Shown: piece after piece, positions 1 to 31,170 of the stretch
Numbering within the stretch: position 1 is the first letter of the stretch
Layout of the letters: each line of letters opens with the position of its first letter
DNA from: a virus
Reading direction: 5' to 3' (one strand)
IMG/VR virus record: IMGVR_UViG_3300017556_000003
Location: 1 to 31,170 of that record
Length of the DNA: 31,170 bases
Position numbers and translations under genes: made by a program
Notes under the pieces: generated by a model
Seen by the model: only the letters and a program-made list of their open reading frames with translations
Databases searched by the model: none
Told to the model about the DNA's origin: nothing

Positions 1-941
1 GGCACACCGATTTGAGGGCACTGTTTTTTGAGGATGTGGTTGAGATTCTTGCACAGTTGAATCTTCCCAAGCCGACCTAAGAACACAACCGCATTCTCGA
101 CATCCCAACCCTTTTGCTGGTGCTTAACCCGAAGTTCTTTGAGCAACTCTACCGTGCGTGCAGAAATGGAAATCGTGCGAATCCCGGCACGGGTCTTGGG
201 TGGCTTGAAGACGCCTGTGTTCTTGCCAGCGAAAAAGGCGTGTGTTTGTTTGATTGTGACCTTGCTTGAGGCAAGGTCAACTTCGGGCCAGTGCAGTCCA
301 AGTATCTCGTTTGGTCTTGCTCCGCTATCCAATGCAAAACACATGAGGGCCGAGAAGTGCCCCTCTCGGAAGGTCTCGAAATGGGCAAGGAGTTTCTGAG
401 CCTGTTCGATGTCGAGCCAGACAGACCGCGATGGGGCGGACTTCGGGGCTTCTACACGGTCGGCAGGGTTCGCCAGTATTAAGCCAAGTGCGACAGCACG
501 ATTCAAGCAATTGCACAGGATTTTGAGGGCCTTTGCCCGTCGATTTCCAGACTTGCCATCTTTCGCAAGTTCGAGAAGCCAACGCTCAACAAGGACGGCA
601 GTGATGTCGTTTAGCTTAAAGTGGCCGAGCTTCGCGGTAGCAAGCCCGATGAGATCGGTATAGTTGAAGTGGGTTGCCGGTTCGCGGGTGTCTTTGATCT
701 TGTCGAGCCATTGTGCCGACCAATCCCGCAAGAGCATTTGTCCGTTGGTCACGCTTGCGGAAGTTCGACGTGCTGCTATACGTTCGTTTCGCCAATCGAT
801 TGCATGTTTTTTCGACTCAAAGGTTTTGCTTTCTTTCTCTCGTTTTTTAGTTAGAGGGTCGGTGTAGCTCAACACGACCCTCCACGATCCCGATGGAAGC
901 TCTTCGAGCGAACCCTCTCCCCTGCCTCTTCTTTTTGGCAT
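1..941 (-). CDS. int: Tyrosine-type integrase, C-terminus cut by window edge
   Basis: Site-specific recombinase that would integrate and excise the phage genome. The frame is open from ATG at 941-939 to the left edge, 313 codons without a stop, preceded by AGGAAG at good spacing. The N-terminal part is basic (MPKRRGRGEG) and is followed by a SAM-like core-binding region (about residues 60-150). The start of the catalytic domain shows the box I signature LDSGARPNEILGLHW, with the first catalytic arginine in GARPNEI, and a later basic KPPKTRAGIRTISIS strand pair that fits the catalytic lysine hairpin. The HxxR box and the nucleophilic tyrosine must lie left of the window. It is the last gene of the leftward cluster, 37 bp after the preceding stop. 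Family assignment is confident; insertion site and activity cannot be judged. Confidence 0.93.
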   Translation of the reverse strand, partial: MPKRRGRGEGSLEELPSGSWRVVLSYTDPLTKKREKESKTFESKKHAIDWRNERIAARRTSASVTNGQMLLRDWSAQWLDKIKDTREPATHFNYTDLIGLATAKLGHFKLNDITAVLVERWLLELAKDGKSGNRRAKALKILCNCLNRAVALGLILANPADRVEAPKSAPSRSVWLDIEQAQKLLAHFETFREGHFSALMCFALDSGARPNEILGLHWPEVDLASSKVTIKQTHAFFAGKNTGVFKPPKTRAGIRTISISARTVELLKELRVKHQQKGWDVENAVVFLGRLGKIQLCKNLNHILKKQCPQIGV

Positions 942-978
942 GTTGCCCTTCCTGTGGCTGAATTGATGTAGATGTGTT

Positions 979-1296
979 TTATGAACTGGCGTTTTCTTCT
1001 GCGATTATCCTAAGCGTGATTGCCGAGAGATGCTCAATCACATCCTTCTGCGAGGGAAAACTTTCCAAAAGCCAATTTGTGGGGTAATAAGGCCGACCTT
1101 CATGTTGCACAAAACTGATGGCATCGGCCAACGCACACAAGATCACAGTCTGAGAATCACCCGCAACGGCGGGGCTCAGGTAGATTGTGTTTTGATGGTC
1201 AACAAGGACAGTCCGCTTGTGTTTTGCAAGTCGTCCCTTTGCTGATGGATTAAGGACGATTACCCGATAATCGCCTTCAGAGATTTCAGTGGCCAT
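979..1296 (-). CDS. Hypothetical 105-aa protein
   Basis: Not recognised. The start ATG follows GGAGGG at ideal spacing, so the gene is well supported. The protein is soluble-looking, with a beta-rich first half (YRVIVLNPSAKGRLAKHKRTVLV) and a helical, acidic C-terminus ending in EENASS. It has no signal peptide or membrane segment. It lies just upstream of the integrase in the same direction, separated by 37 bp, so it is probably co-transcribed with it. A directionality or accessory role is possible by position only; nothing in the residues shows it. Confidence 0.72.
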   Translation of the reverse strand: MATEISEGDYRVIVLNPSAKGRLAKHKRTVLVDHQNTIYLSPAVAGDSQTVILCALADAISFVQHEGRPYYPTNWLLESFPSQKDVIEHLSAITLRIIAEENASS

Positions 1297-1382
1297 ATTC
1301 CCTCCGTAATAACAGCTAAAATAATCTGATCTTTTTCTTAGTAAACCCCTTGCAAGTAATTTAAGGCAGAATAGATTGACAA

Positions 1383-1444
1383 AGCCGATGGTAATTTTTC
1401 TCTGCTGAGTGGGCGACGGCAGGGAGAGACCCCTCGGCTTTTTT
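1383..1444 (+). ncRNA. Candidate small RNA ending in a Rho-independent terminator
   Basis: A 153-bp gap between two leftward genes holds, on the plus strand, an extended hairpin followed by six T (1439-1444). The outer stem AGCCGA (1383-1388) pairs with TCGGCT (1434-1439). An inner stem pairs TCTC and TGC (1399-1405) with GCA and GAGA (1419-1427) around a two-base GG bulge. A weak promoter-like pair lies upstream, TTGCAA at 1350 and TAGATT at 1372 with a 16-bp spacer, which would start transcription near 1383. The T run is on the plus strand only, so the structure terminates rightward RNA, antisense to the operon. It may instead simply block transcripts coming from the left. Confidence 0.35.
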
Positions 1445-1449
1445 ATGCG

Positions 1450-1719
1450 CTATGGGTATGCTGGCCCTTGCAGCCTCCGATCTTGCCTTGATATATTTGA
1501 AGCAGTTCCGTGTTGAACGATCACGTTTTGCAACACATCGTCTCCAACACGAGAAAGGAAAATTACCCAATGCTCGCAACTATCAATCGTGGCTATTTCG
1601 TCTAATTCCAATCGCATTGCCACAACCTGCGGATGCCGATTATCCCGACATGGATCGACTTGCTCAAGTATCTTTCTGAGCAATTTTGCCCTTTGTTTTC
1701 GCGCTTCCAGTGGTGTCAT
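1450..1719 (-). CDS. Hypothetical 89-aa protein
   Basis: Not recognised. The N-terminus is a basic amphipathic helix (MTPLEARKQRAKLLRKILEQVD), followed by HPQVVAMRLELDEIATIDSC and a looser C-terminus. The start ATG overlaps the stop of the upstream gene as ATGA, which is the main support and implies translational coupling in the leftward operon. No metal-binding or membrane signature is seen. The 153-bp gap behind it carries the plus-strand hairpin described separately. Confidence 0.6.
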   Translation of the reverse strand: MTPLEARKQRAKLLRKILEQVDPCRDNRHPQVVAMRLELDEIATIDSCEHWVIFLSRVGDDVLQNVIVQHGTASNISRQDRRLQGPAYP

Positions 1720-1901
1720 CTCGGCTCTCTCGGTATTCTCCGCCAGTCGATCTGGTCAATCAATTGAACGCACCTTTCGAGAGTTGCTTTAAGGTCTGCA
1801 TCTATTTCCGCCAGCGTCCGTAGTGGCTTGAGATGCCTGAAAAATTGCCTGTCTCGCTCTCGCTCTTCTGGGTCGGAATAGCTCTCAAGTGTGGGTTCCA
1901 C
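1716..1901 (-). CDS. Hypothetical 61-aa protein, GTG start
   Basis: Not recognised. A longer frame begins at an ATG at 1931, but GTG at 1901-1899 is preceded by GGAGGTCAGCA, a near-perfect ribosome binding site, so I place the start there. This cuts the overlap with the upstream gene from 47 to 17 bp. The protein is mostly helical and charged (YSDPEERERDRQFFRHLKPL), then AEIDADLKATLERCVQLIDQ, likely a short helical hairpin. Its stop overlaps the next start as ATGA. Confidence 0.6.
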   Translation of the reverse strand: MEPTLESYSDPEERERDRQFFRHLKPLRTLAEIDADLKATLERCVQLIDQIDWRRIPREPR

Positions 1902-2103
1902 TGCTGACCTCCGCGATAGCGATCCTAACATATCTTCTTGCTGCGATGTAACACTTAAAAACAGTTACATGCCGACCGTCATCTGGGTGCAGGTAAAACC
2001 GAACGACACGGGCATTGATCCCATCTGGATAGCGGTCGGTTACAACCCGAATGATAGAACCTAAAGGAAACAATGGGACTGATTCACCTTGATCGTTTTT
2101 CAT
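1885..2103 (-). CDS. Hypothetical 72-aa protein, beta-rich
   Basis: Not recognised. The start chosen is the ATG at 2103-2101, which overlaps the stop of the upstream 57-aa gene as ATGA. A frame open to 2133 exists but would overlap that gene more. The sequence begins MKNDQGESVPLFPLGSIIRV and continues with alternating hydrophobic strands (NARVVRFYLHPDDGRHVTVF), suggesting a small SH3-like or OB-like barrel. That is a guess from pattern only. It is part of the leftward chain of coupled small genes. Confidence 0.6.
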   Translation of the reverse strand: MKNDQGESVPLFPLGSIIRVVTDRYPDGINARVVRFYLHPDDGRHVTVFKCYIAARRYVRIAIAEVSSGTHT

Positions 2104-2273
2104 GTGCCATCGTCCTCTGCGATACGGCTCCAAGTGCCATCTTCGTTACGGGTTATCAAATTGCGTTCTAAATAGTATCTGATCCAATTATTCGCGTAAA
2201 AAGCAAAATCCTCGATCCGAGTCCAGAAACGAAATCCCTCAATGTAAAGTTCCAACCATAAATCGCGGCTCAT
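2100..2273 (-). CDS. Hypothetical 57-aa protein, aromatic-rich
   Basis: A short gene found by reading the minus strand between two better-supported neighbours. ATG at 2273-2271 follows AGGAGA at 6 bp, and the TGA stop overlaps the next ATG. The product starts MSRDLWLELYIEGFRFWTRI and ends TRNEDGTWSRIAEDDGT. It is very rich in aromatic residues (five W, three F, four Y counted along the chain), with no obvious membrane segment. The ribosome site and the stop-start coupling are the evidence for a real gene; function is unknown. Confidence 0.6.
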   Translation of the reverse strand: MSRDLWLELYIEGFRFWTRIEDFAFYANNWIRYYLERNLITRNEDGTWSRIAEDDGT

Positions 2274-2281
2274 CCGTTCTC

Positions 2282-2593
2282 CTAAATGTAGAACCCATGC
2301 AGGTCTTTTGTTTCAGTTACGCCATTTGAATGATGGCACAAGGCAACACGATGCCCCTTCTTGAGCAAACGGTTCAGGTAAAGAACACCCATCTTGCGAG
2401 GGAATCCAGACATCGGGCAGACCCCATTTCTTTCGATCAGTTGCAAGCCGAGCTCCTTGTCGATCAACATCGCGTCGTCGAAGAAAGCCTCATAGAAATC
2501 CCCGCACTCCAAAAGGACAATCATCCCTTCATGCTTGGCCTTGAGTTCTTTCCATTTTGCCATCATTGGCGTTAGAACGATTGTTTGCGTCAT
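2282..2593 (-). CDS. Stand-alone MutS domain I (mismatch-recognition) protein
   Basis: The 103-aa product matches only the N-terminal mismatch-binding domain of MutS. It has TPMMAKWKELKAKH (residues 8-21), matching the MutS opening TPMMxQYxxxKxxH, then the GDFYEAFFDDA motif (31-41), then PMSGFPRKMGVLYLNRLLKKG and VALCHH, matching the domain I ending in which PMAGIPxH and VAIxEQ are typical. Phe33 and Glu35 fit the Phe-x-Glu pair that inserts at mismatches in MutS. Connector, lever, clamp and ATPase domains are absent, and neighbouring frames do not supply them. It may bind DNA distortions or interfere with host mismatch repair; this is inference. It sits inside the leftward operon, 8 bp before the next gene. 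Confidence 0.85.
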   Translation of the reverse strand: MTQTIVLTPMMAKWKELKAKHEGMIVLLECGDFYEAFFDDAMLIDKELGLQLIERNGVCPMSGFPRKMGVLYLNRLLKKGHRVALCHHSNGVTETKDLHGFYI

Positions 2594-2597
2594 ATTC

Positions 2598-2834
2598 CTA
2601 GTCTCTCACAGAATTCCCGTTACGAAAGAAAAGCTCCCCATCTGCTGCGACTCTTGCTTCATAACCCGCGACAGGCCCAAGATGGGCTATCCAGTCTGAT
2701 TCATCACCACCGTACAGCGATGCTGCCAATTCTTCAGCATCGAAAACGTTCTCTGCTTCCACGATTCGTATATTGTCGATTGATGGCAAAATATCCACAT
2801 TGTGGCACTGAACCCAAAATGGCAACAACTCCAT
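2598..2834 (-). CDS. Hypothetical 78-aa acidic protein
   Basis: Not recognised. It starts 3 bp after the stop of the SWIM gene, with only a weak GAG upstream, so its translation probably depends on the upstream ribosome. The middle is acidic and helical (VEAENVFDAEELAASLYGGD) and the end has short strands with glycines. No metal ligands or membrane segment are visible. Position between the SWIM protein and the MutS-domain gene, with spacings of 3 and 4 bp, makes it a true operon member. Confidence 0.62.
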   Translation of the reverse strand: MELLPFWVQCHNVDILPSIDNIRIVEAENVFDAEELAASLYGGDESDWIAHLGPVAGYEARVAADGELFFRNGNSVRD

Positions 2835-2837
2835 AGT

Positions 2838-3344
2838 TCACTCGCTGAAAGGGGTTGCATCGGCGTATTCATAATCTCGACTCCATTCGACCGGCTCATC
2901 CTCGACCGGTTTTGCCATCGCATCCCACTCCGCAGCGAAAGCCTCGTCCTGCTCGGTTGTCGTTTCGATCTCCTCCCACTCCCCATCGAATGGGTGAGGG
3001 ATTACTTGCTTCTTGAGCAGGCCATCCAACGCATCAACATGCTTGCAATATCCGCCTTTCGTGAACCCCATGCAATCACAGTAATGAGAGAACCCTTCGG
3101 GGTTCTCCGACACAAACACAGAATAACACTCAGGGTCTTCGGGGTCGATCTTGTGCAACAGAAACGCACGCCCCGGCCCAAAATCAACGTCGGCGAAAGT
3201 CTCCTCGACATGGTACGACGTTTTGTCGATGGTCAGCAACGGCAAATCCCCGTCATGGTTCCGGTCGTAGGTGACCGCCAAGATTTTGCAGGTCTTCTCC
3301 CCGCGTTTGATTTTTCGAGCGGGAACACAATGAATCGTTTTCAT
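2838..3344 (-). CDS. SWIM zinc-finger protein
   Basis: A 168-aa protein with a clear SWIM-type motif CxC-x8-CxH: Cys89, Cys91, Cys100 and His102 in HYCDCMGFTKGGYCKHVDAL. SWIM fingers bind DNA or proteins and are common in SWI2/SNF2 ATPases and recombination factors; here the finger is not attached to an enzyme domain. The first half is beta-rich (TYDRNHDGDLPLLTIDKTSY) and the C-terminus strongly acidic (WEEIETTTEQDEAFAAEWDA), a DNA-mimic-like tail. ATG follows AAGGAGATAGCC, a strong ribosome site. It is the second gene behind the leftward promoter, so it is probably made early. Confidence 0.75.
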   Translation of the reverse strand: MKTIHCVPARKIKRGEKTCKILAVTYDRNHDGDLPLLTIDKTSYHVEETFADVDFGPGRAFLLHKIDPEDPECYSVFVSENPEGFSHYCDCMGFTKGGYCKHVDALDGLLKKQVIPHPFDGEWEEIETTTEQDEAFAAEWDAMAKPVEDEPVEWSRDYEYADATPFSE

Positions 3345-3386
3345 GGCTATCTCCTTTTGGTTTGAAGGCTAATGGGCGTTTTTGGT

Positions 3387-3542
3387 TTATCCGATTGTGC
3401 TGTTAACGATTGCACCAACCACAAGTACTCCGACAATGGTCGGAACCGAAACCCCTGCGAGGCTTGCGATTGCGACAACTGAAGCAACAAGAGCGACTGT
3501 TGCTGCGGTGTAGACTGCGAGGTTTTTGATGAACTTTTTCAT
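3387..3542 (-). CDS. 51-aa two-helix membrane peptide
   Basis: First gene behind the leftward promoter. ATG at 3542-3540 follows GGAGAG. The peptide begins MKKFIKNLAVYTAATVALVA, a basic start running into a hydrophobic stretch (about residues 8-29), followed by a turn (GVSVP) and a second hydrophobic stretch (35-47, TIVGVLVVGAIV). It could be a small membrane protein or an uncleaved signal-anchor protein. A holin is possible by shape but would be oddly placed in an early operon, so I do not call it one. Confidence 0.65.
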   Translation of the reverse strand: MKKFIKNLAVYTAATVALVASVVAIASLAGVSVPTIVGVLVVGAIVNSTIG

Positions 3543-3559
3543 TTGAATCTCTCCGTTAG

Positions 3560-3597
3560 TGTTATATAAGTACTATAATAGAGTAACTTATATAAGT
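3560..3597. promoter_or_regulatory. Two operator-like palindromes, ACTTATATAAGT
   Basis: ACTTATATAAGT at 3586-3597 is a perfect 12-bp palindrome. A second copy at 3560-3571 (TGTTATATAAGT) differs only in its first two bases. Their starts are 26 bp apart, roughly two and a half helical turns. The first overlaps the -35 side and spacer of the leftward promoter; the second lies just after its -10 box. The neighbouring ribbon-helix-helix gene encodes a protein type that normally binds such short palindromes in tandem, so these are its likely operators. Confidence 0.65.
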
Positions 3598-3600
3598 CAA
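3572..3600 (-). promoter_or_regulatory. Leftward early promoter
   Basis: On the minus strand TTGACT (3600-3595), a 17-bp spacer and TATAGT (3577-3572) make a near-consensus sigma-70 promoter. It would start transcription near 3565, about 23 bases before the membrane-peptide gene. It is the only good promoter seen for the ten leftward genes down to the integrase. The palindromes at 3560-3571 and 3586-3597 bracket and overlap it, so repression by a bound protein is expected. Confidence 0.7.
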
Positions 3601-3613
3601 TAGAAATTTATAC

Positions 3614-3641
3614 TTTTCAAAAAGTTTTTTCGGGGTATACT
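3614..3641 (+). promoter_or_regulatory. Rightward promoter giving a leaderless mRNA
   Basis: TATACT at 3636-3641 ends 6 bp before the ATG at 3648, so transcription would begin at or next to the start codon. No Shine-Dalgarno sequence exists in the remaining six bases. A poor -35 (TTTTCA, 3614-3619) lies 16 bp upstream. The pattern recalls the phage lambda cI message made from PRM, which is leaderless. The weak -35 suggests need for an activator or low constitutive expression. Confidence 0.5.
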
Positions 3642-3647
3642 GTAGGC

Positions 3648-3848
3648 ATGGGAAAAGAGAAGCCAAAAAAGAGAAGCGGCGGAATAACTCACTACACCGA
3701 CAAAGGGGAGGTCACAGTTACGACCTCTGTCACCGTCGAGGATCAGACCCGTTTGCGGGTGATTGCTGCGAAGCGTGGGCTTCGCAGCGTGGCAGCTTTG
3801 CTCCGCGAATTGATCCAAGCGGAACTTGACAAGGAGGGGAAGGGGTGA
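3648..3848 (+). CDS. Ribbon-helix-helix DNA-binding protein, likely repressor
   Basis: The 66-aa product has the Arc/CopG-type plan: a basic start (MGKEKPKKRSGG), a strand EVTVTTSVTV (about 21-30) that would pair in the dimer and enter the major groove, helix A EDQTRLRVIAAKRG, and helix B SVAALLRELIQAELDKEG. Such proteins bind short palindromes as tandem dimers. Two copies of ACTTATATAAGT lie directly upstream across the divergent promoter, so it probably controls the leftward operon and perhaps itself. No ribosome site precedes the ATG; the mRNA should be leaderless. Its stop overlaps the next gene start. Confidence 0.78.
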   Translation: MGKEKPKKRSGGITHYTDKGEVTVTTSVTVEDQTRLRVIAAKRGLRSVAALLRELIQAELDKEGKG

Positions 3849-4090
3849 GCGTGAAACCAGACCTGACTTTGTTCGTCGTTCGTGTGCGTGACAAATACAA
3901 GGGTGACATATTCCTAAGTCACCACCTTGTATGGCAAGCATCAAAAGAGGAAGCCATTGAGCAGACAAGGCAGCACGCGAAGCATCAGGGGCTTGACGTG
4001 GCCTCTATCGAAGTGATTGGGCAACTGACGGGAGAGGTCATCGAAATGTCGAAGGTCGAGGATATTATCAGGGAGAGACGATACACATGA
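3845..4090 (+). CDS. Hypothetical 81-aa protein
   Basis: Not recognised. GTG start at 3845 overlaps the RHH stop as GTGA and follows AAGGAGG by 7 bp, so initiation is strong and coupled. The sequence begins with a strand (LTLFVVRVRDKYKGDIFLS), then a helix with ASKEEAIEQTRQHAKHQG, then strand-helix (IEVIGQLTGEVIEMSKVEDI), a compact alpha/beta fold. The WQASKEEAIEQ part resembles sequences of small proteins that modulate or follow surface loops, but I cannot name a family. It lies in one operon with the repressor candidate and the next gene. Confidence 0.68.
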   Translation: MSVKPDLTLFVVRVRDKYKGDIFLSHHLVWQASKEEAIEQTRQHAKHQGLDVASIEVIGQLTGEVIEMSKVEDIIRERRYT

Positions 4091-4770
4091 ACGACACAAT
4101 CGACGCCCAAGAGTTTGCGTATCATGTCCTCGGCCAGTGGCCGGACAAACCAACCCAAAGGAACGTAATGGATAACGAAGACCTGTTAGCACTCTTTGCC
4201 GGTTGCATCACTGAGCAAAACGAAGCGAATGTGGCAGCCTGCCTCGTAGCTGCTGACTGGCTGGAAGAGCATGGATACGAGCATGAGGCCGACCTTCTTC
4301 GCACAGTCGATCCAACCCGTCCTGTGCCGTGTTGGGTTAAAAAGCACGAGATGATTTGCAAGAAACGAGATTATGAGCCAACAACATTCGAGAGTGATCG
4401 AGAGCGGTTTTATTCAGCGTCACAAACGCGAGTCGATACCGTAGTCTATCGCTCGCTGTCATGGGCTTACAGACAGTCTCCCGATATCACTGTTTTTGGC
4501 GATCAGTGGAGATGGGAACTGATCGAAATAACAGTCATAATTGAAAGCGGAATTGTCCGAAAGGCAACACGTGATCGAATTATTTCATCTGCCAATTTAG
4601 TTGAATTTTTTCGGGTCGCAGGGTCGGATAAGCCTAGTTCTCGTTCTGATTATATTCTCGCAAAACGCTTGAATGTAATTCGCAGAGACAACGGAAAAAT
4701 GGATACCATTTGGCCAGAACCTTTTAAGATTCCGTTTCGGCAGCATTTGCTCCAAATCACGCTCGTCTAA
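4087..4770 (+). CDS. Protein with Gemmata-type repeat-companion domain
   Basis: A 227-aa protein. Residues about 28-72 (MDNEDLLALFAGCITEQNEA then ACLVAADWLEEHGYEHEADLLR) match the TIGR02996 repeat-companion pattern, whose hallmark is a conserved ADWLEE core followed by a helix; this domain is greatly expanded in Gemmata-type planctomycetes. The rest is unassigned: a charged middle part (KKRDYEPTTFESDRERFYSA), a W-rich stretch (SWAYRQSPDITVFGDQWRWE) and a basic C-terminus. The start ATG overlaps the previous stop as ATGA after GGGAGAG. The last 4 bp overlap the convergent gene. It probably derives from a host gene; role unknown. Confidence 0.75.
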   Translation: MNDTIDAQEFAYHVLGQWPDKPTQRNVMDNEDLLALFAGCITEQNEANVAACLVAADWLEEHGYEHEADLLRTVDPTRPVPCWVKKHEMICKKRDYEPTTFESDRERFYSASQTRVDTVVYRSLSWAYRQSPDITVFGDQWRWELIEITVIIESGIVRKATRDRIISSANLVEFFRVAGSDKPSSRSDYILAKRLNVIRRDNGKMDTIWPEPFKIPFRQHLLQITLV

Positions 4771-5234
4771 ATCGTCTCGCCAATCAATACCGGCTCCCAC
4801 CTTGCCCTCGTCATAACGTAGTAGTACCTCGTCGGCTCTCGGCACACCATGTAGACCCGTTCGACCTCCCTCTCATCTCGAACCAATAGCCCCTGAATCC
4901 CATTCCTGAGCGGGAACCACACCCCATTTTCGTAGGCAGCCGTTGCGACAATGGTCACGATCTCAGGGGCAAGTTCTGTCCACTTGCCGTCTCTGACTGA
5001 GTCGAGCCAAGTGTACCCTGCAACGGGAAGTTGCGATTTCCGATCCCAATTACCCCAACGCACAAAACGCAATTCACCCCGCACACGGATCGGGAGAATC
5101 GGCGACGTTTCCCGCCAGAAGAACCTGCACTCGTGTTCACCATTCCCCCGTAGGAACCGGCGTCGGGTCAACGCTCTATGCTCGTGGAACATCTCAGGAA
5201 TCTCAGATAGCAACAGACCAATACCTTGACACAT
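4767..5234 (-). CDS. SRAP-like (SOS response-associated) protein, remote match
   Basis: With start at 5234 the 155-aa product begins Met-Cys (MCQGIGLLLSEIPEMFHEH). In the SRAP/HMCES/YedK family Cys2 becomes the N-terminal nucleophile that crosslinks abasic sites in single-stranded DNA. Further on are PILPIRVRGELRFVRWG, like the SRAP strand pair ending in a WG motif, and a C-terminal MTRARWEPVLIGE, placed like the family HDRMPVIL end. The usual NxRxE motif is not evident, so this is a divergent relative at best. The frame stays open to a TTG at 5366, which would bury Cys2. No clear ribosome site is present. It is convergent to the gene on its left. Confidence 0.5.
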   Translation of the reverse strand: MCQGIGLLLSEIPEMFHEHRALTRRRFLRGNGEHECRFFWRETSPILPIRVRGELRFVRWGNWDRKSQLPVAGYTWLDSVRDGKWTELAPEIVTIVATAAYENGVWFPLRNGIQGLLVRDEREVERVYMVCREPTRYYYVMTRARWEPVLIGETI

Positions 5235-5372
5235 GATAGAGGTGTACATAATTACACGCCCGTCAAGGTAAACCCGTAATTCAAGGGATTTTCCGCAAAA
5301 GACGCTCAAGCGGTATTTTGAGATTTTTGGGAACTTTCGTTGAAGATGGAACTTCACAAATGGCAAGGCGGA

Positions 5373-5386
5373 TTGTATGTATACAA
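5373..5386. promoter_or_regulatory. Inverted repeat TTGTAT-GT-ATACAA
   Basis: A perfect 6+6 inverted repeat with a 2-bp centre lies in the gap between the divergent genes at 5234 and 5412, 25 bp before the rightward ATG. Its size and AT-rich arms fit an operator. No convincing promoter could be read next to it on either strand, so the role is open. Confidence 0.35.
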
Positions 5387-5411
5387 ATGAACACTATTCA
5401 ACGGAGTGACC

Positions 5412-5702
5412 ATGCCAGAACTCATCTATGTGCCAATCTTGTTTGGGAAGGACGATTCCCCGTACATTGTCGATGCCGATTTTGATCTCAAGCCACTGAA
5501 GAGCACGGGTTCTCTCACGATTGTTGGCGGTCGAGAAATTGCCTATTTGTGTTGTGTTGGCGTTGTGTTGAGCAAAAAGCCTCGTAGAGGTCGATTGAGG
5601 GTCAGATTCAGGGATGGGTCAACTCGTTATGTCCGACGTGACCCCGACATGCGTCGGCACTCTGTACTAGGCGTCCCCGAATGGACAAAGAGCGTTTGCT
5701 AA
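5412..5702 (+). CDS. Hypothetical 96-aa protein
   Basis: Not recognised. The ATG at 5412 follows CGGAG by 5 bp; the frame also holds a GTG at 5406, which overlaps the ribosome site and is less likely. The protein begins MPELIYVPILFGKDDSPYIV and is beta-rich, with a cysteine pair in IAYLCCVGVVL and a basic stretch KKPRRGRLRVRFRDGSTRYV that could bind nucleic acid. It ends DMRRHSVLGVPEWTKSVC. Divergent from the SRAP-like gene and 50 bp ahead of the next small gene. Confidence 0.65.
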   Translation: MPELIYVPILFGKDDSPYIVDADFDLKPLKSTGSLTIVGGREIAYLCCVGVVLSKKPRRGRLRVRFRDGSTRYVRRDPDMRRHSVLGVPEWTKSVC

Positions 5703-5752
5703 AATAATTTCGCCCAAGCCCGAACACACCCACCGACCGCAAGGAGGTCGCC

Positions 5753-5956
5753 ATGCCGGACACACGAACCGAGATTAAGCACGGCAAAGAAATTGCCAAA
5801 GAGTTGCAACAGGTTGGCGAAATGTTGGCAACTCTTTACCCCGAAGGCCAGTACGCTACTCTCATCGTGAGGTTAGGTAGCGGGCTCCCTGACGCTGTGA
5901 TTCCATTTGAAATCCAAAAAGGATCGCTCACTCCTCCTCATTCCCCTTGTTCTTGA
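5753..5956 (+). CDS. Hypothetical 67-aa protein
   Basis: Not recognised. ATG follows AAGGAGGTCGCC, an excellent ribosome site. The first half is helical (IKHGKEIAKELQQVGEMLAT), then LYPEGQYATLIVRLGSGLPDAVIPFEI looks like two strands. The last ten residues overlap the end of the convergent gene by 29 bp. A short AT-rich stretch before the gene (TAAAATAATTT near 5700) could hold a promoter but no paired -35 is clear. Confidence 0.65.
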   Translation: MPDTRTEIKHGKEIAKELQQVGEMLATLYPEGQYATLIVRLGSGLPDAVIPFEIQKGSLTPPHSPCS

Positions 5957-6158
5957 GCTTCTGAATGGCCTCGTACCTCTCCTTCACATTTGCATAACGT
6001 GCCGTAATTTGTGGGCGGATCAAGGGGTCGAGGATATCAGAGATGGCCTCCCCATCAACTTCAATAATTGCCGACAGCATATCGGCCAAATCCGACTGTA
6101 CGCGAACCATCTTTGTGGGCGTCGGTCGTGGTTTTTTCTTCTGAGTCATGGTTAGCAT
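5928..6158 (-). CDS. Small RHH-like regulator, 76 aa
   Basis: I use the ATG at 6158-6156, preceded by GAGGTGAT, rather than the upstream ATG at 6200, which has no ribosome site. The product starts MLTMTQKKKPRPTPTKMVRV and continues QSDLADMLSAIIEVDGEAISDILDPLIRPQI. That is a basic arm, a short strand (MVRVQSDL), a helix and a second helix, resembling small planctomycete ribbon-helix-helix-like proteins. The C-terminus is a charged helix ending in NEEE. It has its own promoter at 6203-6232 and faces a rightward promoter, so it may regulate the 6331 gene. Assignment is by pattern. Confidence 0.6.
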   Translation of the reverse strand: MLTMTQKKKPRPTPTKMVRVQSDLADMLSAIIEVDGEAISDILDPLIRPQITARYANVKERYEAIQKLKNKGNEEE

Positions 6159-6202
6159 TCGGATCACCTCAACGTGACCGATGTCGCATTCAGGTGACAT
6201 CG

Positions 6203-6232
6203 ATTATAACCTTTTTCGTCCCATTTGACCAA
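6203..6232 (-). promoter_or_regulatory. Leftward promoter for the RHH-like gene
   Basis: On the minus strand TTGGTC (6232-6227), an 18-bp spacer and a perfect TATAAT (6208-6203) precede the gene starting at 6158. The predicted start near 6196 gives a leader of about 38 bases that carries the GAGGTGAT ribosome site. Confidence 0.55.
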
Positions 6233-6249
6233 TTATTTACAGATTTCAG

Positions 6250-6313
6250 TTGACGAGTTACCGATTCTTGTATACAGTCTTCAGTAGTCAGATAACTGAA
6301 TGCTGACATCTGA
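6250..6313 (+). promoter_or_regulatory. Rightward promoter with downstream inverted repeat
   Basis: TTGACG (6250-6255) and TATACA (6271-6276) are separated by only 15 bp, short for sigma-70, so activity may be low or factor-dependent. Just downstream TCAGAT (6288-6293) and ATCTGA (6308-6313) form an inverted repeat, and related CAGT, CAGAT and CTGA words fill the stretch. An operator for the neighbouring RHH-like or excisionase-like protein is plausible. Confidence 0.4.
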
Positions 6314-6330
6314 TTTCAAGAGTCGATCCA

Positions 6331-6570
6331 GTGAAGCAGGAAATCCAAGTCATTCGCGTGAACCTTCGCACAGCATCCAAGATGTTGGGAACTTCCGTTC
6401 GCCAGCTTCGGAAGTTGGTCGAGGCTGACGTTTTTACTGACAATCGCAACGGCGGAAAAGCAACAACAGGGGCGAGGATTTACCTCCTCACTGACGAGGT
6501 CGAAGTGTACGCCCAAAAAGGTGTCGAAGCCTTGCAGCAATATCGCCGCGAAAAAGGGCGGATCAAGTAA
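6331..6570 (+). CDS. Excisionase-like helix-turn-helix protein
   Basis: A 79-aa protein. Residues 10-60 read VNLRTASKMLGTSVRQLRKL, then GARIYLLTDEVEVYAQ. That is the MerR/excisionase HTH layout: an A-x-x-L-G-x-S helix-turn-helix followed by a wing and the RxYLLTDEVE strand-helix. Such proteins act as recombination directionality factors or small regulators. The start is a GTG with only a weak AAGAG upstream; a second in-frame GTG at 6358 is possible. It is the first gene of the rightward series behind the promoter at 6250. Confidence 0.68.
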   Translation: MKQEIQVIRVNLRTASKMLGTSVRQLRKLVEADVFTDNRNGGKATTGARIYLLTDEVEVYAQKGVEALQQYRREKGRIK

Positions 6571-6603
6571 CAGGACGGAAACCAAACACAGGAGGGTTGA
6601 TAG

Positions 6604-7080
6604 ATGGGGATTCACAGTTCAAGAGAATGGTTGCCGATTGGTCAGATTATCGCCGAAGTGCGAGATCGGTTGATCGACGGCTGGGTTTGTATGGTAGCGA
6701 TGACCCCGAAAGGTCACAATACCTTACGCATTGTGTCAGAAGAATTGATGGTGGACACATTGCCTCACTTTTTCGGGATGGTCTCCCAATCGTTTTTAAC
6801 TGGCGATAGCAAGCAGTCCCTGACGTTGCTTGCTCTGCCTCGTGATCTGGCTGCCACCCTCATTGAGGTCTTTGCAGGTGAAGATGCCGAGTACCGAGAG
6901 GCGTTCTCGGAGGTGCTTGCTGAAAAAGAAATTCCGGCTGGTGCATTCATCGGCATTCGCTTGAGCGATGTGGAGTGGCCTGAAGAGGTCTTTCGCATGG
7001 CTTGCAAAGTGTTTGCCCTGACCGTACCCACAACCCAAACTCCGACCCCTGCCCCAACCCTTCAACCCTCTCGAAACTAA
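6604..7080 (+). CDS. Hypothetical 158-aa protein
   Basis: Not recognised. ATG follows AGGAGGG at 6 bp. The protein looks soluble: helical N-terminus (IGQIIAEVRDRLIDGWVCMV), a central part with SKQSLTLLALPRDLAATLIE, then acidic helices (EVFAGEDAEYREAFSEVLAE) and a low-complexity proline/threonine tail (TTQTPTPAPTLQPSRN). No catalytic motif is visible. It is followed after 11 bp by a small basic protein gene in the same direction. Confidence 0.68.
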   Translation: MGIHSSREWLPIGQIIAEVRDRLIDGWVCMVAMTPKGHNTLRIVSEELMVDTLPHFFGMVSQSFLTGDSKQSLTLLALPRDLAATLIEVFAGEDAEYREAFSEVLAEKEIPAGAFIGIRLSDVEWPEEVFRMACKVFALTVPTTQTPTPAPTLQPSRN

Positions 7081-7091
7081 GGAGACTGACC

Positions 7092-7232
7092 ATGAAACCG
7101 AACAAGCGAATCAACGCAGTTTATTCTGCAATCAACAAAGTCAAAACAAAAACCGAGAGACTCGCTCTGCTTCGAGCAGGGATGGGTATCGTATCGCGAG
7201 CCAACCAAACGAAGAAGCGGAGAGGCAAATGA
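7092..7232 (+). CDS. 46-aa basic protein
   Basis: Not recognised. ATG at 7092 follows AAGGAGACTGACC, a strong ribosome site; the frame is open further upstream but that part lies inside the previous gene. The product starts MKPNKRINAVYSAINKVKTK and ends SRANQTKKRRGK, about one third basic residues, probably nucleic-acid binding. Its stop overlaps the next ATG as ATGA. Confidence 0.6.
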   Translation: MKPNKRINAVYSAINKVKTKTERLALLRAGMGIVSRANQTKKRRGK

Positions 7233-7510
7233 GCTGGGTTATGTTCGAGAGGTTAGTCACCTCCACTTTGCTCGGTCTGTTTTTCTTCGACCTAGCCTTT
7301 GCTGGAAAAGCTACCTCATTCGCTCAGCACATGACCTACTGGGTTCCGTGCTTTTTCTTGGGCGATGTGATCTATCGAGCTCTCGTTGGAATTGAACGGA
7401 TTGCCAACAGGCCAACGATGGTTCGGACCTACCCTGTCGCACGACAACACAACGCCTCTGGCACATCAGTGCCAGAGCAAACGCAACCTCAAACAGTATG
7501 GAGAATTTGA
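7229..7510 (+). CDS. Small membrane protein, 93 aa
   Basis: Not recognised. Two hydrophobic stretches are seen, TSTLLGLFFFDLAFA (about 11-25) and YWVPCFFLGDVIYRALVGI (about 37-55), followed by a polar C-terminal tail rich in threonine and glutamine. This predicts a two-span inner-membrane protein with a cytoplasmic tail. Start coupled by ATGA overlap to the basic protein gene. A superinfection-exclusion role would fit location and shape but is not shown. Confidence 0.6.
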   Translation: MSWVMFERLVTSTLLGLFFFDLAFAGKATSFAQHMTYWVPCFFLGDVIYRALVGIERIANRPTMVRTYPVARQHNASGTSVPEQTQPQTVWRI

Positions 7511-7513
7511 AAA

Positions 7514-7930
7514 ATGGTCATGCAAAACCAAAACACGCCGAGCTTTCAAACCCTGCCGGTCCCGATGCTCTCGAAGCAAATGACAGTCAAAGAGCAAAAT
7601 CGACTCACAAGGCTTCGTGAACGGGGGGCAGCAATGGCTCTTGTGGAGCGGGTCGCTACGTCTGCTATCACGGCACTGCTGCCCACGCGGATTATCGCCA
7701 GTGCTGGCCCTGAGATTCGAGCCAATCACCTAAGTGAGCTTGCTCCGATTGCGGTCGAGGTTGGCGTAGCGGTCTTGAAGGAACTCTACCTGAAATCCGA
7801 TGCTATTGCAGACATTTCGGATGCTGAGGTCGAACGGGTCATTGCAAAAAGGCTTGCCCAAAATCAGGAGCCGACGCCAGAGGTTACGGGTGCAACAAAG
7901 GCTCCGATTGTGATCGAGGCTTACAACTGA
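7514..7930 (+). CDS. Hypothetical 138-aa protein
   Basis: Not recognised. It begins 3 bp after the membrane-protein stop, with GGAGAA 8-9 bp upstream. Mostly helical: TVKEQNRLTRLRERGAAMAL, then RANHLSELAPIAVEVGVAVL and DAEVERVIAKRLAQNQEP. No signal peptide, metal ligands or HTH recognised. It closes the first rightward operon; a 204-bp gap with a tRNA-like element follows. Confidence 0.65.
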   Translation: MVMQNQNTPSFQTLPVPMLSKQMTVKEQNRLTRLRERGAAMALVERVATSAITALLPTRIIASAGPEIRANHLSELAPIAVEVGVAVLKELYLKSDAIADISDAEVERVIAKRLAQNQEPTPEVTGATKAPIVIEAYN

Positions 7931-8003
7931 GACACGTCAGCGAGGGGACTGGCAATATCGGGTTGAGAATCAAAACACCAACAGAGGAGGGAAACAAAGC
8001 GGA

Positions 8004-8100
8004 CCCTACGAACGACTGAGACCAAAGGTTTGTGAAGCAGATTAGCCATCGTGGATGAAAAGCTCAGGGCTGGTCCGAGGTTCGATTCCTCGGCGTGGGA
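8004..8100 (+). ncRNA. tRNA-like element 1
   Basis: In the 204-bp gap 7931-8134 a perfect T-arm is seen: CGAGG, loop TTCGATT, CCTCG (about 8076-8092), followed by GCGTGGG-A. The 5-prime partner is CCCTACG at 8004, which pairs with CGTGGG only if one T is bulged. Between them are a small hairpin (GACC-AAA-GGTT) and a longer one (AGCC to GGCT around 20 bases). No normal anticodon arm can be drawn and no CCA is encoded. The layout matches the element at 12112. It may be a decayed tRNA or a tRNA-mimicking RNA. Confidence 0.4.
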
Positions 8101-8134
8101 CTAGGTGGATCAGGAATCAACAGGAGGAGTGAAC

Positions 8135-8461
8135 ATGGCAGAAGCCAATCGCAAAACGCGGAAGCGGACCCGACGAGAGTCAGGGGAACAACGAGAGGGG
8201 TTTTACCTCGGAGCGACGGAGCTTGCAGCGATGTTGCAAATATCCCGAAAAACGATCAATGACCAATTCAACAAAGGCAAAATCGCTGGGTCGTTTCGGG
8301 TGGGAGATCGTTACCGAATCTCGTTTGTCGATGCGATCCGGAACTGGCCCTCGTTGGCACAGGTGGGCGGTCCGTTGCATGAGTGGGCAAAAAAACACGG
8401 ACTCGCTGAAAGGATCCCACCGTCGGATACGATCAGGGCTTCGATGGAGGTAGGAGGATGA
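8135..8461 (+). CDS. Excisionase-family HTH protein
   Basis: 108 aa from ATG at 8135, which follows AGGAGGAGTGAAC. A basic arm (NRKTRKRTRRESGEQREG) precedes the HTH_17-type domain, LGATELAAMLQISRKTINDQ (about residues 27-46), and a wing FRVGDRYRISFVDAIRNW. This is the MerR-like fold of phage directionality factors and small regulators; it is the second such protein in the window. Its C-terminal tail (HEWAKKHGLAERIPPSDTIR) is unique. Stop overlaps the next ATG. It could regulate the CsrA gene two genes downstream or act in excision. Confidence 0.72.
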   Translation: MAEANRKTRKRTRRESGEQREGFYLGATELAAMLQISRKTINDQFNKGKIAGSFRVGDRYRISFVDAIRNWPSLAQVGGPLHEWAKKHGLAERIPPSDTIRASMEVGG

Positions 8462-8646
8462 ACGCAAAAGAAATAACTGCCATCCTCGGCATGGAGGAAC
8501 CAAACCGTCGGGTGATGGTACGCATTGGCGACCAACTCCACGAGATCAATCAAGTGGTGTTGTACTCGCTCAATACGAGAGGACGGAACGCAGGCCCTGA
8601 TAGTCCACCCGACCCGATTGAGTTAATCGCACAACCAAAGGAGTAA
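8458..8646 (+). CDS. Hypothetical 62-aa protein
   Basis: Not recognised. ATG overlaps the previous stop as ATGA, and GGAGGTAGGAGG lies immediately upstream, so translation is strong and coupled. Sequence begins MNAKEITAILGMEEPNRRVM and includes VRIGDQLHEINQVVLYSLNT; the end is proline-rich. It stands 2 bp before csrA, so the two proteins should be made together, making a role in CsrA function worth considering. Confidence 0.6.
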   Translation: MNAKEITAILGMEEPNRRVMVRIGDQLHEINQVVLYSLNTRGRNAGPDSPPDPIELIAQPKE

Positions 8647-8648
8647 GG

Positions 8649-8888
8649 ATGCTTGTACTGAGCCGATATGAGGGCGAAGAAGTTGCCATCCAAATGCCAG
8701 ATGGCACGGTCGTCTGGGTGATGGTCAACAAAATTGATCGAGGGAAAGTCCGACTTGGTTTTCGGATGCCCGATGAGGTGATCGTGGACCGGAAAGAGGT
8801 CTACGAGGAACGAAAGAAAAACCGTGCTGGTGTTGTGAGTGTTGTTGGGGCTGTGGCCCCAACACAAACAAAGGCAGAACAAAAATAG
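8649..8888 (+). CDS. csrA: CsrA/RsmA-type translational regulator, phage-encoded
   Basis: CsrA dimers bind GGA motifs in mRNA leaders and block or stabilise translation. The 79-aa product opens with the family hallmark MLVLSRYEGEEVAIQ and has the conserved VRLGFRMPDEVIVDRKEVYEE. Arg6 and Arg48 fit the two RNA-binding arginines (R6 and R44 in E. coli CsrA). The first strand pair carries an insertion relative to short CsrA (MPDGTVVW), common in Gram-positive and planctomycete types. A C-terminal tail of about 25 residues is extra. Ribosome site GGAGTAAGG is good. A perfect hairpin GTTGGGGC-TGTG-GCCCCAAC (8844-8863) lies inside the 3-prime end of the gene. Host mRNA reprogramming or late-gene timing are plausible roles. 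Confidence 0.92.
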   Translation: MLVLSRYEGEEVAIQMPDGTVVWVMVNKIDRGKVRLGFRMPDEVIVDRKEVYEERKKNRAGVVSVVGAVAPTQTKAEQK

Positions 8889-8899
8889 GAGCGTTTTCT

Positions 8900-9508
8900 G
8901 TGATGGCGGTGTCTTCCCCTAGCTACGTTATTCGGCGATTGGTGCAAGGCTCACTGACGTGGCTTGATTGGCGACGTTGGGCAGTGACTGCCAGTGACGT
9001 TGCAGCCATTGCGGGACTCTCACCCTTTGCAACACGGGAGCAGGTGATGCAACAGAAGCTCCTCGGCGTGAACCCTGTGAGCACCTACGCGATGCAACGA
9101 GGGAATCGACTGGAACCGGTTGCCCGCCGCAGATTCGAGGGCCTCACCCGAAAAGATTTTCCGCCGGTGTGTGTTGAGCAGATCGATGAGCGGTGGATAC
9201 GAGCTTCGTTGGATGGGCTTTCGAGTGACGGCGAAATCCTCGAATTGAAGGCCCCGAACTGGCAAGTGCATGAGTCGGCATTGGGCGGAGTTGTGCCGGA
9301 CTATTACGGGGCTCAGGTGCAATGGCAGCTCCTCACGACGGGGCTGGATGTGGCTCACTTTGCCACGATTACAGAACACAGCAAATTTGTGCCAACGGAA
9401 CAGTTGGCAGTGGTTCGCCTCGGGCCAGATGCAGAGTTGCAGGCCCATTTGTTGGAAGTGGGGGAAATTTTTTACGCGGAATTGATGCGACGCAAGGAGG
9501 AAAATTGA
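8900..9508 (+). CDS. YqaJ-type (lambda-exonuclease family) recombinase nuclease
   Basis: A PD-(D/E)XK nuclease of the YqaJ viral recombinase family, expected to resect DNA ends for single-strand annealing. Motifs in order: RRWAVTASDVAAIAGLSPF (about 25-43), the YqaJ ASD signature; MQRGNRLEP with Glu72; ASLDG with Asp105; ILELKAP with Glu115 and Lys117; YYGAQVQWQL with Gln139. All catalytic positions are present. Start is GTG at 8900, 8 bp after AGGAG; the ATG at 8903 is also possible. No annealing protein of the Bet or RecT type is recognised next to it; the following gene or the tandem-HTH gene might take that role. Confidence 0.9.
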   Translation: MMAVSSPSYVIRRLVQGSLTWLDWRRWAVTASDVAAIAGLSPFATREQVMQQKLLGVNPVSTYAMQRGNRLEPVARRRFEGLTRKDFPPVCVEQIDERWIRASLDGLSSDGEILELKAPNWQVHESALGGVVPDYYGAQVQWQLLTTGLDVAHFATITEHSKFVPTEQLAVVRLGPDAELQAHLLEVGEIFYAELMRRKEEN

Positions 9509-9987
9509 TGTTGGATGCAATGGGAATCAGGACGTGGCAGACGGTCTTTCACGAGGGGTTTGCCCCTTCGCTTTCGACCGCAGGGCTGGAAGAGCTTCGA
9601 GATGCTCTACATGCTCGGAGTTGCGAATTGTCACAAGGTTCGACCACAACTCCTCCGCCGTTGATGTGTGTTCAAGAGTGGCCGGTCGAAGCTGCCTGTG
9701 CCATTGGTTACTGTGGGTGGCGTGGTGAAGGGCTTGAAACGGTTGGCGAAGTTGAAGAATACTTTGCCCGATGCTGCTTCGAGGCCGACCAACGACTCGG
9801 CGAACCGGCTGCCTGCCGTTGGTTCTTGAACTGGTTCGACGATACGCCACGCGAACACATGTGCCGAGAGTTGGCCGTCGAGGTCGAGTTGATCCTCAAA
9901 CAACGCAAAGAGCAAGAAGCGATAGCACCTAAGCAACCCGAGGAAGACCCTTTTGCGGGGTTCAGTGAGATCGAGGAGTCGAAATAA
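9508..9987 (+). CDS. Hypothetical 159-aa protein
   Basis: Not recognised. ATG at 9508 overlaps the nuclease stop (TGATG) and follows AAGGAGG. Notable are several cysteines in CVQEWPVEAACAIGYCGWRG and EEYFARCCFEADQ, and a tryptophan pair in CRWFLNWFDD, then a long C-terminal helix ending EEDPFAGFSEIEESK. The acidic tail with FAGF resembles the short acidic tails of single-strand DNA binding proteins, but no OB fold is evident, so I do not assign one. Coupling to the exonuclease suggests a recombination partner. Confidence 0.68.
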   Translation: MLDAMGIRTWQTVFHEGFAPSLSTAGLEELRDALHARSCELSQGSTTTPPPLMCVQEWPVEAACAIGYCGWRGEGLETVGEVEEYFARCCFEADQRLGEPAACRWFLNWFDDTPREHMCRELAVEVELILKQRKEQEAIAPKQPEEDPFAGFSEIEESK

Positions 9988-11063
9988 TGGCACGAAAAAA
10001 ACCGGTCAGCAAAGAGACAATGGATCAAGTACGCGAGGCTGTTAAGGCTGATCCGTCAAAGGATTCATTGCTCAGAATCGCAGATACTTTTGGGGTACGG
10101 ATTCCACTGGTTTATAGGGTTCGCCTGAGTCTCGGATTAACAAAATCCAAAGACGAAACCTATCGCCAAATGAAGGAAATCAGGAAAGCGATTAAGGCTG
10201 ATCCTTCGAGTGAAAATCTTGAAAAACTTGCACGCGAAACAGGTCGCTCTTACATGAGCCTGATTACAATTCGGCGAGAGCTTGGGCTATCAACAGAACG
10301 CGGTGCCAACTGGACTCGTAATCAGGAAAGTGCTGTGAAAGAGGCATACCTCGATGGTGAACGAATCGAGGATATTGCAGCAAAACACAATCGCAGCATT
10401 AGTGCGATTTATCTGAAATTGAACGAGTTGGGCGTGAAGCGAGAAAGACGAAATCGGCTTACACCCTCGGTTGTCGAGAGGATTTGCAAAATCATCAAGG
10501 CAGGGGGCAATAACAGACAGGCTGCCCGTATATGCAAAGTCTCGGATACGACGGTACGAAAGATACTCAAAGACAAGGGCATCGCAAGTCGATTCGAGGA
10601 AGTCGGTCGAAAAATGGCCCAAGAAACCAAGCTCAAAAAGGTCGAGCAACAGGGATGGCCGAAAGGCTGCACAGTTCACAAGGCACGATTGCTCAAGGGA
10701 CTTGAGTCGATTGGCTTTGGAACAGTCAAGCAAATTTGCGATAGTTCTGGCTACTCAAATGCGGAGCCTCGACACTACAGTTTGCTTCGCCAAATGAAGG
10801 ACGAAGGGTGGATTATTTTGACGCAAGTCAAAATGGGAACCAAAAACAAAGTGCATATGTACGCTCTGAGCGAAGCTGTTAAAGCGAGCCGAGAGGCAGC
10901 GGTTTTGCAGAACGAGAAAAATACAGAGGAACCAATCCCCGAAGTTTTGCAGCCTTATACAGAGGACAATTTCAAGCTAACCGGCATGTCCGACGTGATT
11001 GAAAATCGGGCTGGCACAGACGGCAATCCTGGTATGAGGATCATCAAGGGGAAGAACCAATGA
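9987..11063 (+). CDS. Protein with five tandem HTH-like units
   Basis: 358 aa. Residues 11-51 and 61-101 are near-repeats of each other (VREAVKADPSKDSL versus IRKAIKADPSSENL), each ending in a helix-turn-helix and an LGL turn. A homeodomain-like unit follows at 110-151 (IEDIAAKHNRSISAIYLKLN), another at 160-200 (NNRQAARICKVSDTTVRKIL), and a winged-helix-like unit at 232-280 (GTVKQICDSSGYSNAE). The tail is disordered and acidic. Such an array should bind a long or repeated DNA site, perhaps the iterons at 16935-17153 or late promoters. Start overlaps the previous stop (TAATG). No enzymatic domain is present. Confidence 0.78.
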   Translation: MARKKPVSKETMDQVREAVKADPSKDSLLRIADTFGVRIPLVYRVRLSLGLTKSKDETYRQMKEIRKAIKADPSSENLEKLARETGRSYMSLITIRRELGLSTERGANWTRNQESAVKEAYLDGERIEDIAAKHNRSISAIYLKLNELGVKRERRNRLTPSVVERICKIIKAGGNNRQAARICKVSDTTVRKILKDKGIASRFEEVGRKMAQETKLKKVEQQGWPKGCTVHKARLLKGLESIGFGTVKQICDSSGYSNAEPRHYSLLRQMKDEGWIILTQVKMGTKNKVHMYALSEAVKASREAAVLQNEKNTEEPIPEVLQPYTEDNFKLTGMSDVIENRAGTDGNPGMRIIKGKNQ

Positions 11064-11584
11064 CAAAGCCCACTCAATCGCTTGTGCCTCGCCAGATGTG
11101 CCGACATTGCAACAAAAGCAATGTCAATCGGCCACGCCAGCTCTGTTGGTCTTGCTACTATCGACCCGGCGTTAGAGACCTTTATCCCTCAACCAGCAAA
11201 TACGCTCGAAGGGGATACCCTAACAGGTCGGGAGCTGCGATGCCTCCAATCCCAACAACGGAGATCGCTGGAACGGAGGCTAAGGTGCAGGTCTTGATGG
11301 GACGAGCGAAACGAGGAGAGCAGTTATTCCACGAACTCGACGCTGACGGGACAACAAGCCAAAAGGAAACGCTCAAGAAGGGTACGATGGAAATCTTTTT
11401 GATTTGGAGTCTCCGCTATCGCAACTTCGTCCGCGACCGTGTGCCGTTGGGTGAGCCGGCACTGATGTTTTGGTCTGAGTCTGATGCAGAAGAGTGGGCA
11501 ATGGCTCACTGGATGTGTGAGCGTGATGACCTTCTCGGTCACTGTGAGATTCGGAAGTTCCTAATCACGGAGGATCGAAAGTGA
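11060..11584 (+). CDS. Zinc-finger protein of planctomycete type
   Basis: 174 aa. The N-terminal finger is CRHCNKSNVNRPRQLCWSCY (Cys14, Cys17, Cys29, Cys32), followed by RPGVRDLYPSTSKYARRG, a combination I associate with many small planctomycete proteins. The remainder (KGTMEIFLIWSLRYRNFVRD and SESDAEEWAMAHWMCERDDL) is unassigned. A small nucleic-acid binding or adaptor role is likely. ATG overlaps the previous stop (ATGA), and its own end overlaps the sigma factor start (GTGA), so it may be a partner of that factor. Confidence 0.72.
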   Translation: MTKPTQSLVPRQMCRHCNKSNVNRPRQLCWSCYYRPGVRDLYPSTSKYARRGYPNRSGAAMPPIPTTEIAGTEAKVQVLMGRAKRGEQLFHELDADGTTSQKETLKKGTMEIFLIWSLRYRNFVRDRVPLGEPALMFWSESDAEEWAMAHWMCERDDLLGHCEIRKFLITEDRK

Positions 11585-12105
11585 AAGAACTGAAGCCGAT
11601 TGAGGATTATTACAAGGTCGTTCACTGGTGTGTAAACCGATACGGGCAAAATGTACCCAAGCGATTCCTTGATGATTTAACTCAAGATTGCAACGTGCAA
11701 TTAGTGAGATGCTATCAGAATTTTAACGCCGAAAAGAACAGTGAATTTTCGACGTACATCATTAAGTCGCTCTGCTTTTACATCAGGAATTGGCACGTAA
11801 GGAAAGAATCACTCAGCGAAAGTTTGTCGTTAGACACTGAGCATAACTGTGATTTTGAATTGAGTGATTTGGTTGTTGATCGGCCACAAGCCGATCAAGA
11901 TTGGCTGATTGATTGCAATTTGTTTTTGCGATGCCTCGACAAGAGGAGCCAGTTGTTTTTGCGTCTGCACAAAGGACTCGATTATACGCTCCGTGAGATA
12001 GCTGCGATGTACGAGATTAGTTGTGAGCGTGTGAATCAAATCATCCAAAAGGCGATGATTAAAGTTTACCTGCATGCGAAGAAAAAAGGGTTGAAGATGA
12101 TTTGA
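11581..12105 (+). CDS. Sigma-70 family RNA polymerase sigma factor
   Basis: 174 aa, the length of small sigma factors. Region 2 lies in residues 12-75, with FNAEKNSEFSTYIIKSLCFY like the -10 recognition helix and its preceding segment. A short acidic linker leads to region 4 (about 118-168), with a clear HTH in YTLREIAAMYEISCERVNQI. GTG start at 11581 overlaps the upstream stop and has GGAGGA at 8 bp. It could direct host polymerase to phage middle or late promoters; its targets cannot be named from one sequence. Base composition is lower in G+C than the neighbours, hinting at separate origin. Confidence 0.85.
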   Translation: MKELKPIEDYYKVVHWCVNRYGQNVPKRFLDDLTQDCNVQLVRCYQNFNAEKNSEFSTYIIKSLCFYIRNWHVRKESLSESLSLDTEHNCDFELSDLVVDRPQADQDWLIDCNLFLRCLDKRSQLFLRLHKGLDYTLREIAAMYEISCERVNQIIQKAMIKVYLHAKKKGLKMI

Positions 12106-12111
12106 ATTAAC

Positions 12112-12209
12112 GACACTCTATGGGAAATGGTTCCCTAGTCGTGAATGAGTCTGGAGTGGTTGCAAACGCTTCGACCAGACCAAGCCGGTTCGATTCCGGC
12201 AGAGTGTCA
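12112..12209 (+). ncRNA. tRNA-like element 2
   Basis: 98 bases. The ends pair perfectly over 8 bp, GACACTCT (12112-12119) with AGAGTGTC (12201-12208). A perfect T-arm precedes the 3-prime end: GCCGG, TTCGATT, CCGGC (12184-12200). Inside are a hairpin GGGAA-ATGG-TTCCC (12122-12135) and a long arm GTCTGG to CCAGAC (12149-12180). That arm encloses 20 bases with TTGCAAA, which would read as a GCA (Cys) anticodon loop only if mispairs are accepted. No CCA is encoded. The 8-bp acceptor recalls tRNA-Sec or tRNA-His, but the expected anticodon is missing. An unusual or degenerate tRNA. Confidence 0.5.
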
Positions 12210-12382
12210 GCAGAGGGCAAAACGTTGTGAGTCCAGTTGTGGTCATGGGCAGCGAATCAACGAAGCCAACCAACGTGACAAGCAGAGAGAGTTCTGCCGA
12301 CAGGGGGGAGAGTCGTTAAACGGTCACCGCGTGACACCTGCGAAATGAAAAGTGGTGCGACAGTCGGGAGAGACCGGCAAAC

Positions 12383-12458
12383 GAACGGGTAGCTCAGTTG
12401 GTAGATCAGACAGACGTAGCAATCTGTCAGTGCGTGGGTTCGAGTCCCACCCCGTTCA
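12383..12458 (+). tRNA. tRNA gene, identity uncertain
   Basis: Cloverleaf with acceptor GAACGGG/CCCGTTC (7 bp), T8 A9, D-arm GCTC-AGTTGGTA-GATC with one C-T mismatch, and T-arm GTGGG-TTCGAGT-CCCAC. The discriminator is A12458 and no CCA is encoded. The anticodon arm has a 6-bp stem GACAGA/TCTGTC and an 8-base loop CGTAGCAA (12415-12422), one base more than normal. The triplet after the only possible U33 is AGC (Ala), but the acceptor lacks the G3-U70 pair of alanine tRNA. Likely a true phage tRNA with altered decoding, or a decayed one. Confidence 0.78.
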
Positions 12459-12471
12459 TTAGGAGTTAAAT

Positions 12472-12771
12472 GTGAGAGTTCCGTTCAACATCAACGAATA
12501 TGTCTGGCTGAGGTTAACCCCCGAAGCTCTTGATTATCTTCGGCAAGAACATCACGATTTTTGGAACAGAGTTCGCCCTAATAATCCGATGCCTTACCGA
12601 GAACGAACACCCGAACAAGATGGGCTTTATTCGTTTCAATTGTGGCACTTGATGGAATTATTCGGGCCTGTCGTTGGACCTTGCAATCCGTCCATGATTG
12701 TTAATTGCGAAATGTTTTTTGAGATACCAACCCGATCAGCACCTGATGGTTCAGCCATCATTGATTTATAG
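12472..12771 (+). CDS. Hypothetical phage protein, 99 aa
   Basis: Begins 13 bp after the tRNA, GTG at 12472 with AGGAG at 6 bp. MRVPFNINEYVWLRLTPEAL followed by a helix and DGLYSFQLWHLMELFGPVVG resembles a widespread family of small phage proteins that start with VRLTxxG and contain an LWxLMxxFG box. I cannot put a function to that family. One cysteine pair (GPCNPSMIVNCEMFF) near the end. It heads a run of genes leading to the sliding clamp. Confidence 0.65.
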   Translation: MRVPFNINEYVWLRLTPEALDYLRQEHHDFWNRVRPNNPMPYRERTPEQDGLYSFQLWHLMELFGPVVGPCNPSMIVNCEMFFEIPTRSAPDGSAIIDL

Positions 12772-12778
12772 GAGCAAC

Positions 12779-13288
12779 ATGAAAGAGCAATACTTTGAAA
12801 GTGCCGCTTGCATCAGCGACGATGAGGTGTACCGCTACACACTTTCGCGTTATTGGGGTGATCGTGGTAGAACACACGACACAAAAAACGTTTGTGTGTT
12901 TATTGGGTTAAACCCTTCAACTGCCGACGCAATCAAAGACGATCCGACAATTCGACGGTGTATTGGTTTCGCTGATGGATTTAGAAAAAGTCGCTTGCTG
13001 ATGCTTAATGCTTATGCCTTTCGTTCCACGAATCCAAAAGCATTACTCCGAGCAACCGATCCGGTTGGCCCCATGAATGATTTCTTTCTTGGATCCCAAC
13101 ACTCTGACCATTTGTTAATCGCCGCTTGGGGATCACATTGCCCTATCGAACGAGAGTTGGAGTTAGCAGACATTTTCAAGGATCACCAGTTGATGTGTCT
13201 CGGCACAAACTCAGACGGCACGCCTCGGCATCCTCTCTATATACCCTCGTCTCAACATCTAATCCCCTACACGTGGAGGGTGAAATAA
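12779..13288 (+). CDS. DUF1643 family protein
   Basis: 169 aa from ATG at 12779, preceded by AGGAG; the frame is open 27 codons further upstream inside the previous gene. Diagnostic parts: YRYTLSRYWG, VFIGLNPSTADAIKDDPTIR, then RLLMLNAYAFRSTNPKALLR, DPVGPMND and LLIAAWGSH, all in the order of DUF1643. The family is common in phages and plasmids, of unproven function; the NPSTAD and AWG motifs suggest a small enzyme fold. Lies between small genes and dnaN. Confidence 0.85.
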   Translation: MKEQYFESAACISDDEVYRYTLSRYWGDRGRTHDTKNVCVFIGLNPSTADAIKDDPTIRRCIGFADGFRKSRLLMLNAYAFRSTNPKALLRATDPVGPMNDFFLGSQHSDHLLIAAWGSHCPIERELELADIFKDHQLMCLGTNSDGTPRHPLYIPSSQHLIPYTWRVK

Positions 13289-13564
13289 ATGACCTTCAAA
13301 GCATGGCGGTGTTCTGTGTGCGACGTGCACCTAACCTGCACTGAGAACGGTTGGTTGTGTTCTCAGCCCGGAGCCCACACTGGACTCATCAGCGACTACC
13401 AACTGGCTGTGAGATTGCACGATGAGAGCAAAGCCAAATACAAGGATCGATGCGATAGCTTTTCGGCTTGCAGGGGGCAAGTAGCCGAAAAACGGAGCAA
13501 ACTCCTGCCCACCGGAAACGACTTGATTTTGCAAGCTGTGAATGGCAACATGGAGGACGACTAA
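13289..13564 (+). CDS. Small zinc-ribbon-like protein, 91 aa
   Basis: The N-terminus MTFKAWRCSVCDVHLTCTEN with a later GWLCSQPGAHTG offers Cys8, Cys11, Cys24 and a histidine, a plausible zinc site. The rest is a helix (LAVRLHDESKAKYKDRCDSF). ATG is directly after the DUF1643 stop with GGAGGGTG 8 bp upstream. The end overlaps the clamp start (TAATG). Function unknown. Confidence 0.62.
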   Translation: MTFKAWRCSVCDVHLTCTENGWLCSQPGAHTGLISDYQLAVRLHDESKAKYKDRCDSFSACRGQVAEKRSKLLPTGNDLILQAVNGNMEDD

Positions 13565-14673
13565 TGCAACTGACGATTGAAGCAAGTAAGCTATCGAACA
13601 CTTTACAGAGGGTGCAGGCGTGTGTAGCCAAGCGAACCTCGATTGATATGTATAAGCGAATCCTTTGCGAAGCAAACGACGACGGGCTGATTATCACGGC
13701 GACCGACCTTGAAAGTTGGATGCAGGTGCGAACTCCTGCCTCGGTTCTTGGTGATGGGAAGACTGTCCTGCCCCACAAGGAATTGAAGGCAATCGCTGAT
13801 AAATCTGAGGGAGAGTTGAGCTTCAATATCTCGCAAGGCTCGACGATGATCGAAGTCTCCGGCGAGGGATCGCAGTACAACCTCGCTCTGATGGAACCTG
13901 ACGGCTTTGCACCGATTCAAGAGCGAGAGGTGGACGAATGGTTGCACACTACAGCTTGGGAATTGATTCGTGCCTTGCGTCTCACTCTCTTTTCAGTGAG
14001 TGAAGAGGAAGGCAAGTTTGCAATGCGTGGCATCTTGTTCGAGGCTGCCAACTCAACACTTTCACTTGCATCAACTGACTCAAAACGACTCTCTGTTGCT
14101 GAAGCCAAGCTGTCAGAGCCTCGAACAAGCGAGAAGGTTTGGAATGCCTTGATCGGAAAGAATTGTTGTAATCTCTTATTGCAAAACCTGCTACGTATAC
14201 CTTACGGAACGCCTGTCAAAATTGGGCTCAATTATAACAACTGTTATTTCAAAACCGAAGACTCCGTTTTGATGATTCGGTTGTCGGAAGGACGATTTCC
14301 GCCGTTTCGGGATGTCATCCCGAAACTCAACAAAATGCAAACAATCAAGCTCAATCGTGAAGGGTTCTTAGTATCGCTTGAGCGATTGAAAATGATGCTC
14401 GATGATGAGTGCCGACGGGTCAAATTGAATATCAACGGTACAAGTATCACGATGAACATCACACACACAAAAGTCGGAGAAGGTCAGGTCATTCACCTTC
14501 TGGATCAACCTGCCAGTGTACCCGTTGTGTTAAATTTTGACCCTGAATTTTTGTTGGAGTTGTTGGCAAACAACGAACTGAATGACGAGGTTGCGTTTCA
14601 CTATTTGAACTCCAACAAATCAGTGTTATTCACAAGCGACCGTTACACTCACCTGATTGTCCCCCTGACTTGA
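13564..14673 (+). CDS. dnaN: DNA polymerase III beta subunit, sliding clamp
   Basis: 369 aa, the normal clamp length, beginning MQLTIEASKLSNTLQRVQAC. Three clamp repeats can be followed: the first with TDLESWMQVRTPASVLGDGKTVLPHKELKAIADK, the second with LRLTLFSVSEEEGKFAMRGI and LASTDSKRLSVAEAK, and the third ending SDRYTHLIVPLT where clamps normally end PxR/PL. FPPFRDVIPK matches the FPDYxxxIP motif. ATG at 13564 follows GGAGGACGAC; 32 open codons upstream are in the preceding gene. A phage copy would load host or phage polymerase on phage DNA. No clamp loader or polymerase gene is seen, so host parts must be used. Confidence 0.93.
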   Translation: MQLTIEASKLSNTLQRVQACVAKRTSIDMYKRILCEANDDGLIITATDLESWMQVRTPASVLGDGKTVLPHKELKAIADKSEGELSFNISQGSTMIEVSGEGSQYNLALMEPDGFAPIQEREVDEWLHTTAWELIRALRLTLFSVSEEEGKFAMRGILFEAANSTLSLASTDSKRLSVAEAKLSEPRTSEKVWNALIGKNCCNLLLQNLLRIPYGTPVKIGLNYNNCYFKTEDSVLMIRLSEGRFPPFRDVIPKLNKMQTIKLNREGFLVSLERLKMMLDDECRRVKLNINGTSITMNITHTKVGEGQVIHLLDQPASVPVVLNFDPEFLLELLANNELNDEVAFHYLNSNKSVLFTSDRYTHLIVPLT

Positions 14674-14677
14674 GAGC

Positions 14678-16918
14678 ATGATGCAAGAATCCCCCCAACT
14701 CGGCCTCGCTCTCTCCTTATTGGATGTCGGCATCGCCTGCATTCCCATCCGCACGGAAACCGGCAAGGAGAAAACTCCTGCCCTCGCGAAGTGGAAGCAA
14801 TTCGAGCAACGCCTGCCCACCGAAGCTGAGTTACGACAGGCGTTCTCGGGCCGATCATTCGGCATTGCTGCAATCTGTGGCGCCGTCTCCAACGGCCTTG
14901 AGTGTCTCGACTTCGAGGTGGCTCACGAGTTTGAGTTGTTCCAACACGAACTCGACCAACTGCAACCCGATCTTCTCCCCCGGTTGGTGCAGGTTAAGAC
15001 CCCTTCAGGCGGGTTCCACCTGTGGTATCGTTGCCCAGAAGAGTGTGGCCCGAGCACTCGCTTGGCACTGAGAGATTCAACACCGGAAGAACTCGCAGTT
15101 GATCCCAAAGACAAAATCCAACTCTTGATCGAGACCCGAGGCGAGGGTGGATATGCCCTTCTTCCGGGAGGCGATCCACTCGCCCACCCAACCGGCGAAC
15201 CCTATGAGTACGTCTATGGGCACATCACCGCAGCCCCAACGATAACAGCCGACGAGCGGACGTTGATGCACGATCTCGCTCGATCATTTAGTCGGCTCGT
15301 GAAGCCAGCCAAAGGCCCAACACCAACCCGACCCAAAGCAGCACCCGGAACAATTTCGGCAATTGACGATTACGATCAACGTGGTTCTTGGGAGGAGATA
15401 TTATTCCCGCACGGCTGGACTGTGCATTCTGGCACTTGGGAAGACGGTCGCCTCACACGCCCCGGAAAAGATAACGGGGCGAGTGCGACGGTCGGCTACT
15501 GTCGAGGCTCGCAAGGCGAAGCTCTCCTGCATGTGTTTAGTCAGAAGACCGAACTCCAAGCCGGATGCTATGGCAAGTTCCGAGCTCTTGGGATTCTCAA
15601 TTTTGGGGGCAACTTTTCAGAGACGGTGAAGACCCTCGGCCAGCAAGGTTACGGCACGCCATTCACACATCGAGGTTCTGCTTCGGTTGGGCCTGTTGCC
15701 CAACCCCAAGCTACAACACAAGCACAAGCCAAAGAGCAGAAGCCCGACGAGCCAACGAAACTTCCGTGGGAAATCCCACCACAAAAAGGGGAACGACCTC
15801 GAAAGATCATCAACGCCGTCGAACTGATGCGCAAGGAATTCGTGCCAGTCCCCTACACGGTGGATGGCATCTTGTCGCAAGGACTCAACCTAATCGGAGG
15901 CAAACCGAAGGCTGGCAAATCGTGGTTTGCTTTGCAACTCGCATGGGCGGTTGCAGGTGGGTATGAGATGAGTGGACGGAAAGTCCGCAGCGGGTCGGTT
16001 CTTTACCTTGCGCTCGAGGATACCGAGTCCCGCCTCCAATCCCGAATGAAACTTCTTCGAGCTGCCACGGGTTGGGACTTCCCCAGCAAACTCGACCTCG
16101 CAACCGTTTGGCCCCGTTGTGACGATTCGGGCCTGTATTACTTGTGCGAATGGCTCGAAGCTCGAAAGAGCGATGCCGTTCTTGTTATCGTGGATACCCT
16201 TCAAAAATTCCGCAAGCCCATCAAGGGCCAAACCAACAATTATGCCGACGACTACGAGGCCCTCGAAGGTCTCAAGGGGCTTTGTGATCTCTACGGTGCG
16301 ACTGCCCTCGTCATGCACCACACCCGAAAATTGAAAGCCGAGGATCCTTTCGAGGAGCTCTCCGGAACGCAAGGTCTTGCTGGAGCTGCCGACGGTTTGG
16401 GTGTTCTTGACAGAGACCGGAGCAACGCAACTGGACGCTTGTACATTACTGGTCGGGATCAGGGGGACAGCACTACCCCATTGAGCTTTTCTGGTGACTC
16501 GGGCCTATGGACGCTCGGCGAGACGACCGAGGGGATCGACACTGAAGGGCGCGTGGTTCAACAGGATAAGGGGCCGAGTAAGGTTGAACAGTGCATTTTC
16601 TGGATGCGTGAGTTTCTTCGCGAATACGCATTCCCTTCAGCCGAGTTCAAGACAGCAGCTCATGGCGCTGGCTTCGGATGGGGCACAATCAAAGAAGCTC
16701 AGTCAGCAACCGGAGAAGAGGGCACAAAGGAATTCAAGGCTTATAACTTTGGATCGCGGGCTGAAAACGATTGGTGGATTGGGAGGTACTACGCACCCGG
16801 AACCCGCCCTCACAACTGGGTTCGACGCCCTCCGCCAACAATCAGCAACGCTACAGCGACAAGACGCAATAGCGACGAGCAACAAAAGCCGGATGACTGG
16901 GTTCCTGATGAAATTTGA
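14678..16918 (+). CDS. PrimPol-helicase fusion (primase/polymerase plus AAA_25-type ATPase)
   Basis: 746 aa. Residues 1-200 form a bifunctional primase/polymerase domain: GIACIPI at the start, acidic CLDFE (Asp78, Glu80) for metal, GGFHLWYR (111-118) and ETRGEGGYALLPGG (152-165). A middle part with HGWTVHSGTWEDGRLTRPGK and GASAT (about 245-271) is typical of phage primase linkers. The C-terminal ATPase has Walker A GGKPKAGKS (407-415), Walker B VLVIVD (501-506) and MHHTRK (546-551), as in RepA/AAA_25 helicases. It should start and unwind replication. Starts 4 bp after dnaN; the iteron array follows directly. ATG at 14678 or 14681. Confidence 0.92.
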   Translation: MMQESPQLGLALSLLDVGIACIPIRTETGKEKTPALAKWKQFEQRLPTEAELRQAFSGRSFGIAAICGAVSNGLECLDFEVAHEFELFQHELDQLQPDLLPRLVQVKTPSGGFHLWYRCPEECGPSTRLALRDSTPEELAVDPKDKIQLLIETRGEGGYALLPGGDPLAHPTGEPYEYVYGHITAAPTITADERTLMHDLARSFSRLVKPAKGPTPTRPKAAPGTISAIDDYDQRGSWEEILFPHGWTVHSGTWEDGRLTRPGKDNGASATVGYCRGSQGEALLHVFSQKTELQAGCYGKFRALGILNFGGNFSETVKTLGQQGYGTPFTHRGSASVGPVAQPQATTQAQAKEQKPDEPTKLPWEIPPQKGERPRKIINAVELMRKEFVPVPYTVDGILSQGLNLIGGKPKAGKSWFALQLAWAVAGGYEMSGRKVRSGSVLYLALEDTESRLQSRMKLLRAATGWDFPSKLDLATVWPRCDDSGLYYLCEWLEARKSDAVLVIVDTLQKFRKPIKGQTNNYADDYEALEGLKGLCDLYGATALVMHHTRKLKAEDPFEELSGTQGLAGAADGLGVLDRDRSNATGRLYITGRDQGDSTTPLSFSGDSGLWTLGETTEGIDTEGRVVQQDKGPSKVEQCIFWMREFLREYAFPSAEFKTAAHGAGFGWGTIKEAQSATGEEGTKEFKAYNFGSRAENDWWIGRYYAPGTRPHNWVRRPPPTISNATATRRNSDEQQKPDDWVPDEI

Positions 16919-16934
16919 GTTTCACGAAAAGACC

Positions 16935-17153
16935 ATACCTGTCATACCTGTCAGGGCAAACGCGAGAAATATAGGGGTTTGGTGACTGGTACGGCGAACA
17001 ACAGAGACCATACCAGTCATACCAGTCGAGGGTTTTTGCGAAATCACCATACCTGTCAAGACTGGTATGACAGGTATGGTAAAAATCAACGAGGCATACC
17101 AGTCACCAAACCCTTGTTTTTACGGGGTTTGGTTAGACAGGTATGACAGGTAT
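16935..17153. repeat. Iteron array, candidate replication origin
   Basis: Eleven copies of the 9-mer ATACCWGTC. Forward: 16935, 16944, 17010, 17019, 17049, 17096. Reverse: 16984 (one mismatch), 17060, 17069, 17136, 17145. Four adjacent pairs repeat at exactly 9 bp, and pairs alternate between T and A at the sixth base. A 17-bp inverted repeat, GGGTTTGGTGACTGGTA at 16975-16991 and its complement at 17097-17113, frames the centre, with a partial third copy at 17125. The array lies between the PrimPol-helicase and RusA genes, 16 bp after the stop. Initiator-binding iterons are the best reading; a compound operator is the alternative. Confidence 0.75.
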
Positions 17154-17177
17154 GGTAATTCTTGAGGAGTACGATTT

Positions 17178-17738
17178 GTGGGGATGAACGCAACCGAAGA
17201 AGAGATCGTGCGATGGGTCGAAACCGGTCGGGTGGAGTATGCTGCCGTCCGCGATTTGCTTTCGCTCCCGTCGCAATCGCGTTTGCAATCGCTCGGGTTC
17301 GCTGGACCCGTTTTTGGTTCACCCGTTGCCCCTGCCGAAGTCTCTAAGTTACTCAAAACGCCGAAGCCGGTTCGGTTCGGAAAGTGCAAGCCTGGATTTG
17401 CCATTACCTTCGAGGCTCCTATTAAGCTCGTGTCCGAGGCCAACACGCACGACGGGTTGAAGGCTGAGCTACGAAGGAAGGCAGCCGTCAAACGGGCGAT
17501 GCACCAAGTCCTCACGTCGCTTCCTCGGGTGGTTATTCTGCCTTGCACGGTAACGATGATACGATTTGGCCCAAAGGAGCTTGATTCCGACAACCTCGAT
17601 AACGCATTCAAGGCGGTGAGGGATATGATCGCCGAGTGGGTAGGAGTTGACGACGCCGACAAACGATACACATGGCGGTTCGCACAGAAATCGGGCAAGG
17701 CTCACAAGGTGCGAGTAACAATTTGGAGCGGAGCATGA
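17178..17738 (+). CDS. rusA: RusA-type Holliday junction resolvase
   Basis: 186 aa with the RusA core at the C-terminus: LDSDNLDNAFKAVRDMIAEW (Asp136, Asp138) and VGVDDADKRY (Asp158/Asp159), the three acidic residues that bind metal in RusA, ending in a VRVTI strand. About 70 residues precede the core and include a helical segment EEEIVRWVETGRVEYAAVRD not found in E. coli RusA. GTG at 17178 is 8 bp after GAGGAG; ATG at 17184 is too distant. It would resolve branched replication or recombination intermediates before packaging. Directly downstream of the iterons. Confidence 0.88.
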   Translation: MGMNATEEEIVRWVETGRVEYAAVRDLLSLPSQSRLQSLGFAGPVFGSPVAPAEVSKLLKTPKPVRFGKCKPGFAITFEAPIKLVSEANTHDGLKAELRRKAAVKRAMHQVLTSLPRVVILPCTVTMIRFGPKELDSDNLDNAFKAVRDMIAEWVGVDDADKRYTWRFAQKSGKAHKVRVTIWSGA

Positions 17739-17992
17739 CCCCCGAAGAACTCATCGCCGAGAACCACTATCTGCGAGAGCAGCTCCGCGAGTTGCAACAA
17801 CAGAACCGAGCCTTGAGCCGAGAATTGGATCGAATGTATGACCACGAGGACGAGTGGGACGAGGACACAAGGTATCAAGGTTATTACCCTGACGACGATT
17901 TAGACATTTCGCAGGAAATAGAAAACGACTGGCATCAACTCTGGCTCGATAATCAGAAGCCACCATCCAACGCTGACGACATTCCTTTCTAA
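17735..17992 (+). CDS. Coiled-coil acidic protein, 85 aa
   Basis: ATG at 17735 overlaps the rusA stop (ATGA) with GGAG upstream. Residues 1-40 form a coiled coil (LIAENHYLREQLRELQQQNR), followed by a very acidic region (YDHEDEWDEDTRYQGYYPDD) and the end KPPSNADDIPF. The DDIPF terminus matches the acidic tip of bacterial single-strand DNA-binding proteins (SSB ends DDIPF), which recruits replication proteins. The body is not an OB fold, so this is an SSB-tip mimic or an accessory protein rather than SSB. End of the replication operon. Confidence 0.7.
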   Translation: MTPEELIAENHYLREQLRELQQQNRALSRELDRMYDHEDEWDEDTRYQGYYPDDDLDISQEIENDWHQLWLDNQKPPSNADDIPF

Positions 17993-18024
17993 GTTGCACT
18001 CTAAAAAGCCTTTTGCTTTGCTTG

Positions 18025-18047
18025 TTTTGGCCCCACAAGGGCCAAAA
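18025..18047 (+). terminator. Hairpin after the replication operon
   Basis: A perfect 9-bp stem TTTTGGCCC-CACAA-GGGCCAAAA, 32 bp after the stop of the last replication gene. No U tract follows on the plus strand, so it is not a standard intrinsic terminator, but its position at an operon end and the arms rich in A/T outside G/C support an end-of-transcript structure. Confidence 0.5.
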
Positions 18048-18440
18048 TCACTTCACACGCACTTCAACTCAAAGCACCCAAAATGAGACGAATTGGGACG
18101 AATTGGGACACTTTTGGAACAAAAAGTTACAGAATGTGACACTTTCGCGGCCACAATCGGGATTTGGAATCGACATAGTTGGGGTTGTTCTCGCCGGTCT
18201 TCTGGGATACCCCCCTATATAAATAACCATACTATACCTAACACTCTTATAAGAGATAGGTATGGTATGATTTATATACAGCCGGGGCCTCCTCTGAATC
18301 TCGGTTCCTTTTGCGTGACTTGGTCGGTTGACGTTCCCCTCTTGCGAATAACAACCAGTTGACTCGCTTCGCCTGTTACCCCAACCAATCTCGATTCATC
18401 TCACCTGCGAAAGGATCCCACTTTCGAGTAGACTTGGGGC
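18048..18440. other. Non-coding late control region
   Basis: About 390 bp without a supported gene before the late sigma factor. It holds a tandem 10-mer GACGAATTGG (18087-18106, followed by GGGACACTTTTGG), the large inverted repeat at 18216-18278, TTGACG and TTGACT words near 18329 and 18357, and a TAGACT box (18429-18434) whose end is 6 bp from the ATG at 18441. The short frames open here lack ribosome sites and coding character. The region probably controls late transcription. Confidence 0.55.
18216..18278. repeat. Large imperfect inverted repeat with central palindrome
   Basis: The arms 18216-18240 and 18257-18278 are imperfect inverted copies (both carry TATATAAAT-type ends and CCATAC/ATACC words), around the perfect palindrome TCTTATAAGA at 18245-18254. 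The ATACC/GGTAT words are the core of the iterons at 16935-17153, so the same DNA-binding protein might recognise both. Alternatively it is a promoter-operator or a second unwinding site; the centre is AT-rich. Confidence 0.55.
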
Positions 18441-19019
18441 ATGAAAACAAAGCCCCCACCAACCGTAGAAAAGCTCGTTGCCGATAATCTCGACCTTGCT
18501 CGCTGGGTCGTTCATCGGTGTTTCCCTAACGTCCGGCCTCGCACCGCCGAATGGGAGGAGTATCACGCATGTGCCCTCGAAGGGCTTTTTCAAGCTGCAA
18601 TGAAATTTGACTCGTCCAAAGGGGCCTCATTTGCAACCTTTGCTGTTTGCTGTGCTAGTCGGTTCATCCTCACTTGGCTCCGCAAGGAGTGCAGGAGGGG
18701 CATTTCACAAGTCACCGTAAAAACGGCTCGTGAAACAAAGCTCACCGTAACCCCTCTTGACGATTCCTCTTTTGCCGCTCGTGACCAACTGGCCCCGCTT
18801 GATGCTGTCGAGGAGATTGCATTGATCCAACGCAAGGTTGCGGTGATGGGCTCGCCTTATGCCGAGGTCATGCAACACGAGTTCTGGGGGCCGAAATTGT
18901 ATCACCCGGAACTCATGCGATTGGCGAACGAATACGGCTTTGCTTCGGTTCGAGAGTTGATTGACGAGACCGTCCAAGAGGTACGAGGAGTATTATGTGA
19001 TAGGGAGATTTTTCTATGA
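18441..19019 (+). CDS. Sigma factor region-2-like protein
   Basis: 192 aa. Residues 15-85 carry sigma region 2: NLDLARWVVHRCFPNV, EEYHACALEGLFQAAMKFDS and GASFATFAVCCASRFILTWL, the F-D-x-x-K-G-x-x-F-x-T-(F/Y)-A pattern of the polymerase-binding and -10 helices. A typical region 4 HTH is not evident at the C-terminus, so promoter recognition may rest on region 2 or a partner. A weak TAGACT box ends 6 bp before the ATG and no ribosome site is seen, suggesting a leaderless message. It stands directly before the terminase genes (ATGA overlap), the classical position of a late-gene activator. Confidence 0.7.
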   Translation: MKTKPPPTVEKLVADNLDLARWVVHRCFPNVRPRTAEWEEYHACALEGLFQAAMKFDSSKGASFATFAVCCASRFILTWLRKECRRGISQVTVKTARETKLTVTPLDDSSFAARDQLAPLDAVEEIALIQRKVAVMGSPYAEVMQHEFWGPKLYHPELMRLANEYGFASVRELIDETVQEVRGVLCDREIFL

Positions 19020-19462
19020 GCGACGAAACAACCCAACCGAACCCGAAGCCCAAGCGAAAGAAGACGGGCGGTCGAAAGCCGATTTTAGAAGAACGCGAAC
19101 TGGCTGCCTGTCTTGGCAGGTATCGCGGGAACGTGTCCGCTTGTGCAAAACATTTCGGTGTGACTCGAACGGCAGTGAACCGATTCATTAACGATCACCC
19201 AGAGATCCAAGACCTGCACCGCGATGTCAAAGAAGGCTTGCTCGACGATGCCGAGTCTGCTTTGGCAAAGGCCGTTGAAAAAGGCGAAGGGTGGGCTATT
19301 TGCTTCACCCTCAAGACTCAAGGCAAGAGCCGAGGGTATGTTGAACGTCAGGAGGTTGAGAACATCGAACGTCAGGAATTGGTGATTACTGAGGAGATTG
19401 TCGATGGGGGTCAAACGGAGACGAACCGAAAAGACGATCCGACTGACACGCCCTCAAGCTGA
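19016..19462 (+). CDS. terS: Terminase small subunit
   Basis: 148 aa. Basic start (KPKRKKTGGRKPILEEREL), an HTH at about 34-60 (GNVSACAKHFGVTRTAVNRF), then a helical oligomerisation part and the conserved FTLKTQGKSRGYVERQEV end seen in many small-terminase-like proteins. It binds the packaging site and hands DNA to the large subunit. ATG overlaps the previous stop; 59 bp overlap with the large-subunit gene, with the GAGGAG ribosome site of the latter inside this gene. Confidence 0.82.
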   Translation: MSDETTQPNPKPKRKKTGGRKPILEERELAACLGRYRGNVSACAKHFGVTRTAVNRFINDHPEIQDLHRDVKEGLLDDAESALAKAVEKGEGWAICFTLKTQGKSRGYVERQEVENIERQELVITEEIVDGGQTETNRKDDPTDTPSS

Positions 19463-20681
19463 GTTTCGCAACGCTCCGCATATTATTCGTGGCTTTGTGG
19501 GTGGTATTGGTTCAGGTAAATCGTGGGTGGGTGCATACGATCTTATTCGTCGATCTCGGAGAGGTCGGTTTTATATGGTTCTTGCTCCAATCTACACCCA
19601 GTTGGGCGACTCATCACTCCGCACGTTCAAAGAAATTGCCAAGATGATGGATTTGTGGGATGAGGGCAATGCAAAAATTAGCCCTCGCCCTTATTGCCGT
19701 TTGCACAACGGAGCAGAGTTTATCTTTCGTGGGGCAGACGAACCCGAATCACTCAAAGGCCCGAACCTCTCTGGGGTGTGGCATGACGAAGCAAGCCTTT
19801 GTGTTGAAGAATCATTTACGGTTGCCATTGGCCGTCTTCGTGAAGGCGGAAACATGGGTTTTTACACTGCAACATTCACCCCAAAAGGAAAACAGCATTG
19901 GACGCATGAAGTCTTTGTCAAGAATGCAGATTCTGACACGACTCTGATTTCAGCCACTACACACAGCAACACGTTCAACGATCCAAAGTACGTACAACTG
20001 CTAACCAAGAAATACTCATCTCGGTTAGCCGATCAGGAACTCAAAGGATTGTTTTTGGATGCACCCGGAAACATATTCAAACGGGTATGGTTCCTCATTG
20101 TCGATGCTGCACCTGTTTCGGGAACGCGTGTTCGTTATTGGGATAAAGCAGCGACCGACGACGGCGGGTGTTACACCGTTGGCGTCTTGATGTGCCGAGG
20201 GTTCGACGGGCTTTATTACGTTGAGGATGTCGTCAGGGAACAACTCAGTTCTTTTAGCCGAGACCTGCTTATCAAGCAAACAGCACAACTGGACAAAACA
20301 CGCTACGGTCACGTTGTTCAGTGGTTCGAGCAAGAGCCGGGTAGTGCCGGAGTGGATTCCGTCGCATCGACTACTCGTCTGCTATCAGGGTTTACTGTGA
20401 AGTTCGACAAGGTCACAGGAAGCAAACTCGAACGGGCGCAGCCCTTCGAGGCACAATGCGAAGCACGCAACGTCATTCTCTTAAATCGTGCATGGACAGG
20501 CCCGTACCTCGACGAGCTTTGCGAGTTCCCCAACGGAAAATACATGGATCAAGTAGACGCATCGGCGGGTGCGTTCACGAAACTTGCAATGGCAGGCGAA
20601 CCCGATCCAACTAATTCCCCTATCACTCTGCCCGATCAACAAATTGAAATACCGTCATTAGACGAAAGGATATTCGGATGA
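19404..20681 (+). CDS. terL: Terminase large subunit
   Basis: 425 aa from ATG at 19404, 7 bp after GAGGAG; a TTG at 19398 is less likely. Packaging ATPase: Walker A GGIGSGKS (33-40), Walker B GVWHDEA (124-130, Asp128 and Glu129), the coupling segment GFYTATFTPKGKQHW (151-165). The RNase-H-like nuclease carries RYWDKAA (Asp246), YVEDVVRE (Glu273/Asp274) and a C-terminal MDQVDASAGAF with the last acidic residue. All motor and nuclease motifs are intact. Overlaps the portal start by ATGA. Confidence 0.93.
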   Translation: MGVKRRRTEKTIRLTRPQAEFRNAPHIIRGFVGGIGSGKSWVGAYDLIRRSRRGRFYMVLAPIYTQLGDSSLRTFKEIAKMMDLWDEGNAKISPRPYCRLHNGAEFIFRGADEPESLKGPNLSGVWHDEASLCVEESFTVAIGRLREGGNMGFYTATFTPKGKQHWTHEVFVKNADSDTTLISATTHSNTFNDPKYVQLLTKKYSSRLADQELKGLFLDAPGNIFKRVWFLIVDAAPVSGTRVRYWDKAATDDGGCYTVGVLMCRGFDGLYYVEDVVREQLSSFSRDLLIKQTAQLDKTRYGHVVQWFEQEPGSAGVDSVASTTRLLSGFTVKFDKVTGSKLERAQPFEAQCEARNVILLNRAWTGPYLDELCEFPNGKYMDQVDASAGAFTKLAMAGEPDPTNSPITLPDQQIEIPSLDERIFG

Positions 20682-22015
20682 GTTTATATTCACGGATCAG
20701 GCAAATTGCAAACCGACTCCTACGGGGGCAGGTTGGGTCAACCAACCCTTCACGCGATTTCATTGATCGAGATGTTGAGCTTCCTTGGTTACAGGAACAA
20801 CTTCGGGTATATGCCTCGCAGATTCGGCTGCGGGGTGTCAACTACGATAACTACACTGCTGAGACGGTCGAGATGCGAATGGCTTATCGCAAGTCGCTTG
20901 CCGAACCGACCGTCAAATCTGCTCTCCTCGGCAAAATTTACTCGGTCATGGCGTTGCAGGTGCAATGCGTTCCGAGGGACAAAACGAACGCACTCGAACA
21001 CGAAGTCGCTGATTTCTGTAAGCATATCCTAACCAACTCAACTGGCGGAACACCAGGAGTTATCTGGTCGATCCTCTCTGGTGGGTGTATTGACGGGTTT
21101 TCGCTCTGCGAACCCGTTCCTATTCAATACTCGAAAGGGAAATACAAAGACAAAATCGGACTCAAAAAACTGAAAGCCAAAGACACTCGGTTGATTCAGT
21201 TTGAGGTCGATCAGTTCAAAAACATCACAGCAGTTATCAATCAGGTTGCTAACGTCGGGATTCGGTTAGACCCTGACGATTTTGTGATATTCCAGCACAT
21301 GCAATTGTTCGAGTCTCCGCAGGGGCTTTCGGACCTTCGAGCGAGTTATAGAGCTATCGAGATGATTGTTCACGTCTTGAAACTGCGAATGATCTTTCTC
21401 GACAAGTACACCGGTCCCTTTATTCATGCGAAGGTTGGGGATGCAGCAGCGCGGACTCGGTTGGCAAACGAGTTAAAAAACATTCGGGCACAGGGGGGCA
21501 TGGTAACTCCACCTGATACCGATGTGATGCTGCTAAATCTTGCCATGAGTGGCACGGCTGATTTTCAGGCAAGCCTTGACGATCTGCGAAAAGAAATTGC
21601 CATCGGAGTCTCTGGGGCATTCTTGCACATGCTCACCGGCGGAGGATCGCAACACAGAGGCAATTCGGAGGTTCAACAATCGACGGTTGATTTGTTCACC
21701 TGGGCATTGTCGGTTCAGGTTGGCACAGTGTTGGAATCGCAACTGTTGCCTGATTTCGTGGGGTATAACTACGGCACAGAGGTCGATGTTCCGCAATGCA
21801 CGCTCGAAGCTCCAAACCCGGAATACATTCTCTCCGAATTGAAAATCGATCAAGCTCTCGACGAGTTGGGCTTCCCGCTCAAGACCAGCGAACTCGCCGA
21901 AAGGACGGGTCGAACTCCCGCACGAACCCCAGAAGAAGCCGTGCGGGGAGCTTCGGCGACCCCGCCAAAAACAATTCAAAACAATCCCCAAGCAACCCCG
22001 CCACAACAATTCTGA
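20678..22015 (+). CDS. Portal protein, DUF935/Mu gp29-like
   Basis: 445 aa, of the size of portals that form the 12-mer ring at the capsid vertex. Recognisable are the long helical core (LGKIYSVMALQVQCVPRDKT, then CIDGFSLCEPVPIQYSKGKY), the segment PDDFVIFQHMQLFESPQGLS with DLRASYRAIEMIVHVLKLR, and MLTGGGSQHRGNSEVQQSTV, the GG-rich loop found in Mu-type portals. The C-terminus is proline- and threonine-rich and disordered. ATGA overlap with terL fixes its start. Confidence 0.88.
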   Translation: MSLYSRIRQIANRLLRGQVGSTNPSRDFIDRDVELPWLQEQLRVYASQIRLRGVNYDNYTAETVEMRMAYRKSLAEPTVKSALLGKIYSVMALQVQCVPRDKTNALEHEVADFCKHILTNSTGGTPGVIWSILSGGCIDGFSLCEPVPIQYSKGKYKDKIGLKKLKAKDTRLIQFEVDQFKNITAVINQVANVGIRLDPDDFVIFQHMQLFESPQGLSDLRASYRAIEMIVHVLKLRMIFLDKYTGPFIHAKVGDAAARTRLANELKNIRAQGGMVTPPDTDVMLLNLAMSGTADFQASLDDLRKEIAIGVSGAFLHMLTGGGSQHRGNSEVQQSTVDLFTWALSVQVGTVLESQLLPDFVGYNYGTEVDVPQCTLEAPNPEYILSELKIDQALDELGFPLKTSELAERTGRTPARTPEEAVRGASATPPKTIQNNPQATPPQQF

Positions 22016-22048
22016 GGCACTCAGGCCCCAGCAGAAGAATAATAATAC

Positions 22049-23326
22049 ATGGGGACACAAACTCCTATTCCCGTTCCACCTGCACGCACAGCCAGCACAT
22101 TGGCCCTCGCTGAGATATTCTCGGTTGGCAAAGTGCTGCCTTCGGGTCGAATCGCCGACCTCCCATTCCTCGAAAAGGTCGTGGCGAACTGGAATCTCTA
22201 CCAAGCCAAAAGGACAGACGGTGTTCGCCCTGCACCTGCCTATCTCATCCCGGCAGCATCGATCACTCTCGGCCACGAAGAGCTATCTTCAATCGCCAAA
22301 AAATACGCTGAACGAACTGACCTTCCGGCACTCGGTTGGCCTGTCGATGTGCAGCTCGTTGGCTCGAAGCTCTGTTGTCGATTCACCAAAGTCCCCGTTC
22401 CGTTGGTCGAATGGATCGAGTCAGAAAACTACACGGAAATCAGTGCCGAGTTCTACGAGGATCACAATGGATTGGGGCCTGTTCTTCGGCGAGTAAGCGT
22501 CCTCGGTGCCGAGATTCCAAAGTGCAAAGACCTTGCTCCCATTCCTCAGTTCTTCTTTGACGAAGCCGAGGAGCAAGAGCCTAACATTCTCGCCTTCGCA
22601 GAAAAAACAATCAAACAAACTCGCAGCAATCAAACCTTGATCGGTGTGGGTAACTACGTTCTCAAATTTTCGGAGAAGTCTATGGATCGCAATCAGTTAA
22701 TCACAGCTTTGAAAGACGCCGGCGTTGATACTTCGTTCATCAACGATGCGACAGCCAATGAGTTGCTCGCTTCGATGCTTTCGACATTGCAAAAGAAAGC
22801 AGCACCTGCAAACAACAACGATCCCCCAAAGGGCGACGATAAACAACCTCCCGCGATGAACATCGAAGAGGAAGTAAAAAAACAGGTGGCTGCCAACAGT
22901 GAGCGAATCCGCAAAGAAGTGGCTGCCGAAATGGAAAAATCGAAAGCCTTCCACGATGCCGAACTTAAACGGCTGCAAGACGAACGAGCACGCCAAGAGA
23001 TTGCTGCCTTCTGCGAAAAGAACAAGGATCGCATCTATCCCTACGAACTCGATCCCAAAGTCGGAGTGACTTTGCCTGAACGCTTGTTCGCTATGTCGGA
23101 TCAAAAGGTTCTCAAGTTCAGCGAGGGTGGCAAAGAAGTTGCACTGTCTCCTCGGGAGGTGGAAATGGGAGTTATCTCGAAACGTCCGCCAGTGATGAAG
23201 AACCGAGAGGTTCTACCCGACCAACATCAGAACCCGGGGGCCGTCTCTCCTGAACGTCGTCGAGAATTGCTCTCACACACAGCCGAGGGCCGAAAGGCCC
23301 TCGCACGCGAACAGAAAGCAGCCTAA
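22049..23326 (+). CDS. Head maturation protease fused to scaffold
   Basis: 425 aa. Residues 20-165 resemble the Mu I-type head protease: PALGWPVDVQLVGSKLCCRF, then YTEISAEFYEDHNGLGPVLR and VSVLGAEIPKCKDLAP, with His76 and Ser132 as candidate catalytic residues. A glutamine/asparagine and proline linker (NNNDPPKGDDKQPP) is followed by a coiled coil (EEVKKQVAANSERIRKEVAA) that should act as scaffold and be cut away. No strong ribosome site precedes the ATG, only AGAAG, and the gene is 33 bp after the portal. Confidence 0.82.
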   Translation: MGTQTPIPVPPARTASTLALAEIFSVGKVLPSGRIADLPFLEKVVANWNLYQAKRTDGVRPAPAYLIPAASITLGHEELSSIAKKYAERTDLPALGWPVDVQLVGSKLCCRFTKVPVPLVEWIESENYTEISAEFYEDHNGLGPVLRRVSVLGAEIPKCKDLAPIPQFFFDEAEEQEPNILAFAEKTIKQTRSNQTLIGVGNYVLKFSEKSMDRNQLITALKDAGVDTSFINDATANELLASMLSTLQKKAAPANNNDPPKGDDKQPPAMNIEEEVKKQVAANSERIRKEVAAEMEKSKAFHDAELKRLQDERARQEIAAFCEKNKDRIYPYELDPKVGVTLPERLFAMSDQKVLKFSEGGKEVALSPREVEMGVISKRPPVMKNREVLPDQHQNPGAVSPERRRELLSHTAEGRKALAREQKAA

Positions 23327-23348
23327 CCAAACGACAGCCCGTACGTCT

Positions 23349-23381
23349 CTTCTGGTTTTGTCGCCGGAAGCGGATTGAAAC
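23349..23381 (+). promoter_or_regulatory. Hairpin followed by CGGATTGAAAC (copy 1)
   Basis: A 7-bp stem CTTCTGG (23349-23355) and CCGGAAG (23364-23370) with an 8-base loop is followed at once by CGGATTGAAAC. The same arrangement recurs at 25300-25331 in front of another late gene. It lies 23 bp after the protease stop and 33 bp before the decoration gene. Processing signal, translation element or binding site for the phage CsrA (two GGA words) are all possible. Confidence 0.5.
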
Positions 23382-23413
23382 CCTAACCAAACAAATGAAC
23401 GGCAGAGGAACCA

Positions 23414-24199
23414 ATGAGAGAAGCAACACAGGTTTACACAGGCGAGGGGATTGTCCCTGTTTACAGCGAAGGCGTTCTTGAAGACGCTGTCTCGCTTGCA
23501 CCCTCCAAGTATTACCCGAAAGGAACCGTGCTGGGACAGGTACTCGGCAACGGCACAGCCGTCAACGAACGCCAAACAGTCACGATTACCGGCACTCCAA
23601 CCGGGGGCAGTTTCACCCTCACCTATGACGGTTACACCACCGCAGCGATTGCGTACAACGCAACGGCTGCTGCTGTGCAGGCAGCCCTCGAAGCACTTCC
23701 ACCGATTGGTTCGGGCAACGTCACTTGTGCGGGTGGAGCGTTCCCCGGAACCCCAGTCACGATTGACTTTGTGGGTTCATGTGCAGGGATGGATCACCCG
23801 CTGATGACTGTTGCGGGAACCTTCACGGGTGGATCAAGTCCAGCGATTGCAATCGCTGAAACCAACAAGGGTGTTCCGGCTGGCTCTTACTTCGATTCTT
23901 ACGACAACGGTGCGTCGGGTGGGTTGGCTGGACTCGCAACTGCAAAGGCAATCCTGCGTTACGACATTCGCACAGACGCTTACGGTCGTTGCTATCTTGG
24001 TCGCCAAGTGAGCGGAGACACCAACGCCTTCAAGAGCAGGTCGGCCCCTGCCTTTTTTGCAGGAACTTTCAAAACTGCTGACTTACCTTCGAGCGGGGCA
24101 GGAGCAATCGATTCGGCAGGCGTGACCGATCTCGGTCGGATTATGTCGGGCTCGGTTTCCGCTCTTACGGACAGCAAAACTATCCTGCGAATCGGCTAA
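23414..24199 (+). CDS. Head decoration protein with inserted Ig-like domain
   Basis: 261 aa. The outer parts (YTGEGIVPVYSEGVLEDAVS at the start, SGGLAGLATAKAILRYDIRT near residue 170, and a C-terminal FFAGTFKTADLPS) fit a lambda gpD-type decoration protein. Residues about 52-154 are a separate beta domain, QTVTITGTPTGGSFTLTYDG then ITYNATAAAVQAALEAL-like helix and GNVTCAGG, a module often attached to phage surface proteins that may bind outside targets. It should coat the capsid made by the next gene. AGAGGA ribosome site upstream. Confidence 0.82.
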   Translation: MREATQVYTGEGIVPVYSEGVLEDAVSLAPSKYYPKGTVLGQVLGNGTAVNERQTVTITGTPTGGSFTLTYDGYTTAAIAYNATAAAVQAALEALPPIGSGNVTCAGGAFPGTPVTIDFVGSCAGMDHPLMTVAGTFTGGSSPAIAIAETNKGVPAGSYFDSYDNGASGGLAGLATAKAILRYDIRTDAYGRCYLGRQVSGDTNAFKSRSAPAFFAGTFKTADLPSSGAGAIDSAGVTDLGRIMSGSVSALTDSKTILRIG

Positions 24200-24260
24200 C
24201 CCCATTCGTTCGCCCTTGTGTTTATCAATTAGACAGGCAAGAGAATAAAGAGGTTTTTCA

Positions 24261-25292
24261 ATGGCTGACTACTTACAGTTTCAAACTTCGGCGGAACTCA
24301 AGTTGATCGAGCAAAGTCTTGTCCCCGAATTGGAGGCGCAAGATATTTTACTCGACCTGTTCCCGACGACCGTTCACAATGCTGCGAAGGTTATGTGGGA
24401 ACAAGAGGACAATTACACGGGCATGACCAACGTTCGGGGCCTCAACGGGCAACCCGGACGGGTGAGGCGAGCTGGTTCCAAACGCTATGAAATGGAACCC
24501 GGTTACTATGCTGACGAGACCGAAATCGATGAATACGAAATCGCTCTTCGTCGAGACATGGGTTCGCTCGGTGAACCAATCAACCTTGAAACAATCGTTT
24601 CAAGGCGACAACTGCACTTGCTTGTGCGTGAAGTGGATCGTAAACGGTACATGATCGCTCAGTTGCTGTGCTACGGATTGTTCACATCTACGGACAAATT
24701 CGGCAACGTAATCCACACCGACGCCTACCCTCTTCGTCAATACAGCGTGGGCACTGCGTGGAGCAACAAAGCAACCTCGACGCCGTTGGCTGATACCCGG
24801 GCTGCTGTTTCTGCTGGTCGAGTGGGTCAATCGTCTCGGTTCGACCAAACTGCAACCATGCTTGTGAATTCCAACACCGTGAATAACCTGTTGGGCAATT
24901 ACAACGCTAACGACCTCGGCGGGAAACGTCAGGAGATGGGTGCGACGTTCAATACCATTGAAGAGATCAATCGTTTGATGTTGGCTGCCGACCTTCCAAG
25001 GATCGTGCCCTACGACAAGGCTTTCAGTCTTGACGAAGGTGTGACCTACACCCGTTTCATTCCAGATGGTTTTGCTGTGATTATTGGTGCTCGCCAAAGC
25101 GGAGCCCCTGTCGGTGAAATCCAAATGGTGCGAAACGCTGCCAATCCGAATGCCGAGCCGGGCACACACACGATCATCTCGGATTCGCTCAACAGCATGA
25201 ATCCAGTGCCGAGGAAGATACTAATCAATCACGGTTTTCCGGGTGGCATTGCGATCCACTATCCCGGCTCCGTGATCGTGATGGCGGTCTAA
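24261..25292 (+). CDS. Major capsid protein, lambda gpE family
   Basis: 343 aa, typical of gpE-type HK97-fold capsids. Landmarks: ELKLIEQSLVPELEAQDILL and DLFPTTVHNAAKVMWEQEDN at the start, the spine-helix region ETIVSRRQLHLLVREVDRKR, the glycine-rich loop TMLVNSNTVNNLLGNYNAND, and PGGIAIHYPGSVIVMAV at the end, as in the gpE family. No separate delta domain is visible, agreeing with the scaffold being supplied by the protease gene. Decoration protein upstream and connectors downstream fit gene order of siphovirus heads. Confidence 0.92.
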   Translation: MADYLQFQTSAELKLIEQSLVPELEAQDILLDLFPTTVHNAAKVMWEQEDNYTGMTNVRGLNGQPGRVRRAGSKRYEMEPGYYADETEIDEYEIALRRDMGSLGEPINLETIVSRRQLHLLVREVDRKRYMIAQLLCYGLFTSTDKFGNVIHTDAYPLRQYSVGTAWSNKATSTPLADTRAAVSAGRVGQSSRFDQTATMLVNSNTVNNLLGNYNANDLGGKRQEMGATFNTIEEINRLMLAADLPRIVPYDKAFSLDEGVTYTRFIPDGFAVIIGARQSGAPVGEIQMVRNAANPNAEPGTHTIISDSLNSMNPVPRKILINHGFPGGIAIHYPGSVIVMAV

Positions 25293-25299
25293 CTTGTTT

Positions 25300-25331
25300 C
25301 CTCCAGTGCAGCACCGGAGGCGGATTGAAAC
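25300..25331 (+). promoter_or_regulatory. Hairpin followed by CGGATTGAAAC (copy 2)
   Basis: CCTCC (25300-25304) pairs with GGAGG (25316-25320), with an inner GTGC/GCAC pairing after an A-C mismatch, then CGGATTGAAAC as in copy 1. It lies 8 bp after the capsid stop, at the end of the most highly expressed gene expected in the genome. Confidence 0.5.
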
Positions 25332-25390
25332 TAACAACAACGCATAAGCACAAATAAATTTGTGCTGCCCAACCAAAACACAAAAAACTT

Positions 25391-25411
25391 TGTGGGGCCA
25401 AAAGCCCCACA
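25391..25411 (+). terminator. Perfect hairpin TGTGGGGC/GCCCCACA
   Basis: 8-bp stem with loop CAAAA between the capsid gene and the next gene, 22 bp before the latter. No U tract follows; the downstream sequence is A/C-rich (ACAACACAAG). It may partly end or protect the capsid transcript and limit expression of the following genes. Four similar hairpins occur elsewhere in the window. Confidence 0.45.
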
Positions 25412-25432
25412 CAACACAAGGAATAGGCAACT

Positions 25433-25750
25433 GTGGCAAAAGCAAAGAAATACCGAGTCCTCAAAGAAGTCCTCGGGAAAGATTGGAAAGTTGGTCAAAT
25501 CCTCGAACCCGAGAAACTCGAAGGGCACGACATCAACTGGATGCTGACGTCCTCAAAGTGCATTGAGGAGGTTGCACCCGTCGAGGTCTTTCAAACTGTG
25601 GTTAATGGGATTGGCACCGAGGGCGAAAGCAGTGGCTCGGAGAATGTCGCTCCGCCTGCGGACAATCCTCCGCCACCTGATGACAAAAAGGATTCACCTC
25701 CGCCTCCGCCTGCCAAGCCGACGACACCGGCGACAGCCTCGAAGAAATAA
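25433..25750 (+). CDS. Small head protein with proline-rich tail
   Basis: Not recognised. 105 aa: an N-terminal globular part (MAKAKKYRVLKEVLGKDWKV, then GQILEPEKLEGHDINWMLTS) resembling short phage head-completion or neck proteins, and a disordered proline/asparagine/lysine tail (DNPPPPDDKKDSPPPPPAKP). GTG start with AAGGA about 10 bp upstream. Position after the capsid gene suggests a head-tail joining or decoration role, not shown by sequence. Confidence 0.62.
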   Translation: MAKAKKYRVLKEVLGKDWKVGQILEPEKLEGHDINWMLTSSKCIEEVAPVEVFQTVVNGIGTEGESSGSENVAPPADNPPPPDDKKDSPPPPPAKPTTPATASKK

Positions 25751-25818
25751 CTCGAGCGCAAACAACACAACCCCGCCCTTGCTTTTAACTGACCTGATCT
25801 CCCACACGAGCGACCCTG

Positions 25819-26241
25819 ATGCCATCGTTTCTGACTGATGCCGAACTAAAGACGACCCTTGCGGCGACCCTCAAGGTCGCGGAAGGTGAGTTACCAGCGT
25901 ACTGGACGACATTGATTACCGAATGCAATCAGGCGGCTTACAAGGACGTTCGGGGCGGGTTAATCCAACGGGGATTCACTTCGACGCAAGCAGATTCGTG
26001 GGATCGCGGAAAAGAATATCAACGAGACATTGCCCTCTATTGGCTCCTTGTGAGAGGGGCAGGACTCCACGAGTACGATCAAAAATTTATCTTGCTTTTG
26101 GATCGACGGAAGGATTTGCAAACAACCCTTGTCGAGATCGCTGGCGGAACGAACCAAGCTCCTACCGGGGATCCATCGACCGCGATATTCAACCGGTTCG
26201 ATACGACCAATGATGACTGGACACTGGAGACTCCTCTGTAA
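25819..26241 (+). CDS. Head-tail connector, DUF1320-like
   Basis: 140 aa, helical. SFLTDAELKTTLAATLKVAE, then TLITECNQAAYKDVRGGLIQ and GKEYQRDIALYWLLVRGAGL, resembling phage gp6/DUF1320 connector proteins that bind the portal. A short C-terminal extension (AIFNRFDTTNDDWTLETPL) is polar. Its end overlaps the next start (TAATG). The family match is by helix pattern and position rather than by an exact motif. Confidence 0.6.
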   Translation: MPSFLTDAELKTTLAATLKVAEGELPAYWTTLITECNQAAYKDVRGGLIQRGFTSTQADSWDRGKEYQRDIALYWLLVRGAGLHEYDQKFILLLDRRKDLQTTLVEIAGGTNQAPTGDPSTAIFNRFDTTNDDWTLETPL

Positions 26242-26681
26242 TGGCAACGACCTCTGTTGACCTTGCGAATCTCATCAAGACCAAACTGGCAGCGGTGAGT
26301 GATTTCTCAACATGGGCAATCGGTATCCGACGCAAGGAAGAGGCGTTGGCAATCGCTCAGTTTCCGGCAATCCTTGTCGTGCAAATGCCAGAAGAAATTC
26401 TCTCTGAGGACACTGACAATCGGGTCGAGGTGGGTTACGGGTATGGCATCCTAATCGCCTACAAAGATGAAGTGACCCAGAACGCGACCGACCCGAACAA
26501 ACTTGTCGATTGGCGACGACTTGCACAACAAGCGATTTATCACACAATCTATGCGGGATTTATCGTTGAGGACATCCAACTTGAGCCAAGCTCAGGTCTA
26601 GATTTGAAGGGGTTGAAAGAGAATTGTTTAACGTCTGAATTTTATTTCATGCTTTCGATTATGGAGGATAGGGCAACATGA
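26241..26681 (+). CDS. Tail terminator or head closure protein
   Basis: 146 aa. Strand-rich: AQFPAILVVQMPEEILSEDT, VGYGYGILIAYKDEVTQNAT, then HTIYAGFIVEDIQLEPSSGL and a C-terminal FYFMLSIMEDRAT. The fold pattern of a helix followed by four long strands with an acidic loop is that of phage tail-terminator proteins, and the gene order connector, terminator, tube supports it. No direct motif proves it. ATGA overlap with the next gene. Confidence 0.6.
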   Translation: MATTSVDLANLIKTKLAAVSDFSTWAIGIRRKEEALAIAQFPAILVVQMPEEILSEDTDNRVEVGYGYGILIAYKDEVTQNATDPNKLVDWRRLAQQAIYHTIYAGFIVEDIQLEPSSGLDLKGLKENCLTSEFYFMLSIMEDRAT

Positions 26682-27076
26682 CCGGCAAGAATTTGAAAAT
26701 CCGATACGGTGCTGGCCCTACGACGCTTAGGGTATTCGAGGCGACGATCCTTGAAGAGGTCGGCGAAGTTGACGAAACCGACGGCGAATCCGGCGGATAC
26801 GGTGAACGTGCCGACACGGGCGTCCAAGAGTGCTCGATCACATTCAAAGCAAATTGGCGTGCTGCTGACGGAGCTCCTCCCCTCGCAGGCGATGTTCTTG
26901 CCGACGTTCTTGTTGCTTGGGACGGTAACACGGTAGTGCCGGTTGTGAATAAACGTCACCTGTTCACCTATGTCAAAATCCTTTCGGCAGAGCGAACGGG
27001 CCAAACACGTGGCAAAATCGAAGTCACTTATACTGCCAAATCGTCCGGCCCCTATAAATTGCCCGGCGTTGCTTAG
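26678..27076 (+). CDS. Major tail (tube) protein candidate
   Basis: 132 aa, beta-rich: LKIRYGAGPTTLRVFEATIL, a VDETDGESGGYGERADTG loop, VQECSITFKANWRAAD and a final IEVTYTAKSSGPYKLPGVA. Tube proteins of siphoviruses often have such strand pairs with an N-terminal arm and an ITFKANW-like strand. The next gene is the tail-assembly chaperone, as in lambda order. Start overlaps the previous stop. Confidence 0.65.
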   Translation: MTGKNLKIRYGAGPTTLRVFEATILEEVGEVDETDGESGGYGERADTGVQECSITFKANWRAADGAPPLAGDVLADVLVAWDGNTVVPVVNKRHLFTYVKILSAERTGQTRGKIEVTYTAKSSGPYKLPGVA

Positions 27077-27080
27077 GAAA

Positions 27081-27105
27081 TGTGGCTCGTTTGAAACGAG
27101 CCACA
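27081..27105 (+). terminator. Perfect hairpin after the tail-tube gene
   Basis: TGTGGCTCGTTT (27081-27092) and AAACGAGCCACA (27094-27105), 12 bp each with one base between, 4 bp after the stop. Followed by A/C-rich AAACACAATC, not a U tract. Partial terminator, attenuator or transcript-end protector of a strongly expressed gene. Confidence 0.5.
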
Positions 27106-27139
27106 AAACACAATCAAAAACACAAAGGAGCATTCAAAG

Positions 27140-27589
27140 ATGGGAATCGCAAATCAAGCGTCAGCGTTAGGCGAGCCGTTCGAGTTCGACGGGACAAAGT
27201 ACACAATCAAGCCGTTGACCTATCGTGATTTGGCGATGTTATCCTCGCATCTCGAATTCAAGGCAAGAGAAACAATCTACCGAGCCCGTCAGCAAGGGGC
27301 AGACGCCGATACAATAAAACAAATGTCGGCTGCCCTTGTGGAGGGGGTGGCCGCCGGTCGGTATGAGACCGGCGGGGAAGTATTCCTCGAAGCTATGTCA
27401 AATGGAACACTCTCACGATACACCCTTCAGCTGATGCTAAAAAACGAAAAAGGGGAACCCTTTTCGACCTCTGAAGAGATTAGTTACCGAGTCAACGCCG
27501 ACACCGACGCCGCAGCAAAAGCAAGCGAGATTATGGATCGGGTCAATTCCGACCCTTTAGCCGTGAAGCAGAGGAAGATGCCGAATTAG
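27140..27589 (+). CDS. Tail assembly chaperone, short form (lambda gpG-like)
   Basis: 149 aa. FEFDGTKYTIKPLTYRDLAM followed by a helical chain and VFLEAMSNGTLSRYTLQLML, the layout of siphovirus tail-assembly chaperones that keep the tape measure soluble. Strong AAAGGAG ribosome site. Near the end lies C-CCT-TTA in the reading frame (27553-27559), a typical -1 slippery heptamer, and the -1 frame stays open to 27921. Part of the ribosomes should therefore make a longer fusion of 260 aa, as lambda G/GT. Confidence 0.72.
   Translation: MGIANQASALGEPFEFDGTKYTIKPLTYRDLAMLSSHLEFKARETIYRARQQGADADTIKQMSAALVEGVAAGRYETGGEVFLEAMSNGTLSRYTLQLMLKNEKGEPFSTSEEISYRVNADTDAAAKASEIMDRVNSDPLAVKQRKMPN
27553..27559 (+). 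other. Programmed -1 ribosomal frameshift site CCCTTTA
   Basis: The heptamer matches X-XXY-YYZ with the zero-frame codons CCT and TTA, and slippage places tRNAs on CCC and TTT. The -1 frame is open from 27484, after a TAG, to the stop at 27921. A 7-bp hairpin CACCGCA-GTTTA-TGCGGTG lies at 27603-27621, too far (44 bases) to be a sure stimulator. Position in the gene pair matches the lambda G/GT signal. Confidence 0.75.
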
Positions 27590-27921
27590 AGCAACTTCCG
27601 GTCACCGCAGTTTATGCGGTGTTGTGCAATGAACATGGCTACAAGCCCCATGAGGTTGATGCTCTCACACCGTTTCAGGTCAACCGGCTTGCTCTTCCAA
27701 AGAAGGGCAAAAAAGGGGCCATTATCTTTGACCGATTCGAGGAAAGTGAAGATGAAATGGGCATCGAAGATGCTGAGTATTGGACAAAGCACAAATGGCG
27801 TTTGATAGGCATATCGGGTTATGCGCTCGAAGTCATCAGTAAAGCTGATCTAAAAGAAAGTCAGGATTTGCAAAGTGCACTAAAGGAGAAGCAACAAGAT
27901 GGCACAGAAGACACCGAGTAA
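27559..27921 (+). CDS. Chaperone C-terminal frame, made by frameshift
   Basis: The -1 frame after CCCTTTA encodes 120 residues, starting SREAEEDAELEQLP, then VTAVYAVLCNEHGYKPHEV, KKGKKGAIIFDRFEESEDEM, and ending in an acidic helix SQDLQSALKEKQQDGTEDTE. A GTG start at 27619 would also open this frame but has no ribosome site. The expected fusion is 140 plus 120 residues. The end overlaps the tape-measure start by 23 bp. It would bind the tape measure as the T part does. Confidence 0.68.
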   Translation, partial: SREAEEDAELEQLPVTAVYAVLCNEHGYKPHEVDALTPFQVNRLALPKKGKKGAIIFDRFEESEDEMGIEDAEYWTKHKWRLIGISGYALEVISKADLKESQDLQSALKEKQQDGTEDTE

Positions 27922-28693
27922 ACCGCAAGACCCCACGACCGCACTTGGCGTTCTAAGTAAATCCATCGACTCGTTCACAAACAAGCTGGCATCTAAGTCG
28001 TCTGCCTTGGGCCACTTTACCAACATGACAAATCCGGGCATGACCAAAGGGGGCATGGCTGCATCGGCTGCCCTCGGTGCCGGTTCTTTATTAATGAGCG
28101 GACTTGACAAGGTAAAGGAAACCTTTGTTGATCCTTTCATCAACGCTGCAAAGGGTGGCTTTCAGAACGGATTTAATCGAGGCTCTGGTTTAGAAACATT
28201 CGCTAAGACCTTCGAGTATGTCGGGTTAGTTGTTGGGTTGAAATTTGCCCCTGCTATCATCACGGCTGCCACGTGGGTTATGACCTTCGCAGATAGGTTG
28301 AGAGCAAGCTCAAAGAGCGTCGAGTCTTTTGGTACGAAGTACATGGACACGGTGGACAAGGTGGTGACTTGGGGTGGATACAACCCTGCGAAAAAGGTAC
28401 TGGATTCCTTTGGAATTGGGGACTGGCGGAAGAACATGAAGGCTTTTCAGAACAAAGAAGACCCTGAGTTTCAAAAGATGCTAAAAAAATTAACTACTTC
28501 TTTCGAGAATTCTTTGACAGGACAAAAAGCCGGGTACACCGATATCGCTTCAGTCCGAGAGGCAGCACAAATGGCTAATTTCGTTGATCCGCTCGAAAAA
28601 ATGATGCAACAAGCAATCGTCGATGAGTTGCCTCGTATCCGTCAAACATCAGAAAGAACGGCAGGCACTTTAGAGCAAGGTTCAAAGCGATAG
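27899..28693 (+). CDS. Tape-measure-like protein, unusually short
   Basis: 264 aa. Directly after the chaperone pair, where the tape measure is expected. Composition agrees: alanine/glycine/serine-rich helical N-terminus, a hydrophobic stretch ASAALGAGSLLMSGL and a stronger one YVGLVVGLKFAPAIITAATW, and polar helices after it. Tape measures of siphoviruses usually exceed 600 residues, and this one stops at a TAG at 28691, after which strand and gene type change. It may be a truncated gene or a short-tailed variant. AAGGAG is about 10 bp before the ATG. Confidence 0.62.
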   Translation: MAQKTPSKPQDPTTALGVLSKSIDSFTNKLASKSSALGHFTNMTNPGMTKGGMAASAALGAGSLLMSGLDKVKETFVDPFINAAKGGFQNGFNRGSGLETFAKTFEYVGLVVGLKFAPAIITAATWVMTFADRLRASSKSVESFGTKYMDTVDKVVTWGGYNPAKKVLDSFGIGDWRKNMKAFQNKEDPEFQKMLKKLTTSFENSLTGQKAGYTDIASVREAAQMANFVDPLEKMMQQAIVDELPRIRQTSERTAGTLEQGSKR

Positions 28694-28717
28694 TCTTGAT
28701 TGGAATATCGGCTTTTT

Positions 28718-29185
28718 CTATTTTGGGTAAGCTGCTGCCATAACTAAAAATCGACCTTGCACTGTCCTTACTTTAACTCCCAGCACAAACATTCGTTGTT
28801 GCAACAACGAACCTGTCTTTTTTGCAAACAGTTCTTTGTTTTTTTGATCCTTCATATCGACTCCAAGAACAACCCAGATGTTATTGTGATCGATCTTTTG
28901 AGTGGTCTTTACCTTAATGGCTGCCGTGCCGTCTTCAAATTCGGCAGTTGCTTCAGTCTGAATCTCGTAATTGACAATGTCGATGTAGAATAACTTGCCG
29001 TCACCGTATTCGATATTCACGAGAGCGGGATTATTCTTGTGCTGATCCACGACCTTCTGTATGCTTAATTCGGTTGCGTCGTTGTTTTTTTTAGTTCCTG
29101 TCCCCGTTCCCTTGCCTTCCGGCGTGCAGCCAGTGTTCAGAAGTGCAACGGTAACCAACAATGCAAACGCACACACAGAACGCAT
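28718..29185 (-). CDS. Lipoprotein, probable phage cargo
   Basis: 155 aa from ATG at 29185, 6 bp after GGAGG on the minus strand; an upstream in-frame ATG at 29218 lacks a site. Signal peptide MRSVCAFALLVTVALLNTGC ends in the lipobox LNTGC with Cys20 as lipidated residue. Then a G/T-rich linker (TPEGKGTGTGTKKNNDATEL) and a globular beta/alpha part (YGDGKLFYIDIVNYEIQTEA, DGTAAIKVKTTQKIDHNN). Alone in opposite orientation amid tail genes, with its own gene module: a moron layout. Superinfection exclusion or host surface change is a reasonable guess. Confidence 0.75.
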   Translation of the reverse strand: MRSVCAFALLVTVALLNTGCTPEGKGTGTGTKKNNDATELSIQKVVDQHKNNPALVNIEYGDGKLFYIDIVNYEIQTEATAEFEDGTAAIKVKTTQKIDHNNIWVVLGVDMKDQKNKELFAKKTGSLLQQRMFVLGVKVRTVQGRFLVMAAAYPK

Positions 29186-29205
29186 AAGGAGCCTCCAGAA
29201 AGCAA

Positions 29206-29370
29206 ATGAACACCGCAAAAGCTCGAAGGGTAATTCGGGTCAAGCGGACAGACATTGCATTGCAGGAAAGTGTAGGGCGCGGTGGTTTTGCTGAAAAGGT
29301 GGCGATTTACAGCAACGAGGTCTGCCTATTGCAGGAATTATTGATTTCTTCTTGCTTATTACAGAGTTAA
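29206..29370 (+). CDS. Possible 54-aa peptide or gene remnant
   Basis: ATG at 29206 opens 54 codons: MNTAKARRVIRVKRTDIALQ, then ESVGRGGFAEKVAIYSNEVC. AAGGAG lies 14 bp away, too far for strong initiation. In the -1 frame a coding-like stretch begins near 29280 (GLPIAGIIDFFLLITELMAM, with TEIKQLIAELEAVSIELFG following) and runs over the AAA start, so a once-longer gene may be broken by a frameshift. Low confidence; it may equally be chance. Confidence 0.25.
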   Translation: MNTAKARRVIRVKRTDIALQESVGRGGFAEKVAIYSNEVCLLQELLISSCLLQS

Positions 29371-29481
29371 TGGCTATGATTACAGAGATAAAACAGCTAA
29401 TTGCAGAGCTAGAGGCAGTTAGCATAGAGTTGTTTGGCTTTGGCATGGGCAAAAACAGAACTGCGTTCCAAAGGGATAATT

Positions 29482-30747
29482 ATGACAGAAAAAGAAATGC
29501 AGGAGTTGCTCCTTAAAAATGGTCGGATATGGAGCCCTTCTGCTCCGATCAACACCGTTGATCTTTTTGCTGGACGCCTTCAGCAGATATCGACGGTCTC
29601 GGAAGCAGTAAATGGGCGTGGACGCCATGCAATTTTGTATGGGGATCGTGGCGTTGGCAAAACCTCTTTAGCAAACATTTTGCGTGAACATTTATCTGGT
29701 TATCTTGCTGTTCGGATTATCAAGGTTAACTGTTCTGCAACAGATACATTTGAAAATGTTTGGAGAAAGGCTTTTTCAGAAATCCCAATGATCCTTGAAA
29801 ATCCGCAAGCTAGTCCAGAAAACGCTCTGCCGCAAATAGAAGAGTATACGTTGGATCAATATCTTGCGAACTATACGCATATTGGGCCGGGAGAAATTCG
29901 GAAATTATTAGAACGAGCTTGTGATTCTGAATCTGAAATCCTTATCGTATTTGACGAGTTCGATACGCTTGCCCCAGAGCACCGACGAATCTTTGCTGAC
30001 ACGATTAAAGATTTGTCTGATAATTCCTCTAGTGTGACAATTCTTCTGGTTGGAGTGACAAGCGATGTGGCCGATCTAATATCTGATCACCAATCGATTG
30101 ATCGATGTCTGACTCAGATCCAAATGCCTCCTATGACAAAGCGGGAATTGCAGACCATTATTACCAAAAGGCTCAAAGAACTGAATATGACGATGTCGCC
30201 TGATGCCTCGGATTTGATTGTCTCTCTTTCTCAAGGATATCCGCATTATACGCACCTCCTGGGACACCAAGCTGCAACGAAAGCGATATCCACTCAGAGA
30301 ACCCATATCACTTCAAGTGATACTTTTTATGCAATCAATTACGCTGTCCAAGCAACACATCGAACTATTCGTGGGGCATACCAAAAAGCAGCAGAAAGCC
30401 GAAGAGGTGGCTCGATTTATCCTCAAGTTCTTCTGGCATGTGCTCTCGCAAAAATGGATGATATGGGGTATTTTAGGGCATCTGATGTAAGTGAGCCCCT
30501 TACCGAAATCATGGGTGAAGCATACTCTGCCCAAGATTTCACCTCCCACTTGAATAATTTTTCAACCGATCAAGCAAGAGGGCCTGTGCTTGAAAGATGG
30601 GGTGAGCGGAATCGATATCGATATCGATTCCATAACGCGATGCTCAAACCGTTTATCATAATGAAGGGATTGGATGACAAAACCATTACAGGCAGTTTGC
30701 TCGAAAAGTTAACAGGCATGATAGTGCCTGATTCACCCTCTAACTGA
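29482..30747 (+). CDS. AAA+ ATPase, Orc1/Cdc6-like, cargo gene
   Basis: 421 aa from ATG at 29482, after AAAGGGAT; the frame is open 16 codons upstream. P-loop GDRGVGKTS (54-62), Walker B ILIVFDEFD (153-161, Asp158, Glu159), sensor 1 VTILLVGVTS (185-194), and a helical lid with a basic RxxxQT segment; the C-terminal 150 residues look like winged-helix modules (ADLISDHQSIDRCL, then YFRASDVSEPLTEIMGEAYS). This is the architecture of AAA_16/Orc1-like NTPases, frequent in replication and in single-gene defence. A+T content is above that of neighbours and no partner gene is next to it. Substrate unknown. Confidence 0.75.
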   Translation: MTEKEMQELLLKNGRIWSPSAPINTVDLFAGRLQQISTVSEAVNGRGRHAILYGDRGVGKTSLANILREHLSGYLAVRIIKVNCSATDTFENVWRKAFSEIPMILENPQASPENALPQIEEYTLDQYLANYTHIGPGEIRKLLERACDSESEILIVFDEFDTLAPEHRRIFADTIKDLSDNSSSVTILLVGVTSDVADLISDHQSIDRCLTQIQMPPMTKRELQTIITKRLKELNMTMSPDASDLIVSLSQGYPHYTHLLGHQAATKAISTQRTHITSSDTFYAINYAVQATHRTIRGAYQKAAESRRGGSIYPQVLLACALAKMDDMGYFRASDVSEPLTEIMGEAYSAQDFTSHLNNFSTDQARGPVLERWGERNRYRYRFHNAMLKPFIIMKGLDDKTITGSLLEKLTGMIVPDSPSN

Positions 30748-30764
30748 GCACATTCTTCTCTGCT

Positions 30765-30785
30765 CTTCCGGCCCACAGCCGGAAG
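30765..30785 (+). terminator. Perfect hairpin after the AAA ATPase gene
   Basis: CTTCCGGC-CCACA-GCCGGAAG, 8-bp stem, 18 bp after the stop. The following sequence is A/C-rich (CAAACACAACAAGACACAAA) and lacks U. It marks the end of the cargo transcript. Its right arm GCCGGAAGC equals the right arm of the element at 23349. Confidence 0.5.
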
Positions 30786-30954
30786 CAAACACAACAAGAC
30801 ACAAACACAAGAACAGGGGTGGCACGGAAAGACGCATAGGAACTCCCAAAGGTTATTCGCTGATGAAACGGTATCCTTTAGGGTAGGGCGCTGAGGGAGG
30901 GGCGGGAAGATGACACTATGGAGCCTGCCTCGCATTCAAACCCCAATTCACTAG
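30786..30954. other. Non-coding stretch after the cargo gene
   Basis: About 170 bp with an A/C-rich beginning and later purine-rich GGGAGGGGCGGG. No ribosome site with a following open frame, no hairpin apart from the one noted, and no attachment site recognisable. A short 71-codon plus-strand frame (30918-31133) has no coding character. I see nothing further. Confidence 0.5.
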
Positions 30955-31164
30955 AACAGGAATATAGCAAAACCAACCACCAACCCGACCCCCGGAAAGA
31001 ACGAACTCCTCTTCCCCGAGTATGCCTACTTTGTTTTCCTGAAGCTTGGTTGGGATCCGAAAGCGGAGTCGATGGAGGAGTTTGCGGAACGGCAGCGGCG
31101 ACGATTGCAGGCGGGGCGGAGGGTGGATGGTAAAGGGGAGAATCGGAGGAGTTGTGGAAATTAG
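30955..31164 (+). pseudogene. Possible decayed reading frame at the right edge
   Basis: The frame after TAG (30952-30954) is open for 69 codons and reads like a real protein: NELLFPEYAYFVFLKLGWDP, then KAESMEEFAERQRRRLQAGR and RVDGKGENRRS. It has no ATG, GTG or TTG before the protein-like part, so it is either the tail of a gene whose start was lost or an artefact. I cannot name it. It is the last coding-like stretch before the window ends. Confidence 0.3.
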
Positions 31165-31170
31165 GGGGCA

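Follow-up and report, generated by a model that had tools for sequence, protein, structure and literature searches.

The 245-bp gap behind the PrimPol-helicase gene of this phage is probably its replication origin, in which 9-bp iterons would be read by the C-terminal helix-turn-helix (HTH) of the adjoining replicase. An initiator-bound origin beside the PrimPol-helicase is a well-supported prediction from position, conservation, recurrence in unrelated elements and C-terminal co-divergence. From these lines of evidence we infer binding, melting, priming and origin activity. The window, which is the whole 31,170-nucleotide stretch of DNA analyzed, encodes an integrase, a terminase, a portal, a capsid protein and a replication module.

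The exact word ATACCWGTC occurs ten times in the 31,170-base window, every time within 16935-17153. The expectation for the whole window in shuffles is 0.20 ± 0.43, which rules out a chance origin of the array. An earlier note had described eleven ATACCWGTC iterons in two orientations beside a PrimPol-helicase, and they were recovered as these ten exact sites plus one with a single mismatch, in the gap adjoining the replicase gene. The gap (16919-17177) is preceded by the replicase gene (14678-16918) and followed by an ORF at 17178-17738. Iterons 1 and 2 (ATACCTGTC twice; 16935-16952, plus strand) are based on the shuffle-tested motif scan and the alignment of relatives. Iteron 3 (16984-16992, minus strand) is the one-mismatch site, GTACCAGTC; it was detected in a mismatch scan and is perfect in the relatives. 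The motif scan and the alignment of relatives also gave iterons 4 and 5 (ATACCAGTC twice; 17010-17027, plus strand), 7 and 8 (17060-17077, minus strand), 9 (ATACCAGTC; 17096-17104, plus strand), and 10 and 11 (17136-17153, minus strand). Iteron 6 (ATACCTGTC; 17049-17057, plus strand), the center of the dyad, was placed by the motif scan and the fold. The orientations of sites 1 to 11 are + + - + + + - - + - -. A protein-coding repeat was rejected as an explanation, as the sites face both ways and lie between ORFs.

Four tandem pairs in the array have a 9-bp pitch. At 9 bp, or 9/10.5 of a turn, each site is rotated by ~51 degrees relative to its neighbor, which places the two close to the same helix face and not on opposite faces, contrary to what had been claimed. 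The alternation of T and A at W, also claimed, is no fixed pattern; W flips freely between relatives. With units of 9 bp in both orientations, the array differs from a classical iteron plasmid origin, which has direct iterons of ~20 bp.

No GC-skew switch was observed near 17 kb, and GC skew gave no origin signal in the window. No AT-rich unwinding element stands out in the array region (GC 0.42-0.50 versus about 0.55 around it). There is no promoter-like site in the gap, and one terminator-like site was found. No Rfam match for the gap was near the gathering score or credible. A text search of the open-access literature found no papers naming the ATACCWGTC repeat, and searches of plasmid and annotated-phage DNA with the repeat returned little besides Microbacterium phage StrawberryJamm. 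The next-densest cluster of short repeats in the window, at 3550-3700, contains 15 repeat pairs versus 130 in the array.

The sites are organized as a nested imperfect dyad (16921-17165, without strand), the proposed origin of replication, which was recognized by self-reverse-complement alignment and by its fold, and whose layout is repeated in the relatives L002 and L003. The alignment of this ~245-bp segment with its own reverse complement scores 176; 200 shuffles gave a mean of 26 and a maximum of 52. Sites 1-11, 2-10, 3-9, 4-8 and 5-7 are mirrored pairs, and the central site 6 is unpaired. As one strand, the gap folds at -69.6 kcal/mol, versus -26.6 ± 3.8 in shuffles (z -11.35), and the corresponding fold in L003 has a z of -14.62. 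A large stem-loop is thus found behind the replicase gene, as in the pRN1 type. The 17-bp inverted repeat reported earlier is present, but it understates the structure, as the whole gap is a nested dyad of mirrored sites.

The window was compared with two relatives whose replicase proteins are 87% identical, and the layout of eleven sites is kept in all three. Variable positions are 1 of 88 among the specified bases, 6 of 11 among the W positions and 33 of 124 in the spacers (core versus spacer, p 6e-8). The eight specified bases are under purifying selection and W is free, which points to a protein reading the 9-mers. A joint change at sites 2 and 10 between relatives preserved their pairing. 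The inner W pairs mismatch in some genomes, and the fold is thus not strictly maintained.

One right-hand spacer block (17113-17135, plus strand) is identical in the alignment of all three relatives and is a possible priming site. It contains GGGTTTGGT, of which the window has 3 copies, all inside the array, and the only copy of TTTGGTTA (17128-17135). TTTGGTTA is the template recognition site of the phage NrS-1 PrimPol (PMC8718748). Although this likeness to NrS-1 falls in a conserved block, the sequence search showed no relatedness between the replicase and the NrS-1 polymerase, and the identity may be a chance match.

The replicase (14678-16918, plus strand; 746 aa) consists of a PrimPol domain, an SF4 RecA-fold helicase and a modelled C-terminal HTH, based on Pfam, profile search and modelling. 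The Pfam matches are Prim-Pol (1.2e-14) and AAA_25 (4e-25). The closest relatives with solved structures in the profile search are RSF1010 RepA (1g8y, 2.9e-20) for the helicase and pRN1 ORF904 (5e-8) for the PrimPol, and the modelled helicase part matches DnaB/RepA with a VIA Z of about 20. The replicase thus has the archaeo-eukaryotic PrimPol domain of the pRN1 type and the RepA-type hexameric helicase of the RSF1010 type. With its AAA_25 domain and DnaB/RSF1010 RepA RecA fold, it has neither the DUF927 or D5-type helicase of the SaPI/SCC type nor the SF3 helicase of the pRN1 type. The PrimPol is fused to the helicase, in place of the separate RepC and RepB' of the RSF1010 type, and no relative of RepC matched among the window proteins scanned.

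The proposed iteron reader is a predicted winged-helix region at the C-terminus (residues ~633-704; 16573-16791, plus strand), based on the model and on co-divergence in relatives. In the model, helices at 635-646, 654-663 and 668-677 are followed by strands at 683-687 and 699-704, with the HTH at 635-677. The C-terminus is tentatively assigned as an HTH with a possible wing, from a model built on a shallow alignment (7-8 sequences) whose similarity to known wHTH folds is weak (GntR-type winged helices, Z 3.7, not significant). In L093, another array-bearing replicase, an HTH_IclR match is located behind the helicase.

The association between the motif and replication genes was examined from both sides. 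A scan of viral and genome collections with ATACCWGTC yielded 19 dereplicated groups (hand-grouped) of two-orientation arrays with at least 4 sites. In 12 of the 19 groups (L012, L026, L029, L034, L038, L041, L051, L061, L071, L081, L082-type and L093), a Pfam-confirmed primase/helicase adjoins the array, almost always with the array at the 3' end of the gene. A replication protein was found in 0 of the 10 proteins examined as one-orientation controls. The other 7 groups have no confirmed replicase, and some of their arrays are at contig ends. In L048 and L049, the ORF preceding the array had been guessed by eye to be DUF927; this was not confirmed, and both were left out of the positives. The earlier note had counted repeats at many unrelated sites as an argument against an origin. 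Such matches do occur, mainly as one-orientation copies in repetitive protein-coding genes with collagen-like or VTPVTP/VTGVTG repeats.

The array-bearing elements span several bacterial phyla. Their helicases are SF3 (D5_N, DUF5906, VapE), DUF927 or AAA_25, combined with PrimPol, Toprim or no recognized primase. The sharing of TGACAGGTR beside unrelated helicases may reflect common descent, module exchange or ascertainment by the motif scan. Arrays that overlap the replicase 3' end (L034 4001-4060, L093 8240-8510, L038 about 5720-5765) encode VTPVTP/VTGVTG linkers. The repetitive tails seen in phage primase-helicases may be a side effect of origin DNA. In L029, small HTH-like ORFs adjoin the array.

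For the reverse direction, a motif-independent collection of 80 relatives was obtained by a scan keyed to the PrimPol motif alone. The AAA_25 alignment was too divergent for such a scan. These relatives seldom carry ATACCWGTC and have arrays of other words instead, which rules out that the motif belongs to the PrimPol domain. The words at their 3' ends include CCGTTCCGC, CTTGACCGA, TGACGCTT, AACTGTCCT and GCGCACAAAAC, commonly with a pitch of 9 to 12 bp. Short repeats, direct as well as inverted, are densest 0 to +200 bp from the replicase stop, with background density reached again within roughly 400 bp. The count of inverted 8-mer pairs per 300 bp is 15.5 to 16.9 at 0 and +100, versus a background of about 1.6. 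Dense arrays were observed at 13 of 19 replicase 3' ends versus 11 of 116 other ORF ends (Fisher p 9e-8); as thresholds were picked after viewing the repeat profile, p-values in this direction are indicative. Strong hairpin potential (z <= -5) was observed at 9 of 20 replicase 3' ends, the window included, versus 0 of 76 controls. About a third of the PrimPol relatives have no visible array at the replicase 3' end. Near the replicase stop of L104, L109, L139, L169 and L178, several arrays are centered on a G+C-rich mini-hairpin, such as CCCCCCTATAAGGGGGG. Arthrobacter phage Eileen (L033, 7700-8100) has a two-orientation repeat of a different word, AGTGACATTAGGGACA / GTCCCTAATGTCA, about 300 bp behind the replicase.

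In a set of 31 dereplicated array-bearing replicases, the correlation of repeat similarity with sequence identity is 0.60 for the C-terminal 130 aa, 0.47 for the helicase and 0.41 for the PrimPol. When PrimPol identity is held, the partial r for the C-terminus is 0.50 (permutation p 0.0005). When the C-terminus is held, no correlation with PrimPol or helicase remains in these 31 replicases. Some replicases exemplify this separation. The PrimPol domains of L114 and L177 are about two-thirds identical to many others, while their C-termini and repeats are unrelated. Between L105-like and L114-like replicases, the PrimPol is 67% identical, the C-termini are 21% identical and the iterons are unrelated. 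In these sequence comparisons, the repeat word tracks the C-terminal domain of the replicase and not the PrimPol or helicase domain. The C-terminal codons adjoin the array, and physical linkage alone could yield part of this co-divergence.

That iteron identity follows the replicase C-terminus is also a point against the first alternative, in which the origin, or a regulatory array, is read by a separate DNA-binding protein, such as a tandem-HTH protein or a host factor. Such a separate reader is rather unlikely. It would fit the tandem-HTH protein of the window, weakly similar to the repeat-binding Cbp1, the small HTH-like ORFs beside the L029 array, the presence of the same 9-mer beside replicases of differing helicase folds, and the separate RepC employed by RSF1010 (PMC4234260). 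However, the tandem-HTH gene is 6 kb from the array, and in SaPI Rep and Cch2 the reader is the C-terminal domain of the initiator itself (PMC7581432). It is very improbable that the array is a partition (centromere-like) site or a cluster of operators for transcription of the next genes. No ParA/ParB gene was recognized among the proteins scanned, the phage has an integrase, the gap lacks a promoter-like site, the L034 and L093 arrays are inside the 3' coding end of the replicase, and the position of the array follows the replicase in unrelated elements, although sites of this kind typically have short repeats arrayed in direct and inverted orientation and the parS of phage Miko, with five direct repeats, is directly downstream of repA (PMC7157519). 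It is hardly credible that the dyad is mainly structural (a terminator hairpin in RNA, or a cruciform used by another enzyme) and that the 9-mers are incidental, despite the very strong fold and the terminator-like site, because selection acts on the 9-mers and not on the whole stem, with drifting spacers and W-W mismatches tolerated at the inner pairs, and because there is no credible Rfam match.

In the preferred reading, an origin read by the replicase itself, the HTH at the C-terminus of the PrimPol-helicase would bind the ATACCWGTC iterons that directly follow the gene encoding it. With the sites mirrored, two hexamers could assemble head to head. The helicase would then open the dyad, possibly aided by cruciform extrusion, and the PrimPol domain would prime on the exposed strands. 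Phage or host replisome parts would take over, perhaps with the phage-encoded clamp.

Related designs are known. For SaPI Rep and SCCmec Cch2, iterons immediately follow the initiator gene and are bound by the C-terminal domain of its product, and the Cch2-linked primase primes efficiently at the Cch2 origin (PMC7581432). The window likewise has multiple short iterons (11 sites) directly downstream of the initiator-helicase gene, at a predicted origin. SaPI Rep and Cch2 are DUF927 or D5-type helicases, whereas in the window a DnaB/RSF1010 RepA-type RecA fold is fused to PrimPol, and the 9-bp iterons make up a single nested dyad. Plasmid pRN1 requires a 100-nt stem-loop behind the PrimPol-helicase gene orf904 for replication, and its authors proposed the same role for the stem-loop of phage BIP-1 (PMC4234260). 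The window resembles the pRN1 ORF904 replicon and phage BPP-1/BIP-1 in that its PrimPol-helicase gene is directly followed by a large stem-loop, but the ORF904 helicase is SF3 and no iterons are reported in pRN1, while the stem-loop here is made of eleven iterons (PMC4234260). By analogy, the window would combine the SaPI/SCCmec and pRN1 designs with an SF4 helicase and would work like both. It is not a member of either type, because the helicase family differs. The new initiator-site geometry suggested in the earlier note is not needed: SaPIs and SCCmec already provide examples of short iterons directly behind the gene of an initiator helicase (PMC7581432), and pRN1 provides one of a large stem-loop there (PMC4234260). 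The PrimPol priming platform that the note offered as the other possibility is a tentative idea; repeat similarity shows no dependence on the PrimPol domain after correction for the C-terminus.

RSF1010, which has in RepA the nearest relative of known structure to the helicase domain, divides among three separate proteins (RepA, RepB' and RepC, with RepC on the iterons) the functions that are fused here (PMC4234260). Phage P4 alpha, like the replicase, carries a primase, a helicase and a C-terminal winged helix acting on short origin repeats in one polypeptide, the winged helix and its binding being predictions in our case (PMC4234260). P4 alpha differs in its Toprim-type primase and its repeat word. 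Its helicase belongs to SF3.

A general rule is plausible but tentative: phage PrimPol-helicases, SF3 or SF4, may use as origin a dyad of iterons located at the 3' end of the gene that encodes them, the repeat word being dictated by an exchangeable reader domain at the C-terminus, and here one polypeptide alone may perform recognition, melting and specific priming (at TTTGGTTA). If so, the sequences of many uncultured phages could reveal their origins and the specificity of their initiators. The origins of most uncultured PrimPol phages are unmapped, and a reproducible link between C-terminal domain, repeat word and a fixed place behind the gene would make them predictable. The same link supplies natural domain swaps, such as L114 versus L105. 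The 3'-origin design of SF3/DUF927 helicases would then also apply to an SF4 RepA-like helicase with a PrimPol fusion, which bears on how a single polypeptide can initiate replication when no separate loader is present.

The ORF that follows the proposed origin and lies outside it (17178-17738, plus strand) is RusA-like by a DxDN motif only. It has no Pfam, PHROG or NCBIfam match and is conserved at 83-84% in L097/L098, and a protein search recovered these two relatives and no others. The phage encodes its own sliding clamp of the DNA polymerase III beta subunit family (13468-14673), in the gene immediately before that of the replicase. The tandem-HTH protein (9987-11063) has a sub-cutoff match to the CRISPR repeat-binding Cbp1 (NCBIfam 9e-8). 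There are two sigma-70-like proteins (11581-12105 and 18441-19019), one with regions 2 and 4 and one with region 2 only. A 103-aa ORF on the minus strand (2282-2593) may, by eye, resemble the N-terminal mismatch-recognition domain of MutS only.
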